64,000 nucleotides of DNA, from positions 2,102,714 to 2,166,713 of the forward strand of contig NZ_CP132480.1 in assembly GCF_030770395.1 (NCBI RefSeq), written 5' to 3'. The notes beneath the pieces were generated by a model, which ran no database searches, was not told the origin of the DNA, and saw only the letters and a list, made by a program, of their open reading frames with translations. This DNA comes from Telluria beijingensis. Lineage in GTDB: Bacteria; Pseudomonadota; Gammaproteobacteria; Burkholderiales; Burkholderiaceae_D. Shown here piece after piece: positions 1 through 64,000 of the stretch. Each line of letters opens with the position of its first letter. Position 1 is the stretch's first letter. The position numbers were made by a program, and so were the translations under genes.

Positions 1-859
1 CGCGCGCATACTGGAACAGGGTGGTCTGGACCGGCGCGATCACGCGGTCGGTGCCGTTGCAGCACCAGCTGCCGCCCTCGGTCGCCACCGTGCCCACCGA
101 AAAATAATAGATGTGCGGCGAGGTGCGCGCCCAGGCATTGAATTCGCGCGCGCCGTCCGGCGCCAGCTCCCATTGGGCCGCCTTGTGGGTGAGCAGGTCG
201 CGCAGCGGCGCGTGCAGCTTGGGCAGCACTGCCAGCACCGCGTCGCTCAGGGTGGTGCCGTTGTGCGGGGCCGAGATCGTGGTCACGCTGCGGATCCAGC
301 CGACCTTGCCGCCCTTGAACAATTCTCCATCGCCCTCGTCCTGGCTCGAGCCGTGTTCCAGCAGTTCGACCAGCGCGCGGATCGTGGTGCCGCCCATGCT
401 GTGGCCGATCAGGTGGATCGGGTGCTCGGCGTCCCAGGCCGGATACAGCGCCAGCGGATAGTCTTGCGGATTGTTGCGTGGATCGGCGGCCCAGCATTTG
501 CCGGGCGGTTTTTGTACCTGCCCGGGCAGTCCGTGGTCGCGCACGTGCGCCTTGCCATAGTCGACGCAGCCGCCCTTGATCTGGGCGTACAGGTCGGCCG
601 CGCGGTCCCAGTTTGACGAGATCGGCCCCACGGCCGCGGCGAACACGGCGCGCGGCCCGCGGTAGATCTGCATTTGCGAGGCGATGTCGCCATAGCCGCC
701 CCAGTAGTTGAAGCCGCTGTGCTGGAATTCCTCCGGCCCGAAGCCGAGGAAGCCGTGCACGAGGATGACGGGATCGTTATTGGCCGCGCTGGCGGCAGGG
801 GCGGCGAGCAGGCCGAGTGCGACCAGCATGGTGGCACAGGCGTGGGCGAAGCGAACCAT
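1..859 (-). CDS. Secreted triacylglycerol lipase, 3' end beyond window
   Basis: Secreted alpha/beta-hydrolase lipase; about 286 codons are present and the C terminus lies off the left edge. Residues 1-25 form a signal peptide ending ASA. An oxyanion-hole segment VHGFLGFG follows at 34-41 and the nucleophile elbow GHSMGG puts the catalytic serine at residue 154. The segment after the VHGF motif, with a YWGG element, resembles the large bacterial lipases of the Geobacillus/Staphylococcus type (family I.5/I.6) rather than the foldase-dependent Pseudomonas type, and no foldase gene is next to it. The ATG at 859 is chosen because the signal peptide begins there. The catalytic Asp and His are expected beyond the edge or near it and were not located. 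Confidence 0.8.
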   Translation of the reverse strand, partial: MVRFAHACATMLVALGLLAAPAASAANNDPVILVHGFLGFGPEEFQHSGFNYWGGYGDIASQMQIYRGPRAVFAAAVGPISSNWDRAADLYAQIKGGCVDYGKAHVRDHGLPGQVQKPPGKCWAADPRNNPQDYPLALYPAWDAEHPIHLIGHSMGGTTIRALVELLEHGSSQDEGDGELFKGGKVGWIRSVTTISAPHNGTTLSDAVLAVLPKLHAPLRDLLTHKAAQWELAPDGAREFNAWARTSPHIYYFSVGTVATEGGSWCCNGTDRVIAPVQTTLFQYAR

Positions 860-1024
860 CTTGCGTCTCCGGTAAATGCGTCAAGCACATTGTCGGAGGT
901 CGGACGGCGAATGGATTTGCGCTGCGTCGTACTGCAGCGCAGCAAATGGGACTGTGCGCGAGGAAACATGCGCACGCCGCTTGACAGCGGCGTGTCATAT
1001 TTCAGGTGATGATACTGGCGTCGC

Positions 1025-2317
1025 TCAGCGCGCCGTGGTGCTGCCGACCGAGGTGGTGCGCTCCGAGCTCGTCGCCGTGGCCGGCGTGGCGCCCGGCACC
1101 GGCGTGCTGGACGCGGTGACGGCGGCCTTCTCGGCCTGGTCGAGGCGCTCGTCGCTCCACACCACGTAGTCGTCGACCGAGTACAGGCGGCACGGGTCCT
1201 TGCTCTTGGCCGAGCAGGTGGCCAGCGCGCGGCCGTCCGGGTCTTCGCCTTCCTCGGCCCAGGTCCAGCCGCCGCTGCTCGACACGGCGAAGGCGCGCGG
1301 CGTCATCTTGGTGAGATATTCGCGGTAGGCGCGGCGGCCGTGCTCGGACAGGAAGGGCACGGCGTCGACGTCGTCCACCTGGGCGAAATCGGTGCGCGCC
1401 GGGCTCGGCGGGGACTGGACGTCGACCACGACCGCGGTCGGCATGCCGATCTCTTGCAGGAATCGTTCGGTATCCTGCAGCCACACTTTTTCGCCGTCGC
1501 GGCTGGCCAGCATGCCGTGGGCATCGCGCTTGAAGGCGGGGAATTCGACCAGGCGGCCGCGCCCGCCGGCCTGGACGAAGGACGCATGCATGCGGCCCGC
1601 CAGTTCCGGCCCGAACAGCGAATCGTTCTGGCCATACATCCACAGGCTCGGCACCGTGGCTTTCGATCCGTATTCGGCGAAGGCCGACACCAGTTGCGAA
1701 CGCCAGGCGCAGCGGTCGCTGTCGTCGCGCAGGCCGCCGGCGAAGTTGATCAGGCCGCGCAGGCCCGGCAAAGCCTGGGTGCCGAGGGCGATCGCGGCCA
1801 GGCCGCCATAGGACTGGCCGGCCACCACCATGCGCTCGCCGTCGACCCACGGCTGCTGGCGGGCGTAGTCGAGCGTGGAGCGGATGTCTTCGGCCTGGGT
1901 ATAGCCGTTGGCCGTCATGTCGCAGCCATGGTCGCGGTAGCGTCCGCCCGAATTCGAGAAGCCCTGGCGCATCGGCACCATTACCGCATAGCCGCGCTTC
2001 ACGAACGCGCTGGCCATGTAATAGAAGCGGTCGCGCGGCTGCAGGCTGGGGCGGCCGGGATCCTTGCCATGGTTGATGACGATCAGGGGGAAGGGGCCGG
2101 GACCGTTCGGCTGGAATACGGTGGTCTCGAGCGTCACGCCGCCATCGCCGGCCGGGACCTGGACGATGTGTTCGTTCATGCGGTAATCGAGCTGGGCCTT
2201 CAGGGACTCGGCGGCCGGAGTGGCCGGCAGTTCCTGCAGGTGGGCCACGGCGGGCAACATGGCCACTACGGCGATCGAAGCGGAAATCAGACGACGGAAA
2301 GACAGGGTGTTCGGCAT
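1025..2317 (-). CDS. Secreted alpha/beta hydrolase, dienelactone-hydrolase-like
   Basis: Predicted exported serine hydrolase of 430 aa. A signal peptide (MPNTLSFRRLISASIAVVAM, cleavage near AVA) precedes a hydrolase core with the oxyanion-hole segment VINHGKDPG and the nucleophile motif GQSYGG. About 100 residues after the core look like an extra domain rich in Trp and Asp, of no family I recognise. The open frame extends upstream to 2431, but only the Met at 2317 places a signal peptide at the N terminus; no strong ribosome site decides it. The substrate cannot be read from sequence; esters or short peptides are typical of the superfamily. It is codirectional with the lipase 165 bp away. Confidence 0.75.
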   Translation of the reverse strand: MPNTLSFRRLISASIAVVAMLPAVAHLQELPATPAAESLKAQLDYRMNEHIVQVPAGDGGVTLETTVFQPNGPGPFPLIVINHGKDPGRPSLQPRDRFYYMASAFVKRGYAVMVPMRQGFSNSGGRYRDHGCDMTANGYTQAEDIRSTLDYARQQPWVDGERMVVAGQSYGGLAAIALGTQALPGLRGLINFAGGLRDDSDRCAWRSQLVSAFAEYGSKATVPSLWMYGQNDSLFGPELAGRMHASFVQAGGRGRLVEFPAFKRDAHGMLASRDGEKVWLQDTERFLQEIGMPTAVVVDVQSPPSPARTDFAQVDDVDAVPFLSEHGRRAYREYLTKMTPRAFAVSSSGGWTWAEEGEDPDGRALATCSAKSKDPCRLYSVDDYVVWSDERLDQAEKAAVTASSTPVPGATPATATSSERTTSVGSTTAR

Positions 2318-2531
2318 GGCTGACTCTGGACTCGCGTAATGCATATTTACTGCCGTGCGGAACAATTTCCGCATGGAATAAACCGAGTCTAGGTCGAGAA
2401 AATCTCTAGAGCAATATCCGGTTGACAGCATACGACACTAAATTTTCGTGCGTGGTAAAAATGGCTACGCAACAAAAATCTTTATGAGAGCGTAAAATTC
2501 CGGTCTTAATAACTTACGGGTCATTTAATTG

Positions 2532-4199
2532 ATGAGCAAGTACGCGCCGCGCGAATGGGCACCCGACGAGAAGCCGATGCTGCCCGGCTCGCCGTCGACG
2601 CCGGCCCATCCGACACGCGTACGCCTGGCCTATTTCGTGGTCGGCATCCTGGTCAGCATCACTGGCGGCCTGGGCAATGCGCTGGTCTCGGTCAACCTGC
2701 TGCACCTGCAGGGCGTGCTCGGCGCCACCCAGATCGAAGTCGCCTGGTTGCCTGCCGCCTATGTGATGGCGAATGCCTCGATGAACCTGCTGCTGGTGAA
2801 ATTCCGGCAACAGTTCGGGCTGCGCCTGTTCACCGAATTCTTCCTTGTGCTGTACGCACTGGTGACCTTCGCCCACCTGTTCGTGGGCGGCCTCGGTTCC
2901 GCCATCGCCGTGCGCGCCGCCCACGGCATGCTGGCCGCCGCGCTGTCGACCCTGGGCCTGTACTACACGCTGCAGGCGTTTTCCAAGCCCTGGCGCCTGA
3001 AGGGCCTGACGATCGCGCTCGGCGTGGCCCAGTTGTCGCTGCCGCTGGCCTATATCTTTTCCAACGACCTGTTGCAGATCGCCGAGTGGAAGGGCTTGTA
3101 CTCGTGCGAGCTGGGCCTGGCGCTGGTCTCGCTGGGCGCGGTGTTGCTCCTCAAGCTGCCGCCGGGCGACCGCTTCCAGGCCTTCCGCCCGGCCGACTTC
3201 CTGACCTTTTCGCTGTTCGCGCCCGGCATCGCGCTGCTGTGCGCGGTGCTGACCTTCGGACGCATCCTGTGGTGGCATGAAACGCCGTGGATCGGGGTCG
3301 CGCTGGCGGCGGCCATCGTCCTGCTGGCGGCCGCCATTTGTGTCGAGCACAACCGCGCCAATCCCTTGCTCAATATCCGCTGGCTCACCACCGGCAAGAT
3401 CCTGCACGTGGCGCTGACCTTGCTGCTGGTGCGCATCGTGCTGTCCGAGCAGAGCGTGGGCGCGGTCGGCTTCCTGCGCGCGGTGGGCCTGGACAACGAC
3501 CAGATGCGGGTGCTGTTCGGCTGCGTGCTGGCCGCCACCGTGGCCGGGATCGCGGTCTCGGCGCTGACCCTGAACATCGAACACCTGACCTGGCCGCGGG
3601 TGGTGGCGCTGCTGTGCATGGCGCTGGGCGCCTGGCTCGATGCCCATGCCAGCAACCAGACCCGGGCCGAGCAGATGTACCTCAGCCAAAGCCTGCTCGC
3701 CTTCGGCGGCACGCTATTCGTCGGGCCGTCGCTGGTGTCGCTGATCTTCACCGTGGTCGGCAATCCCGGTGCGCTGATCAGCTTCTCGGTGCTGTTCGGC
3801 CTGACCCAGAACCTGGGCGGCCTGCTCGGCTCGGCGCTGGTCGGCACCTTCCAGACATGGCGCGAAAAATTCCACTCCTCGCATATCGTCGAGCAGCTCA
3901 GTTCGCTCGACCCGCTGGTGGCCGGCCGTATCCAGTCCGGCGCCGCGGCGGCCGGCCGCTTGCTGGCCGATCCCGCCGCGGCGACGCGCCAGTCGCTGCA
4001 GTCGCTGGCGAGTACGGCCACGCGCGAAGCCAATATCCTTGCCTACAACGACGTATTCCTGGTGCTGGCCATCCTGGCCGCCGCGAGCGCCTGCTGGATC
4101 TTCCTGCACGCCGTGTGGCTGCATTATCATCCTGCTCCCCAGCCCGCGCCGGCAGCGCCGCCCGGCACGCCACCTCCACCCGATCCCGTGACCGACTGA
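2532..4199 (+). CDS. MFS drug-efflux transporter (EmrB/FarB-like, DHA2 type)
   Basis: Inner-membrane proton-driven exporter of 555 aa. Many hydrophobic segments are visible from residue 30 onward (for example LAYFVVGILVSITGGLGNAL), and a long soluble stretch before the last helix plus a Pro-rich C-terminal tail match the 14-helix DHA2 group. It starts a three-gene unit: the HlyD adaptor begins 1 bp after its stop and the outer-membrane factor overlaps the adaptor, which is the standard layout of an EmrAB-TolC-type tripartite pump. Substrate unknown; lipophilic drugs or fatty acids are usual. A TTG lies directly before this ATG, so the start could be three bases earlier. No regulator gene is adjacent on this side. 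Confidence 0.85.
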   Translation: MSKYAPREWAPDEKPMLPGSPSTPAHPTRVRLAYFVVGILVSITGGLGNALVSVNLLHLQGVLGATQIEVAWLPAAYVMANASMNLLLVKFRQQFGLRLFTEFFLVLYALVTFAHLFVGGLGSAIAVRAAHGMLAAALSTLGLYYTLQAFSKPWRLKGLTIALGVAQLSLPLAYIFSNDLLQIAEWKGLYSCELGLALVSLGAVLLLKLPPGDRFQAFRPADFLTFSLFAPGIALLCAVLTFGRILWWHETPWIGVALAAAIVLLAAAICVEHNRANPLLNIRWLTTGKILHVALTLLLVRIVLSEQSVGAVGFLRAVGLDNDQMRVLFGCVLAATVAGIAVSALTLNIEHLTWPRVVALLCMALGAWLDAHASNQTRAEQMYLSQSLLAFGGTLFVGPSLVSLIFTVVGNPGALISFSVLFGLTQNLGGLLGSALVGTFQTWREKFHSSHIVEQLSSLDPLVAGRIQSGAAAAGRLLADPAAATRQSLQSLASTATREANILAYNDVFLVLAILAAASACWIFLHAVWLHYHPAPQPAPAAPPGTPPPPDPVTD

Positions 4200-4200
4200 T

Positions 4201-5277
4201 ATGCCTGAACCATCGACCGTCCCAAATCGCTCGCGCCGCATCCTGCTGAGCGCACTCGCCTTCGGCGCGATCGCCATCGCCGGCGTACTGATCGTGCTGT
4301 ACGCCTGGAACCTGCCGCCGTTTCGCAGCGCACAGCAGAGCACCGAGAACGCGCTGGTGCGCGGCCAGGTGACGATCATCAGTCCGCAACTGAGCGGCTA
4401 CGTGGTCGAGGTGCGGGTGCAGGATTTCCAGCAGGTCAAGAAGGGCGAACTCCTGATGCGCATCGACGAGCGCATCCCGACCCAGCGCCTGGCGCAGGCG
4501 CGCGCCGAACTGGCCAACCGCCAGGCGGCCCTGAGCAACTTCGCCCAGAGCCAGTCCAGCGCGCGCGCCACCATCGCGCAGAACCAGGCGCTGCTGGCTT
4601 CGAACGAAGCCCAGGCGCGGCGCGCGCAATCGGACCTGCGCCGGGTGGAAGAGCTGGCGGCCGACGGCTCGCTGTCGACGCGCGAACTGGACGCCGCGCG
4701 AGCCACCCAGGCGCAGGCCGCGGCCTCGCGCGAGCAGTCGCGCGCCGCGCTCGAGATCGCGCGCCAGAACCTGCGTTCGGTCGACGTCAACCGCGCCGCG
4801 CTCGAGGCGGCGGTGGCCAATGCCGAGGCGGCGGTGAAGCTGGCCGAGATCGACATGGCCAATACCCGCATCACCGCCCCGCGCGACGGACAATTGGGAC
4901 AGGTGACGGTGCGCCAGGGCGCCTACGTGAACGCGGGCGCCCAGCTGACGGCGCTGGTGCCGAGCGCGATGTGGATCATCGCCAATATGAAGGAAACACA
5001 GATGGCCGATGTGGCAGTCGGCCAGCCGGTGAGCTTTACCGTCGATGCCCTGGGAGATGCGCGCTTGCGGGGCCACGTCGAACGCATCGCGCCGGCGACC
5101 GGTTCGGAGTTCTCGGTGATCGCGCCGGATAACGCCACCGGCAACTTCGTCAAGATTGCCCAGCGCATCCCGGTGCGCATCAGCATCGACCCGGACCAGC
5201 CGCTGGCGCAGCGCCTGCGGCCGGGCATGTCGGTGGTGACCACGATCGATACGGCGCCGGCAGGAGCGGCGCGGTGA
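4201..5277 (+). CDS. HlyD-family periplasmic adaptor of efflux pump (EmrA-like)
   Basis: Membrane-fusion protein of 358 aa linking the MFS pump to the outer-membrane channel. Residues about 17-37 form one N-terminal membrane anchor (ALAFGAIAIAGVLIVLYAW). A lipoyl half-motif (SGYVVEVRVQDFQQVKKGELL) follows, then a long Ala/Arg/Gln-rich coiled-coil hairpin (about residues 95-215), the second lipoyl half (ITAPRDGQLGQVTVRQGAYV) and a beta-barrel domain. Length and architecture fit EmrA/AaeA. It sits between the pump gene and the outer-membrane factor with essentially no spacing, so the three are almost certainly cotranscribed. Confidence 0.9.
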   Translation: MPEPSTVPNRSRRILLSALAFGAIAIAGVLIVLYAWNLPPFRSAQQSTENALVRGQVTIISPQLSGYVVEVRVQDFQQVKKGELLMRIDERIPTQRLAQARAELANRQAALSNFAQSQSSARATIAQNQALLASNEAQARRAQSDLRRVEELAADGSLSTRELDAARATQAQAAASREQSRAALEIARQNLRSVDVNRAALEAAVANAEAAVKLAEIDMANTRITAPRDGQLGQVTVRQGAYVNAGAQLTALVPSAMWIIANMKETQMADVAVGQPVSFTVDALGDARLRGHVERIAPATGSEFSVIAPDNATGNFVKIAQRIPVRISIDPDQPLAQRLRPGMSVVTTIDTAPAGAAR

Positions 5278-6653
5278 GGCGCCGTCCGCTCCTTGTCGCG
5301 GCGCTGCCCCTGCTGTTGTCGGCCTGCGCGATGGCGCCGCAGCCGGCGCCGGAATCATCCTTGAGCGTGCCTGCAGCCTGGCGCACTGAGAGTACGGACG
5401 CCGCCACGGTCGATCGCGACTGGTGGCGCGCCTTCGGCGATCCGGTGCTCGATGGCCTGGTGCGGCGCGCGCTCGACAATAACGGTGACCTCAGGATTGC
5501 CCGCGCGCGCCTGCAGGAATACCAGGCGCGCATTCGTGTCGCCGACAGCGCGCGGCTGCCTGCATTGAACCTGTCATTGGGACCGACCCGCGCACGCGCC
5601 ATCGGCCCGTTCGGCGAACCGGTCGAGACCACCTCGGTCGTCGGCGCGGTGCAGGCCAGCTATGAGCTGGACCTGTTCGGGCGCGTGGCCGGCAGCGTCG
5701 CGGCGGCGCGCTTCGAGTCGCTGTCGCAGGAGGCGGCGTTGGACGCCACGGCGCTGGCGGTGGCGGCGAACACGGCATCCAGCTACCTGACCCTGCTGGG
5801 CCTGGACGCCCAACTGGCGCTGGCGCGCGCGACCCTGGAATCGCGCGAGCGCTCGTTCGAACTCGCCCGCCACCAGTTCGAGGTCGGCTACAGTTCGCGC
5901 CTGGAGATGTCGCAGGCCGAGGCCGAGCTGCACGCGACCGCCGCCACCGTCCCCCAGCTGGAACGCCAGATCGCGCTGCAGGAACAGGCGCTGAACCTGC
6001 TGCTGGGCGCCAGTCCCGGCCCGGTGGCGCGGGGCGCCGATTTGATGGCCTTGCGCGAGCCGCGGCCCGCGCCGGGGCTGCCGTCCGAACTGCTGCGCCG
6101 GCGGCCCGACATCGCCCAGGCCGAACGGCTGGTGGCGGCCAGCGACGCCAGCCTGGCAGTGGCGCGCGACGCGCTGCTGCCGTCGATCCGCCTGACGGCG
6201 TCACTGGGCGCGCAGGGACATAGCCTGTCGCAGTTGCTGCGTTCGCCGACCGAGTTGTGGAGCATCGGCGGCAGCGTGCTGGCGCCGCTGTTCGACGCGG
6301 GCCGGCTGCGCGCCCAGGCCGAGATCGCGGGCACGGTGCGCGACCGCGCGGTGTTCACCTATGAATCGGTGGTGCGCACGGCGTTCGCCGAGACCGAGAA
6401 TGCGCTGGCCTCGATCGAGGGGCTGCACCGGCAACTGGTCGAGGCCGAGGCGCGGCGGGTGGCGGCGAACGAAGTATTGCGGGTGGCGGGCAACCGCTAT
6501 CGCAACGGCTATGCCTCGTATCTCGAAGAACTCGACGCCCAGCGCACGGCCTTCACTGCCGACCTGAATGCGCTGCAGTTGCGCGCGAGCCTGCTGGCCG
6601 CCCACGTCGACCTGTACCGCGCGCTGGGCGGTGGGTGGAGGCCGGCGCCATGA
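5274..6653 (+). CDS. Outer-membrane efflux lipoprotein, NodT/OprM type
   Basis: Outer-membrane channel of the efflux pump, 459 aa. The N terminus is a lipoprotein signal with lipobox LSAC (Cys 18), followed by two repeated outer-membrane-efflux (OEP) domains; the pattern PDIAQAERLVAASDASLAVARDALLPSIRL in the second half is typical of NodT/OprM proteins (only part is needed to recognise it: RRPDIAQAERL). Translation starts at a GTG that overlaps the adaptor stop by 4 bp, indicating coupling. Like other NodT lipoproteins it should be acylated and sorted to the outer membrane. It completes the tripartite system and should work only with the two genes before it. Confidence 0.88.
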   Translation: MRRRPLLVAALPLLLSACAMAPQPAPESSLSVPAAWRTESTDAATVDRDWWRAFGDPVLDGLVRRALDNNGDLRIARARLQEYQARIRVADSARLPALNLSLGPTRARAIGPFGEPVETTSVVGAVQASYELDLFGRVAGSVAAARFESLSQEAALDATALAVAANTASSYLTLLGLDAQLALARATLESRERSFELARHQFEVGYSSRLEMSQAEAELHATAATVPQLERQIALQEQALNLLLGASPGPVARGADLMALREPRPAPGLPSELLRRRPDIAQAERLVAASDASLAVARDALLPSIRLTASLGAQGHSLSQLLRSPTELWSIGGSVLAPLFDAGRLRAQAEIAGTVRDRAVFTYESVVRTAFAETENALASIEGLHRQLVEAEARRVAANEVLRVAGNRYRNGYASYLEELDAQRTAFTADLNALQLRASLLAAHVDLYRALGGGWRPAP

Positions 6654-7258
6654 AGCGCGCGGTGTGCGATGTGTGCCTGCGCGCGCAGTCGGCGTGCATC
6701 TGCGGCTGGATCGTGCGGATCGAGGCGCAGGCCGGCTTGCTGGTGCTGCAGCATCCGCTGGAAGTCGGCAATGCCAAGAACAGTGCGCGGCTGCTGCACC
6801 TGAGCGTGGCGGGCAGCGCGCTGGCGGTGGGCGAGACCTTCGATGCGGCCGAACTGGATGGCTTGCTGCATGCGGACGGGCGCGTGCCGGTGCTGCTGTA
6901 TCCGGAGACGGCGGGGGACCAGAACCTGCCGCCGCCGCCCCATGTCGCGTTGTCGGCGGAGCGGGTGCGGCTGGTGCTGCTGGACGCCACCTGGCGCAAG
7001 AGCCGCAAGATGCTGTACCTGAATCCGGCCTTGCAGCGCCTGCCGCGGTTGGCGCTGAGCGATGTGGCGCCGTCGAACTACCGCATCCGCAAGGCGCATG
7101 CGCCGCATCAGTTGTCGAGCCTGGAGGCGGCGGCGCAGGCGCTGGGCCAGCTGGAAGGCGATGGCGAGCGCTACCGGCCGCTGCTGGATGCCTTCGATGG
7201 GTTTGTTTCGCAACAGGCGTCGTACGGCGCGCTTGTATTCGGTAATGGGGCGGCGTAA
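6650..7258 (+). CDS. DTW-domain protein, probable tRNA-uridine aminocarboxypropyltransferase
   Basis: 202-aa DTW-domain protein. The family (TapT/YfiP) transfers the aminocarboxypropyl group of SAM to a tRNA uridine to make acp3U. Visible are the N-terminal cysteine cluster CDVCLRAQSACICGW, likely metal-binding, the segment LQHPLEVGNAKNSARLL, and the signature LDATWRKSRKM about 110 residues in, where the name-giving D-T-W is DATW. Its ATG overlaps the TGA of the efflux lipoprotein (ATGA), so it may be translated from the same transcript, although the functions are unrelated. A LexA-type operator starts 3 bp after its stop and belongs to the next gene. Confidence 0.85.
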   Translation: MKRAVCDVCLRAQSACICGWIVRIEAQAGLLVLQHPLEVGNAKNSARLLHLSVAGSALAVGETFDAAELDGLLHADGRVPVLLYPETAGDQNLPPPPHVALSAERVRLVLLDATWRKSRKMLYLNPALQRLPRLALSDVAPSNYRIRKAHAPHQLSSLEAAAQALGQLEGDGERYRPLLDAFDGFVSQQASYGALVFGNGAA

Positions 7259-7260
7259 TA

Positions 7261-7280
7261 TACTGTATAAATATACAGTA
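7261..7280 (+). promoter_or_regulatory. LexA box (SOS operator)
   Basis: The sequence TACTGTATAAATATACAGTA has perfect 6-bp outer arms TACTGT/ACAGTA around eight A/T bases. It differs from the enterobacterial LexA consensus TACTGT(AT)4ACAGTA only within the A/T core. It ends 14 bp before the GTG of the radical SAM gene, where LexA would block the promoter or early transcription. Betaproteobacterial LexA recognises the same CTGT-N8-ACAG core. Very unlikely by chance in such GC-rich DNA. Confidence 0.88.
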
Positions 7281-7294
7281 TTGGAGCCGATCCC

Positions 7295-8470
7295 GTGGGC
7301 ACTATCGACAATCCAGTTATCCGGGAACCGTTTGACGATGGGCATATCGCCTTCGCACCATCTCCGCCGCCGTTGGCGAAAAAGGGCCGTGGAGCGGTGT
7401 CGAACTTGCAGGGCCGCTACGAGGTCAATGGCCGCGAGCGCTTTGACGACGGCTGGGTAGTCGATCACGATGCCATGCCGGCATTCAAGACCGTCGTCAC
7501 CGACGAGATCGCCAAGAGCATCCTATCGCGCAACAGTTCGCCAGACATCCCGTTCAGCGTTTCCTTGAATCCCTATCGCGGCTGCGAGCACGGCTGCATC
7601 TATTGTTTCGCGCGGCCGACGCACAGCTACCTGGGCCTGTCTCCGGGACTCGATTTCGAAAGCCGCCTGTTCGCCAAGGTCAACGCGCCCGAGTTATTGC
7701 GGCGCGAACTGGCAAAACCCGGCTACGTGCCAGAGCACATCGCTATCGGCGTCAACACCGATGCCTATCAACCCTGCGAGCGCGAGCGCAAGCTCACACG
7801 CGCGGTGCTCGAGGTGCTGGCCGAGTGCCGCCATCCGGCCGGCCTGATCACCAAGTCGTCGCTGATCGAGCGCGACATCGACATCCTGGCGCCGATGGCC
7901 GCCAATGGCCTGGCCTGTGCGGCGGTGACGCTCACCACGCTCGACGCCGAGATCTCGCGCACGCTGGAGCCGCGCGCCGCGGCCCCGATGCGGCGCCTGC
8001 GCACCATCCGCACGCTGGCCGATGCCGGCATCCCGGTGAGCGTCAGCGTGGCGCCGATCATCCCCTTCGTGACCGAACCCGAGATCGAGCGCATCCTCGA
8101 AGCGGCGCGCGATGCCGGCGCGGTCGGCGCGCATTACACGGTGCTGCGCCTGCCGCACGAGGTGAATCCGCTGTTCCAGGAATGGCTGCAGGCCCACTTC
8201 CCCGACCGTGCGCAGCGGGTGATGAACCGGATTCGCGAGATGCGGGGCGGGAAGGATTACGACAGCGATTTCGCGACCCGCATGAAAGGCGAGGGCGTGT
8301 GGGCCGACCTGATTCGCCAGCGCTTTGAAAAGGCGTCGCAGCGGCTCGGGTTCTCGGATTTGCGCGGGCGTTTCGGGCGGCTCGATGGTTCGCAGTTCAG
8401 GCGGCCACTGGTGGTGCCGCAGACGCTGAAGAGGGAGGGAAAGGGCGCTGGACAGCTGAATTTATTCTAG
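7295..8470 (+). CDS. PA0069-family radical SAM protein, predicted SOS-regulated
   Basis: Radical SAM enzyme of 391 aa, distantly like spore photoproduct lyase (SplB). The cluster-binding motif CEHGCIYC (CX3CX2C) lies near residues 97-104 in NPYRGCEHGCIYCFARPTH. The conserved family N terminus GRYEVNGRERFDDGW precedes it and a TIM-barrel-like region with SVSVAPIIPF follows. Translation starts at GTG with a GGAG Shine-Dalgarno 8 bp upstream. A near-consensus LexA box lies just before that. The last five residues, QLNLF, match the bacterial sliding-clamp-binding consensus. Together these point to a DNA-damage role, but no reaction has been assigned here from sequence. I recall PA0069 being listed among LexA-controlled genes of Pseudomonas aeruginosa; this should be verified. 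Confidence 0.88.
   Translation: MGTIDNPVIREPFDDGHIAFAPSPPPLAKKGRGAVSNLQGRYEVNGRERFDDGWVVDHDAMPAFKTVVTDEIAKSILSRNSSPDIPFSVSLNPYRGCEHGCIYCFARPTHSYLGLSPGLDFESRLFAKVNAPELLRRELAKPGYVPEHIAIGVNTDAYQPCERERKLTRAVLEVLAECRHPAGLITKSSLIERDIDILAPMAANGLACAAVTLTTLDAEISRTLEPRAAAPMRRLRTIRTLADAGIPVSVSVAPIIPFVTEPEIERILEAARDAGAVGAHYTVLRLPHEVNPLFQEWLQAHFPDRAQRVMNRIREMRGGKDYDSDFATRMKGEGVWADLIRQRFEKASQRLGFSDLRGRFGRLDGSQFRRPLVVPQTLKREGKGAGQLNLF
8453..8467 (+). other. Codons for C-terminal QLNLF clamp-binding-like motif
   Basis: The extreme C terminus of the radical SAM protein reads QLNLF, residues 387-391, followed by the stop. The consensus peptide for binding the beta sliding clamp is QL(S/D)LF, and such motifs commonly sit at flexible C termini of polymerases and repair proteins. 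Binding is inferred, not shown. Confidence 0.55.
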
Positions 8471-8554
8471 TAGCGAAATTGTGGACGGCCATGCCGGCGT
8501 GTGCCGGTGCGGGCTCCAGCGTACAATGCGATCTGTTGCTCCCTTGTACATCCT

Positions 8555-9925
8555 ATGGCCACCTCGATTCCTGCAGCGCAGAACGGACACCCATTGAATC
8601 CCGCCGGGAAGGGCGGTTCCGCAGTGTCGGTAGAACATGGCCTGCACGCCGCCGGCGTCGGCCGCTTCCAGTACCGCATCTTCCTGATCTTCGGCCTGGT
8701 CTGGCTGGCCGACGCCATGCAGGTGCTGTCGATCGGCTTCAGCGCGCCGTCGATCGCCAAGACCTTCGGCCTGAGCATGCCGCAAGCCCTGCAGACAGGC
8801 ACGCTGTTCTTCGTCGGCATGCTGATCGGCGCCTTCGCCTTCGGCCGCCTGGCCGATCGCATCGGCCGGCGTCCGGTGCTGATGATGGCGGTGGTGATCG
8901 ACGCCTGCTTCGGCGTGGCGTCCGCCTTCGCGCCCGATTTCGCCTGGCTGCTGGCGCTGCGCTTCATGACCGGCATCGGCGTCGGCGCCACCCTGCCGGT
9001 CGACTACACGATGATGGCCGAGTTCCTGCCCAGCGACCGCCGCGGCCGCTGGCTGGTGCTGCTCGAATCGTTCTGGGCGCTGGGGACGATCTGCCTGGCC
9101 GTGCTGGCGCTGTGGGCGGTGCAGTGGGGCGACGATGCCTGGCGCCTGATCTTCTTCGTCACCGGCTTGCCGGCCCTGGTCGGTGTCGTCCTGCGCTTTT
9201 ATGTTCCCGAGTCGCCGCTCTACCTGCACCGTAGCGGCAAGTCCGAAGAAGCCCGCGCCGTGCTCGCGCGCGTGGCCCGGACCAATGGCCGCGCCGTCGA
9301 GATCCCGGCGCTGCAACCCGAGCGTCGGGTGAAGACGTCGCTGTTCTCGCTGTTCAGGGATGGCCTGCGCCGCCGCAGTGTTTCACTGTTCCTGGCCTGG
9401 GGCCTGATCTCGATCGCCTACTACGGCGTGTTCGTCTACCTGCCGATCAGGCTGTCCGCCGAAGGCTTCGGTTTCATGCGCGGCCAGGAATTCCTGATCG
9501 TGCTGGCGCTGGTCCAGTTGCCGGGCTTCGCGCTGGCCGCCTATGGCGTCGAACGCTGGGGCCGCAAGCCGACGCTGGTCGGCTTCCTGTTGCTCAGCAG
9601 CGTAGGCTGCCTGGGCTACAGCCTGGGCAGCGCGACGGCGCTGGTGGTGGGCTCGACACTGCTGATGAGTTTTGCCCTGCTCGGCACCTGGGGCGCGCTG
9701 TATGCGTTCACGCCCGAAGTCTATCCAACCCGGCTGCGCGCCAGCGGCATGGGCATGGCAGGCGCCGTGGCCCGCTTCGGCGGCCTGTTCGCGCCGGCGA
9801 TCGTCGCGCCGGTGATGGCGACGCACTTTACGCTGGCGCTGGCGATGCTGTCGAGCTTCCTGCTGGTGGGGGCGGTCGCCATCCTGTGCGTCGATACCGA
9901 GTCGCGTCAGCGGGCGCTCGACTGA
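8555..9925 (+). CDS. MFS transporter, NiaP/AAHS-like (possible niacin uptake)
   Basis: Twelve-helix MFS importer of 456 aa. The loop motif GRLADRIGRRPVL is the MFS signature between helices 2 and 3, and FLIFGLVWLADAMQVLSIGF and RWLVLLESFWALGT resemble the NiaP/SV2-like branch of the aromatic-acid:H+ symporter family. Its stop overlaps the ATG of a NadR-like kinase gene by one base, which makes a niacin, nicotinamide or nicotinamide-riboside substrate plausible; that is inference from context. The ATG at 8555 is preferred over upstream codons, but a GTG at 8624 would also leave all helices intact, so the N terminus is uncertain. Confidence 0.75.
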   Translation: MATSIPAAQNGHPLNPAGKGGSAVSVEHGLHAAGVGRFQYRIFLIFGLVWLADAMQVLSIGFSAPSIAKTFGLSMPQALQTGTLFFVGMLIGAFAFGRLADRIGRRPVLMMAVVIDACFGVASAFAPDFAWLLALRFMTGIGVGATLPVDYTMMAEFLPSDRRGRWLVLLESFWALGTICLAVLALWAVQWGDDAWRLIFFVTGLPALVGVVLRFYVPESPLYLHRSGKSEEARAVLARVARTNGRAVEIPALQPERRVKTSLFSLFRDGLRRRSVSLFLAWGLISIAYYGVFVYLPIRLSAEGFGFMRGQEFLIVLALVQLPGFALAAYGVERWGRKPTLVGFLLLSSVGCLGYSLGSATALVVGSTLLMSFALLGTWGALYAFTPEVYPTRLRASGMGMAGAVARFGGLFAPAIVAPVMATHFTLALAMLSSFLLVGAVAILCVDTESRQRALD

Positions 9926-10488
9926 TGGTGGAGCTCATCGTATTCGTCGGGGCCGAGTCGACCGGCAAGTCGACCCTGGCCAGGCATCTGGCGCACCGTC
10001 TCGACGCCGGCTTCGTCCCCGAAATCGGCCGCTTCATCTGGGAAGAAAAACAGGGACGGCTGACCGCCGACGATTACGTCGAGATCGCCGAGCGCCACCG
10101 CGATGCCGAAGACGAGGCGGTCCGGCAGGCGACCGGCAAACTGGTCTTCGTCGACACCAACGCGCTCATCACGCTGCTGCTCGGCCTGTGCTTCGGTCAG
10201 GTCACCGAACCGGTCCCGCCCGCGCTGCTGCGCTACGCCGAGGATTGCCGCAGCCGCTACCTGCACCATTTCGTGTGCGCCGACGACATCCCGTATGAAG
10301 AAGAACCTGGCGTGCGCGAGAACGCCGCATGGCGCACCTACATCCAGCGCCTGGTGCTGGAAGACCTGAACCGCCGCGGCGTCGGCTACACGGTGTTGAC
10401 GGGCACGCTGGAACAGCGCGCCGCGAAGGTGATGGAAGTACTGTCCGCACTCGGACAGCCAGATAGGCTCAGGCAGGTAGCGGCGTAA
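9925..10488 (+). CDS. NadR-like ATPase, probable ribosylnicotinamide kinase
   Basis: 187-aa P-loop protein resembling the C-terminal kinase domain of NadR. Walker A GAESTGKST is at residues 9-17 (NadR has GGESSGKS). Later motifs line up as well: IGRFIWEE with the NadR YGREF segment, VFVDTNALIT with FIDTDFITT, and DDIPYEEEPGVRENAAWR with the D-DG-R substrate loop. The family phosphorylates nicotinamide riboside to NMN in NAD salvage. The N-terminal repressor and adenylyltransferase domains of full NadR are absent. It is translationally coupled to the upstream transporter (TGATG) and converges with the ChaC-like gene, overlapping its 3' end by 20 bp. Confidence 0.78.
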   Translation: MVELIVFVGAESTGKSTLARHLAHRLDAGFVPEIGRFIWEEKQGRLTADDYVEIAERHRDAEDEAVRQATGKLVFVDTNALITLLLGLCFGQVTEPVPPALLRYAEDCRSRYLHHFVCADDIPYEEEPGVRENAAWRTYIQRLVLEDLNRRGVGYTVLTGTLEQRAAKVMEVLSALGQPDRLRQVAA

Positions 10489-11050
10489 CCCCGAAATCGG
10501 CCAGGTGCCGCTCGAGCGCGAACACGTGCGGATCGGGCTTGCCGAGTTCCCTCAACGCCTGCGCCAGGCCCAGCAGGTACTCGCTGTTCGGACCGCTCGG
10601 GCCTCGCGCCGACGCGATCTGGCGCGCGATATCGCGCTCGTCGGCCGGGCCGAGATAGGCCTCGTTCTCGTGCGTGGCGATGTACACGATGCCTTCGTCG
10701 CTGCTGCCGTCGTCGAAATGCATCTCGGTCGCGAGGCGCAGGTAGCCGTTCTTTTCGCGGTGGTCGAGGTGGGCGAATTCTTCGGGCGTCACCAGGTAGG
10801 CCATGCCGTGGCACAGCGCGCCGGCGTCCGGCACCAGCGTGACGACGCGCCCTGGCGCCGTCTCGGTGCCGCGGTGGTCATGCGAACCCTGCCAGAAGCG
10901 GCGCGACCAGCCGCCGATATGGGCCGGACGCCGGTCGATGAAGGGGAAGTCGGCCTTGAAGATCAGCGAACCATAACCGAACAGCCAGACACTTCGGCGG
11001 CCGTCGAATTTGTTCATCCGCTGGTTGATCGCGATCGTGTTGTGGGACAT
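10469..11050 (-). CDS. Gamma-glutamylcyclotransferase, ChaC-like
   Basis: 193-aa member of the ChaC branch, which cleaves the gamma-glutamyl bond of glutathione to give 5-oxoproline and Cys-Gly. The N-terminal substrate-binding motif appears as VWLFGYGSLIFK (family YGSL), followed by GWSRRFWQGSHDHRGT. A conserved acidic catalytic residue is expected in the EEFAHLDHREKNGY segment (Glu). The start at 11050 has no competing upstream Met. It is a single cytoplasmic gene; its 3' end overlaps the kinase gene on the other strand by 20 bp. Confidence 0.85.
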   Translation of the reverse strand: MSHNTIAINQRMNKFDGRRSVWLFGYGSLIFKADFPFIDRRPAHIGGWSRRFWQGSHDHRGTETAPGRVVTLVPDAGALCHGMAYLVTPEEFAHLDHREKNGYLRLATEMHFDDGSSDEGIVYIATHENEAYLGPADERDIARQIASARGPSGPNSEYLLGLAQALRELGKPDPHVFALERHLADFGVTPLPA

Positions 11051-11104
11051 CGTGCAGTCACGTCAAGAAGAAAGATGCCGCTCATTGTAGCGTGGCCCGC
11101 GCCA

Positions 11105-12004
11105 TCAGCGTTGCGACCGTTCCACATATCCAAACAGGAAATTGATATAACTCTCGGCCGCCGGCGAGAGCGAGCGGCCGGGGCGGGTGTACACGAAGAA
11201 GCGCCGCTGAAGCACCGGTTCGTCCAGCGGCCGCAACACCAGGCCATGCAGTTTCACCAACGGTGCGGCATACGGCAGGCAGACCGTCACCCCGAGCCCG
11301 GCGCTGACCATTGCCAGCGCCGTGGTCATGAAAGTCACCTCGTGCGCCGGCTTGATGGGCGTGTCGCGCAGCGCGGCATGCATATCGTCGAGCAGACGTT
11401 CCTTGAACTGCCCCTGCAGCGAAATGAACGGGTGCTGCGCCAGGTCTTGCCAGCGCACACGCGGCAGGGCGGCCAGGGGATGGTCTGGCAAGCAGGCCAG
11501 CGCGAACGGCATCTCGAACAGCTCGCGCGCCTCCAGCGGCGGCGCCGGCACGCGTTCGGGCCCGATGCCGATATCCGCCTCGCCCGACAGGACGCGGGCG
11601 ATCACGCCTTCGACTTCGGTATCGCTCAGGCGTACCTCGATCGCCGGATGCTCCTTCCGATATGCCGCGATCGCCTCCGGCAGCAGGGTGCACGACATCA
11701 GTTGCGGCGCGGCGATGCGCACCAGCCCCTTCTTGAGGCGCGTGTGATCCGCCACGTTAGCCAGCGCACCGTCCAGGTCATCGATCATCTGGCTAAATAG
11801 GGGGAACAGTTCGCGCCCGATATCGGTCAGGATGATCCTGCGCGTGCTGCGGTCGACCACGCGCGCGCCCAGGGTCTGCTCGAGTTCCTTGATCAGGCCC
11901 GACAAGGCCGACTGCGTCACGTGGATCGCCTGCGCCGCGAGCGTGAAATTGCCGGTCTTGGCCAGGGCCACGAAGGCGCGCATTTGGCGCAGGGTGGGAT
12001 TCAT
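11105..12004 (-). CDS. LysR-family transcriptional regulator (divergent from FAH operon)
   Basis: 299-aa LysR regulator. The winged helix-turn-helix occupies residues 1-65 (RQMRAFVALAKTGNFTLAAQAIHVTQSALSGLIKELE) and an effector-binding periplasmic-protein-like domain follows. The frame is open 57 bp further upstream, but the Met at 12004 gives the standard LysR N terminus (MNPTLRQMRAFVAL). It is transcribed away from the fumarylacetoacetase/maiA operon with 96 bp between the starts, the usual arrangement for a LysR protein controlling its neighbour. An imperfect palindrome lies 5 bp upstream of its start. The inducer is unknown; an aromatic-ring catabolite would fit. Confidence 0.88.
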   Translation of the reverse strand: MNPTLRQMRAFVALAKTGNFTLAAQAIHVTQSALSGLIKELEQTLGARVVDRSTRRIILTDIGRELFPLFSQMIDDLDGALANVADHTRLKKGLVRIAAPQLMSCTLLPEAIAAYRKEHPAIEVRLSDTEVEGVIARVLSGEADIGIGPERVPAPPLEARELFEMPFALACLPDHPLAALPRVRWQDLAQHPFISLQGQFKERLLDDMHAALRDTPIKPAHEVTFMTTALAMVSAGLGVTVCLPYAAPLVKLHGLVLRPLDEPVLQRRFFVYTRPGRSLSPAAESYINFLFGYVERSQR

Positions 12005-12009
12005 GAGAT

Positions 12010-12027
12010 AACCTGATAAATCGGGTT
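12010..12027. promoter_or_regulatory. Candidate LysR operator
   Basis: An 18-bp imperfect palindrome, AACCTGATAAATCGGGTT, in which 14 of 18 positions are symmetric. It lies in the 96-bp divergent region, immediately upstream of the LysR start, and has the T-N11-A size expected of LysR boxes. Binding is inferred. Confidence 0.4.
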
Positions 12028-12100
12028 GAAAATACTGTTTGTATGATAGTGCGTTTTGCATTGTAATGGTGGATACCCAGCAATATCGAAGGAATCACCC

Positions 12101-13126
12101 ATGAAACTCGCCACCCTCAAAGCCGCCGGCCGCGACGGCACCCTGGTCGTCGTCAGCCGCGACCTCGTCACCTGCCAGGCCGTGCCCGACATCGCGCGCA
12201 CCATGCAGGCCGCCCTGGACGACTGGGACGCGGTCGCGCCGCGCCTGCAACAGGTGTATGCCCAGCTCAACGACGGCAATGCCGACGGCGCCGAGTCCTT
12301 CATCGAGCAGGAATGCCACTCGCCGCTGCCGCGCGCCTACCAGTGGGCCGACGGCTCGGCCTATATCAACCACGTCGAACTGGTGCGCAAGGCGCGCAAT
12401 GCCGAGGTGCCGGCCTCGTTCTATACCGATCCGCTGATGTACCAGGGCGGCGGCGATTCCTTCGTCGGCCCGTGCGACCCGATCGCGGCCTTATCTGAAG
12501 ACTGGGGCATCGATCTCGAGGCCGAGGTCGCGGTCGTCACCGGCGACGTGCCGATGGGCGCCAACGTGGCGCAGGCGGCGGGCGCGATCCGCCTGGTCAT
12601 GCTGGTCAACGACGTCTCGCTGCGCAACCTGATCCCGAACGAACTGGCGAAGGGTTTCGGCTTCTACCAGTCCAAGCCGGCCAGCGCCTTTTCTCCGGTC
12701 GCGGTCACGCCGGACGAGCTGGGCGAGGCCTGGCAGGACAGCAAGCTGCACCTGCCGCTGCTGGTCACACTCAATGGCAATGCCTTCGGCCGCCCGAACG
12801 CCGGCGAAGACATGACCTTCAGCTTCGCCCAGCTGGTCGCCCACGCGGCCGCCACCCGCGAGCTGTGCGCGGGCAGCATCATCGGTTCGGGTACGGTGTC
12901 GAACAAGCAGGGCAGCCTGCACGGCTCGAGCGTCGAGAACGGCGGCGTCGGCTATTGCTGCCTGGCCGAGGTGCGCATGTACGAAACCATCGAGCAGGGC
13001 AAGCCGAAGACGCCGTTCCTGGCATTCGGCGACACGGTGCGCATCGAAATGTATGACGCCGGCGGCGCCAGCATCTTCGGCGCCATCGACCAGGAAGTCT
13101 CCCGCTACCATGAGAGGCAACGATGA
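12101..13126 (+). CDS. Fumarylacetoacetate hydrolase family protein
   Basis: 341-aa FAH-fold hydrolase. In tyrosine/homogentisate breakdown this family splits fumarylacetoacetate to fumarate and acetoacetate. The metal-binding acidic motif shows as DLEAEVAVVTGDVPMG (E-x-E) with a later Asp in LVMLVNDVSLR, and the C-terminal GSGTVSNKQGS and FLAFGDTVRIEM segments are typical. A GAAGGA ribosome site precedes ATG 12101; the frame is open upstream but lacks such a site. Its stop overlaps the maleylacetoacetate isomerase start (ATGA), so the pair covers the last two steps of the homogentisate or gentisate route. The dioxygenase that would feed them is not in the window. Confidence 0.85.
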   Translation: MKLATLKAAGRDGTLVVVSRDLVTCQAVPDIARTMQAALDDWDAVAPRLQQVYAQLNDGNADGAESFIEQECHSPLPRAYQWADGSAYINHVELVRKARNAEVPASFYTDPLMYQGGGDSFVGPCDPIAALSEDWGIDLEAEVAVVTGDVPMGANVAQAAGAIRLVMLVNDVSLRNLIPNELAKGFGFYQSKPASAFSPVAVTPDELGEAWQDSKLHLPLLVTLNGNAFGRPNAGEDMTFSFAQLVAHAAATRELCAGSIIGSGTVSNKQGSLHGSSVENGGVGYCCLAEVRMYETIEQGKPKTPFLAFGDTVRIEMYDAGGASIFGAIDQEVSRYHERQR

Positions 13127-13767
13127 AGCTCTACACCTATTTCCGCAGCTCGGCCGCCTACCGGGTGCGTATCGCGCTCAACCTCAAGGGCCTGGCGTAC
13201 GATGCGGTGCCGGTGCACCTGCTGAAGGATGGCGGCCAGCACCTGCAGGACGATTACCGCAAGATCAATCCGAGCGGCCTGGTGCCGTCGTTCCAGGACG
13301 ACCGCATCACGCTGACCCAGTCGATGGCGATCATCGAATACCTGGAAGAGCTCCATCCCGAGCCGCCCCTGCTGCCGAAGGATGCGCCGGGCCGGGGCAG
13401 GGTGCGCGAGCTGGCCCAGATCGTCGGCTGCGACATCCACCCGGTCAACAACCTGCGCGTGCTGAACTACCTGGTCAAGCACCTGGGATTTTCCGACCAG
13501 GCCAAGACCGAGTGGTACCGCCACTGGATCATCGAAGGTTTCCAGTCGCTCGAGGCACACCTGGCGCGCGATCCCGGCGCCGGCCCGTTCTGCCACGGCG
13601 ACCATCCGACCATCGCCGACTGCTACCTGGTGCCGCAGGTGTTCAATGCGCAGCGCTTCAATATCGACGTGTCGGCCTATCCGAACATCGACCGCATCAA
13701 TTCGCTGTGCATCGAGCTGCCGGCATTCAAGGCGGCGCATCCGTCGCACCAGCCCGATACCGAGTAG
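13123..13767 (+). CDS. maiA: Maleylacetoacetate isomerase (zeta-class GST)
   Basis: 214-aa zeta-class glutathione transferase that isomerises maleylacetoacetate (or maleylpyruvate) to the fumaryl form using glutathione. The N-terminal thioredoxin-fold active site SSAAYRVRIALNLKGL (residues 9-24) is the family signature, Q-S-M-A-I-I-E-Y-L at the glutathione site follows, and the C-terminal helical domain contains the CDIHPVNNLRVL segment characteristic of MaiA. Start codon overlaps the preceding fumarylacetoacetase stop, so translation is coupled. Length is normal for the family. Confidence 0.9.
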   Translation: MKLYTYFRSSAAYRVRIALNLKGLAYDAVPVHLLKDGGQHLQDDYRKINPSGLVPSFQDDRITLTQSMAIIEYLEELHPEPPLLPKDAPGRGRVRELAQIVGCDIHPVNNLRVLNYLVKHLGFSDQAKTEWYRHWIIEGFQSLEAHLARDPGAGPFCHGDHPTIADCYLVPQVFNAQRFNIDVSAYPNIDRINSLCIELPAFKAAHPSHQPDTE

Positions 13768-13806
13768 CCCGTCCGGAGGCCGCCTTTTAGATATATTGCG
13801 TGCTAA

Positions 13807-13835
13807 CATGGTATTTTCCATAAAGAAATACCATG
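13807..13835 (+). promoter_or_regulatory. 10-bp stem-loop that includes the next gene's start codon
   Basis: CATGGTATTT (13807-13816) is the exact inverted repeat of AAATACCATG (13826-13835), with a 9-nt loop. The start codon of the following gene is the last three bases of the right arm, and the only purine-rich ribosome-site candidate (AAAG) is in the loop. As RNA it could hide the initiation site; as DNA it could be an operator. Either role is inference. Confidence 0.5.
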
Positions 13836-14525
13836 GCCATACAACAAACGAAAGGCGCCATCCTGGTGCTGGAAAGCCCGTGGGGACTCGATAAGCGCGA
13901 CGCGAATCGCAGCAGTGTCAGGCCATTTATCGAGGGCATGGCGAAATACTCCGGCGATGTCGAGGTATGCCATACCGTTTTCTATGACGAATACAGTTTT
14001 GAAGACGGCCTGAAAAAGCTGTGCAGGACGCCTTTCAGGAATACGCTGGTCTATGTCGCGGCGCACGGGAGCGAAACCCGCGCCGGCGCGGATCTCACCG
14101 CAATCAGCTCGGCGGTTCGCAAGCGCGCAAAGGAGTTCAATATTTCCGGGATGCTGCTTGGGAGCTGTTTTGCTGGCAGTATCACAAAAGCACATCAGTT
14201 CACGCTGCAAGGCAGCCCTCTGCGCTGGATCATCGGCTACGCGTCCGAATGTGACTGGCTGACCGGCACCATGATCGATTGTGCACTGTTGCATGAAGCG
14301 GTGCGTTTTCAAAAGAACAGCTATGGACAAGCGAATCTCGTGAAGCGCTTCAGTCAGGCGCTCGCACCGTTTTCGGCAGATGCGTACATCGGCGACGATA
14401 GCGAAGGCGAGCCCACTGCCTTGCGCGATTCACTGCAGATCGTGGTCCAAACGCCGGGAAGCGGTAATCTGCCAGCCGTCATCAGTGACGAGGTGTTTGC
14501 CGCGCACGCCCGGCTGCAGATCTAA
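13833..14525 (+). CDS. Orphan protein with caspase-like (clan CD) His/Cys dyad
   Basis: 230-aa cytoplasmic protein that I cannot assign to a named family. A hydrophobic strand ending in HG (TLVYVAAHGSE, His 78) is followed 34 residues later by a second strand ending in Cys (ISGMLLGSCFAGS, Cys 112). This H-G ... C order and spacing is the catalytic layout of clan CD peptidases (caspases, CHAT, gingipains). The N-terminal GAILVLESPWGL could be the first strand of the fold. No signal peptide or membrane segment. Base composition looks lower in G+C than the flanking genes, and it stands alone between maiA and a glycosylase-like gene. Could also be a non-catalytic relative; substrate and partners unknown. 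Confidence 0.6.
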   Translation: MAIQQTKGAILVLESPWGLDKRDANRSSVRPFIEGMAKYSGDVEVCHTVFYDEYSFEDGLKKLCRTPFRNTLVYVAAHGSETRAGADLTAISSAVRKRAKEFNISGMLLGSCFAGSITKAHQFTLQGSPLRWIIGYASECDWLTGTMIDCALLHEAVRFQKNSYGQANLVKRFSQALAPFSADAYIGDDSEGEPTALRDSLQIVVQTPGSGNLPAVISDEVFAAHARLQI

Positions 14526-14605
14526 GCGGCGCGCCGTTCGAGCGTGGCGGGCAGGGCGCGGCATGGCGGGCTACAATCCGGCCTCGCTCACTTTGCCAGT
14601 CCGCC

Positions 14606-15376
14606 ATGACCACGACCGCCATTCCCGCCCCGATCCTGCACGCCCTCGACCTGGCGCACGCCTCCTGGCGCCCCATCCTCGAAGCCGGCCTGGAGGCCGT
14701 CGCCCGCGCCAACCCCGGCTACCTGCCGGCGCTGGCCGTCGATGACTACATGCCGACCGAAAACCGCCTGTTCGCCGCCTTCGCCCAGCCGCTGGACCAG
14801 GTCCGCTACGTGCTGGTGGGCGAGGGCCCGTATCCGCGCGCCGCGAGCGCGACCGGCGTCTGCTTCATGGACGGGGCGGTAGGGGAGTTATGGTGCGACA
14901 CCGGCCTGTCGAAGCCGGTCAACCGCGCAACGTCGCTGCGCAACTTCATGAAGATGCTGCTGGTGGCGAGCGGCCAGTTGCAGCCTGGCGCGACCGGCGG
15001 TGCGGCACTGGCGCCTATCGCCCAGGCGGCATTGCAGGACGGCTCGATCCGGACCCTGGCGCAGCTGCAGGACAATCTGCACGGCCAGGGTTTCCTGCTG
15101 CTGAACGCGGCGCTGGTATTCCGCAAGCACGTGGCGCCGGCAATCGATGCGCGCGCCTGGCTGCCCTTCCTGCAGACGGTGCTGGCGGCGCTGGGCAAGC
15201 AGCGCACGCCGCCGACCCTGGTTCTGTGGGGCAAGATTGCCGAACAGCTAAAAAAGCTGCCCGAGACGGCCGCCTTCCCGCAGGCGCTGGCCGAACATCC
15301 CTATAACCTGAGCTTCATCGACCACCAGGGAATGCAGGGGCTGTTCGGCCCCATGGAACTGTTGCGCCAACGCTAA
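14606..15376 (+). CDS. Uracil-DNA-glycosylase-like protein lacking the catalytic Asp
   Basis: 256-aa protein with the overall plan of family-1 uracil-DNA glycosylase. Corresponding segments are VGEGPYPRA for GQDPYHGP, GFLLLNAALVFR for GVLLLNTVLTVR (pyrimidine-binding Asn kept), LVLWGKIAEQLKKL, and AEHPYNLSF for APHPSPLS (His kept), then GMQGLFG. The first motif is altered: the water-activating Asp is Gly 74 and the following His is Pro 77. Either this is a divergent glycosylase with another mechanism or specificity, or a non-catalytic DNA-binding relative. Its own promoter is likely; neighbours are unrelated. Confidence 0.65.
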   Translation: MTTTAIPAPILHALDLAHASWRPILEAGLEAVARANPGYLPALAVDDYMPTENRLFAAFAQPLDQVRYVLVGEGPYPRAASATGVCFMDGAVGELWCDTGLSKPVNRATSLRNFMKMLLVASGQLQPGATGGAALAPIAQAALQDGSIRTLAQLQDNLHGQGFLLLNAALVFRKHVAPAIDARAWLPFLQTVLAALGKQRTPPTLVLWGKIAEQLKKLPETAAFPQALAEHPYNLSFIDHQGMQGLFGPMELLRQR

Positions 15377-15420
15377 TGGCCGTTTTTGGGGGTTCCAAGA
15401 CAAGCTGTCCGCGATTTGCT

Positions 15421-15445
15421 ATACTTGACTAAATCGTTCAACTAA
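15421..15445 (+). promoter_or_regulatory. Type 1 IscR-binding site upstream of iscR
   Basis: The 25-bp segment begins ATACTTGACTAAATC and ends GTTCAACTAA. It matches the Escherichia coli type-1 (Fe-S-IscR) consensus ATASYTGACTAwwwYAGTCRRSTAT at 22 of 25 positions by eye. It lies 90 bp upstream of iscR, as expected for feedback repression of the operon by [2Fe-2S]-IscR. Its TTGACT may also be the -35 element. Confidence 0.7.
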
Positions 15446-15534
15446 TCGGGTTTTTAGCCAGCCCCACGAGGGAATCGGTGTCCGCTGCGGGATAGTTGGA
15501 AAAGAGGAATATTTTAACATTAACCGGGGTTGTA

Positions 15535-16011
15535 ATGCGTCTGACCACCAAAGGCCGTTTTGCTGTTACCGCGATGATCGATCTTGCTATGCGTCAAGGC
15601 AATGGTCCAGTCACGCTGTCGGGCATCAGCCAGCGCCAGGCCATTTCGCTGTCCTACCTGGAGCAGCTGTTCGGCAAGCTGCGCCGCCACGAGATCGTCG
15701 AATCGATCCGCGGCCCCGGTGGCGGCTACAGCCTGGCGCGTCCGGCGGGCAAGGTGACGGTGGCCGACATCATCATCGCCGTCGACGAGCCGCTGGATGC
15801 GACCCAGTGCGGCGGTAAAGAGAATTGCCATGGCGCCCATGCCGATGGCGCCCGCTGCATGACCCACGAATTGTGGACCACGCTGAACGAAAAAATGGTC
15901 GACTACCTCGATTCGGTCTCGCTGCAAGACCTGGTCGACCAGCAGCGGCAAAAAGAACAGAACGTCGTGCATGTGCACCGTGGCGCCCCCGCCGCCGTCG
16001 TTCAAGATTGA
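15535..16011 (+). CDS. iscR: Fe-S cluster assembly regulator IscR
   Basis: Rrf2-family [2Fe-2S] transcription factor of 158 aa and first gene of the isc operon. MRLTTKGRFAVTAMIDLA opens the winged-helix domain and SLSYLEQLFGKLRR is the recognition helix. Cluster ligands are Cys 92, Cys 98 and Cys 108, with a His at 111 in CMTH. In Escherichia coli the third Cys is at 104 and the His at 107, so this protein has a 4-residue insertion between the second and third ligands. ATG 15535 is the conserved start; the open frame extends 39 bp further up without similarity. A type-1 IscR site lies upstream, implying autoregulation. Confidence 0.95.
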   Translation: MRLTTKGRFAVTAMIDLAMRQGNGPVTLSGISQRQAISLSYLEQLFGKLRRHEIVESIRGPGGGYSLARPAGKVTVADIIIAVDEPLDATQCGGKENCHGAHADGARCMTHELWTTLNEKMVDYLDSVSLQDLVDQQRQKEQNVVHVHRGAPAAVVQD

Positions 16012-16041
16012 ATGCGGATTGAAGCTTACTGGAGTGAATTG

Positions 16042-17298
<1,257 letters not shown>

Positions 17299-17318
17299 AT
17301 CACTGAAGGAGCATCATC

Positions 17319-17711
17319 ATGGCATATTCGGACAAAGTCCTGGACCACTACGAAAACCCGCGCAACGTCGGCGCCTTCGACAAGGGCGACGACGCCGTCG
17401 GCACCGGCATGGTCGGCGCCCCGGCCTGCGGCGACGTCATGAAACTGCAGATCAAGGTCAACGACCAGGGCCTGATCGAAGACGCGAAGTTCAAGACCTA
17501 TGGCTGCGGTTCGGCCATCGCGTCGAGCTCGCTCATCACCGAATGGGTGAAGGGCAAGAGCCTGGACGAAGCGCTGGCGATCAAGAATACGCAGATCGCC
17601 GAAGAACTGGCCCTGCCGCCGGTCAAGATTCACTGCTCGATCCTGGCCGAAGACGCGATCAAGGCTGCCGTCGCCGACTACAAGGCGAAGCACGAAAAGG
17701 CAGCAGCGTAA
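17319..17711 (+). CDS. iscU: Fe-S cluster scaffold IscU
   Basis: 130-aa scaffold on which [2Fe-2S] clusters are built from IscS sulfur. All ligands are present: Cys 37, Asp 39, Cys 63, His 105 and Cys 106. The LPPVK loop at 99-103 is the site recognised by the chaperone HscA, which is encoded downstream. A GGAG ribosome site precedes the ATG. The C-terminal tail is Lys/Ala rich. Cytoplasmic; length normal. Confidence 0.97.
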
Positions 17712-17745
17712 CAAATCCCGTAGAACCAAGCTGGAGAAGCACGAG

Positions 17746-18069
17746 ATGGCAGTCACCCTCACCGAAAAAGCCGCGAAGCACGTCAACCGTTACCTCGAAC
17801 GCCGGGGCAAGGGCATCGGCTTGCGCTTCGGCGTGCGCACCACCGGCTGCTCCGGCCTGGCCTACAAGCTCGAGTACGTCGACGAGAGCGCAGCCGAAGA
17901 CGCGGTGTTCGAGTCGCACGGCGTCAAGGTCTTCGTCGACCCCAAGAGCCTGGCGTACATCGACGGCACCGAGCTCGATTTCGCCCGCGAAGGTCTCAAC
18001 GAAGGCTTCCGCTTCAACAACCCGAACGTCAAGGACAACTGCGGCTGCGGCGAGAGCTTCCGTATCTAA
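17746..18069 (+). CDS. iscA: A-type Fe-S carrier IscA
   Basis: 107-aa A-type carrier that receives clusters from the scaffold and delivers them to [4Fe-4S] apo-proteins. The three conserved cysteines are Cys 35 (TTGCSG) and Cys 99/Cys 101 (NCGCGESF), exactly the IscA pattern. It lies between iscU and hscB, with only 4 bp to hscB. A GGAG-type ribosome site precedes the ATG. Confidence 0.97.
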
Positions 18070-18073
18070 GCCG

Positions 18074-18589
18074 ATGCAGAATCACTTCGACCTGTTCCAG
18101 CTGCCGGCCCGTTTCGAGGTCGACCAGGACGCCCTCGACTCGGCTTATCGCGAAGTCCAGGGCCGCGTCCACCCGGACCGCTTCGTCAATGCGACCGACG
18201 CCGAAAAGCGCGTCGCAATGCAGTGGGCGACCCGCGCCAACGAGGCCTACCAAACCCTGCGCAATCCGCAGAAGCGCGCGCAGTATTTGTGCGAGCTGAA
18301 CGGCGTCGACCTGCAGACCGAATCGAATACCGCCATGCCACCCGCCTTCCTGATGCAGCAGATGGAATGGCGCGAAGAGCTCGAGGATGCGCGTGCCGCG
18401 AAGGACGCGATCGCGCTCGACCGGCTCGACGCGCAGCTGCGCAGCGAGCGCAAGAACATGCTGGCGGCGGTTGCCGGTCAGCTGGATGCCGGCGATTTCG
18501 CCGGCGCCGCCCAGGGCGTGCGTGGCCTGATGTTCCTCGATAAATTCGGCGACGAAGTGCAATACGCCTTCGAAGCAATCGACGCTTGA
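18074..18589 (+). CDS. hscB: Fe-S assembly cochaperone HscB
   Basis: 171-aa J-protein that brings IscU to HscA and stimulates its ATPase. The J domain ([18 protein letters not shown] at the start) carries the essential HPD motif at about residues 36-38 in GRVHPDRF. The C-terminal three-helix IscU-binding domain spans the rest ([18 protein letters not shown] onward). ATG 18074 fits the family start and is 4 bp after iscA. A repeat-rich gap of 200 bp separates it from hscA, unusual inside this operon. Confidence 0.95.
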
Positions 18590-18603
18590 TTGTCGGCTGC
18601 ATT

Positions 18604-18716
18604 GTGGGGTGGACGGCTCTGCCGTCCACGCGTTCAACCATCGCACGCCTATTTGCACATTTATCGGCAACGCACGCGCTTATCGGACGCGTGGACGGGA
18701 AACCCGTCCACCCCAC
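18604..18716. repeat. REP-like double palindrome between hscB and hscA
   Basis: Two hairpins, GTGGACGG/CCGTCCAC (18609-18629) and GTGGACGGG/CCCGTCCAC (18691-18711), are arranged head to head. The outer arms GTGGGGTGGACGG (18604-18616) and CCGTCCACCCCAC (18704-18716) form a perfect 13-bp inverted repeat. This is the layout of a paired REP (BIME-like) element. It could also affect the hscB-hscA mRNA. Confidence 0.7.
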
Positions 18717-18789
18717 GGTATATTCATCCGGCGCGTAAAATAGCAGTCGCTCCGACCCGGCGCAGAAAAACAATACTGGTATCACGACT

Positions 18790-20679
<1,890 letters not shown>

Positions 20680-20727
20680 TCGTCAACCGAAAACCGTTGG
20701 CTGAACACTCGGCCCGCGCCTGATGCA

Positions 20728-20831
20728 CGTCGTTCCCGCGAAGGCGGGAACCCAAGGTTCATGCGCAGCTACCGATGCTGATTGTAGTGGTAGCGCAACC
20801 GACTTGGGTTCCCGCCTACGCGGTAACGACG
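20728..20831. repeat. Inverted intergenic repeat between hscA and fdx
   Basis: The left arm, CGTTCCCGCGAAGGCGGGAA followed by CCCAAG (from 20731), is itself a hairpin. The right arm at 20803-20831 is its imperfect reverse complement (CTTGGGTTCCCGCC then TACGCGGTAACGACG). About 45 bp separate the arms. This family of repeats is common between genes in Proteobacteria and may act as a transcript end or mRNA stabiliser here. Confidence 0.65.
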
Positions 20832-20899
20832 TAGCAAAGTTCGCGGCATAGAATAAGCAGTAGCGCACCATATACAACATACAAACCGAGGTAACCCAA

Positions 20900-21241
20900 G
20901 TGCCACAAATCGTCATCCTTCCCCACCCGGTGTTCTGCCCCGACGGCGCCGTGCTCGAAGCCCCAGCCGGCAAGTCGGTCTGCGACGTCCTGCTCGACAA
21001 CGACATCGACATCGAGCACGCCTGCGACCGCGTCTGCGCCTGCACCACTTGCCATGTGATCGTGCGCGAAGGTTTCGACTCGCTGAACGAGCAGGAAGAA
21101 AAAGAAGAAGACATGCTCGACAAGGCCTGGGGCCTGGAGCCGAACTCGCGCCTGTCGTGCCAGGCGATCGTGGCGGAAGAAGACCTGGTGGTCGAGATCC
21201 CGAAATACACGATCAACCACGCCGCCGAAAAGAACCACTGA
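20900..21241 (+). CDS. fdx: ISC-type [2Fe-2S] ferredoxin
   Basis: 113-aa adrenodoxin-like ferredoxin that supplies electrons to cluster assembly. Ligands are Cys 42, Cys 48, Cys 51 and Cys 87; the extra Cys 46 is also usual in this family. A very acidic stretch ([11 protein letters not shown], about 64-74) is the partner-docking region. Translation starts at GTG after a GAGGTAA ribosome site. IscX, which often ends the operon in gamma-proteobacteria, is not found: the next gene is a methyltransferase 7 bp later. Confidence 0.94.
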
Positions 21242-21248
21242 GCCGTCC

Positions 21249-22133
21249 ATGAAGCGACTTGAGCAAGCCAGGAAAGCCCCGGCACCACAGGAACTGCCGC
21301 CAGAGGTCCGTCCCGGCCAGTCGATCGAGCTGCTCAAGGAGCTGCACATCCTGACCCGCGACGGCAAGCTGAACCAGGACAGCCGCCGCAAGCTCAAGCA
21401 GGTCTACCACCTGTACAACTTCATCGAGCCGCTGCTGCGCGATGTGAAGAACGAGAAGGGCACTGTCTCGCTGGTCGACCATGGCGCCGGCAAGTCCTAC
21501 CTCGGCTTCATCCTGTACGACCTGTTCGTCAAGGCCGAGGGCGAGGGCAGCCACATCTACGGCATCGAGACCCGCGAAGAACTGGTCAGCAAATCGACCG
21601 AGCTCGCCGCGCGCCTGGGTTTTGATGGGATGTCGTTCCTGCCGCTGTCGGTGGCCGAATCGACCACCTCGCAAGAACTGCCCGAGACCATCGACATCGT
21701 CACCGCGCTGCACGCCTGTAACACCGCCACCGACGACGCCATCGACTTCGCCCTCAAGAAGAAGGCCAAGCACATGGTGCTGGTGCCGTGCTGCCAGGCC
21801 GAAGTCGCGTCCGTCCTGCGCAAGAACAAGGGCAAGGACCTGGGCCGCAGCGCGCTGACCGAGATCTGGCGCCACCCGATCCATACCCGCGAATTCGGCA
21901 GCCAGATCACCAATGTGCTGCGCTGCCTGCAGCTCGAGGCCCATGGCTACCAGGTCACGGTCACCGAACTGGTGGGCTGGGAGCACTCGATGAAGAACGA
22001 GCTGATCGTCGCCACCTATAAAAACCTGCCGCGCCGGCGGCCGGCCGAGCGCCTGCAGGAAGTGCTGCACGAGGTTGGCCTGGATGAGATGAAGAGCCGT
22101 TTCTACACCCCGCACGCCGAGACCACGGAATAA
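21249..22133 (+). CDS. SAM-dependent methyltransferase (Methyltransf_32-like)
   Basis: 294-aa class I methyltransferase-like protein. The SAM-binding motif I is [20 protein letters not shown] (about residues 75-95), the acidic end of strand 2 is YGIETREEL, and a characteristic VPCCQAEV motif is near residue 180. These are features of the family related to human GSTCD and fungal RRG1-like proteins; the substrate is unknown. It begins 7 bp after fdx, and ltaE begins 4 bp after it, so it may be read through from the isc operon, but no functional link is evident. Confidence 0.75.
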
Positions 22134-22137
22134 GAAG

Positions 22138-23172
22138 ATGAGCCAAGACCAACAGCGCTGGATCGACCTGCGCAGCGACACCGTGACCCAGCCGAGCGCC
22201 GCGATGCGCGCCACCATGGTGGCCGCGCCCGTGGGCGATGACGTGTACGGCGATGATCCGACCGTCAACCGCTTGCAGGATTACGCGGCCGACTTGTTCG
22301 GTTTCGAGGCCGGCATGTTCGCCCCGAGCGGCACTCAGACGAACCTGATCGCGCTGATGACCCACTGCGGTCGCGGCGACGAGTACCTGGTCGGCCAGGA
22401 AGCGCACACCTACAAATACGAAGGCGGCGGCGCCGCGGTGCTGGGCAGTATCCAGCCGCAGCCGATCGCGAACCAGCCAGACGGCAGCATCGCGCTGGCC
22501 GATATCGAGGCTTATATCAAGCCCGACGATATGCACTTCGCGCGCACCCGCCTGCTGGCGCTGGAAAACACCATCGGCGGCCGCGTGCTGAGCCAGGAGT
22601 ACGTTGCGGCCGCCACGAAGCTCGCGCACGACAAGGGCCTGGCGACCCACCTCGATGGCGCGCGCATCTGCAATGCCGCCGTCAAGCAGGGCATCAGCCT
22701 GGTGGATGCCGTCAAAGGGTTCGACACCGTGTCGGTCTGCCTGTCCAAGGGTCTCGGCGCGCCGGTCGGCTCGGTGCTGCTGGGTCCAAAAGCTTTCATC
22801 GAACAGGGCAAGCGCTGGCGCAAGATGCTGGGCGGCGGCATGCGCCAGGCCGGCGTGATCGCCGCCGCGGCCCATTACGCGCTGGAGAACAACGTCGCGC
22901 TGCTGGCCAACGACCATGACAACGCGGCCGAACTGGCGCAGGGCCTGGCAAAGATCGAGCAACTGAAGGTCGGCACGCCGCAAACGAATATCTTCTGGAT
23001 GGATGTGCCGGCCGCCGCCTGCGCACCGCTGCGCGAGGCGTTGACGCGCGCCGGCATTCGCGCCACGGTCGGACCGAAGATGCGCCTGGTGACCCATCTC
23101 GACATCTCGAACGCCGATGTGAAGCACACGGTCGAGGTGTTCACGGCCTTCTTCGCGGATTGGCGCGTATGA
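22138..23172 (+). CDS. ltaE: Low-specificity L-threonine aldolase
   Basis: 344-aa PLP enzyme that splits L-threonine or L-allo-threonine to glycine and acetaldehyde. The N terminus [16 protein letters not shown], the [12 protein letters not shown] segment and the PLP-lysine motif [15 protein letters not shown] (Lys near 204) are family signatures, with [10 protein letters not shown] binding the cofactor ring. It lies in a tight run with the methyltransferase before it and the S4-domain gene after it, whose ATG overlaps its TGA. Confidence 0.93.
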
Positions 23173-23855
23173 CGGACGACGCAATCCGCCTCGCCAAGCG
23201 CGTCGCCGAAGTGGCAGGGTGCTCGCGCGCCGAGGCCGAACGCTATATCGCTGGCGGCTGGGTCAGCGTCGATGGCGTGGTGGCCGAAGATCCCGCCTCG
23301 CGCGTGACGCCGGCGCAGGCTGTCGCGCTGCTGCCCGGCGCCACCCCGGTCGAACCCGAGCCCGTCACGATCCTCCTGCACAAGCCGGCCGGCATCGAAC
23401 AGGATGCGCTGCTGGCCGCGATCGGTCCCGATTCGCAAGTGCTGGACAACGGCTTCGGGAAGCCCTTCCTGCGCCGCCACCTGTTCAAGCTGGCGCTGGC
23501 GACCCCGCTCGAGACGATGGCCTCGGGCCTGGTCGTCTTCAGCCAGGATTGGCGCGTGATGCGCAAGCTGGTCGAGGATGCCCCGCGCAATGAATGCGAA
23601 TACGTGGCCGAGGTCCAGGGTCAAATCGCTGACGGTGGCCTGGAAAAGCTGGGCCGCATGTTCCGCGCCAGCTGGCAGAGCGAAACCCGCCTGCGCATCG
23701 CCGGCAAGAACATCCAGCGCGGCCAGATCGAGCGCCTGTGCGGCGACGTCGGCCTGAAAGTCACGGCATTGCGCCGCCTGCGCATCGGTCGCATCTCCAT
23801 GGGCAGCCTGCCGCCGGGCGGCTGGCGTTACCTGCGCGACGTCGAGCGCTTCTAG
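23169..23855 (+). CDS. S4-domain RsuA/RluF-like protein with altered active site
   Basis: 228-aa protein with the plan of RsuA-family 16S/23S rRNA pseudouridine synthases. An S4 RNA-binding domain is at 5-50 (RLAKRVAEVAGCSRAEAERYI), and the C-terminal motif IQRGQIERLCGDVGLKVTAL and LPPGGWRYL match the family end. The catalytic motif GRLDxxTxGL is replaced by TPLETMASGL, so the universal Asp becomes Glu 115 and the preceding Arg becomes Pro. It may be an RNA-binding protein without synthase activity, or a diverged enzyme. Start overlaps the ltaE stop. Confidence 0.75.
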   Translation: MTDDAIRLAKRVAEVAGCSRAEAERYIAGGWVSVDGVVAEDPASRVTPAQAVALLPGATPVEPEPVTILLHKPAGIEQDALLAAIGPDSQVLDNGFGKPFLRRHLFKLALATPLETMASGLVVFSQDWRVMRKLVEDAPRNECEYVAEVQGQIADGGLEKLGRMFRASWQSETRLRIAGKNIQRGQIERLCGDVGLKVTALRRLRIGRISMGSLPPGGWRYLRDVERF

Positions 23856-23866
23856 GTTTTACCGAT

Positions 23867-24373
23867 ATGCCAAGTTCGTTCCGCCTGGTCGCCACCAGCG
23901 TCCTGTTTTTCCTGGTGCTCGGCCCGGTGATGCCGGTCATCGAATTCACCCTGGCCACCCTGTTTAGCAAGGGCCGGATCGAGATCATGCCCTCGTTTTA
24001 TCTCGCGGCGCTGCTGTTCGGCGCCCTGATCGCGGGCGCGCTCGGCCTGGCGCACGGCGTGCTGGTGGCGCTGGCCGTCAAGCTCGAACCGTTGCGCCGG
24101 CGCCTTCACAGCACGCCGCGCCGCGTGCTGCTGGGGGCGGGCGCCGCGCTGCTGTGCGGGCTGGCGATGACGGCCGCCACGCTATACATCGCGCGCCATT
24201 CCTTCGGCGACCTGCTGGGCGGGATGGACCCCAACAACCCCGATCCATGGAAGATCATCCGCGCCTATATGGTGATCGAGCTGTTCATCGTGCCGGCGCT
24301 GGTGTGCGGCATCCTGTTCCAGTTGCTGCCCTGGTCGCGCAGGCTGATGCAGCGCGCCGTCGAGCGGCATTGA
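23867..24373 (+). CDS. Four-helix membrane protein of unknown function
   Basis: 168-aa inner-membrane protein that I do not recognise. Hydrophobic segments are at about 8-30 (LVATSVLFFLVLGPVMPVIEF), 43-70 (FYLAALLFGALIAGALGLAHGVLV), 84-105 (VLLGAGAALLCGLAMTAATLYI) and 134-155 (MVIELFIVPALVCGILFQLLP), with Arg-rich loops consistent with cytoplasmic ends. The ATG is 11 bp after the S4-domain gene stop, suggesting cotranscription. No catalytic motif is seen. Confidence 0.6.
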   Translation: MPSSFRLVATSVLFFLVLGPVMPVIEFTLATLFSKGRIEIMPSFYLAALLFGALIAGALGLAHGVLVALAVKLEPLRRRLHSTPRRVLLGAGAALLCGLAMTAATLYIARHSFGDLLGGMDPNNPDPWKIIRAYMVIELFIVPALVCGILFQLLPWSRRLMQRAVERH

Positions 24374-24408
24374 CGGGTCATACGGCTGTCACTTTAGGCC
24401 CCTATGCT

Positions 24409-24436
24409 GTCGATTTTTCACACTTGGAAAATCGAC
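24409..24436 (+). promoter_or_regulatory. 9-bp stem-loop just upstream of a start codon
   Basis: GTCGATTTT (24409-24417) is the perfect inverted repeat of AAAATCGAC (24428-24436) with a 10-nt loop. The loop holds the only ribosome-site candidate (TTGGA) of the lipoprotein gene that starts at 24441. Possible operator or translation-control hairpin; function inferred. Confidence 0.4.
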
Positions 24437-24440
24437 AACC

Positions 24441-26090
24441 ATGTTCCTGCGCCGTCCCGCCTCCGCCACCAAGTCCGCCAAATTCCTCCCCATGATGAGC
24501 GCGATCGCGCTGGCCTGCATGCTCGCGGCCTGCGGCGGCGACGACGACGACGATCCGACGCCGACCACGCTCGCGCTGCAGAAAATCGGCAGCTATAACG
24601 GCGGCGCGGTCGGCGCGGCCGAGATCACGGCCTATGACGCGGCCAGCCGCCGCCTGTTCGTCGTCAACGGCGCCAACGGCACCGTCGACGTGCTGGACCT
24701 GGCGGCGCCCGCCACCCCGAAACTGATCGGCACCATCAATGTCGCAAGCCTGGGCAAGGCCGTCAACAGCGTCGCCGTGCACGATGGCCTGGTGGCGCTG
24801 GCGATCGAATCGAATCCCAAGACCGAACCGGGCACCGTGGCCTTCTACAACGCGGCCGACCTGAAACTGGTCAACAGCGTCAAGGTCGGCGCCTTGCCCG
24901 ACATGCTGACCTTTACCCCGGACGGCAGCAAGGTGCTGGTGGCGAACGAGGGCGAACCGAGCGGCTACGGCGTGGCCGGCACGGCCGACCCGGAAGGCTC
25001 GGTCAGCGTCATCACCGTCAACCGCGGCGGCACGCCTTCGGTGGCGACCGCCGACTTCCGCGCCTTCAACGGCCAGGAAGCCGCCCTGCGCGCGCAGGGC
25101 ATCCGCATCTTCGGACCGAACGCCAGCGCGGCCCAGGACTTCGAGCCCGAATACATCACCGTCGGCGACGACGGCCGCACCGCCTACGTGACCCTGCAGG
25201 AGAACAATGCGATCGCCATCGTCGACGTCGCCACCGCAAAAGTCACCGCGGTCAAGCCGCTCGGCTTCAAGGACCACAACGTGGCGGGCATGGGCATGGA
25301 TGCCTCGGACGAAGACGGCGGCACGAATACCAACAGCGGTTCGCCGGCGATCAGGATCGGCCCGCAGCCGGTGAAGGGCATGTACCTGCCGGACGCCATC
25401 GCCAGCTTCACGGTGGATGGCAAGCGCTACCTGATCACCGCGAACGAGGGCGATGCGCGCGCCGACTGGCCGGGCTTCAACGAAGAGAGCCGCGTGCGCG
25501 CCCACTGCACGGCAGGTCTCGACCCTGCCGTGTTCCCGGACGCGGCCAACAAGATCTTCGATTCGAACCTGGGCCGCCTGCGCGTGACGACCACGCCGAA
25601 CGGCGGATTTACCGGCAAGAATGCCGCCGGCCAGTGCACCGAGCTGTACACCTTCGGCGGCCGTTCGTTCTCGATCTGGGATACCGACATCAAGCGCGTC
25701 TACGATTCGGGCGACGAGTTCGAGCGCCGCACCACGGCGCTGCCGAACGTCAAGTTCAACGCCAGCAACGACAACAACGACCTGGAAGACCGCAGCGCCT
25801 CGAAGGGCCCGGAACCGGAAGGCGCCGTGGTCGGCAAGTTCGGCGACAAGCACTATGCCTTCATCGGCCTGGAGCGCGTCGGCGGCGTGATGGTGTACGA
25901 CGTGAGTAAACCTGCCCAGGCCTCGTTCGTCACCTACCTGAACACCCGCGACGGCGACAAGGGCGACCTGGGTCCGGAAGGCCTGACCCTGATCCCCGCG
26001 AACAGGTCGCCGAACGGCAAGCCGCTGCTGATCGTCGGTAACGAGGTCAGCGGCACGACCGCCGTCATGCAGATCAACCTGAGTTACTGA
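24441..26090 (+). CDS. Choice-of-anchor I beta-propeller lipoprotein
   Basis: 549-aa predicted lipoprotein with signal peptide and lipobox LAACGG (Cys near 33), followed by an acidic DDDDD spacer. The body has repeated beta-propeller strands such as YDAASRRLFVVNGANGTVDVLDLA, LTFTPDGSKVLVANEGEPSGYG and GRTAYVTLQENNAIAIVDV, and ends with GPEGLTLIPANRSPNGKPLLIVGNEVSG. This is the choice-of-anchor I family, often found with extracellular phosphatase or nuclease domains, but no such domain is fused here. Location is the cell surface or periplasm. A start-proximal hairpin precedes it. Its end overlaps the convergent SDR gene by 7 bp. Confidence 0.82.
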   Translation: MFLRRPASATKSAKFLPMMSAIALACMLAACGGDDDDDPTPTTLALQKIGSYNGGAVGAAEITAYDAASRRLFVVNGANGTVDVLDLAAPATPKLIGTINVASLGKAVNSVAVHDGLVALAIESNPKTEPGTVAFYNAADLKLVNSVKVGALPDMLTFTPDGSKVLVANEGEPSGYGVAGTADPEGSVSVITVNRGGTPSVATADFRAFNGQEAALRAQGIRIFGPNASAAQDFEPEYITVGDDGRTAYVTLQENNAIAIVDVATAKVTAVKPLGFKDHNVAGMGMDASDEDGGTNTNSGSPAIRIGPQPVKGMYLPDAIASFTVDGKRYLITANEGDARADWPGFNEESRVRAHCTAGLDPAVFPDAANKIFDSNLGRLRVTTTPNGGFTGKNAAGQCTELYTFGGRSFSIWDTDIKRVYDSGDEFERRTTALPNVKFNASNDNNDLEDRSASKGPEPEGAVVGKFGDKHYAFIGLERVGGVMVYDVSKPAQASFVTYLNTRDGDKGDLGPEGLTLIPANRSPNGKPLLIVGNEVSGTTAVMQINLSY

Positions 26091-27070
26091 TCCGCACGCT
26101 GCTTGCGCAGCAGTCCCAATCCGACCGCGGCGGCCACCACCGCCGCGCCGGCGACCAGCGCCTTGTTGGTCGCCGGCTGGCTGCGCGGCTGATTGAGGCG
26201 GCCCGGTTCGCTGTGGATGCCGCTGGCGCCATGCGGCGGCTCGTACAAGGCGCCGCGGGTGTCACGCGCCGGATCGGCGCGCTTGGCCCAGGCATCCATG
26301 AAGCGGTTCATGCCGGCCGCGATCAGGTCGGGCGCCAGCTGGGTAGCTTTCATCGCAGCGGCCGGCGCGCCGATCACGGTCGTGGCGCGCGGACGGTGCG
26401 CCAGCTTGACGACGGCGTTGGCCACGGTTTCCGGCGCCAACGCGCCCGGCGGATACGACAGCCTGGCGCCGGTATAGTTGGCCGCGTGGCTGAAGCCGGG
26501 CGAATCGACAAAGGTCGGGTACACATTGCAGACGTGGATGTCGCGCCGCTTGCCGAGTTCGGCGCGCAGGGCTTCGCTGAAGCCGCGCAGGCCGAACTTG
26601 CTGGCCGCGTACGCCGCCGCATACGGCGAGGCGACGTAGCCGCCGGCCGAGATCATATTGACCCAGATGCCGTGGTCCTGCTCCAGGAAGATCGGCAGCA
26701 CCGCGTGCGCGTCGTGCATATGGGTGAGCAGGTTGGTCTCGACCACCTTGCGGTGGTCGGCCATCGGCACGTCGTGGTACTTGCCGACCACGCCGCTGCC
26801 GACATTGCTGAACCACAGGTCGATCTGGCCCAGGATGGCGCGCGCCTCGCGCGCAAAGCTTGCCACCGCATCGGCGTCGGTGGCGTCGACCACCACCGTG
26901 TCGGCCCGGCCGCCGGCTGCGAAGCAGCGGCGGGCGACATCGTCCAGCCCTTCCTTGCCGCGCGCGCCAAGCACCAGGTCGGCGCCCTGGCGGGCGAAAG
27001 CGACGGCGGTGGCGGCGCCGATGCCGCTCGAGGCGCCCATGATGACCACGCGGAGAGTCGATCGCTTCAT
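26084..27070 (-). CDS. SDR-family oxidoreductase with C-terminal membrane anchor
   Basis: 328-aa short-chain dehydrogenase. Cofactor motif GASSGIG (residues 11-17) suits NADP(H), NVGSG stands in for NNAG, and the catalytic Ser-Tyr-Lys set is ISAGGY...YAASK. Beyond the usual 250 residues there is a tail of about 70 aa ending in one hydrophobic segment (ALVAGAAVVAAAVGLGLL) and a basic RKQR end, so it is probably tethered to the inner membrane. ATG 27070 is chosen because AAAGG precedes it at proper spacing; a GTG six codons upstream is weaker. Substrate unknown. Confidence 0.8.
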   Translation of the reverse strand: MKRSTLRVVIMGASSGIGAATAVAFARQGADLVLGARGKEGLDDVARRCFAAGGRADTVVVDATDADAVASFAREARAILGQIDLWFSNVGSGVVGKYHDVPMADHRKVVETNLLTHMHDAHAVLPIFLEQDHGIWVNMISAGGYVASPYAAAYAASKFGLRGFSEALRAELGKRRDIHVCNVYPTFVDSPGFSHAANYTGARLSYPPGALAPETVANAVVKLAHRPRATTVIGAPAAAMKATQLAPDLIAAGMNRFMDAWAKRADPARDTRGALYEPPHGASGIHSEPGRLNQPRSQPATNKALVAGAAVVAAAVGLGLLRKQRADQ

Positions 27071-27151
27071 CGTTGACCTTTCATTCACAGTGAAAAGGCC
27101 GATTATTTCGCGATTTTCCCGATCGCCGCGTTCGAATGCCGCGCGGCAAGC

Positions 27152-27688
27152 TCAGCGTTTGATTTTTGGCAGCAGGACCAGGCGGGTGCCGGCCAGGCGG
27201 TCGTGCAGGAATTGCCGGTCCTTGTCGAGGAAGGCAGTCAGCGCCCACGCGACGATGCCGATCGTGAGCGCAACGGCGATTTCGCCCTTGGCGTGCAATC
27301 CAAATACCGCGCACACGACCAGGGCCGGCGCGAACCAGCCCCAGGCCAGCAGGTAGCGCACGATGGCCGTGCGCCATGGCAGGCGAGCGTGGCCAGCCTG
27401 GACCACCTTGATGCGCCAGGTCTTCATGGCCAGCGTATGGCCGCTGTCGCGCCAGCACCAGGTGAAGTAGAGGCCCGTCACCAGGAACAGGTAGAGCTTC
27501 AGCCCATGCTGGAACAACGGTTCCTGGCGGTTGCCGGTGAGGAGGATGTAGACCAGCACCGCCAGCATCTCGACCGCGAACAGCAGGAAGAATTCATAGA
27601 CCATCGCCGTGACGCGGCGCTTGACGGTCGGCGCGCCGCTTGCCGCGCCTTCGGCGCCCGAGGTGACGAGCGGCTCAGTTGCTTGCAT
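27152..27688 (-). CDS. RDD-family membrane protein
   Basis: 178-aa integral membrane protein with three hydrophobic segments: EFFLLFAVEMLAVLVYILL, HGLKLYLFLVTGLYFTWCW and AIVRYLLAWGWFAPALVVCAVFGL/IAVALTIGIVAWALTAF. The RDD signature residues appear as an early Arg pair (VKRRVTAMVYEFFLL) and the late QFLHDRLAGTRLV. Some RDD proteins act in ion exchange, but function here is unknown. It is the last gene of an ECF-sigma operon; its ATG lies inside the end of the DUF3106 gene. The frame is open further up, but only this Met avoids a long low-complexity overlap. Confidence 0.8.
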   Translation of the reverse strand: MQATEPLVTSGAEGAASGAPTVKRRVTAMVYEFFLLFAVEMLAVLVYILLTGNRQEPLFQHGLKLYLFLVTGLYFTWCWRDSGHTLAMKTWRIKVVQAGHARLPWRTAIVRYLLAWGWFAPALVVCAVFGLHAKGEIAVALTIGIVAWALTAFLDKDRQFLHDRLAGTRLVLLPKIKR

Positions 27689-28508
27689 TGGCGGCCTGCG
27701 CGGGGGCCTGCTGGCCGCCCGGCGCGGCGATGGCGCCGCTGCCGGTGTCGACGCCTGGGGAGGCACTGGCCGGCCCCGGCGTCACGGCGGGGGTGGCGGG
27801 GCCGGCGGCCGGGGGAGTGCCGGCGGGCGGTACGCTGGCGGTCGCCGACGGCAGGGCGGTGTCGGTGCCGGCCAGGATGCATTCGGCGCCGCGGCGGGTG
27901 GTGTTGGGTGGGCAGGGCGTCGGCGTGACCAGCATCGGCGCCTCGGGCAGCGCGACCGGGATGCTCTTGTGGCGGGTCGCCGCCGGGCTGTTGGCCAGCT
28001 TGCGTTTCTGGTCCGCCGACAGCTGCTTGTAGTTTTCCCAGTCGGCCGCCTTGTCGCCCTGGGCCAGGCGGCTGGTGCGGCTGTAGTTCTCGCGCGCCAG
28101 TTCGCGCTGGGCGGGGGTGAGCTTCATCCACTGGCGCATACGTTCATGCACGCGCTGCTGTTCGGACGCGGGCATCGAGGCGAAGCGGGCCGACATCTCG
28201 ATCCACTTGCGCTTGCGCGGTCCTTCCATCCGGTTCCATTCGGGTTCGAGCGGGGCCAGCGCCACTTGCTGGGCGCTGCTCAGGTCATCCCACAATGGTT
28301 TGTCGAACTTTTTTGGCAACACGCTCGCGCCGTTGACGGCATCGGCGGTCGAGGGCAGCACGGACGGGGTATCGAAACGGTCGACGATCACCCAGGCAAT
28401 CGCGCCCGCCGCCAGCACACCGGCCACCGTCCCCAGCACCGGAAAGCGGGATTTCGACGCGCCGGGCTTCTTTGTTGCGCGAGACTGTGAAGCGTCGTTC
28501 TTCGTCAT
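27675..28508 (-). CDS. DUF3106-domain protein, membrane anchored
   Basis: 277-aa protein with one N-terminal transmembrane segment (about 24-43, LGTVAGVLAAGAIAWVIVD). The periplasmic DUF3106 domain has repeated short motifs (LSSAQQVALAPLEPEW, MTPAQR-like LTPAQRELARENY, LSADQKRKLA), and the tail is rich in Pro/Ala/Gly. The repeats recall the helical LTxxQ-type periplasmic stress proteins, but that is only an impression. It is third in the operon sigma-DUF3619-DUF3106-RDD and overlaps both neighbours. Likely a partner or sensor for the sigma factor. Confidence 0.8.
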   Translation of the reverse strand: MTKNDASQSRATKKPGASKSRFPVLGTVAGVLAAGAIAWVIVDRFDTPSVLPSTADAVNGASVLPKKFDKPLWDDLSSAQQVALAPLEPEWNRMEGPRKRKWIEMSARFASMPASEQQRVHERMRQWMKLTPAQRELARENYSRTSRLAQGDKAADWENYKQLSADQKRKLANSPAATRHKSIPVALPEAPMLVTPTPCPPNTTRRGAECILAGTDTALPSATASVPPAGTPPAAGPATPAVTPGPASASPGVDTGSGAIAAPGGQQAPAQAANASN

Positions 28509-28921
28509 TGCCGGCGCTGCTGCGACTCCAGATACGCGTTGAAGCCGGGGTCGAGGTAGGCGGTCAGCGGCAGTTCATCGGACAGCACGGCCGCGTCGAT
28601 TTCGGCCAGGTCGGCGATCTGCTGTTGCTGGCCGTGCTGGTACACGCCGCCCATGCCGATCACCAGCGCCAGCACCGGCACGGCGATCGCCAGGCGCGAC
28701 ATAGCCGGGCCGGACACGAAGGTGCCGAAGCCGGCCAGGGCCGCGCGCCAGCCGGAAGCGGTCGGTTTGACCTGGAGGAACGATGCCTCCGGCTTCTTGC
28801 GCGCGAGCGCGGCCGCGCGCGCGGCGGCCAGCCGGTCGGTGGTCGACGCCGGCAGGGTGTCGAGCTGTTCGTTCAGTGCATGGCGTACCTTGTACGCCAG
28901 GTTGATGTCGTCGGTATTCAT
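28505..28921 (-). CDS. DUF3619 protein, possible anti-sigma or membrane partner
   Basis: 138-aa protein with a cytoplasmic N-terminal helical part (NLAYKVRHALNEQLDTLPASTTDRLAAARAAALARK) and one transmembrane helix (about 88-107, LAIAVPVLALVIGMGGVYQ). The C-terminal segment ELPLTAYLDPGFNAYL is the conserved DUF3619 end. It sits directly after an ECF sigma gene with ATGA overlap. Small single-pass proteins in this position are often anti-sigma factors. That role is inferred from position, not from a recognisable anti-sigma domain. Confidence 0.8.
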   Translation of the reverse strand: MNTDDINLAYKVRHALNEQLDTLPASTTDRLAAARAAALARKKPEASFLQVKPTASGWRAALAGFGTFVSGPAMSRLAIAVPVLALVIGMGGVYQHGQQQQIADLAEIDAAVLSDELPLTAYLDPGFNAYLESQQRRQ

Positions 28922-29490
28922 AGTCTGATTCCCTTGGCCTTGAGCGCTGCGGCGAGGGCGTGGGTGGCACGGGAGCAATGCGTCTTGACGCTACCCTCGG
29001 AGCATCCCATTGCTTCGGCCGTTTCGGCCACGTCCATATCCTGCCAGTAACGCATGAGGAAGGCTTCCCGTTGACGCATTGGGAGCTTTTGTACTTCTTC
29101 TTCGATCAAACGCAAGGTTTGTGCACGCTCAAACTGGTCCGCACTCGATTCTGCGGCGGCTGAACCGTCTTCCGCCTCATACGAGGCAAGTATATCAAAG
29201 TCATCATCGTCACTTCCCTCTTTGCGGCTGAAACTCCCGAACAGGCTGACCCAGGTGCTGCGCACCTTCTCGCGCCGGAAGTAATCGAGGATCGTCGTCT
29301 GCAGGATGCGCTGGAACAGCATCGGCAGCTCGGCGGCGGGCTTGTCGCCGTATTTCTCGGCAAGCTTGATCATCGCGTCCTGGACGATGTCCAGCGCCGA
29401 CTCGTCCTTGCGCACCGCATACACCGCCTGCTTGAACGCACGCCGTTCGACACTCTCGAGGAAGTCGTTGAGTTCTTTATCTGTGGCCAT
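28918..29490 (-). CDS. ECF-type RNA polymerase sigma factor
   Basis: 190-aa sigma-70-family factor with regions 2 and 4 only. Region 2 is ALDIVQDAMIKLAEKYGD...LPMLFQRILQTTILDYFRRE. Region 4 is LPMRQREAFLMRYWQDMDVAETAEAMGCSEGSVKTHCSRATHAL (a helix-turn-helix with the GCSEGSVKTH recognition core). An acidic linker (SDDDDFDILASYEAEDG) lies between them. It leads the operon with DUF3619, DUF3106 and RDD genes, an arrangement I know from Betaproteobacteria. The signal it answers is unknown. Confidence 0.9.
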   Translation of the reverse strand: MATDKELNDFLESVERRAFKQAVYAVRKDESALDIVQDAMIKLAEKYGDKPAAELPMLFQRILQTTILDYFRREKVRSTWVSLFGSFSRKEGSDDDDFDILASYEAEDGSAAAESSADQFERAQTLRLIEEEVQKLPMRQREAFLMRYWQDMDVAETAEAMGCSEGSVKTHCSRATHALAAALKAKGIRL

Positions 29491-29707
29491 GCGGGTTCAA
29501 GAAGCGCTCGTATTGCTCATGCTTTAGGGAAAACCCTCGCATCCTAGCAAAAAACCACCTGAGCTGCACCGACAACGCACAGCGACGGCGGTCGGGGATG
29601 CCATTTGCATAACGTTCAAAAACTGCATGAGGATAGGCAAAATCATTCGTTGTTCGGGCAATCGGGCGTGGTTAGGCTGCTAACACGACCATACCGCCGA
29701 TGCCATC

Positions 29708-30583
29708 ATGCCACTCGATAATCCCCGTCAAGAATTTGTGATCCATGCCTTCGCCGGCGCGCCGCTGGGCGCCGAAGTCATCGGCCTCGACCTGGCGCGT
29801 CCGCTCGGCGCCGACGACTTCCAGCGCCTGCACCGTGCCCATCTCGACCACCACGTGCTGGTCTTCCGCGACCAGCGCATCACGCCGGCCCAGCAAGTGG
29901 AGTTCAGTCGCCGCTTCGGCCCACTGCAGATCCACGTGCTGCGCAATTTCCAGCTGCCCCAGCAGCCCGAGGTGCTGATCGTCTCGAACATTCTGGAGAA
30001 TGGCCACCCGATTGGCCTGGGCGACGCCGGCCACTACTGGCATTCGGATCTGTCATACAAGGAAACACCCAGCCTGGGCTCGATGCTGCATGCGCAGGAA
30101 TTGCCGGAAGAAGGTGGCGACACCCTGTTCGCCAACCAGCATACGGCCTGGGAAGGCTTGCCGGCCGATCTGAAGCGCGAAGTCGAAGGGTTGCAGGCCG
30201 AGCACTGGTACCTGGCCAAGTACGAAGAACTGCGCCAGCGCAATCCGTTCCGCCCCAAGCTGACCCAGGCCCAGGTCGACGAGGTCAGGCCGGTCGTCCA
30301 CCCGGTGGTGCGCACCCATCCCGAGACCGGCCGCAAGGCCCTGTTCGTCAGCGAGCATTTCACCACCCGCATCCTGGGCGTGCCGGAGCAGCGCAGCCGC
30401 GAACTGCTCGCCGCCCTGTTCGACCACGGCAGCAGGGCCGAGCACGTCTACCGCCACGAGTGGCAGCCGCACGATATGGTGTTCTGGGACAACCGCTCGC
30501 TGATGCACCTGGCGGCCGGCTGTCCCGACCACCTGCACCGCAAGCTGTACCGCACCACCATCGAAGGCGACGTCCCGTTTTGA
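29708..30583 (+). CDS. TauD/TfdA-family Fe(II)/2-oxoglutarate dioxygenase
   Basis: 291-aa non-haem iron dioxygenase. The metal-binding triad is His 112, Asp 114 (HYWHSDLSY) and a distal His near residue 267 (NRSLMHLA). TauD members oxidise sulfonates such as taurine to release sulfite, while other members attack phenoxyacids or alkyl sulfates. The three following genes form a sulfonate/nitrate-type ABC transporter, supporting sulfonate or sulfate-ester use as sulfur source. The exact substrate is not determined. The 217 bp upstream show no CysB-like motif that I can identify. Confidence 0.85.
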   Translation: MPLDNPRQEFVIHAFAGAPLGAEVIGLDLARPLGADDFQRLHRAHLDHHVLVFRDQRITPAQQVEFSRRFGPLQIHVLRNFQLPQQPEVLIVSNILENGHPIGLGDAGHYWHSDLSYKETPSLGSMLHAQELPEEGGDTLFANQHTAWEGLPADLKREVEGLQAEHWYLAKYEELRQRNPFRPKLTQAQVDEVRPVVHPVVRTHPETGRKALFVSEHFTTRILGVPEQRSRELLAALFDHGSRAEHVYRHEWQPHDMVFWDNRSLMHLAAGCPDHLHRKLYRTTIEGDVPF

Positions 30584-30599
30584 CTCATCCAGGAAAACC

Positions 30600-31604
30600 A
30601 TGAAAATCAACAAGAAAATCGCCGCCGCCGCTGCGGCCCTGGCGCTGGCGCTGCCCTCGCTAGCCCAAGCGGAAGGAAAAATCCGCATCGCCGAGCAGTT
30701 CGGCGTGGTCTACCTGCTGCTGAATGTGGCGCAAGACCAGAAGCTCATCGAAAAGCATGGCAAGAAGCAGGGCGTCGACGTCGACGTCAAGTGGGTCACG
30801 CTCTCGGGCGGCGCGGTGATCAATGATGCGCTGCTGTCGGGTTCGATCGATATCGCCGGCGCCGGTGTCGGCCCCCTGATGACGATCTGGGACCGTACCA
30901 AAGGTCGCCAGAACGTGCGCGGCGTGGCCTCGCTCGGCAGCTTTCCTTACTACCTGGTCAGCACCAATCCGGCGGTCAAGACCATTGCCGATTTCGGTCC
31001 CAAGGACCGCATCGCGCTGCCGGCCGTGACGGTGTCGGTGCAGGCGCGCATCCTGCAGATGGCGGCCGCCAAGCAATGGGGCCCGGCCCAGTTCAAGAAA
31101 CTCGACCCGCTCACCCAGACCGTGCCGCACCCGGACGCCGCCGCCGCCCTGATCGCGGGCAAGACCGAACTGAACGCCCACTTCGGCGGGCCGCCATTCC
31201 AGGAGCAAGAGCTCGCGGGTAATCCGAACGCGAAGATCGTGCTCGACTCCTACCAGGTGCTGGGCGGGCCGGCATCGGCGACCGTCCTGTACGCCACCGA
31301 AGACTATGTGAAGGAGAACCCGAAGACCTACCGCGCCTTCCTCGACGCGCTGGCCGAGGCGGCGCAGTACATCGCCGCCAATCCGGAAGGCGCGGCCGAC
31401 GCCTATCTGCGCGTCAACAAGGGCAATACCGACCGCGCGCTGCTGCTGAAGGTGATCAAGGATCCGAAGACGCAATTCCGCGTGGCGCCGCAGAACACGC
31501 TGGGCCTGGCCCAGTTCCTGCACCAGGTCGGCGCAATCAAGAACAAGCCGGCGTCGTGGAAGGATTATTTCTTCGACCATCCAGTGATTGCGAACGGGAG
31601 CTGA
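30600..31604 (+). CDS. ABC transporter substrate-binding protein (TauA/SsuA-like)
   Basis: 334-aa periplasmic binding protein of the nitrate/sulfonate/taurine group. The signal peptide ends ALPSLAQA-EG at about residue 23. The body has the family pattern IRIAEQFGVVYLLLNVAQDQKLIEKHGKKQG, then SGGAVINDALLSGSIDIAGAGVGPL, and PDAAAALIAGKTELNAHF. It starts 16 bp after the dioxygenase and 1 bp before the ATPase gene. It should deliver the organosulfur substrate of the adjacent dioxygenase to the permease. Confidence 0.85.
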   Translation: MKINKKIAAAAAALALALPSLAQAEGKIRIAEQFGVVYLLLNVAQDQKLIEKHGKKQGVDVDVKWVTLSGGAVINDALLSGSIDIAGAGVGPLMTIWDRTKGRQNVRGVASLGSFPYYLVSTNPAVKTIADFGPKDRIALPAVTVSVQARILQMAAAKQWGPAQFKKLDPLTQTVPHPDAAAALIAGKTELNAHFGGPPFQEQELAGNPNAKIVLDSYQVLGGPASATVLYATEDYVKENPKTYRAFLDALAEAAQYIAANPEGAADAYLRVNKGNTDRALLLKVIKDPKTQFRVAPQNTLGLAQFLHQVGAIKNKPASWKDYFFDHPVIANGS

Positions 31605-31605
31605 G

Positions 31606-32451
31606 ATGAATTCGCCCATCCCCCTGAACCTGGTGCGCAACACGGCAACCGCGGAACCGCTGCTGCGCGCCGAGCACGTCACGCTCGAGTATGCGAGCGA
31701 GCGCGGCATCGTGAGGGCCACCGACGACGTCAGCTTCGACGTCCACCGCGGCGACCGCTTCGTGTTGCTGGGGCCATCCGGCTGCGGCAAGTCGACCTTG
31801 TTGAAGGCGATCGGCGGCATCATCGCGCCGCGCGCCGGTAGCCTGGGCCTGTCGGGCAAGCCGATCACCGGGCCGGGGCCGGACCGCATCGTCGTGTTCC
31901 AGGAATTCGACCAGCTGCCGCCGTGGAAGACGGTGAAGCAGAACGTGATGTTCCCGATGCTGGCCGGCGGCGTATCTCGCGGCGAGGCCGACCAGCGCGC
32001 TCGCCACTGGCTGGGCAAGGTCGGCCTGGCGCGCTTTGCCGACGCCTATCCGCACACGCTGTCGGGCGGCATGAAGGCAAGGGTGGCGATCGCCCGCGCG
32101 CTGGCGATGCAGCCGGCCGTGCTGCTGATGGACGAGCCGTTCGCCGCGCTCGACGCGTTGACCCGGCGCAGCATGCAGGAAGAACTGCAGGCGTTGTGGG
32201 ACGAGATCGGTTTTACCATGCTGTTCGTGACCCACTCGATCGAGGAAGCGCTGGTGGTGGGCAACCGCATCCTGCTGCTGTCGCCGCATCCGGGGCGGGT
32301 GCGGGCCGAGCTCAATAGCCACCAGTTCAGCCTGCAAAGTGCGGGGAGCCAGGAATTCCAGGCAGCTACCCAGCGGATTCATGGTTTGCTGTTTGGCGCC
32401 GACGAGCCGATCGAGGAGCAAGATCGCCAGGCGAAGGCGGTGCTGGTATGA
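31606..32451 (+). CDS. ABC transporter ATP-binding protein (TauB/SsuB-like)
   Basis: 281-aa ATPase. Walker A GPSGCGKST is near residue 53, Q-loop FQEFDQLPPWKTV, signature LSGGMKARVAIARAL, Walker B VLLMDEPFAALDALTR and switch His in FVTHSIEEA. All catalytic elements are intact. The Met at 31606 is chosen as it follows the preceding stop by one base and a GGGAG ribosome site; the upstream open frame overlaps the binding-protein gene. Overlaps the permease start by 4 bp (ATGA). Confidence 0.88.
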   Translation: MNSPIPLNLVRNTATAEPLLRAEHVTLEYASERGIVRATDDVSFDVHRGDRFVLLGPSGCGKSTLLKAIGGIIAPRAGSLGLSGKPITGPGPDRIVVFQEFDQLPPWKTVKQNVMFPMLAGGVSRGEADQRARHWLGKVGLARFADAYPHTLSGGMKARVAIARALAMQPAVLLMDEPFAALDALTRRSMQEELQALWDEIGFTMLFVTHSIEEALVVGNRILLLSPHPGRVRAELNSHQFSLQSAGSQEFQAATQRIHGLLFGADEPIEEQDRQAKAVLV

Positions 32452-33314
32452 CTGCCTTGCGTGAACCGCCGATCCGGCCCGAGTATGTCTTGCCGCTGCA
32501 GCCGGCGCTGGCCGCTCCGGCGCCGGCGAATGCCTCCCTCCCGCTGGACCGCTTCGGCTGGCTGCGCAAGCCTGCCATCCTGCTGGCGCTCGCGGTCGTA
32601 TGGGAGCTGGCTGCGCGCTGGTTCGATAACGACCTGCTGCTGCCGGGCGCCATCCAGACCGCCAAGGCATTCTGGGAAGGCTTGCTGTCGGGCGAGCTCA
32701 TCGGGTATGTGTCGGTGTCGCTGGCCATCCTGTTCCAGGGATTTTTGCTGGGCGTGGCGGGCTCCTTCCTGCTGACCTGGCTGGCGGTATCGAACCGTTT
32801 TGGGCGCGAGCTGATCGATACGCTGACGTCGATGTTCAATCCGCTGCCGGCGATTGCGCTGCTGCCGCTGGCGCTGCTGTGGTTCGGGCTCGGCAAGGGC
32901 AGCCTGCTGATGGTGCTGGTGCACTCGGTGGTGTGGCCGTTGACCCTGAATGCGAGCGCGGGATTTCGCGCCGTCCCCGATACGCTGCGCATGGCCGGGC
33001 GCAACTATGGGCTGGGCGGACTGCGGATGGTGTTGCAGATCCTGATTCCGGCCGCGCTGCCGTCGATCCTGTCGGGGCTCAAGATCGGTTGGGCGTTCGC
33101 ATGGCGGACACTGATCGCGGCCGAGCTGGTGTTTGGCAGTACCTCGGGGCAGGGCGGGCTGGGCTGGTATATCTTCCAGAGCCGTAATGAACTGTTTACC
33201 GACAAGGTGTTCGCGGGGCTGGCGACCGTGATCCTCATCGGCCTCGCGATCGAACATGTCGTGTTCCAGGCGCTCGAACGGGTTACCGTGCGGCGCTGGG
33301 GCATGCAGCGCTAA
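32448..33314 (+). CDS. ABC transporter permease (TauC/SsuC-like)
   Basis: 288-aa inner-membrane permease, BPD_transp_1 fold. After about 35 hydrophilic residues there are roughly six helices. The EAA-type loop for ATPase contact is seen as AGRNYGLGGLRMVLQILIPAALPSILSGLKIGWAFAWRTLIAAEL (cytoplasmic loop near 180-210, beginning RMAGRNYGLGG). It closes the four-gene unit dioxygenase-SBP-ATPase-permease. Nothing coding follows for 435 bp. Confidence 0.87.
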   Translation: MTALREPPIRPEYVLPLQPALAAPAPANASLPLDRFGWLRKPAILLALAVVWELAARWFDNDLLLPGAIQTAKAFWEGLLSGELIGYVSVSLAILFQGFLLGVAGSFLLTWLAVSNRFGRELIDTLTSMFNPLPAIALLPLALLWFGLGKGSLLMVLVHSVVWPLTLNASAGFRAVPDTLRMAGRNYGLGGLRMVLQILIPAALPSILSGLKIGWAFAWRTLIAAELVFGSTSGQGGLGWYIFQSRNELFTDKVFAGLATVILIGLAIEHVVFQALERVTVRRWGMQR

Positions 33315-33750
33315 CGCTTTTCACGCAAAAACTACGCACTTTATGCCTTTCGCGCCGAATTTGTTGCACCATTTTTGTTCGTGAAGCGATTTTTATCTTT
33401 CCTTCTTGACCAAAATGGTGCGGCGCGGTAAGGTGTCCCTCACGCTTTGCATCCCCAAGGCTTTTACGTCATCCGAACTCGGCACACAAGGCCCAGTCCG
33501 GTTGTGACACGCTTTCATTTGTAGGCAGTTTGCTCCGACCCGCGCCACAAGCGCGAGAGATGCGTAAGACCGCTACAAACACTCACGCTCAACGAGTTGC
33601 GCCCAGCGCCGGTGCGTAAGGACCCTACGGTGTCCGAAACATCGACGTGCACGCAGAAAGTAGTCAAGCCTGAGGGTTGTCGCGCAAAGACGCATGTCGT
33701 CAGGAACGGGCATCCGATCAATCTCCCATTGGGTTTTGAAAGGAATGTAC
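33315..33750 (+). promoter_or_regulatory. Long non-coding leader upstream of ilvB
   Basis: 435 bp without a supportable gene. The proximal part (33360-33425) is A/T-rich and carries two NtrC-like dyads. The distal 300 bp has a small GCGC/GCGC hairpin (CGCGCCACAAGCGCG, near 33541) and an AAGGAA ribosome site before ilvB. A 19-codon open frame at 33560-33619 (MRKTATNTHAQRVAPSAGA) has only one branched-chain residue (a Val), so it is not a classical ilv attenuation leader. Such a long 5' region suggests a distant promoter and RNA-level control, but none could be defined. Confidence 0.5.
33364..33421. promoter_or_regulatory. Pair of NtrC-like dyads
   Basis: Site 1, TTGCACCATTTTTGTTC (33364-33380), has one good half (GCACCA). 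Site 2 contains ACCAAAATGGTGC (33409-33421), identical to the core of the NtrC consensus TGCACCAAAATGGTGCA. The centres are about 42 bp apart, four helical turns, so both lie on one DNA face. GCACCATTTT and AAAATGGTGC also form a perfect 10-bp inverted repeat. No good sigma-54 promoter follows, so assignment to NtrC is tentative. Confidence 0.4.
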
Positions 33751-35477
<1,727 letters not shown>

Positions 35478-35478
<1 letters not shown>

Positions 35479-35969
35479 TGCGACACATTATCTCTGTCCT
35501 CCTGGAGAACGAAGCCGGCGCGCTGTCGCGCGTGGTCGGCCTGTTCTCGGCGCGCGGCTACAACATCGAAACGCTGACCGTGGCGCCGACCGAAGACGCG
35601 ACCCTGTCGCGCATGACGATCGTGACCTCGGGTTCGGACGACATCATCGAGCAGATCACCAAGCACCTGAACCGCCTGATCGAGGTGGTGAAGGTGGTCG
35701 ACCTGACCGAAGGCCAGCACATCGAGCGCGAGCTCATGCTGATCAAGGTGCGCGCCGTCGGCAAGGAGCGCGAAGAAATGAAGCGCACCGCCGACATCTT
35801 CCGCGGCCGCATCATCGACGTCACCGAAAAGACCTACACGATCGAGCTGACCGGCGCCAAGTCGAAGCTGGACGCCTTCATCGACTCGATCGACCGGGCT
35901 TCCATCCTCGAGACGGTCCGCACCGGCGGCTCCGGCATCGGCCGTGGTGAACGCATCCTAAAAGTCTGA
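35478..35969 (+). CDS. ilvH: Acetolactate synthase, regulatory small subunit
   Basis: 163-aa subunit, exactly the usual IlvH length. The N-terminal ACT domain (MRHIISVLLENEAGALSRVVGLFSARGYNI) binds the feedback inhibitor valine; the C-terminal ALS_ss_C domain includes ELMLIKVRA and the DVTEKTYTIELTG segment. TAATG overlap with ilvB indicates coupled translation and equimolar subunits. The ilvC gene follows after 101 bp containing a small REP-like palindrome. Confidence 0.95.
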
Positions 35970-35986
35970 TCACAAAAAAACGCTGA

Positions 35987-37087
<1,101 letters not shown>

Positions 37088-37094
37088 ACGTAGT

Positions 37095-37116
37095 CGGGCC
37101 CGCGATTGCGGGCCCG
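37095..37116 (+). repeat. Perfect GC hairpin after ilvC
   Basis: CGGGCCCGC (37095) and GCGGGCCCG (to 37116) form a 9-bp perfect stem with a 4-nt loop. No T tract follows directly, but the terminator begins 6 bp later. It may stabilise the ilv mRNA 3' end. Confidence 0.5.
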
Positions 37117-37122
37117 ATGACG

Positions 37123-37158
37123 AAAAAAAAGATCGCCTTGCAACGGCGATCTTTTTTT
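37123..37158. terminator. Bidirectional intrinsic terminator, ilvC / MBL gene
   Basis: Eight A residues, an 8-bp stem GATCGCC(T/G)...CGGCGATC with a short loop, then eight T residues. The symmetric A/T flanks let it stop transcription of ilvC on the plus strand and of the convergent metallo-hydrolase gene on the minus strand, whose stop is at 37170. Confidence 0.9.
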
Positions 37159-37169
37159 ATTTCCGGACC

Positions 37170-38162
37170 TCAGAAACGGTCCAGGTCCTTGGCCAGCGAG
37201 ACGGGGCCCGTATAGGCAGGCGAAATACCGCGGGTGAAGATGTTCGGGTCGGACTGGGTACCCAGGGCCGGCACGAAATGCGTCAGCACGACCGATTGGA
37301 CGCCCGCCTCGGCCGCGATCTTCCCGATATCCTGCGGCGTGAGGTGGCTCTTGCGCATGCGGTCGGCCGCGCCATCGGCGAAATCGGCCGACGCGCCTTT
37401 CAAGGTCTTGCGCAGATAGTCAGCGATGGCTTCGGGATGCACGACTTCGGTCACCAGGACGTCCGCTCCCTTCGCCAGCCGCGCCAGCCTGCGCGTCGGT
37501 CCGGTGTCGCCCGAATAGACGTAGACCTTGCCTGCGGTCTCGACCCGGAACGCCACCGCCAGCGGCCGACGTTCTTTGGCGATCGGCGCCGATGGCGGCA
37601 CCTCGTAATGTTCCACGCTGATGCTGAGCACCCGGATCCTGTCGTCTTCATACACCAGCTGGGGCTCCTCCATCAGGTCCGGCAGGTCCTGGGCACGGAA
37701 GGCCGACGCCAGCGGCAAGTTGGCCGGCCCTTGTACCGCATACGAGGCGTCTTCGGTCGCCGCATTCCCGTCCACGATGCCATTAACAAGGCGCTGCGTG
37801 CCGCGTGGACCGACGATCGGCATCGGCTCCTGCCTGCCGCGCAGCCACTTGGCCAGCATGACCGGGCCCAGGTCGGCGTTATGGTCGGGATGGTGGTGCG
37901 ACAGGAACACCGCGCGCAACTGGCGCAAGGGGATGTTGGCGGCCGCCGCCTGGCGCAATACGCCACTTCCGAGATCGAACAGGTACACCGCATCGCCCAC
38001 GACCAGCGCATTGGAAATCTGCGCCTGGTCGGCGTGGACGATCGGACCGCCCACGGTCCCCAACGTCACCCACTGCGCCGGCGCTGGCGATTCGGCCTGT
38101 GCATGAAACGGACTCAAGGCCGCCAGGCCCAGGGAAACGATGCTTGCATAACGGGACCACAT
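37170..38162 (-). CDS. Periplasmic metallo-beta-lactamase-fold hydrolase
   Basis: 330-aa exported MBL-fold protein. The signal peptide ends near residue 23 (FHAQA-ES). The zinc motif HxHxDH is at 89-94 (SHHHPDHNADLGP), and later ligands are likely in VEHYEVP and YSGDTGPT (Asp). The DVLVTEVVHPEA and LTHFVPAL segments recall arylsulfatase/RNase Z-like MBL enzymes rather than beta-lactamases. It is alone on the minus strand, converging on ilvC at a shared terminator. A 16-bp palindrome lies about 110 bp upstream. Confidence 0.82.
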   Translation of the reverse strand: MWSRYASIVSLGLAALSPFHAQAESPAPAQWVTLGTVGGPIVHADQAQISNALVVGDAVYLFDLGSGVLRQAAAANIPLRQLRAVFLSHHHPDHNADLGPVMLAKWLRGRQEPMPIVGPRGTQRLVNGIVDGNAATEDASYAVQGPANLPLASAFRAQDLPDLMEEPQLVYEDDRIRVLSISVEHYEVPPSAPIAKERRPLAVAFRVETAGKVYVYSGDTGPTRRLARLAKGADVLVTEVVHPEAIADYLRKTLKGASADFADGAADRMRKSHLTPQDIGKIAAEAGVQSVVLTHFVPALGTQSDPNIFTRGISPAYTGPVSLAKDLDRF

Positions 38163-38273
38163 GATTGACTCCTCCTTTGACGATGAATTGCGCTGGCGAC
38201 CAGCGCGCGGTCGGGTTGGTTGGCAACTTCTCGACGACTAAGCATTGTGCAGCGGCGGTCAACCGGGCGGAAC

Positions 38274-38289
38274 CCTCACCATGGTGAGG
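38274..38289. promoter_or_regulatory. Perfect 16-bp palindrome, MerR/SoxR-like
   Basis: CCTCACCATGGTGAGG is fully symmetric. Its CCTCA...TGAGG ends equal those of the SoxR box. On the minus strand a TTGACT hexamer lies 2 bp before it, giving a 19-bp spacing to the bases after it, although the -10 there is poor. It would control the metallo-hydrolase gene. The regulator is not adjacent. Confidence 0.4.
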
Positions 38290-38310
38290 CTAGTCAAGCC
38301 AGTGGATGTA

Positions 38311-38326
38311 TGGCGAAGTATCGCCA
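38311..38326. promoter_or_regulatory. Dyad TGGCGA-N4-TCGCCA
   Basis: Perfect 6-bp inverted repeat with 4-bp spacer. It lies 22 bp from the palindrome at 38274 in the same intergenic region, so it could be a second operator or a hairpin. No family assigned. Confidence 0.3.
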
Positions 38327-38486
38327 GAATGATTCATGTGAAATGACGTGGATCAAGAAAAAGTAATTCGCGATGACGATTTTGCTGCGATAACAGGAGA
38401 CGCAAGATGTTTGGTACCAGATCCATTTTCATTGTTCTCGATGAGGCATGTACGCGCCTCGCCGATTCTTCCCAAAGGCTGCAGCC

Positions 38487-39698
38487 ATGACGGCGGCGGT
38501 TTCCACACCGGCGCGGGCCGGATGGCGTCAGGGCTGGATCCTGGTGTTCTCGGGCTTCCTCCCAGTGATGGCGATCCTGGCGCTGGCCCCGACCTTGCCG
38601 ACCCTGATGGCGCACTTCGGCGAAGTGCCTTACGCGAGCGTCATGGTGCCGCTGCTGGTCACCGCGCCGAGCGCCGGCATCGCGCTGTTCGCTCCCGCCG
38701 CGGGCGTGATCGCCGACCGCTTCGGCCGCCGCCGGCTGATGCTGGGCGGTATGGTGTTGTATGGAGTCGGTGGCCTGATCCCGCTCTTCATCGACAACTT
38801 CTGGGCGGTGGTGGCCGGGCGCGTGGTCATCGGCCTCGGCGAAGCAGGGCTGCTGACCGCCGTGAATACCCTGCTGGCGGACTACTACGAAGAGAAGGAA
38901 AGGCACCGCTGGCTGGCGCTCCAGGGCGTCGTCGGCTCGCTGCTGGGAAGCCTGACGATCGCGGGCTCGGGCTTCCTGGCGGCCCAGGGCTGGCAGTGGC
39001 CGTTCCTGGTGTACGCGGTGTCGATACCGATCTTCCTGGGCAGCCTGATGTACCTGTTCGAACCGGCGCCGCGACAGCCTGCCGTCGTTCGACAAAGCGC
39101 GCCGGCGGCGGCCGCGCCGTTTCCCTACCTGGTCGCGGCCGCGGTATGTGGCGTCACGGTGCTGCTGTCGACGCTCTACTATGTCCAGGTCATCAATTTC
39201 TCGCTGCTGCTCAGGGAGCTGGGCATCGTCGATCCGAAGGCGATCGGCCTGCGCACCGCGCTGCCCAGCCTGGGCGTGCCGCTCGGCGCCATCCTGTTCA
39301 TCCTGACCGTCCGCTTCGGTGCGCGCATGCAGATCCTGCTGGTGTTCGGTGGCTTCGCCATCGGCCTGTGCGGCATCGGCCTGGCGCCCGATTACAGGGT
39401 GGCGCTCGGGTTCGCGTTCATCCAGCAGGTCGCCAGCGGCATCATCGTGCCGGCACTGATCTCGTGGGCGCAGGGCAGGTTCGACTTCGAGCACCGGGGA
39501 CGCGGCATGGGGTGGTGGTCGAGCTCCTTCTTCGTGGCCCAGTTCCTGTCGCCCGCCGTGGTCAACCTGGTGCGGGTCCAGGTGGGCAGCCTGCAGGCGG
39601 CCTTCCTGGTGTTCGGACTGGTGGCGGCCGCCGGCGCCGTGGCTGTCCTCGTGCTGCACCTGAAGATGCCGATGCCCCGCAGGCCCCGTTCGGCCTGA
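38487..39698 (+). CDS. MFS transporter, substrate unknown
   Basis: 403-aa, about twelve-helix MFS protein. The signature loop is GVIADRFGRRRLMLGG after helix 2. Helices follow through the C-terminal half, where RFDFEHRGRGMGWWSSSFF is the second conserved loop. The start at 38487 is favoured because AAAGG lies 8 bp before it; an ATG at 38448 in the same frame has a poorly spaced site. It precedes a TonB-dependent receptor on the same strand by 290 bp, so the two might move the same nutrient across inner and outer membranes. That is conjecture. Confidence 0.8.
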   Translation: MTAAVSTPARAGWRQGWILVFSGFLPVMAILALAPTLPTLMAHFGEVPYASVMVPLLVTAPSAGIALFAPAAGVIADRFGRRRLMLGGMVLYGVGGLIPLFIDNFWAVVAGRVVIGLGEAGLLTAVNTLLADYYEEKERHRWLALQGVVGSLLGSLTIAGSGFLAAQGWQWPFLVYAVSIPIFLGSLMYLFEPAPRQPAVVRQSAPAAAAPFPYLVAAAVCGVTVLLSTLYYVQVINFSLLLRELGIVDPKAIGLRTALPSLGVPLGAILFILTVRFGARMQILLVFGGFAIGLCGIGLAPDYRVALGFAFIQQVASGIIVPALISWAQGRFDFEHRGRGMGWWSSSFFVAQFLSPAVVNLVRVQVGSLQAAFLVFGLVAAAGAVAVLVLHLKMPMPRRPRSA

Positions 39699-39751
39699 GC
39701 CGCATCGGCACACCTGCGACAAGCAGCGATCGCGAACCATCCGCATGCATT

Positions 39752-39765
39752 CCGGCGTACGCCGG
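39752..39765. repeat. REP-like palindrome, CCGGCGTACGCCGG
   Basis: A perfect 14-bp palindrome flanked by GCAT(T) and CATGC, which extends the symmetry. The form ATTCCGGCG...CGCCGGCATGC is typical of dispersed palindromic repeats in this bacterial group. Imperfect matches continue to CCTGCAT near 39832. It lies between the MFS and TonB receptor genes. Confidence 0.5.
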
Positions 39766-39988
39766 CATGCAGGAACGCGCTCGCGTGTGCACTGCGCAGG
39801 CCTTCGCTACGCCTGTTCGACCTATCGAAATCCTGCATAGCAGTCATTCACCGAAAGGCTGGTAAGCGGCCTGTTCCCGGGTGCGGGAAAAAACCTATCA
39901 TCGGGTCGCCTCGTTTTTCGAGCCGCCTCATTTTTTGACAACGACAACACGATGCGACACACGGTCGCACAAACCTGGAGACAGCACC

Positions 39989-42211
39989 ATGCATAACCCG
40001 AACCTCAACCGAATGGCGCGCCTGCTCGCATCCGCCGGCCTGCTCACCGCCGTCGTGCCTGCATTTGCGGACGTACCCGATCAAGCCGGCAGCGACGCCA
40101 AGCACGGCCTGCAGGAAGTCGTCGTCACCGCCCAGAAGGTCGCGCAGTCGGCCAGCAAGACGCCGATCGCACTCTCGGTGATCGGCGCCGAGGAACTGAA
40201 GTCGGCCGGCATCCACGAGGCGCGCTCCCTCGCCGCGGCGATCCCGAACGTCCACATCGGCCAGGAGAGCGGCAAGCTGCAGATCGCGATCCGCGGCGTC
40301 TCGAGCCTGGACATGACGCCCAAGGGCGATCCGTCGACCTCGTTCAACCTCGACGGCGCCAACGTGCCGCGGCCAGAAGCGCAGATGGGCGCCTTCTTCG
40401 ACGTCGACCGCATCGAAGTGCTGCGCGGCCCGCAGGGCACGCTGTACGGGCGCAATGCCACCGCGGGTGCGATCAACGTCATCACGGCGCGGCCCGAGTA
40501 CCGGCTGGGCGGCTCGGCCAGCGTCGAACTGGGCAACTACGGCACGCGCCGCGTCGACGGCGCAGTGAACCTTCCGGTCAACGACGTACTCGCCCTGCGC
40601 GCGGCGATCAGCGTCAACCGCCACGACACGTACTACAACCCCGGCCCCAACACCGACATCCCGCTCGCGGACCAGGACGACCGCGCCGCGCGCCTGCATG
40701 CGCTGGCCACGTTCAGCAAGGACACGACGCTGTTGCTGACCGCCGAGACGAGCCGGATGAAGGGCGGCGGCGCGACGCCGATCCCGATGATGAACTTTTT
40801 TGACGGCACCCAGGTCGACAACCTGCCGCTATCGCCCATGGGCATCGGTAACAATATCGCGAATCCGGTCTACGTCGACCGCGGCGCCACCACCCAGCTC
40901 ACGCCATCGCTGCGCTTCGCATCGCCCGACGCCTACAGCGACAACCGCGCCCACTCGCTGCGTGGTGAATTCGGTACCCGCGTGGGATCGGTCGGCCTCA
41001 CCTACCAGCTGGCGCGCCTGAAGACGGACATCGGCGGCCTGCACAACGGCACCTACTTCGGCTTCCCGTTCAACTCCGACGTCAGCGGCGATTCGTCGGC
41101 CCTCTCGCACGAGCTGCGCCTGAACTCCACCGGCAACGGCCCGCTGCGCTGGGTCGCCGGCCTGTATGCCTTCGACGAGGATATCGACCAGTCGATGACG
41201 CACTACACGTATGCGGTGACGCCGGGCGGCCCGCGCACCATCACGGTGCCCTATCTGCCGCATGTGAACAACAAATCGAAGGCCGCGTTCGGCCAGGCCA
41301 CCTACAGCCTGCGCGACGATACCAGGCTGACCGTGGGCCTGCGCCGTACCATCGACGAGAAGTCCGGCTCGGATCCGCTCGCGGGCGTCGTCGCCGCACC
41401 CGGGCAGTCGGCCAGCACCGGCGCCTATGACATCGCGGTCAAGTACACCGACACCAGCTGGAAGCTCGGCCTGGACCACGACTTGATGCCGGGTTTGCTG
41501 GCCTTTGCCAGTGTGTCGACCGGCTACAAGGCGGGCGGCTTCAACGACAAGAAGAACGCGGGCACCTACCGGCCGGAAGGACTCAAGGCCTACGAGGCCG
41601 GCGTCAAGGGACGCCTGCTGGACAACCGCCTGCAGCTGGCCGCCAGCTACTTCTACTACGACTACACTGACATGCAGCTGACCGCGACCGTGTGCACCAG
41701 TCCCGATCCGACCTCGTGCGGTTCGGTGACCACCAACGCCGCGAATTCGACGGTCAAGGGCCTGGAGCTGGAAGCGACTGCCATGATCGGCGAGAATGGC
41801 ACGCTGCGCGCGAACGCCGCCCTGACCCGGGCGCGCTTCGATGCCTATCGCCCGAACGCGACGCGCGACTGGTCCGGCGAGTCGCTGGACCGTGCGCCGG
41901 AAACGACGCTGGGACTGGGCTACACCCATTACTTCCCGCTCGATAGCGGCGCCGAGCTGTCGGCGACGGTGGGCACGCGTTACTCGGCCGCCTACCTGAT
42001 CAGCGACCCGTCGGCCGGCATCCGCTATCGCCAGCCGTCGCACACCAAGTCCGAGCTGACGCTCGGCTACCGCGCGCCGGGCGACCGCTACACCATCCAG
42101 CTGTTCGCCAAGAACCTCGAAAACGAGATCACGATCGAAAGCCGCGTGCCGGGTTCGTTCTTCGTCGGCGATCCACGCACCTTCGGACTGCGGGCCTCGA
42201 CCACGTTCTGA
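39989..42211 (+). CDS. TonB-dependent outer-membrane receptor
   Basis: 740-aa beta-barrel receptor. Signal peptide about 1-26 (ends VPAFA-DV), followed by the TonB box in LQEVVVTAQK and the plug domain (TPIALSVIGAEELKSAGI, RIEVLRGPQGTLYGRNATAGAINV). The barrel ends in the aromatic terminus GLRASTTF needed for outer-membrane insertion. Start at 39989 follows GGAGACAG and gives the signal peptide; the 108-bp upstream open frame adds a non-signal sequence. Substrate could be a siderophore, carbohydrate or other large nutrient. The two-component genes on the opposite strand converge on it. Confidence 0.87.
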   Translation: MHNPNLNRMARLLASAGLLTAVVPAFADVPDQAGSDAKHGLQEVVVTAQKVAQSASKTPIALSVIGAEELKSAGIHEARSLAAAIPNVHIGQESGKLQIAIRGVSSLDMTPKGDPSTSFNLDGANVPRPEAQMGAFFDVDRIEVLRGPQGTLYGRNATAGAINVITARPEYRLGGSASVELGNYGTRRVDGAVNLPVNDVLALRAAISVNRHDTYYNPGPNTDIPLADQDDRAARLHALATFSKDTTLLLTAETSRMKGGGATPIPMMNFFDGTQVDNLPLSPMGIGNNIANPVYVDRGATTQLTPSLRFASPDAYSDNRAHSLRGEFGTRVGSVGLTYQLARLKTDIGGLHNGTYFGFPFNSDVSGDSSALSHELRLNSTGNGPLRWVAGLYAFDEDIDQSMTHYTYAVTPGGPRTITVPYLPHVNNKSKAAFGQATYSLRDDTRLTVGLRRTIDEKSGSDPLAGVVAAPGQSASTGAYDIAVKYTDTSWKLGLDHDLMPGLLAFASVSTGYKAGGFNDKKNAGTYRPEGLKAYEAGVKGRLLDNRLQLAASYFYYDYTDMQLTATVCTSPDPTSCGSVTTNAANSTVKGLELEATAMIGENGTLRANAALTRARFDAYRPNATRDWSGESLDRAPETTLGLGYTHYFPLDSGAELSATVGTRYSAAYLISDPSAGIRYRQPSHTKSELTLGYRAPGDRYTIQLFAKNLENEITIESRVPGSFFVGDPRTFGLRASTTF

Positions 42212-42259
42212 TGGTGAATGCCGTGCCCGCCGTAAGGGCAGGCATGGCATGCGCGGCGG

Positions 42260-42904
42260 CTACGGTGCGGGATTGCCCGCGCGGGCCTGCAGTTCGCGGT
42301 ACCGATCGTAGAGCCGGGTCAGCTCGGGCAGGGAACGCGTTCCCAGCTTGTGCATGATCTGGCTGCGGTGCGCCTTGACCGTGCGCTCCGCGGTTTGCGT
42401 TTCGTAGGCGATCTGCTTGTTGAGCAAACCGGCCATCACCCTCTCGAAGATCTCCAGCTCGCGCGGCGTCAGCCGGTCGAACGCCGCCAGCAGCTCCCTT
42501 TCCTTGTCGGCTTGCTCTTGCCACACCAGGTCGTGGCGCAGGGCCAGCGCGATCGCCTCCAGCAGCGAGTTTCTCGAGACCGGCTTGGTCAGGACGGTTT
42601 CGGCGCCGGCACGCAAGGCCTGCACCGTCATCGGGATATCGCCATGCCCGGTCAGGAAGATGATCGGCCGCCCATTGCCGTGCGCGCGCAGGCGCGCCTG
42701 CAGTTCGAGGCCGGAGAGGCCCGGCATGTTCACGTCCAGCAGCACGCAGCCATGGCCGGCTGGCGCGTCGGACAGGTAGGCTTCGGCGCTGTCGTAGCCG
42801 CGCACGGCATGGCCGCATGCCGCCAGCAGTCCCTGGATCGACATCCTGAAGTTATCATCGTCGTCGACCACGTGGACGACGGGCGTGCATGCTGCGTGAT
42901 TCAT
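42260..42904 (-). CDS. FixJ-family response regulator
   Basis: 214-aa response regulator with an N-terminal receiver and a C-terminal LuxR-type helix-turn-helix. The phospho-acceptor is Asp 57 in CVLLDVNMPG, with the acidic pocket VVDDDDN (14-17), Thr in FLTGHGDI and Lys in LTKPVS. The output domain is LTPRELEIFERVMAGLLNKQIAYETQTAERTVKAHRSQIMHKL. Its ATG overlaps the stop of the sensor kinase gene (ATGA), so they form a pair. Confidence 0.93.
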   Translation of the reverse strand: MNHAACTPVVHVVDDDDNFRMSIQGLLAACGHAVRGYDSAEAYLSDAPAGHGCVLLDVNMPGLSGLELQARLRAHGNGRPIIFLTGHGDIPMTVQALRAGAETVLTKPVSRNSLLEAIALALRHDLVWQEQADKERELLAAFDRLTPRELEIFERVMAGLLNKQIAYETQTAERTVKAHRSQIMHKLGTRSLPELTRLYDRYRELQARAGNPAP

Positions 42905-44775
42905 GGAGTGTGCTCCGGTTGTTCGAGGATGGCGGGCAGCTGGAACGAGAAACGCGCGCCACCGCCTTCGCGCGCGGCCGCCTGCAGGGAGCCGCCGTGC
43001 CCCTGGACCAGCCCTTTCGCGATGCTCAGGCCAAGCCCGAGGCCGTCGGGCTTGGTCGTATGGAATGAATCGAATACCTGGGCGGCCTGGCTCGCATCCA
43101 GCCCGTGGCCACGGTCGAGCACCGTCACCGTCGCCTTGCGCGCGGCCGCATCGAAGCTCGAGGATACCTCCACCATGCGCATGGACTGGGGCGTGTCCTG
43201 CATCGCATCCATGGCATTGAGCGCCAGGTTCAGAATGACCTGTTCGAGTTGCGCCCGATCCGCGCGCACGCGGATGCCCGGCGCGCCAGGCCGCAGCACG
43301 AACTGTACCTGGCGTCGCTGCGCCTCGGGGCGCAGCATCAGCGCGGTGTCGGCCAGCAGGTCGTCCACCGCCACCAGGTCGACCGGCTGCGGCATCTTCC
43401 TGACCATGCGCCTCAGGTTCGCGAGGATTCGCGTCGCGAACCCGTTCGCGGCGTGGATGCGATCGAGGGCATCGCGCACCTCGGCCCTGGGAACCGGATC
43501 GCGTTCCAGCAGCACTTCCACCGTCTCGGCATTGGCGAGGATGGCGCCCAGCGGCTGGTTGAGTTCATGCGCCAGTGTCAGCGACAGGGCGCCCACGGCA
43601 TTGAGCCGCTGCTGGTGCGCCAGTTCCGCCAGCCGCTGCGTGGCGTCGCGCTGGGCGCGCCGCCGTTGCCGTCGTTCGAACAGCAATGCGGCCAGCAGCG
43701 ACGATTGCAGCAGCAGCACGCCGACGCCGACGAGGACCTGTACGCGGTAGGCGTCCCACAGGTCCGGCGGGCGGAATTCGACCACCGCGGTGGCGGGGAT
43801 GCGTCGGGAGTCGATATCCAGCCGCTCGGCTACCCGCCAGTCCACGCGCACGATGGGCGGGCTGGCAGGCGTGACCGGCTCCGATGGCGGGTCGCGCTGC
43901 AGCAGGATGCGCACCAGCAGGCGGCCAACCCCGGTCCCCAGCAGCGTTGCGGAATATTCGGCGCCGCCCACGATGCCGCGGCCGAACAGCTCCGGCGTGC
44001 CGCTGAAGACGGGGACCGGGCTCAGCGCCAGCAGTTCGCGCATGGTGCGCGTACTGATGATTTGCTGGGTGCCGGCATCGCGTACCGGCCCCGTCAGGGC
44101 CAGCAGCGAGCCCGGGGGGAGCGATGCGATCCGTTGGCGAAGCTTGCTGTCGTCCAGCCCGACGAGGCGCTCGATCACCAACTGTGCATGGTGGCGGTCG
44201 ACCAGCTCCCAGAAATCGGGACGCATGGGATCGCCTGGTTCCGGACCGAGGACGGCCATGTGGCGGGGGCCGGGAAACAGCTGCGAGGCCAGGCGGAGGG
44301 TCGGTTCGATCCCGTCCTGCATGATCTGTCCGTAGACGGCGCGCTGGCCATCCAGGGATGGCATGTTGGCGGCAGATACGCCACCGAAGACGATCGGAAT
44401 ATCGCCCCACAAGGCAGCGCGGGCTTCCAGTGCGAATGCGAGTTGCGGGGCGCCGTACACCACCACGGCGTCGAATCGCACGCCGGAGAAGCGCTTGTTC
44501 ATCCAGTCGATCGCCAGGCGCCGGTCCACCTGCGACGGCAGGAATTCCGTCAGGACGACGGCGCGGGCATTCTCCGCGGTTAGCTGATCCGTCACGGCTT
44601 CGACGAATCCGCTCAAGGGCTGGAGGTGAGGACTTTCGGGGACCAGTACCAGCACCGAGGGCGCCGGGGAGGGGACAGCGACCGGCGTTGCAGCATGGCC
44701 GGATGCGTGGGCAATACCAGGCAATTGCAGGCCATGGAGGATCATGGCGAGTAAGAAGATGCAGCAGAATCTCAT
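42901..44775 (-). CDS. Sensor histidine kinase with ABC-substrate-binding-like sensor domain
   Basis: 624-aa membrane kinase. A signal sequence (1-24) leads into a periplasmic domain of about 300 residues resembling the ABC-transporter substrate-binding family PF04392 (SVLVLVPESPHLQPLSGFVEAV, IPIVFGGVSAANMP, PVPVFSGTPELFGRGIVGG). One transmembrane helix is at 345-366. The HisKA phospho-acceptor is His 403 in LTLAHELNQPLGAI, and the ATPase domain contains LNLALNAMDAM and GLGLGLSIAKGLV. It pairs with the FixJ-like regulator downstream. The sensor domain suggests a small periplasmic ligand, possibly linked to the adjacent TonB receptor. Confidence 0.88.
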   Translation of the reverse strand: MRFCCIFLLAMILHGLQLPGIAHASGHAATPVAVPSPAPSVLVLVPESPHLQPLSGFVEAVTDQLTAENARAVVLTEFLPSQVDRRLAIDWMNKRFSGVRFDAVVVYGAPQLAFALEARAALWGDIPIVFGGVSAANMPSLDGQRAVYGQIMQDGIEPTLRLASQLFPGPRHMAVLGPEPGDPMRPDFWELVDRHHAQLVIERLVGLDDSKLRQRIASLPPGSLLALTGPVRDAGTQQIISTRTMRELLALSPVPVFSGTPELFGRGIVGGAEYSATLLGTGVGRLLVRILLQRDPPSEPVTPASPPIVRVDWRVAERLDIDSRRIPATAVVEFRPPDLWDAYRVQVLVGVGVLLLQSSLLAALLFERRQRRRAQRDATQRLAELAHQQRLNAVGALSLTLAHELNQPLGAILANAETVEVLLERDPVPRAEVRDALDRIHAANGFATRILANLRRMVRKMPQPVDLVAVDDLLADTALMLRPEAQRRQVQFVLRPGAPGIRVRADRAQLEQVILNLALNAMDAMQDTPQSMRMVEVSSSFDAAARKATVTVLDRGHGLDASQAAQVFDSFHTTKPDGLGLGLSIAKGLVQGHGGSLQAAAREGGGARFSFQLPAILEQPEHTP

Positions 44776-44985
44776 GTGAACAAGCCGGCCCGCTCCAGTA
44801 TCACGGTTTCAGGAATGAGCCGATGATGCCCTTGATCAATCATAGCATGCTGGCAGTCGGCATTGCCGGCTCCGCGGGCCGTGCCGGTTAATTGCAACTG
44901 TTCATTACAAAATCACGAAGGAATCATTGCGCACGGTATCGTATAAATAGCCTGACATCCGTCATCATTCACAGGAGAACAATAA

Positions 44986-45756
44986 ATGGCCCTTTCAAAA
45001 TCCCTCGTCGTCGCCGCCCTGGTCCTGGCCTTCAGCGCCGCCCATGCGCAATCCCTGCCGTCGCCGGCCACCAGCGGCACCATGGTCGTGGTCCCGGCCT
45101 TCGGCGAGGTGAAGCACGCCAACGACCAGGCCATCATTACCTTCGCGGTCGAAGAGCACGACAAGGACAAGAATGCCGCCGCCGACCGCGTCAACCGCAA
45201 GATGAAGGAGGGCACCGAGATCGTGCGCCGCGCCGATCCGAATGCCGAACTCAAGACCCAGGGCTATTACACCTACCCGGTCTACCCGGAAGTGCCGCCG
45301 CAACCGGTCGGCCGCACCACCCAGCAGCCGGTCAAGCCGGTGCCGATCGCCTGGCGCGTCGGCCAGTACCTCGAGGTGAAGACCACCAACCTGGCCGCGC
45401 TGCCGAAGACCGCCGCCGCGGCCCAGAAGGTCTTGCAGATCAATGGCGTGAACTTTGGCCTGAGCCCGGAACTGTTGAAGCGCCTGGACGACCAACGCAT
45501 CGCCGCCACCTACCAGAACCTGAACGAGCGCATCGTCTCGATCGCCAAGGCCATGGGCCGCCAGCCGACCGACGCCGTGCTCGATACGGTCGACTTCGAA
45601 GGTTCGGGCAACTATGCCGGAGATGCCGCAGCGCCGCAGGCCATGATGATGCGCAGCGCCAAGCGCGAGATGGCCGACGAGATGTCGGAACCGAGCTTCG
45701 AACCGGGCGAAACCACGCTGCAGATGCGCGTGGTGGGCAAGGTCAAGTTCAAGTAA
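44986..45756 (+). CDS. SIMPL (DUF541) domain periplasmic protein
   Basis: 256-aa exported protein. Signal peptide 1-22 (FSAAHA-QS). The SIMPL domain begins VVVPAFGEVKHANDQAIITFAVEEHDKDKNAAADRVNRKM, with the family pattern of ring-forming periplasmic proteins related to BP26/YggE. It ends with a beta-strand MRVVGKVKFK. Function of the family is poorly defined; YggE relatives have been tied to oxidative stress. Own promoter likely, with GGAG ribosome site before ATG. Confidence 0.82.
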   Translation: MALSKSLVVAALVLAFSAAHAQSLPSPATSGTMVVVPAFGEVKHANDQAIITFAVEEHDKDKNAAADRVNRKMKEGTEIVRRADPNAELKTQGYYTYPVYPEVPPQPVGRTTQQPVKPVPIAWRVGQYLEVKTTNLAALPKTAAAAQKVLQINGVNFGLSPELLKRLDDQRIAATYQNLNERIVSIAKAMGRQPTDAVLDTVDFEGSGNYAGDAAAPQAMMMRSAKREMADEMSEPSFEPGETTLQMRVVGKVKFK

Positions 45757-45799
45757 TTGTTGGCAATGTTCAAGTAAGCGCCATGCGATCGCCAGTCGG

Positions 45800-45848
45800 G
45801 TTAGCGTAGTGTTTCGCTAACACGTGTCCCCACCTCTATAATGTGGGG
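45800..45848 (+). promoter_or_regulatory. pssA upstream region with two dyads and a -10 box
   Basis: GTTAGCG (45800-45806)/CGCTAAC (45815-45821) and CCCCAC (45828-45833)/GTGGGG (45843-45848) are two perfect dyads. A consensus TATAAT (45837-45842) sits in the centre of the second. The -35 region at about 45813-45819 is poor. The second dyad could be a repressor site over the promoter of the following gene. Inferred only. Confidence 0.4.
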
Positions 45849-45886
45849 GAACTGTCGCCCGGCGACTTACTTGAATAAGATTCCTT

Positions 45887-46756
45887 ATGCCAACCTTTCC
45901 ACGAAGAAGAACACCAGGGACAACGCCAAAGGGACCACGATTTTCCCGCCTGAAGAAGCGTTTCGGGCGCCGCGCCGAAGACCGCCAGGTCGGCGAGCGC
46001 GGCCGCGGCATTTACCTGTTGCCGAACGCCTTCACCACCGCGGCCCTGTTCTGCGGTTTCTATGCCATCGTGATGGCGATGAACCAGCGTTTCGAGCATG
46101 CGTGCTGGGCCGTTTTCATCGCCATGATCCTCGACGGCCTGGACGGACGCATCGCGCGCCTGACCAATACCCAGTCCGAGTTCGGCGCCCAGTTCGACAG
46201 CCTGGCCGACATGGTGTCGTTCGGGGCTGCGCCGGCGCTGGTGATCTATGAATGGTCGCTGCGCGGCCTGGGCAAGCTGGGCTGGATCGCGGCCTTCATC
46301 TATTGCGCCTGCGCCGCGCTGCGCCTGGCGCGCTTCAACACCAATATCCAGGTGGTGGACAAGCGCTTCTTCCAGGGCTTGCCGAGTCCGGCCGCCGCGG
46401 CCCTGGTGATCGGCTTCATCATGATGATGATCGACCCTGACATCAGCGTCAGCGCGCGCAAGGTGGACTGGGTGTCGTGGTGTATCGCCGTGTTCGCCGG
46501 CCTGACCATGGTGTCGAATGTGCCGTTCTACAGTTTCAAGGACATCAACTTTAAAAAGTCGGTGCCGTTCATCGCGGTCTTCCTGATCGCGCTGGTGCTG
46601 GCGCTGCTGGCGATCGATCCGCCCAAGGTGCTGTGGCCGATCTTCGTCGTGTATGGCCTGTCGGGCTATGCCGTGTACGTCTGGCGCAAGGCCAAGGGCA
46701 AACCGGTCAGCATCATCCCGCTCGACGACGAGCCGGACGATGGGGTGCGGCGTTGA
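45887..46756 (+). CDS. pssA: CDP-diacylglycerol--serine O-phosphatidyltransferase
   Basis: 289-aa membrane enzyme that makes phosphatidylserine, precursor of phosphatidylethanolamine. The CDP-alcohol phosphatidyltransferase motif DGxDGRxAR(x8)GxxxDxxxD is complete: LDGLDGRIAR at 82-91, then Gly 100, Asp 104 and Asp 108. About eight hydrophobic helices follow. A basic N terminus (RRRTPGTTPKGPRFSRLKKRFGRR) precedes. Dyad-containing promoter region upstream; an esterase gene begins 31 bp after its stop. Confidence 0.93.
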   Translation: MPTFPRRRTPGTTPKGPRFSRLKKRFGRRAEDRQVGERGRGIYLLPNAFTTAALFCGFYAIVMAMNQRFEHACWAVFIAMILDGLDGRIARLTNTQSEFGAQFDSLADMVSFGAAPALVIYEWSLRGLGKLGWIAAFIYCACAALRLARFNTNIQVVDKRFFQGLPSPAAAALVIGFIMMMIDPDISVSARKVDWVSWCIAVFAGLTMVSNVPFYSFKDINFKKSVPFIAVFLIALVLALLAIDPPKVLWPIFVVYGLSGYAVYVWRKAKGKPVSIIPLDDEPDDGVRR

Positions 46757-46787
46757 TGTGCATGCCGGCAGGCGGCGCTTGCATCCG

Positions 46788-47687
46788 ATGAAGTGGCTGG
46801 CAACGGTTGCGCTGGCCGCCACCGCGCTGGCCGTGGCAGGCGCCCTGAGCGCCTGCTCGCCGCTATCCCTGGTCAATGCGATCTCTCCCGGCGGCACCGA
46901 CCGCTCGGTGGAAACCACGGCGTTCGGTCCCAACCCGCGCCACAACCTCTCGATCTACCGCCCCGCGCAAGGCGCGCACAAGTCGCCAGTGATCGTGTTT
47001 TTCTACGGCGGCAACTGGGTCAGCGGTGAGCGCGACGATTATGAGTTCGTCGGCCGTTCGCTGGCCGCGCGCGGTTTCGTGGTGGTGATCCCGGACGTGC
47101 GCCTGTATCCGCAAGCCGGCTATCCGGGCTTCCTCGACGACAGCGCGCGCGCCGTGGCCTGGACCGCGCGCCGGATCGCGGAGCATGGCGGCGACCCCGG
47201 GCGCATCTTTGTCATGGGCCACAGTGCCGGCGCCTACAATGCGGCGATGGTGGCGCTCGATCCGCGCTGGTTGCGCAAGCAGGGCACGGCGCCATCCATC
47301 CTGCGCGGTTGGATCGGCCTGGCTGGCCCCTATAATTTCCTGCCGATCGAGAACGAAACGACGCGCAAGGTGTTTCCTTATCCCGACACCCGTCCTGATT
47401 CGCAGCCGATCAACCACGTCAGCGCGATTGCCCCGCCGGCGCTGCTGATCGCCGCGCGCAACGACAGGACGGTGGAGCCGGTGCGCAATAGCGGCGCAAT
47501 GGCCGACAGGCTGCGCGCCACGGGCGTGCCGGTGCGCGAGGCGGTGTATGACAACGTCAACCACGCGACCCTGGTCGCCACGCTGTCGTCGTCGCTGCGC
47601 CGCCTGGCGCCGACCCTGGATGCGGTCGAGGACTTCGTGCGCAGCGATGGTGGACGGACGGCGGCGCGGCCGGACCAGGGACGGTAA
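46788..47687 (+). CDS. Alpha/beta hydrolase lipoprotein (carboxylesterase-like)
   Basis: 299-aa predicted lipoprotein esterase. Signal with lipobox LSAC (Cys 23). The oxyanion segment is VIVFFYGGNWVSGERDDYEF (HGGxW-like) and the nucleophile is Ser 146 in VMGHSAGAYN. The Asp-containing RNDRTVEP and the His in NVNHATL complete the triad. This resembles the BD-FAE/hormone-sensitive-lipase type esterases. ATG 46788 is selected because the lipoprotein signal begins there; the ribosome site is weak. A convergent lipoprotein gene ends 4 bp after its stop. Confidence 0.78.
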   Translation: MKWLATVALAATALAVAGALSACSPLSLVNAISPGGTDRSVETTAFGPNPRHNLSIYRPAQGAHKSPVIVFFYGGNWVSGERDDYEFVGRSLAARGFVVVIPDVRLYPQAGYPGFLDDSARAVAWTARRIAEHGGDPGRIFVMGHSAGAYNAAMVALDPRWLRKQGTAPSILRGWIGLAGPYNFLPIENETTRKVFPYPDTRPDSQPINHVSAIAPPALLIAARNDRTVEPVRNSGAMADRLRATGVPVREAVYDNVNHATLVATLSSSLRRLAPTLDAVEDFVRSDGGRTAARPDQGR

Positions 47688-47691
47688 GACA

Positions 47692-48186
47692 TTACCAGCG
47701 GCCGCGGTCCCTCGGCTCGTACATCGGATCCGGCCCGTTCATCATTTGGCGCACCACGCCCTGGCCGTCGAAGTGGACATGCATCAGCGAATTCCACACA
47801 CCGGCTTCTTTGTAGCGATATGACCACACTTCATAGTCCTGCATGGCGACGTGCGAACGCTCGGCGGGGCGACCGACGGTGCGCAGCACCTGGTCCTTGG
47901 TGGCCTGGTCGACTTTAATGGTGGCAAATTTCTCGCTTGTAAGCACCTGCTCGTAGGACGTCAGGCGACCATCCGGACCGAGGTGCGCCATCCAGGTGTA
48001 CTGGCCCATGGGGCCGGTGGCGTACTCGAGGGTGCGCGCCGCGCCGTCGGTATAGACCGCCGTCGGCGTGCCCCGCTTGGACTGGACCACGTCCTGCGAG
48101 TCGCCAGGCACCGGCGCCGGGCCCATGGCGCAGCCGGCAAGCAGCAGGGCGGCGCCCAGCGTTGTCAATTTGCTTATCTTGTTCAT
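47692..48186 (-). CDS. Small lipoprotein, SmpA/BamE-like fold suspected
   Basis: 164-aa lipoprotein: MNKISKLTTLGAALLLAGC with lipobox LAGC (Cys 19). The body has two repeated units of about 60 residues, each with a G-x-P then YxxG/W pattern (KRGTPTAVYTDGAARTLEYATGPMGQYTWM and VGRPAERSHVAMQDYEVWSYRY), recalling the tandem SmpA/OmlA-type fold. Function unknown. ATG 48186 is preceded by AGGTGA. It converges with the esterase gene and is divergent from rpsO. Confidence 0.7.
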   Translation of the reverse strand: MNKISKLTTLGAALLLAGCAMGPAPVPGDSQDVVQSKRGTPTAVYTDGAARTLEYATGPMGQYTWMAHLGPDGRLTSYEQVLTSEKFATIKVDQATKDQVLRTVGRPAERSHVAMQDYEVWSYRYKEAGVWNSLMHVHFDGQGVVRQMMNGPDPMYEPRDRGRW

Positions 48187-48372
48187 TTTTTTCACCTGTG
48201 TCGAGCTTGCCAGCAAGCGGCGATCCTGTCCAATCGCGGAAGGCAGATGCCAAACACTGGTTCGCACCGGCGTTTTGCACTATACTGGCGGGTCTGTCCA
48301 ATCCGGACAGGTATTTGATAACTCACGGTGCCTGGGGTTCCGACTCTTGCACCGCATGTGAAAGGTAACATC

Positions 48373-48642
48373 ATGTCGGTTGAAAACATCAACAAAGCCG
48401 CAATCATCGCGGACAACGCACGTGGCCAGAACGATACCGGTTCGCCGGAAGTCCAGGTCGCACTGCTGACCGCACGCATCAACGAACTGAACGGCCACTT
48501 CAAGGCACACCAGAAAGATCACCACTCGCGTCGTGGCCTGATCATGATGGTCAACCGCCGCAAGAGCCTGCTGGCTTACCTGAAGAACAAGGACCTGAAT
48601 CGTTATCGCGACCTGATCGCCAAGCTGGGCCTGCGTAAGTAA
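48373..48642 (+). CDS. rpsO: 30S ribosomal protein S15
   Basis: 89-aa primary 16S rRNA-binding protein, standard length. Conserved segments are [36 protein letters not shown] and [29 protein letters not shown] 48373 follows AAAGG. As in many bacteria it precedes pnp; S15 usually represses its own mRNA, but the operator fold was not modelled here. Confidence 0.97.
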
Positions 48643-48670
48643 TCGCAAGCTTGCACCAGACGGTTTAGTC

Positions 48671-48709
48671 AAAAAATGCCTGCGCCAGTTATCTAGCGCG
48701 GGCATTTTT
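48671..48709 (+). terminator. rpsO terminator / rpsO-pnp hairpin
   Basis: A6 then ATGCC(T)GCGC ... GCGC(G)GGCAT then T5. The stem has one bulge-like mismatch and a loop of about 11 nt. The position between rpsO and pnp matches the known partial terminator of this operon; RNase III autocontrol of pnp is known in E. coli, but is inference here. Confidence 0.75.
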
Positions 48710-48816
48710 CGTTTTTGCGGTTCTGTTGGATGTAGCAAAGGTTGCCTAGGCAACCCGTGGTGAGAGGTGAACGACAGCTCCTGAAAATCTGTCGGCAAAA
48801 TGAAAGGGATTACCCA

Positions 48817-50919
<2,103 letters not shown>

Positions 50920-50957
50920 TACCCCACTTGCTTCAGCGCTTGCTCGCTGAAGTGACG

Positions 50958-50991
50958 AAACCGCCAGGCCATGTGCCTGGCGGTTTTTTTT
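50958..50991 (+). terminator. Intrinsic terminator after pnp
   Basis: AAACCGCCAGGC, a 5-nt loop, then GCCTGGCGG and eight T residues. A 9-bp perfect GC stem with a long T tract, 38 bp after the pnp stop. It should end the rpsO-pnp transcript. Confidence 0.93.
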
Positions 50992-51206
50992 CGTCCGTCC
51001 AAACTGGCGTATCACTTGTGTCCGTTTTCGCACGGAACAGTTCGATCCCCGGTTCTATGCTGGGCTCGTGGATTCGGTCAATACAGTCCACGGGACCGCA
51101 GGCATCGGCGCCCGGACCAGAAGTAGCGCCGCTGTCGACAAGGATGATAGTAGAACCAGTCGCGCCCAGCGGTCGGACGTGACAGGATACGGGCACCACG
51201 AGAATC

Positions 51207-53069
51207 ATGAGCACCCCTACCCAGGCGTCGAATGACGCAATTGCAGGTGATATTCCAGGGGCAGCAAAAAGAAGACGCAGCGGCGCGCCGCTGTCGATGG
51301 CTGCGTGGAAGCAGTTCGTCAGTGTCGCCAAGCCTTACTGGCTGGGCGACGAAAAGGGCAGGGCGTGGCTGCTGCTCACGCTCCTGATCGTGCTGATGCT
51401 GGTGGAAACCAGGCTTGCGGTCATGCTCAACGACCAGGCGGGAGAGATGACCTCGGCCCTGGCCGGTCGGGATCGCGAGCGTTTCTGGACTTCGGTGCGC
51501 GCCTGCCTCGTCGTCCTCGCATTCGCCGTCCCGATCTACGCCTTCTATTACTATATGCGCGACCTGTTCGCCAACCAGTGGCGGCGCTGGCTCACCAGGC
51601 GCTTCCTCGACGGTTACCTGGACGGCCGCAAATACTACGAACTGGGATCGAATCGCGAGATCGACAATCCCGACCAGCGCATCGGCGAGGACGTGAACAC
51701 CTTCACCGGACGCTCGATCCACTTCATGCTGGTGTTCCTCGGCTCGCTCATGCAACTGGTCGCCTTCAGCGCCGTCCTGTGGTCGATTTCGCATGTGCTG
51801 GTGGCGGTGCTGGTCGTCTATGCCGCGATCGGTACGGTGACCGCCCTGTACGTGTTCGGCAATCCGCTGATCCACCTGAACTTCTGGCAGCTGCGGCGCG
51901 AGGCCGATTTCCGTTTCAGCCTGATCCGCCTGCGCGAGAATGCCGAGTCGATCGCGTTCTATGGCGGCGAGCAGCAGGAGCGAGCCCGCATCGACAACAA
52001 ATTCAACAAGGTCATTCGCAACTTCTCGCGCCTGATCAAGAAGCAGCGGGCGCTCAATCTGTTCCAGCGCGCGTTCAGCCAGCTCACCCTGGTGCTGCCG
52101 TTCGTGATCCTTGCCGACGCGGTGTTGTCGGGCCAGCTGGAGGTAGGACGCGCGGTGCAGGCCGCCGGCGCCTTCACCGCGGTGCTCGCGGCGGTCGGCG
52201 TCATCGTCGACAACTTCGAGAGCCTGAGCCGCTTCGTGGCCGGCATCGGGCGCCTGCAGGCCCTGTCCAGTCATGTGCTGCCTGCCCCGCAATCCGATTG
52301 TGAGGCGGCGCCGGATGCCCCATCGCGCATCCAGAGGACCCCATGCAGTCAGCTCAAGCTGGAGTCCCTGACCCTGTGCCCGCCGCAGTCCGAGCGCGTC
52401 CTGATCAAGGACCTGACGCTGGTACTGCAGCCTGGCGACGCATTGCTGATCACCGGTGACAGCGGCTGCGGCAAAAGCTCGCTCCTGCGCGCCATCGCCG
52501 GGCTGTGGCACAAGGGCAGCGGCACGATTCACCACCCGCCACGCGAGGAATGCTTCTTCCTGCCCCAGCAACCGTATCTGCAGCCGGGAACCCTGCGCAG
52601 TCAGCTCATCTATCCCAGCGAGCACACCGCATTGAGCGACGAGCAACTGCTGGAGATCCTGGAGCAGGTGCACCTGCCTTACCTGGCCGGCCGCGTTGGC
52701 GGCCTGGACGCCACACTGGATTGGGAAAAGCTGCTGTCGATCGGCGAACAGCAGCGCCTGGCGTTCGGGCGGGTGCTGGTGCATCGGCCGAACGTCGTCA
52801 TCCTCGACGAAGCCACTAGTGCGCTCGATAGCGCCAATGAGTCGTCGCTCTACAAGCGCCTGCGCGACAAGGGGACGACGCTAATCAGCATCGCCCACCG
52901 TGCCGGTGTGCTGCGCCACCATACGCATGTGCTGTGGCTGACCGGCGACGGCGCGTGGGAGATGCATGCCGCCAGCGATTACCAGTTCGACGCCATGGTG
53001 TCTCGCTCAGGCAGCGATGGCAAGGCAGCAGCGGCGTGGCAATCGCAGGCAACGGTGATGGCGGGCTAG
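51207..53069 (+). CDS. ABC transporter, SbmA/BacA-YddA type, fused permease-ATPase
   Basis: 620-aa half-transporter. The N-terminal membrane domain (about 30-370) matches the SbmA/BacA-like family (AKPYWLGDEKGRAWLLLTLLIVLMLVETRLAVMLN, NPDQRIGEDVNTFTGRSI). The ATPase domain has Walker A GDSGCGKSS, signature LSIGEQQRLAFGRVL, Walker B NVVILDEATSALDS and the switch His in ISIAHR. This fusion is that of YddA/Rv1819c and peroxisomal ABCD proteins. Related proteins import peptides, cobalamin or acyl-CoA; the substrate here is unknown. It stands alone with its own promoter, 215 bp after the pnp terminator. Confidence 0.87.
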   Translation: MSTPTQASNDAIAGDIPGAAKRRRSGAPLSMAAWKQFVSVAKPYWLGDEKGRAWLLLTLLIVLMLVETRLAVMLNDQAGEMTSALAGRDRERFWTSVRACLVVLAFAVPIYAFYYYMRDLFANQWRRWLTRRFLDGYLDGRKYYELGSNREIDNPDQRIGEDVNTFTGRSIHFMLVFLGSLMQLVAFSAVLWSISHVLVAVLVVYAAIGTVTALYVFGNPLIHLNFWQLRREADFRFSLIRLRENAESIAFYGGEQQERARIDNKFNKVIRNFSRLIKKQRALNLFQRAFSQLTLVLPFVILADAVLSGQLEVGRAVQAAGAFTAVLAAVGVIVDNFESLSRFVAGIGRLQALSSHVLPAPQSDCEAAPDAPSRIQRTPCSQLKLESLTLCPPQSERVLIKDLTLVLQPGDALLITGDSGCGKSSLLRAIAGLWHKGSGTIHHPPREECFFLPQQPYLQPGTLRSQLIYPSEHTALSDEQLLEILEQVHLPYLAGRVGGLDATLDWEKLLSIGEQQRLAFGRVLVHRPNVVILDEATSALDSANESSLYKRLRDKGTTLISIAHRAGVLRHHTHVLWLTGDGAWEMHAASDYQFDAMVSRSGSDGKAAAAWQSQATVMAG

Positions 53070-53092
53070 CATGGAATGGGTTTCGCGGGCCG

Positions 53093-53923
53093 TCAGGCGT
53101 CGAGGTCGGCAGCCTGGGCGACGCTCTTCTGCCCTTCGAGCCTGGCCAGGCGCTCGGTCAGCGCCGCACGGATCGACTCATAGGCGGTCGACCCCAGCGT
53201 GATGCGGCGCGGCGCCGGCGCCTGGCCAGCCGAGTCGATCATGATGTCCACCATCTTCACCGGATTGCCAGTAAGCTTGAAACTGCCGTCAAGCAGCGCG
53301 CGCCGCACCCCGCCCGACGGCGTATCGACATAGTCGTCCATCGCCGGCGCCGCATCGAGACCGGCCGCGAAATTGGTCGGCGTCGGTCCCGGCTCGGCCA
53401 GGGTGAATTCGATCCCGAACGGCGCGACTTCCTGCGCCACCGATTCGACGAAACCCTCGATCCCCCACTTGGTCGCGTGATACACGCTGAAGTTCGGATA
53501 GGCGATCTGGCCGCCTTCGGACGACACCTGGATCACCCGCCCGCCGTCCTGCTTGCGCAGATGGGGCAGGGCGGCGCGGATCAGCTGGATCGATCCCAGC
53601 AGGTTGGTATCGAGCTGGCGCTTGATTTGCGCATTGCTCAATTCCTCGGCCGCGCCGAACAGGCCGTAGGCGGCATTGCTGACGACGACATCGATGCGGC
53701 CCAGGTCCGAGAAGGCGCGCGCCATTACGTCGCGAATCGCCGCGTCATCGAGCACGTCGAGCTGCGCGACCCACAGCTGTTTCGGGTACTTCGCCTGCAG
53801 CTCGGCCAATGCGTTCGGACTGCGCAGGGTCGCGGCGACACGGTCGCCGCGTGCCAGCAGTCGTTCGGTCATGATGCGGCCAAAGCCGGTCGAAGTGCCG
53901 GTGATGAACCAGGTGCGTTGCAT
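53093..53923 (-). CDS. SDR-family NAD(P)-dependent oxidoreductase
   Basis: 276-aa classical short-chain dehydrogenase. Cofactor motif TGTSTGFG (residues 8-15), NAAYG for the NNAG position, and the catalytic set VSSEGGQ...YHATKWG (Ser, Tyr, Lys). It is transcribed away from a LysR gene across a short intergenic region, which makes that LysR its likely regulator. Substrate unknown. Confidence 0.85.
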   Translation of the reverse strand: MQRTWFITGTSTGFGRIMTERLLARGDRVAATLRSPNALAELQAKYPKQLWVAQLDVLDDAAIRDVMARAFSDLGRIDVVVSNAAYGLFGAAEELSNAQIKRQLDTNLLGSIQLIRAALPHLRKQDGGRVIQVSSEGGQIAYPNFSVYHATKWGIEGFVESVAQEVAPFGIEFTLAEPGPTPTNFAAGLDAAPAMDDYVDTPSGGVRRALLDGSFKLTGNPVKMVDIMIDSAGQAPAPRRITLGSTAYESIRAALTERLARLEGQKSVAQAADLDA

Positions 53924-54014
53924 ATCGTTCTCCTTGTCGATGGTTGCCGGACGGCTCCCTTGAAAACAGAATAGGCGATTCCATTGCTGTTATCATCCAT
54001 CTAATCCCGCATGA

Positions 54015-54935
54015 ATTAGTGAAAATCAGCCAGCAACGAGCCAGCCCGACCTCGACAGCCTGCGCGCCTTCGTCGCCATTTCTCACCGCCGCAGCTTCCG
54101 CAAGGCAGCCGACGAACTTGGCGTCTCGCCTTCGACCCTGAGCCACATGATGCGGGTGATGGAAGAAAAGCTCGGCGTGCGCGTCCTGCATCGCACCACC
54201 CGCAGCGTGGCGCCGACCGAGGCCGGCGAACACCTGCTGCGCCGGCTCGAACCGGTGCTGCGCGAACTGGGCGCCACGCTGGAAGACGTCAACGGTTTCC
54301 GCGAGCGGCCAGGCGGTTCGCTGCGCATCAATACTGCCGAACCGACGGCGCGCTGGTTGCTGCAGCATGCAGTACCGGTATTCCAGGAGCGCTATCCGGA
54401 CGTCTCGCTCGACCTGTTCGTCGAAAACGGCCTGGTCGACATCGTGGCCGACGGCTTCGATGCGGGCGTGCGCCTGCTGGAGGCGGTGCCGCAGGACATG
54501 CACGTGGCGCCATTCGGCGCGCCCGTGTGCTTCATGCCGGTGGCGTCGCCGGCCTATCTGCAAGCGCATGGCACGCCACAGGTGCCGGACGACCTGCTCG
54601 CGCACCAATGCATCCGCATGCGCATGCAGAGCGCGAAAATCTATCGATGGGAGTTCGCGCGCCACGGCCAGGCCTTTGCCATCGACGTTCCCGGCACCCT
54701 GGTCCTGAACCAGGTCGGCCTGATGGTGGAGGCCGCTGCAGCCGGCCGTGGGATCGCCTATGTGCCGGACACGACGGCGCGCGACTACCTGGACGATGGC
54801 CGCCTGCTGCCTCTTTTGCAAGAGTGGTGCCAGCCGTCATCCGAGCTGGCTCTGTATTATCCCGGCCACCGCCACGTACCGGCGGCGCTGCGCGCTTTCA
54901 TCGACGTGCTGCAGGAGGTGTACGCGCCAGCCTGA
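54015..54935 (+). CDS. LysR-family regulator with no standard start codon
   Basis: Coding similarity to LysR proteins begins at about 54051 (LDSLRAFVAISHRRSFRKAA) and runs to the stop, giving a complete helix-turn-helix (ELGVSPSTLSHMMRVMEEKLG) and effector domain. In this frame there is no ATG, GTG or TTG until 54147, which would delete half the DNA-binding domain. An ATT at 54015 would give a normal 306-aa protein. A GTG at 54019 is in another frame and would need a 1-base shift near the start. I chose 54015 to show the full domain. The gene could be slightly broken at its 5' end or use a rare start. Divergent from the SDR gene. Confidence 0.65.
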   Translation: MSENQPATSQPDLDSLRAFVAISHRRSFRKAADELGVSPSTLSHMMRVMEEKLGVRVLHRTTRSVAPTEAGEHLLRRLEPVLRELGATLEDVNGFRERPGGSLRINTAEPTARWLLQHAVPVFQERYPDVSLDLFVENGLVDIVADGFDAGVRLLEAVPQDMHVAPFGAPVCFMPVASPAYLQAHGTPQVPDDLLAHQCIRMRMQSAKIYRWEFARHGQAFAIDVPGTLVLNQVGLMVEAAAAGRGIAYVPDTTARDYLDDGRLLPLLQEWCQPSSELALYYPGHRHVPAALRAFIDVLQEVYAPA

Positions 54936-54994
54936 GCACGCCAGCCAAGCCCTTACGCAGTGTGCGGGAATCGTGGCAAACACGACGAATCTGC

Positions 54995-55025
54995 TTGACC
55001 CTCTAGCGGCTACAGGGTATTTAAT
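54995..55025 (+). promoter_or_regulatory. MerR-type metal-responsive promoter of czc operon
   Basis: -35 TTGACC (54995-55000) and -10 TTTAAT (55020-55025) are separated by 19 bp, the long spacing that MerR proteins correct by DNA distortion. Between them is a near-perfect palindrome, ACCCTCTAG-CGG-CTACAGGGT (54998-55018): outer arms ACCCT/AGGGT and inner TAG/CTA. It resembles CadR/PbrR/ZntR operators. The czc operon begins 57 bp downstream. No merR-like gene is in this window. Confidence 0.75.
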
Positions 55026-55081
55026 AGTGGTAGCAAAAACTGGCCAACCGGCCGTGAGTTACCCCGACCACGATTGACGCG

Positions 55082-55417
55082 ATGCGACGCCTGCTCCTGA
55101 TCTTCCTGCTGCTCCTGATGCCGCTCCAGGCCGCCTGGGCAGCCGGCGCGCCGTACTGCAGTCATGACGAAACCACCATGCATCCGGGCCACCACACCCA
55201 CAAGCATACGGCGCCCGACATCCAGGACGACGCCACACCGGGCGAGCATTGCGACGATTGCGACGCCTGCCATCACCTGTCTGCCAGCGCCGTCCTGTCG
55301 GCGCAACCCAACCTGCCCTTGCCCAAGGGCGCCCCGCACATGCGCGGCGAATTGCGGCGTTACGCTTCTCACGTCCAGGACCTCATCCCCCCGCCAGACA
55401 GGCTGCTGCGCAGCTAA
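55082..55417 (+). CDS. czcI: CzcI-like small His-rich exported protein
   Basis: 111-aa exported protein with a signal peptide (MRRLLLIFLLLLMPLQAAWA-AG). The mature part is rich in metal ligands: YCSHDETTMHPGHHTHKHTAPD and HCDDCDACHH. Position ahead of czcCBA and the N terminus match CzcI of Cupriavidus-type metal-resistance operons, thought to modulate the system in the periplasm. The Cys-His clusters could bind Zn, Cd or Co. Assignment rests on context and general resemblance. Confidence 0.7.
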   Translation: MRRLLLIFLLLLMPLQAAWAAGAPYCSHDETTMHPGHHTHKHTAPDIQDDATPGEHCDDCDACHHLSASAVLSAQPNLPLPKGAPHMRGELRRYASHVQDLIPPPDRLLRS

Positions 55418-55499
55418 GGCGGCGGGAGCCCCTTCGTAACGCCGTACTGCACGGCGCATCGCATGCCCCGCCGGACATCCACCTGTTCGGAGCATCATC

Positions 55500-56741
55500 A
55501 TGAAACATCGTTTGACACCGCTGCTGGCGGCGCTTGCGCTCGCCTGCGCCTGCGGTTTTGCCAGCGCCGGGGCGGCAGCGCCGCCACTGACCCTGGAGGC
55601 AGCCATCGACCTGGCCCTGCGCGCCAATCCCACGCTGCGCGCGGCTGGCAATGAGGTCGCGGCGCAAGAGGGCGCGCTGGCCCAGGCCGGGACGCTGCCC
55701 AACCCGGAGCTCGAACTGCTCCGCGAAGGCGAGCAGGGCGACAACCGCACCACGACCGCCACCCTCAACATCCCCATCGAGCTGGGCGGCAAGCGCGCGG
55801 CGCGGGTCGACGCGGCGCGCCAGGAAGGCAAGCTCGCCGCCATCGCACTGGAAGCGGAACAGGCCAGGGTGCGCGCCGATACCGCGGCCGCCTTCCACGA
55901 CGTCCTTGCGGCGCAGGAGCGCGAACGCATGGCCCAGGAACTGGTGCTGCTCGCCGGCCGCGCCCTGGCCGCCGCCGGCAAGCGGGTCGACGCCGGCACC
56001 TTGTCGCCGGTCGAGCAGACCCGCGCCCGCGTGGCCCAGGGCAGCGCCCGGATCGAGGCGCTGCAGGCGGCGCGCGACCTGGATGGCGCGCGCTTTCGCC
56101 TGGCCGCCTTGTGGGCCGGTGACGCGCGCCAGCTCGAGGTCGTCGCGCCCCAGGCCGCGGCGCTGCCCGCCGCGCCGCCGCTGGACCGGCTGCTGGGGCA
56201 GCTCGACGGCGCCCCGGCGATGCGCCATGCACGGGCCCAGGTCGGCCACCGCCAGGCGCTGGCCCGGCTCGAGCAAAGCCGGCGCATGCCCGACGTGAAC
56301 GTGATCGTCGGGACCCAGCGCGAAGGGAGCGATGCCCGCAACCGCGCGGTGCTCGGCCTGTCGGTGGCGCTGCCGCTGTTCAACCGCAACGATGGCGCCG
56401 TGCGCGATGCGCTGCGCCGGGTCGACAAGGCACAGGATGAAGAAGCCGCCGAAGGCGCGCGCCTGCGCGCCGAGCTGGCGCAGGCCCACGCCCGGCTGAC
56501 GGCGGCGCTGGCCGAATGCGCGCTGGTCGCGGACGACGTCCTGCCCGGCGCCGAAGACGCCCAGCGCGCCGCCAACCGCGGCTTCGAACTCGGCAAGTTC
56601 GGCCTGATCGACGTGCTCGACGCCCAGCGCGTGCTGGCTCAATCGAAGAACCACTACCGGAACGCCGTGCTCGAAGCCCATCGCGCGTCGGCCGACATCG
56701 TACGGCTGCTCGGACACGCAGCCGTCCAGGAGAATCCATGA
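55500..56741 (+). CDS. czcC: Outer-membrane efflux protein CzcC
   Basis: 413-aa TolC-type outer-membrane factor of the metal-efflux system. Signal peptide ends near GFASAGAAA. The two OEP repeats carry long coiled-coil helices (LTLEAAIDLALRANPTLRAAGNEVAAQEG, SRRMPDVNVIVGTQREG, GLIDVLDAQRVLAQSKNHYRN), as in CzcC/CnrC. Shares an ATGA overlap with the adaptor gene. Operon order I-C-B-A is complete and follows a MerR-type promoter. Confidence 0.88.
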   Translation: MKHRLTPLLAALALACACGFASAGAAAPPLTLEAAIDLALRANPTLRAAGNEVAAQEGALAQAGTLPNPELELLREGEQGDNRTTTATLNIPIELGGKRAARVDAARQEGKLAAIALEAEQARVRADTAAAFHDVLAAQERERMAQELVLLAGRALAAAGKRVDAGTLSPVEQTRARVAQGSARIEALQAARDLDGARFRLAALWAGDARQLEVVAPQAAALPAAPPLDRLLGQLDGAPAMRHARAQVGHRQALARLEQSRRMPDVNVIVGTQREGSDARNRAVLGLSVALPLFNRNDGAVRDALRRVDKAQDEEAAEGARLRAELAQAHARLTAALAECALVADDVLPGAEDAQRAANRGFELGKFGLIDVLDAQRVLAQSKNHYRNAVLEAHRASADIVRLLGHAAVQENP

Positions 56742-57928
56742 ACAAGCAGCAAACCAAGGTCATCGCCATCATGCTGGCGGTCGCCGTCCTTCTCGCCGCC
56801 ATCGTGCTGGTGCGCGACCGCGCGCCGGGCGGCGCCGATGAACACGGTCATCACGAAGAGCAGGAGCACGCCGACGAACATGGCGAAGCAGAGCACGCGA
56901 ACGATGGCGTGATCCGCTTCACCGACACCCAGGTCGGCGTGGCCGGCATCACGCTCGCCATTGCCGGCCCGGTCCACCTGGACACGTTCATTCGCATGCC
57001 TGGCCAGATCGCGCTCAACGAAGACCGCACCGCCCACGTCACGCCGCGCGCCGCCGGAGCGGTCAGCGAAGTCAATGCCACCCTTGGCCAGCAGGTAAGC
57101 AAGGACCAGGTGCTGGCCACCGTCGCCAGCGCCGACGTGGCGCTGCAACGCGGCGCGCTGGCGACGGCCGAGCGCCGGTTGACATATGCGCGCAAAGTCC
57201 ACGCGTCTGAAAAAATGCTGTGGGAAGAAAAAATCTCGGCGCGCCAGGACTTGCTGCGCGCCGAGCAGGAACTGAATGAGGCGCAAATCGCCGTGCACAG
57301 CGCGCGCCAGCAGTTGCAGGCACTGGGTGCGGTTGATGCCGGCGCGTCGAACCTGTTGAAAATCCGGGCGCCGTTCGACGGCGTGATCGTCGAAAAGCAC
57401 ATCACCCACGGCGAAGTGGTGGGCGCCGATACCCGCGTGTTCACGCTCACCGACCTGTCGACCGTGTGGGCCGACGTGGTGGTGCCGGCGCGCGACCTCG
57501 ACATCGTCCGGGTCGGCACCGATGCCGTGATCCGTTCGATTGCCTCCAGCACCACGGCGCCGGGCAAGGTGTCCTACGTCAGCTCGCTGGTGGGAGAGGA
57601 ATCGCGCTCGGCCAAGGCGCGCGTGGTGCTCGACAATCCGGGCGCGGCCTGGCGTCCGGGCCTGGCGGTGAACGTCGACATCGTCACCGGTTCGAGCGAC
57701 GTGGCGGTGGCGGTGGCGGTCGAGGCGATCCAGACGGCGGACGGGCGCCAGGTCGTCTACAAGCGGGTCAAGGAAGGCTTCGTGGCCCAGCCGGTGGCCA
57801 CCGGCCGTTCCGACGGCCGCTTCGTCGAGGTCACGGAGGGCCTGCGCGCGGGCGAAGCCTACGCGGCGGCCGGCAGCTTCGCGGTCAAGGCCGAGCAAGG
57901 CAAGGGGGAGGGCGGCCATGGACATTAA
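56738..57928 (+). CDS. czcB: RND periplasmic adaptor CzcB
   Basis: 396-aa membrane-fusion protein. N-terminal anchor (about 8-24, VIAIMLAVAVLLAAIVLV), then a His/Glu/Asp-rich stretch (DEHGHHEEQEHADEHGEAEH) that could collect divalent cations. Barrel, lipoyl (VSEVNATLGQQVSKDQVLATV; IRAPFDGVIVEKHITHGEVV) and coiled-coil segments follow, and the C terminus is GGHGH. The ATG at 56738 overlaps the czcC stop, and its own end overlaps czcA by 11 bp. Confidence 0.9.
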   Translation: MNKQQTKVIAIMLAVAVLLAAIVLVRDRAPGGADEHGHHEEQEHADEHGEAEHANDGVIRFTDTQVGVAGITLAIAGPVHLDTFIRMPGQIALNEDRTAHVTPRAAGAVSEVNATLGQQVSKDQVLATVASADVALQRGALATAERRLTYARKVHASEKMLWEEKISARQDLLRAEQELNEAQIAVHSARQQLQALGAVDAGASNLLKIRAPFDGVIVEKHITHGEVVGADTRVFTLTDLSTVWADVVVPARDLDIVRVGTDAVIRSIASSTTAPGKVSYVSSLVGEESRSAKARVVLDNPGAAWRPGLAVNVDIVTGSSDVAVAVAVEAIQTADGRQVVYKRVKEGFVAQPVATGRSDGRFVEVTEGLRAGEAYAAAGSFAVKAEQGKGEGGHGH

Positions 57929-60900
57929 GCAGCCAGCCACCCTGTTCGACCGCCTGATCGCCACCGCCATCGCGCGCCGCTGGCTGGTGATGCTGGCGGT
58001 GCTGGCGATGGCCGGCATCGGCGTCTACAACTACGGCCGCCTGCCGATCGACGCCGTGCCCGACGTGACCAACGTCCAGGTGCAGATCAATACCGCGGCG
58101 CCGGGCTACTCGCCGCTGGAGACCGAGCAGCGCATCACCTATCCGGTCGAGGCGGTGCTGGCGGGCCTGCCGCACCTGGAGTATTTCCGCTCGCTGTCGC
58201 GCTACGGCCTGTCGCAGGTGACGGTGGTGTTCGAGGAGGGCACCGACATCCAGTTCGCGCGCCAGCTGGTCAGCCAGCGCCTGCAGGACGCGCGCGAACA
58301 GCTGCCCGCCGGCGTCGTCCCGGCCCTGGGTCCGATCGCGACCGGCCTGTCCGAGATCTACCAGTGGACGGTGGAGACCGAGCCGGGCGCGAAAAAGCCG
58401 GACGGCACGCCCTACACGCCGACCGACCTGCGCGAGATCCAGGACTGGATCATCAAGCCGCAGCTGCGCACCGTGCCCGGCGTCACCGAGATCAATTCGA
58501 TCGGCGGCTTCGACAAGGAATATCTCGTGGCCCCGAACACGGCCACGCTATCGTCCTATGGCCTGCAGTTGCTTGATCTCGTCCTTGCGCTGGAGCGCAA
58601 CAACAGCAACGTCGGCGCCGGCTACATCGAGCGCGAAGGCGAGCAATACCTGGTGCGCGCGCCGGGCCAGGCCGCGTCGGTCGACGACATCCGCAATATC
58701 GTCGTCACCAGCATCCGCGGCATACCGGTGCGGGTGCGCGACGTGGCCGAGGTGACGATCGGGCAGGAGCTGCGCACCGGCGCCGCCACCGAGAACGGCG
58801 TCGAGGTGGTGCTCGGCACCGTGGTCATGCTGATCGGCGAGAACAGCCGCGCGGTGTCGAAGGCGGTCGATGTGCGCATGCTCGAGATCAACCGCAGCCT
58901 GCCCAAGGGCGTGAAGGCGGTCACCGTCTACGATCGCACGGTGCTGGTCGAGCGCGCCATCGCCACGGTGCGCAAGAACCTGGTCGAGGGCGCGATCCTG
59001 GTGGTGGCGGTGCTGTTTTTCTTCCTCGGGAATATACGCGCCGCGCTGCTCACTGCACTGGTGATCCCGCTGTCGATGCTGTTCACCTTCAGCGGCATGG
59101 TCGGCAACAAGGTCAGCGCCAACCTGCTCAGCCTGGGGGCGCTGGACTTCGGCATCATCGTCGACGGCGCTGTCGTCATCGTCGAGAACTGCGTGCGGCG
59201 CCTGGCCGCGGCCCAGCACCGTCTCGGCCGCATCCTCACGCGCGAGGAGCGGTTCGCCGAAGTGTTCGAGGCCGCACGCGAGGCGCGCCGGCCGCTGATC
59301 TACGGCCAGCTCATCATCATGATCGTCTATTTGCCGATCTTCGCGCTCACCGGCATCGAGGGCAAGATGTTCCATCCGATGGCGTTCACGGTCGTGTTCG
59401 CGCTGCTGGGCGCGATGATCCTGTCGGTGACCTTCGTGCCGGCCGCCGTGGCGCTGTTCATCGGCCGCAGCGTCCAAGAAAAGGAAAGCCGCGTGATGGG
59501 CGCGGCGCGCCGCTGGTATGCGCCGGTGCTGGACTATGCGCTGGCCAACCGCGCCGTGATGCTGGCGTTCGCGGCGCTGGTCACCCTGCTCGCCGGCCTG
59601 ATGGCCACCCGCTTGGGGACCGAATTCGCCCCCAACCTCGACGAGGGCGACATGGCGGTGCTGACGATGCGCGTGCCTGGCACCAGCCTGTCGCAGTCGG
59701 TCAAGATGCAGCAGCAGATCGAGACCACCCTGATGCGCGACTTCCCCGAGATCGCGCGCGTGTTCGCCCGCATCGGCACCGCCGAGATCGCATCCGACCC
59801 GATGCCGCCCAGCGTGGCCGACAGCTACATCATCTTCAAGCCCGAGAAGGACTGGCCGCGGCCGAAACGTTCGCGGGCCGAGGTGGAAAGCGCCATCCGC
59901 GCCACGCTGGAGGGCCTGCCCGGCAACAGCTACGAATTCAGCCAGCCGATCCAGCTGCGCGTGAACGAGTTGATCTCGGGCGTGCGCAGCGACGTCGCCG
60001 TCAAGCTGTTCGGCGACGACCTGGGCGTGCTGGAGGCGAGCGCCAACCGGATTGCCGCCGTCCTGCGCAAGGTGCCGGGCGCCAGCGAAGTGCAGGTGGA
60101 GCAGACCAGCGGCCTGCCGATGCTGCAGATCCGGGTCGACCGCGAGCGCGCCGCGCGCATGGGCCTGAACATCGGCGACGTGCAGGAGATGATCGCCACT
60201 GCCACCGCGGGCCGCGTCGCCGGCACCCTGTTCGAGGGCGACCGCCGCTTCGACATCGTGGTGCGCCTGCCGGAGAACGTGCGCGGCGATATCGAGGTGC
60301 TGCGCCGGCTGCCGGTGGCGCTGCCGGGTGGCGCCGAGGGCACGCGCAGCTTCATCGCCCTGGGCGAGATCGCCAGCTTCGAGGTCGCGCCGGGACCCAA
60401 CCAGCTCAGTCGCGAGCAGGGCAAGCGCCGGGTAGTGGTCAGCGCCAATGTGCGCGGACGCGACATCGGTTCCTTCGTGGCCGAGGCCCAGGACCGTATC
60501 GCGCAGGAGGTGCGCATCGCGCCCGGCTACTGGACCGCCTGGGGCGGCCAGTTCGAGCACCTGACCACGGCGGCCGAGCGCCTGCGCCTGATCATCCCGG
60601 CTTCGCTGCTATTGGTCTTCGTCCTTCTGTACCTTGTGTTCAACAATGTGCGCGACGGCCTGCTGGTCTTCACCGGCATCCCGTTCGCCCTGGCCGGCGG
60701 CGTGGCGGCGCTGTGGGTGCGCGGGATACCGCTGTCGATCTCGGCGGCGGTGGGGTTCATCGCCCTGTCCGGGGTGGCGGTGCTCAATGGCCTGGTGCTG
60801 ATCTCGTTCGTCCGCAGCCTGCGCCAGGACGGCGTGCCCTTGGCCGAAGCGGTGCGCCAGGGCGCGCTGGCGCGCCTGCGTCCCGTCTTGATGACGGCGC

Positions 60901-61127
60901 TGGTGGCGTCGCTCGGCTTCGTCCCGATGGCGCTGGCGGTCGGCACCGGGGCCGAGGTCCAGCGGCCGCTGGCCACGGTCGTGATCGGTGGCGTACTGTC
61001 GTCGACCGTCCTGACCCTGCTTTTGTTGCCAATTTTGTACGAATGGGCGCACCAGGAGCGACCCGCGCGGGACTGGCGGCCACGCGTGCGTGCGTTTTTT
61101 CGCTGGGACAGTAAAAATATCCCGTAG
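57918..61127 (+). CDS. czcA: Heavy-metal RND efflux pump CzcA
   Basis: 1069-aa proton/cation antiporter of the heavy-metal (HME) RND class, exporting Co, Zn, Cd or similar. Two halves of six helices each with large periplasmic loops after the first and seventh helix. The TM4 motif LDFGIIVDGAVVIVENC contains the D...D...E set typical of HME pumps for divalent cations. RLPIDAVPDVTNVQVQINT at the N terminus is the classic CzcA signature. Forms the tripartite complex with CzcB and CzcC. Confidence 0.95.
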   Translation: MDIKQPATLFDRLIATAIARRWLVMLAVLAMAGIGVYNYGRLPIDAVPDVTNVQVQINTAAPGYSPLETEQRITYPVEAVLAGLPHLEYFRSLSRYGLSQVTVVFEEGTDIQFARQLVSQRLQDAREQLPAGVVPALGPIATGLSEIYQWTVETEPGAKKPDGTPYTPTDLREIQDWIIKPQLRTVPGVTEINSIGGFDKEYLVAPNTATLSSYGLQLLDLVLALERNNSNVGAGYIEREGEQYLVRAPGQAASVDDIRNIVVTSIRGIPVRVRDVAEVTIGQELRTGAATENGVEVVLGTVVMLIGENSRAVSKAVDVRMLEINRSLPKGVKAVTVYDRTVLVERAIATVRKNLVEGAILVVAVLFFFLGNIRAALLTALVIPLSMLFTFSGMVGNKVSANLLSLGALDFGIIVDGAVVIVENCVRRLAAAQHRLGRILTREERFAEVFEAAREARRPLIYGQLIIMIVYLPIFALTGIEGKMFHPMAFTVVFALLGAMILSVTFVPAAVALFIGRSVQEKESRVMGAARRWYAPVLDYALANRAVMLAFAALVTLLAGLMATRLGTEFAPNLDEGDMAVLTMRVPGTSLSQSVKMQQQIETTLMRDFPEIARVFARIGTAEIASDPMPPSVADSYIIFKPEKDWPRPKRSRAEVESAIRATLEGLPGNSYEFSQPIQLRVNELISGVRSDVAVKLFGDDLGVLEASANRIAAVLRKVPGASEVQVEQTSGLPMLQIRVDRERAARMGLNIGDVQEMIATATAGRVAGTLFEGDRRFDIVVRLPENVRGDIEVLRRLPVALPGGAEGTRSFIALGEIASFEVAPGPNQLSREQGKRRVVVSANVRGRDIGSFVAEAQDRIAQEVRIAPGYWTAWGGQFEHLTTAAERLRLIIPASLLLVFVLLYLVFNNVRDGLLVFTGIPFALAGGVAALWVRGIPLSISAAVGFIALSGVAVLNGLVLISFVRSLRQDGVPLAEAVRQGALARLRPVLMTALVASLGFVPMALAVGTGAEVQRPLATVVIGGVLSSTVLTLLLLPILYEWAHQERPARDWRPRVRAFFRWDSKNIP

Positions 61128-61256
61128 ACAAGCGTGCGTCACATATTGCTCTATATGAAAATGGTATAGTTGGATGTTTAACAGAATTTCGTCCGCGCCA
61201 GCCCTGGCAAAGTGGGCCAGGCGCGGCGCCAATTACCATTTCAAGGGATAAGACAG

Positions 61257-62120
61257 ATGAGCACGAAGGATTACGCGGATCGCATCAGCCAGACAATCCT
61301 GGACCAGGAGGCCACCATCGGCGCCGAATGGCTCGCCCAGCTCGAAGCGCTGAGCGTGCGCAGCAACGCCGCCGCGCGCGAACAACTGCGCTCGCACTGC
61401 AACCAGTTCCTGAAAGCCTTCGCCATCGCCACCCGTAGCGGTGAACTCGAGAATATCGAGCACCGCTCGTGGGACGAGGTGCGCGACCTGCTGGGCGAGA
61501 TCTCGTCGACCCGCGCCAAGTCGGGTTCGACCCCGAGCGAGACCGCCACCTTCGTATTCTCGCTCAAGCAGCCGCTGTTCGCGCGCCTGCGCGAGGCCTT
61601 CGCCGGCGACGCCGAAGGCCTGGCGACCGCCTCCTGGACCATCAACACCCTGCTCGACAAGCTTGGCCTGTACACCATCGAGGTGTTCCAGAAGACCAAG
61701 GACCAGATCATCGTGCGCCAGCAGCAGGAACTGCTCGAGCTGTCCACGCCCGTGGTCAAGCTTTGGAACGGCATCCTGGCGCTGCCGCTGATCGGCACAC
61801 TGGACTCGGCCCGCACCCAGGTGGTGATGGAAAACATCCTGCAAAAGATCGTCGACACCGGCGCCATGATCGCCATCATCGACATCACCGGCGTGCCGAC
61901 CGTCGACACCCTGGTGGCCCAGCACCTGATGAAGACCATCGCCGCCGCGCGCCTGATGGGCGCCGACTGCATCATCAGCGGCATCCGTCCGCAGATCGCG
62001 CAGACCATCGTGCACCTGGGCGTGAACCTGGAAGACGTGATCACCAAGGCTACCCTGGCCGACGCCTTCCTGGTCGCGCTCGAGCGCACCGGCGCCGCGA
62101 TCACCATCAAGAACGCCTGA
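61257..62120 (+). CDS. rsbR: RsbR-like stressosome protein, RsbRD-N plus STAS
   Basis: 287-aa protein. The N-terminal half (about 5-150) is helical and matches the RsbT co-antagonist RsbRD-type sensory domain. The C-terminal STAS domain begins KLWNGILALPLIGTLDSARTQVVMENILQKI and has the phosphorylatable segment IIDITGVPTVDTLVAQHLMK (Thr/Ser near the helix start). With RsbS it should build the stressosome core. The ATG at 61257 fits the family N terminus; 45 bp of upstream frame is not supported. First gene of an rsb operon; czcA ends 129 bp before it. Confidence 0.85.
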   Translation: MSTKDYADRISQTILDQEATIGAEWLAQLEALSVRSNAAAREQLRSHCNQFLKAFAIATRSGELENIEHRSWDEVRDLLGEISSTRAKSGSTPSETATFVFSLKQPLFARLREAFAGDAEGLATASWTINTLLDKLGLYTIEVFQKTKDQIIVRQQQELLELSTPVVKLWNGILALPLIGTLDSARTQVVMENILQKIVDTGAMIAIIDITGVPTVDTLVAQHLMKTIAAARLMGADCIISGIRPQIAQTIVHLGVNLEDVITKATLADAFLVALERTGAAITIKNA

Positions 62121-62130
62121 GGCCCGCCAC

Positions 62131-62487
62131 ATGGAACGCATTCCGATCCTGCGCATGGGGGACCTGCTCCTGGTGACGATCCAGGTCGACATGCACGACC
62201 GCCTCGCCATGCAGTTGCAGGACGACCTGACCGAGCGCATCGTCGCCGACGGCGCCAAGGGCGTCCTGATCGACATCTCGGCGCTGGACCTGGTCGACTC
62301 CTTCATCGGCCGCATGATCAGCAATACCGCCGCCATGGCGCGCGTGCTCGACGCCCGCACCGTGGTGGTGGGCATGCAGCCGGCGGTGGCGATCACCCTG
62401 GTCGAGCTGGGCCTGACCCTGCACGGCGTGAAGACCGCGCTGAACGTCGAGAAGGGCATGGCCCTGCTCGGAAAGAGCTATAAATAA
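62131..62487 (+). CDS. rsbS: RsbS-like STAS scaffold protein
   Basis: 118-aa single STAS-domain protein. MERIPILRMGDLLLVTIQVDMHDRLAMQLQDDL is the RsbS N terminus, and the conserved phosphorylation site for RsbT is Ser in ALDLVDSFIGRMI (near residue 59). Together with RsbR it forms the stressosome shell that holds RsbT. TAATG overlap with the rsbT gene indicates coupled translation. Confidence 0.88.
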   Translation: MERIPILRMGDLLLVTIQVDMHDRLAMQLQDDLTERIVADGAKGVLIDISALDLVDSFIGRMISNTAAMARVLDARTVVVGMQPAVAITLVELGLTLHGVKTALNVEKGMALLGKSYK

Positions 62488-62954
62488 TGGTCGACGCGCA
62501 TACCGATGCCGTCCTGTTCGAGACGCACCTGCTCGATCATCACCGGCAGCACCGCAGCGGGCGCACGACCCTGCCGCTGCGTTCGGACGAGGACGTGGTG
62601 GGCCTGCGCAAGCAGGTGCGCGAGCGCGCGGTGGCGCTCGCGCTGTCGCTGGTCGACCAGACCAAGCTGGTGACCGCCGCCAGCGAGCTGGCGCGCAACA
62701 CGATCAAGTACGGCGGCGGCGGCGAAGTGCATCTCGACGCCATGGATGACGGCCTGCGCAAGGGCATCGGCCTGCTGTTCGTCGACGGCGGCCAGGGCAT
62801 CCCCGACATCGACAGCGCGCTGCGCGATGGTTTCACCACCGGCGGTGGCCTTGGGCTGGGCCTGGGCGGCTCCAAGCGCCTGGTCGACGAGTTCGACATC
62901 GACAGCCGTCCGAAGGAGGGCACCGCGGTGCTGATCGTCAAATGGAAGCGCTGA
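62487..62954 (+). CDS. rsbT: RsbT-like serine/threonine kinase (GHKL fold)
   Basis: 155-aa switch kinase. The GHKL ATP site is seen as ASELARNTIKYGGGGEV (N box, about 70-86), LLFVDGGQGIPDID (G1) and GGGLGLGLGGSKRLVDEFDI (G2). In Bacillus, RsbT phosphorylates RsbS/RsbR and, once released, activates a downstream partner. About 25 N-terminal residues are longer than the Bacillus protein. Overlaps the following phosphatase gene by 13 bp. Confidence 0.85.
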   Translation: MVDAHTDAVLFETHLLDHHRQHRSGRTTLPLRSDEDVVGLRKQVRERAVALALSLVDQTKLVTAASELARNTIKYGGGGEVHLDAMDDGLRKGIGLLFVDGGQGIPDIDSALRDGFTTGGGLGLGLGGSKRLVDEFDIDSRPKEGTAVLIVKWKR

Positions 62955-63970
62955 TCAGTTCGCAATCCCCGCAGCAGGTGTTCGCCGTTTCCCACGCCAG
63001 CGACGTCGCCGCCGTGCGCCGCGCCGGCCAGAAGCTGGCCGAGTCGCTGGGCTTCAACGAGACCCGCGCCGGCCAGCTCGCCCTGATCATCACCGAGGCG
63101 GCCACCAATATCCTCAAGCACGCCGGCGAAGGCGAGATCCACGTCGGTCCGGCGCAGTCGCCGGCCGGGATCGGCATCGACGTGCTGGCGCTCGACCGCG
63201 GTCCGGGCATCGCCGACCTGGCCAGCAGCCTGATGGACGGGGTCTCGACCGCCGGCACCGCCGGCACCGGCCTGGGCGCGCTGCACCGCCTGTCGGACGA
63301 ATTCGACGTCTATTCGACCCAGGGCGACGGCGCCGCGTTCTTCATGCGCCTGTGGCGCGACGTGCCCAGCCCCGACCCGTGCGGGGTCGAGGTCGGCGCG
63401 TTGTGGAGCCCGATCAAGGGTGAAGAAGTATGCGGCGACGGCTGGGCGGTCGCTTGCGGGAACGGCGGCGCGACCCTGCTCGCGGCCGACGGCCTTGGCC
63501 ACGGCCCGGACGCTGCGCGCGCGGCCAACGCCGCGATCCGTGCGCTCGACCAGCGCGGCGCGATCGGGGCCGGAGAGCTGGTGCACGCGGCGCACGAAGC
63601 GCTGCGGCCGACGCGCGGCGCTGCGCTGGCCGCGGCGCGCATCGACTTCGCGGCCGACGAGATCCGCTTCGCCGGCGTGGGAAATATCGGCGCGGTCGCG
63701 TTCGACGATGCCCGCCGCGCGCTGGTGTCGCACAACGGCATCGTCGGCCACAATATGCGCAAGGTGCAGGAATTCACGGTGCCGTTCGGTCCGGGCGCAC
63801 TGTGCATCCTGCACTCGGACGGCATCGAGACCCGCTGGGACCTGGACAAGTATCCGGGCTTGCAGGGCCGCAGCCCGGCGCTGATTGCCGCCGTCCTGAT
63901 GCGCGACCATATCCGCGGGCGCGACGACGCGATGGTGCTGGTGGTGCGCCGCATGGCGGGCAGCCGATGA
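62942..63970 (+). CDS. Fused GHKL ATPase and PP2C-type phosphatase (RsbX-like)
   Basis: 342-aa protein with two domains. Residues about 15-140 are a second GHKL ATPase domain (IITEAATNILKHAGEGEI, VLALDRGPGIADL, TAGTGLGALHRLSDEFDVYS). Residues about 155-342 are a SpoIIE/RsbX-type PP2C phosphatase with metal-binding Asp residues in LAADGLGHGPDAARAA and CILHSDGIETRWD and DDAMVLVV at the end. Bacillus RsbX, which dephosphorylates RsbR/RsbS, has only the phosphatase part. The fusion suggests one protein both senses or binds nucleotide and resets the stressosome. Confidence 0.82.
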   Translation: MEALISSQSPQQVFAVSHASDVAAVRRAGQKLAESLGFNETRAGQLALIITEAATNILKHAGEGEIHVGPAQSPAGIGIDVLALDRGPGIADLASSLMDGVSTAGTAGTGLGALHRLSDEFDVYSTQGDGAAFFMRLWRDVPSPDPCGVEVGALWSPIKGEEVCGDGWAVACGNGGATLLAADGLGHGPDAARAANAAIRALDQRGAIGAGELVHAAHEALRPTRGAALAAARIDFAADEIRFAGVGNIGAVAFDDARRALVSHNGIVGHNMRKVQEFTVPFGPGALCILHSDGIETRWDLDKYPGLQGRSPALIAAVLMRDHIRGRDDAMVLVVRRMAGSR

Positions 63971-64000
63971 ATTCCCAGCGCATCCTCGGCGTCGCCCTGG
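63967..64000 (+). CDS. Start of next rsb-operon gene, truncated by window
   Basis: An ATG overlaps the stop of the phosphatase gene (ATGA) and an open frame MNSQRILGVAL continues to the window edge. Only 11 codons are visible, so no family can be named. In related clusters this place is often taken by a sensor kinase or response regulator, but that is expectation only. Confidence 0.5.
   Translation, partial: MNSQRILGVAL

Follow-up and report, generated by a model that had tools for sequence, protein, structure and literature searches.

The locus raises two linked questions: whether a palindrome lying just upstream of a radical SAM gene is a LexA operator, which would place this gene in the SOS response, and on what kind of molecule the encoded enzyme may act. 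The window, that is, the whole stretch of 64,000 nucleotides that was analysed, corresponds to G000:C1:2102714-2166713 of a single-contig genome of 6.0 Mb. The palindrome, TACTGTATAAATATACAGTA at positions 7261-7280, has the form TACTGT-ATAAATAT-ACAGTA expected of a predicted LexA box, and it is separated by 14 bases (7281-7294) from the GTG start codon of the radical SAM gene at 7295. The features of the locus are as follows:

6650..7258, + strand: DTW-domain protein gene, upstream of the radical SAM gene (PF03942, 159.5 bits)
7261..7280, no strand: predicted LexA box TACTGTATAAATATACAGTA (from the sequence; best match in the genome; conserved upstream of orthologues)
7283..7286, + strand: GGAG, probable ribosome-binding site, 8 bases 5' of the GTG (from the sequence)
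7295..8470, + strand: PA0069-family radical SAM gene, GTG start, 391 aa (NF033668; Radical_SAM PF04055)
7583..7606, + strand: codons of the [4Fe-4S] motif, C97-x3-C101-x2-C104 (CEHGCIYC; from the sequence)

The assignment of the gene to the PA0069 family, made in the first-pass annotation, was confirmed by a score of 484.3 bits against the NCBIfam model NF033668 (PA0069 family radical SAM protein), above its curated cut-off of 360. The closest named protein match was from Massilia timonae (93% identity), and the second-best family match was the Rv2578c family (NF038135), with 229 bits, below the cut-off of 430 of that model. The DTW gene lies on the same strand as the radical SAM gene and, because its stop codon is only 2 bases before the box, read-through from it may reach the radical SAM gene; this would give a LexA-independent floor of expression and could bypass LexA. 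A promoter scan of positions 7100-7400 found no sigma-70 site.

Rank of the site in the genome

The bare core CTGT-N8-ACAG was rejected as evidence, since it is as frequent as its reversed control (34 sites each genome-wide) and unremarkable in shuffles: the window holds one match against 0.5 expected, and at least one match occurred in 43 of 100 window shuffles. The full 20-mer TACTGTATATATATACAGTA, which we take to be the LexA consensus of E. coli, was matched with up to three mismatches at seven genome sites and at no control site, and the palindrome at 7261-7280 is the sole place in the genome with a single mismatch. The other six sites adjoin parE, imuA (two copies), a DnaE2-type polymerase gene, nadK and a tyrosine recombinase gene, the parE and dnaE2 family matches being below their cut-offs in fetched loci that cut those genes. 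The core was also found at lexA, dinB, ruvC, the gene of a FAN1-like VRR-NUC protein and a radical SAM-UDG gene. The lexA gene itself (TIGR00498, 236 bits) carries the box GACTGTATTTTTGTACAGTA, with four mismatches as counted by hand, and the recA box CACTGGATTTTTATACAGTA likewise has four mismatches to the consensus. The description of the palindrome as a near-consensus LexA box is thus borne out: with one mismatch in 20 it is the best match of the genome to the E. coli consensus, closer than the boxes of lexA, recA and imuA.

The same scan gave several observations on other loci. Each of the two imuA genes (L007 and L030) has a near-consensus LexA box of its own, and the box of the tyrosine recombinase gene (Phage_integrase; L015:305-1520, G000:C1:2556074) lies about 12 bases upstream of it. 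At L029:1500-1810 (G000:C1:5216705-5216739), two LexA-core sites 19 bases apart are flanked by an open reading frame of 70 aa with no Pfam match and by a divergent PAP2-family gene, a possible SOS gene. A cassette of a TIGR03916 radical SAM gene and a DUF4130-UDG gene (L349:701-3534, G000:C1:123000-127500) carries the LexA box TACTGTATGCCCATACAGTC; all 20 congener loci examined, from among 58 genomes with the gene, had a LexA box at this TIGR03916 gene. For other groups, SOS control of the TIGR03916/DUF4130-UDG pair has already been published.

Operators upstream of orthologues

A family match over the cut-off was found in 61 of the 62 genomes of the genus, and the strict core was present upstream of the gene in all 30 congener loci (the best-scoring 30 of 61 genomes, counting the window's own locus, L062, and two apparently island-borne copies, L061 and L066), with one to four mismatches to the 20-mer. 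At the level of the order, the strict core was found in 34/97 loci (0.5 expected) and the looser CTGK-N8-MCAG in 46/97 (3.6 expected), the loci being most full-length matches plus three from a wider search, with genus members and fragments dropped. At the level of the class, 21 of 31 loci, a subset of the matches listed, had the strict core (0.2 expected). The rest of the phylum showed GTTC-N7-GTTC in 46/50 loci (0.64 expected); the first 30 of these are the best-scoring and hence come from related genomes, and the other 20 are a subset of the matches listed. GTTC-N7-GTTC is presumably the alphaproteobacterial LexA motif. All expected counts derive from single-base shuffles, motif positions were counted from the profile match or from the end of the fetched stretch rather than from start codons, and the labels "alpha" and "gamma" of the class and phylum sets were deduced from GTDB ranks.

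Even the loose CTGK box was absent upstream in 51/97 loci of the order and in 10/31 of the class. Six of these 51 order members carry GAAC-N4-GTTC instead (0.27 expected), and in five of them, all from one genus (g25), it lies between -110 and -116 of the fetched stretch, a nearly identical place; we take this to be the motif of betaproteobacteria with a non-canonical LexA. Two of the 10 class members, both from genus g141, have TTAG-N6-TACTA, a motif that we believe to be the one known from Xanthomonas. Among the named genomes the beta-type motif was found in 44/80 and the alpha-type in 15/80, the bearers including Burkholderia, Paraburkholderia, Caballeronia, Cupriavidus plantarum, Variovorax, Herbaspirillum and Agrobacterium, and the named genomes with neither motif including Cupriavidus yeoncheonensis and Pseudoduganella danionis. 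Across all 170 loci, control stretches taken from inside the gene were free of both motifs. The box is therefore conserved upstream of orthologues (30/30 in the genus, 34/97 in the order and 21/31 in the class, with fewer than one expected in each of these sets). An operator that is kept while its letters change suggests selection for LexA control, and would otherwise be hard to explain.

Previous studies bear on this finding. LexA control of "splB", described as a homologue of spore photoproduct lyase (SPL), was predicted in alpha- and betaproteobacteria with two different LexA motifs, and was read as photoreactivation under SOS control (Sanchez-Alberola et al., 2012; PMC3323433). From the genera concerned, we infer that this "splB" is the PA0069 family: the betaproteobacteria named in the portions of that paper drawn on here are Burkholderia, Ralstonia, Cupriavidus and Variovorax, and in our set the strict core was found at PA0069 loci of Burkholderia (4/4), Cupriavidus (1/2) and Variovorax (3/4). 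The same portions state that LexA-regulated splB was not observed in gammaproteobacteria, the set there being apparently Vibrionaceae, whereas here the core is present in 21 of 31 class-level relatives. A later paper, in the part consulted, describes SplB/COG1533 as SOS-regulated, citing the SOS study of P. aeruginosa by Cirz et al. (2006) (PMC8565304, 2021). Our literature search for PA0069 by name together with LexA found no paper, and one paper, in its accessible part, uses the PA0069 locus as a chromosome tag. SOS membership of a PA0069-type gene is thus already known in kind and has been in print since 2012. The SOS-regulated COG1533 gene of the P. aeruginosa study is presumably PA0069, the name-bearer of the family. 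For that gene SOS regulation was measured, according to the citing paper (PMC8565304), whereas in the present genome it is predicted.

Apparently island-borne copies and the possible substrate

Partial PA0069 matches were found in seven of the 62 congeners, six of which were fetched (G001, G003, G008, G014, G016 and G057; L331-L342). In five of these (G003, G008, G014, G016 and G057) the gene is split by islands at the Fe-S motif, the 5' piece ending in CEH and the 3' piece starting with GCIYC; the 3' piece of G001 and a second 3' piece of G016 start a few codons earlier. A full-length copy lies between or beside the split pieces in G008, G057, G014 and G016, the two ends of the split gene being on different contigs in G014, and the genus profile search listed no full-length copy for G003 and G048. 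Each of the four apparently island-borne full-length copies has a LexA box with two to four mismatches. The native 5' pieces, too, have retained theirs in all five congeners. Phylogenetically, one supported clade unites L050 with three of the four copies, and the tree gives no support to a single origin of all four (three changes). The island of G057 carries the Gabija genes GajA and GajB (967 and 801 bits). At the left end of the G008 island (L332:4928-10337), three overlapping genes encode proteins of 430, 640 and 733 aa: the first is a tyrosine recombinase (Phage_integrase), the last a weak Phage_integrase match, and the 640-aa protein has no Pfam or NCBIfam match. The trio was not named by NCBIfam, and a Tn7-like origin was dropped in view of the two Phage_integrase matches.

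Other elements were also found in or around the family. Two order members, L329 (G108) and L330 (G157), have, in frame and directly ahead of the third cluster cysteine, an insert that resembles an intein and contains a LAGLIDADG domain, the Pfam intein-splicing match being below its cut-off. Among 50,697 phage records, 10 had partial PA0069 matches and none covered 80%. Among 72,556 plasmid records, 76 had a match and 26 of these covered at least 80% of the query, nearly all on plasmids above 0.8 Mb. The Rv2578c family resembles the PA0069 family in being a target of phage integration (PMC12924846) and a host of inteins (model NF038136). For the Rv2578c family, the consulted part of PMC12924846 terms the DNA-repair link speculative and describes phage disruption without clear cost.

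These observations bear on the substrate. It is possible, although rather unlikely, that the enzyme is SOS-controlled and yet acts on a nucleotide, an RNA or a peptide, for instance as a viperin-like enzyme of anti-phage or stress defence. Viperins and other radical SAM folds do match the predicted structure, at lower Z (13.3-14.4 for viperins); copies of the gene ride on islands, one of them with Gabija genes; and the neighbouring upstream gene encodes a DTW protein, presumably one of tRNA modification.

Spore photoproduct lyase and the SOS response

The first-pass annotation had likened the family to SPL, and this likeness held at the level of the fold and failed at two catalytic residues of SPL, the fourth cysteine and the relay tyrosine. 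According to the model of the 391-aa protein (pLDDT 87), the predicted fold is shared over residues 36-358 with SPL (SplB, PF20903; PDB 4FHC and others), and both families have CxxxCxxC and a tyrosine before the third cysteine. It would nevertheless be improbable that the enzyme is a true SPL, reversing 5-thyminyl-5,6-dihydrothymine directly as the photoreactivation reading of 2012 supposes. In its favour, SPL is the nearest solved fold to the model, a profile-profile comparison with SPL gave an E of 1.5e-9, the equivalent of SPL Y97(Bs)/Y96(Gt), Y103, is kept in 81/81 rows of our alignment, and the SPL profile PF20903 weakly matches two relatives (L330 and G481), below cut-off. This profile, which was the one used for the SPL test, had no match to the 391-aa protein at E 0.001 and none in the G000 genome, the NCBIfam set having been used without TIGR00620, a model that we take to be that of SPL. 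When the PDB was searched, the protein sequence alone gave no match up to E 1, and the 81-row profile gave 10 weak matches up to E 10, SPL not being among them, so that the link to SPL rests on the fold and on the profile-profile comparison.

The residues speak against SPL chemistry. The fourth cysteine of SPL is essential, as stated in the part of PMC3742179 drawn on here. In the profile alignment, which does not use coordinates, this cysteine (C141 Bs / C140 Gt) aligns with V153, and no row has cysteine there (0/81). Only the three cluster cysteines are invariant in the 81 rows, and an alternative like C74 of SPL(Ca) was also not seen. The relay tyrosine (Y99 Bs / Y98 Gt) corresponds to F105, a column with 49 Phe and 32 Tyr in the 81 rows. 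Moreover, true SPLs (L343-L345) are found alongside a PA0069 gene in the same genomes. The loci of the alignment were chosen by a regular expression that demands NPY-x-GC and CxxxCxxC, so these columns are invariant by construction; it was passed by 164 of 170 loci, of which 80 were chosen. On this comparison, one should not rely on the customary label "splB, photolyase", and the residues argue against the photoreactivating enzyme proposed, in the portions cited above, by PMC3323433.

As for the operator itself, it is hardly credible that the palindrome matches by chance or belongs to a different gene, for although the bare core is no commoner than its control genome-wide, one mismatch in 20 occurs at this sole place in 6 Mb, and the box lies between two same-strand genes, 14 bases from a start, and recurs upstream of close orthologues (30/30 congener loci). 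SOS control, as first proposed from the window, is supported by the rank of the site in the genome, by the company of the boxes at lexA, imuA (twice), dnaE2, dinB, parE and ruvC, and by conservation among orthologues that includes the change of operator motif. Judged from sequence, the PA0069-family gene at 7295 is very probably under LexA control. LexA bound to the palindrome at 7261-7280, just upstream of the start codon, would block the promoter and repress transcription; after DNA damage, activated RecA would lead to self-cleavage of LexA, and the radical SAM enzyme would be made. The enzyme would generate a 5'-deoxyadenosyl radical, most likely acting on damaged or unusual DNA bases and, without the cysteine hydrogen donor of SPL, its final step or its substrate would differ from that of SPL.

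Considering fold and regulon, we lean towards an enzyme that acts on DNA. Beyond this, we propose quite tentatively the combined view that the family is a separate class of radical SAM enzymes for DNA lesions, with the SPL fold and no cysteine donor, of such value to the SOS response that control by LexA has survived two or more, perhaps four, different types of operator, and that mobile islands which break the gene bring along a LexA-controlled replacement of their own. Within the searches made, the present work adds to the literature a class-level, probably gammaproteobacterial, extension of the conservation of LexA sites, signs that two more operator types may exist, and the comparison of residues that speaks against SPL chemistry. 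The site offers a clean and conserved handle on the PA0069-family enzyme, as it tells when to look, namely after DNA damage, and the persistence of LexA-type sites where the operator motif has changed speaks for a worthwhile role of this enzyme in the SOS response.
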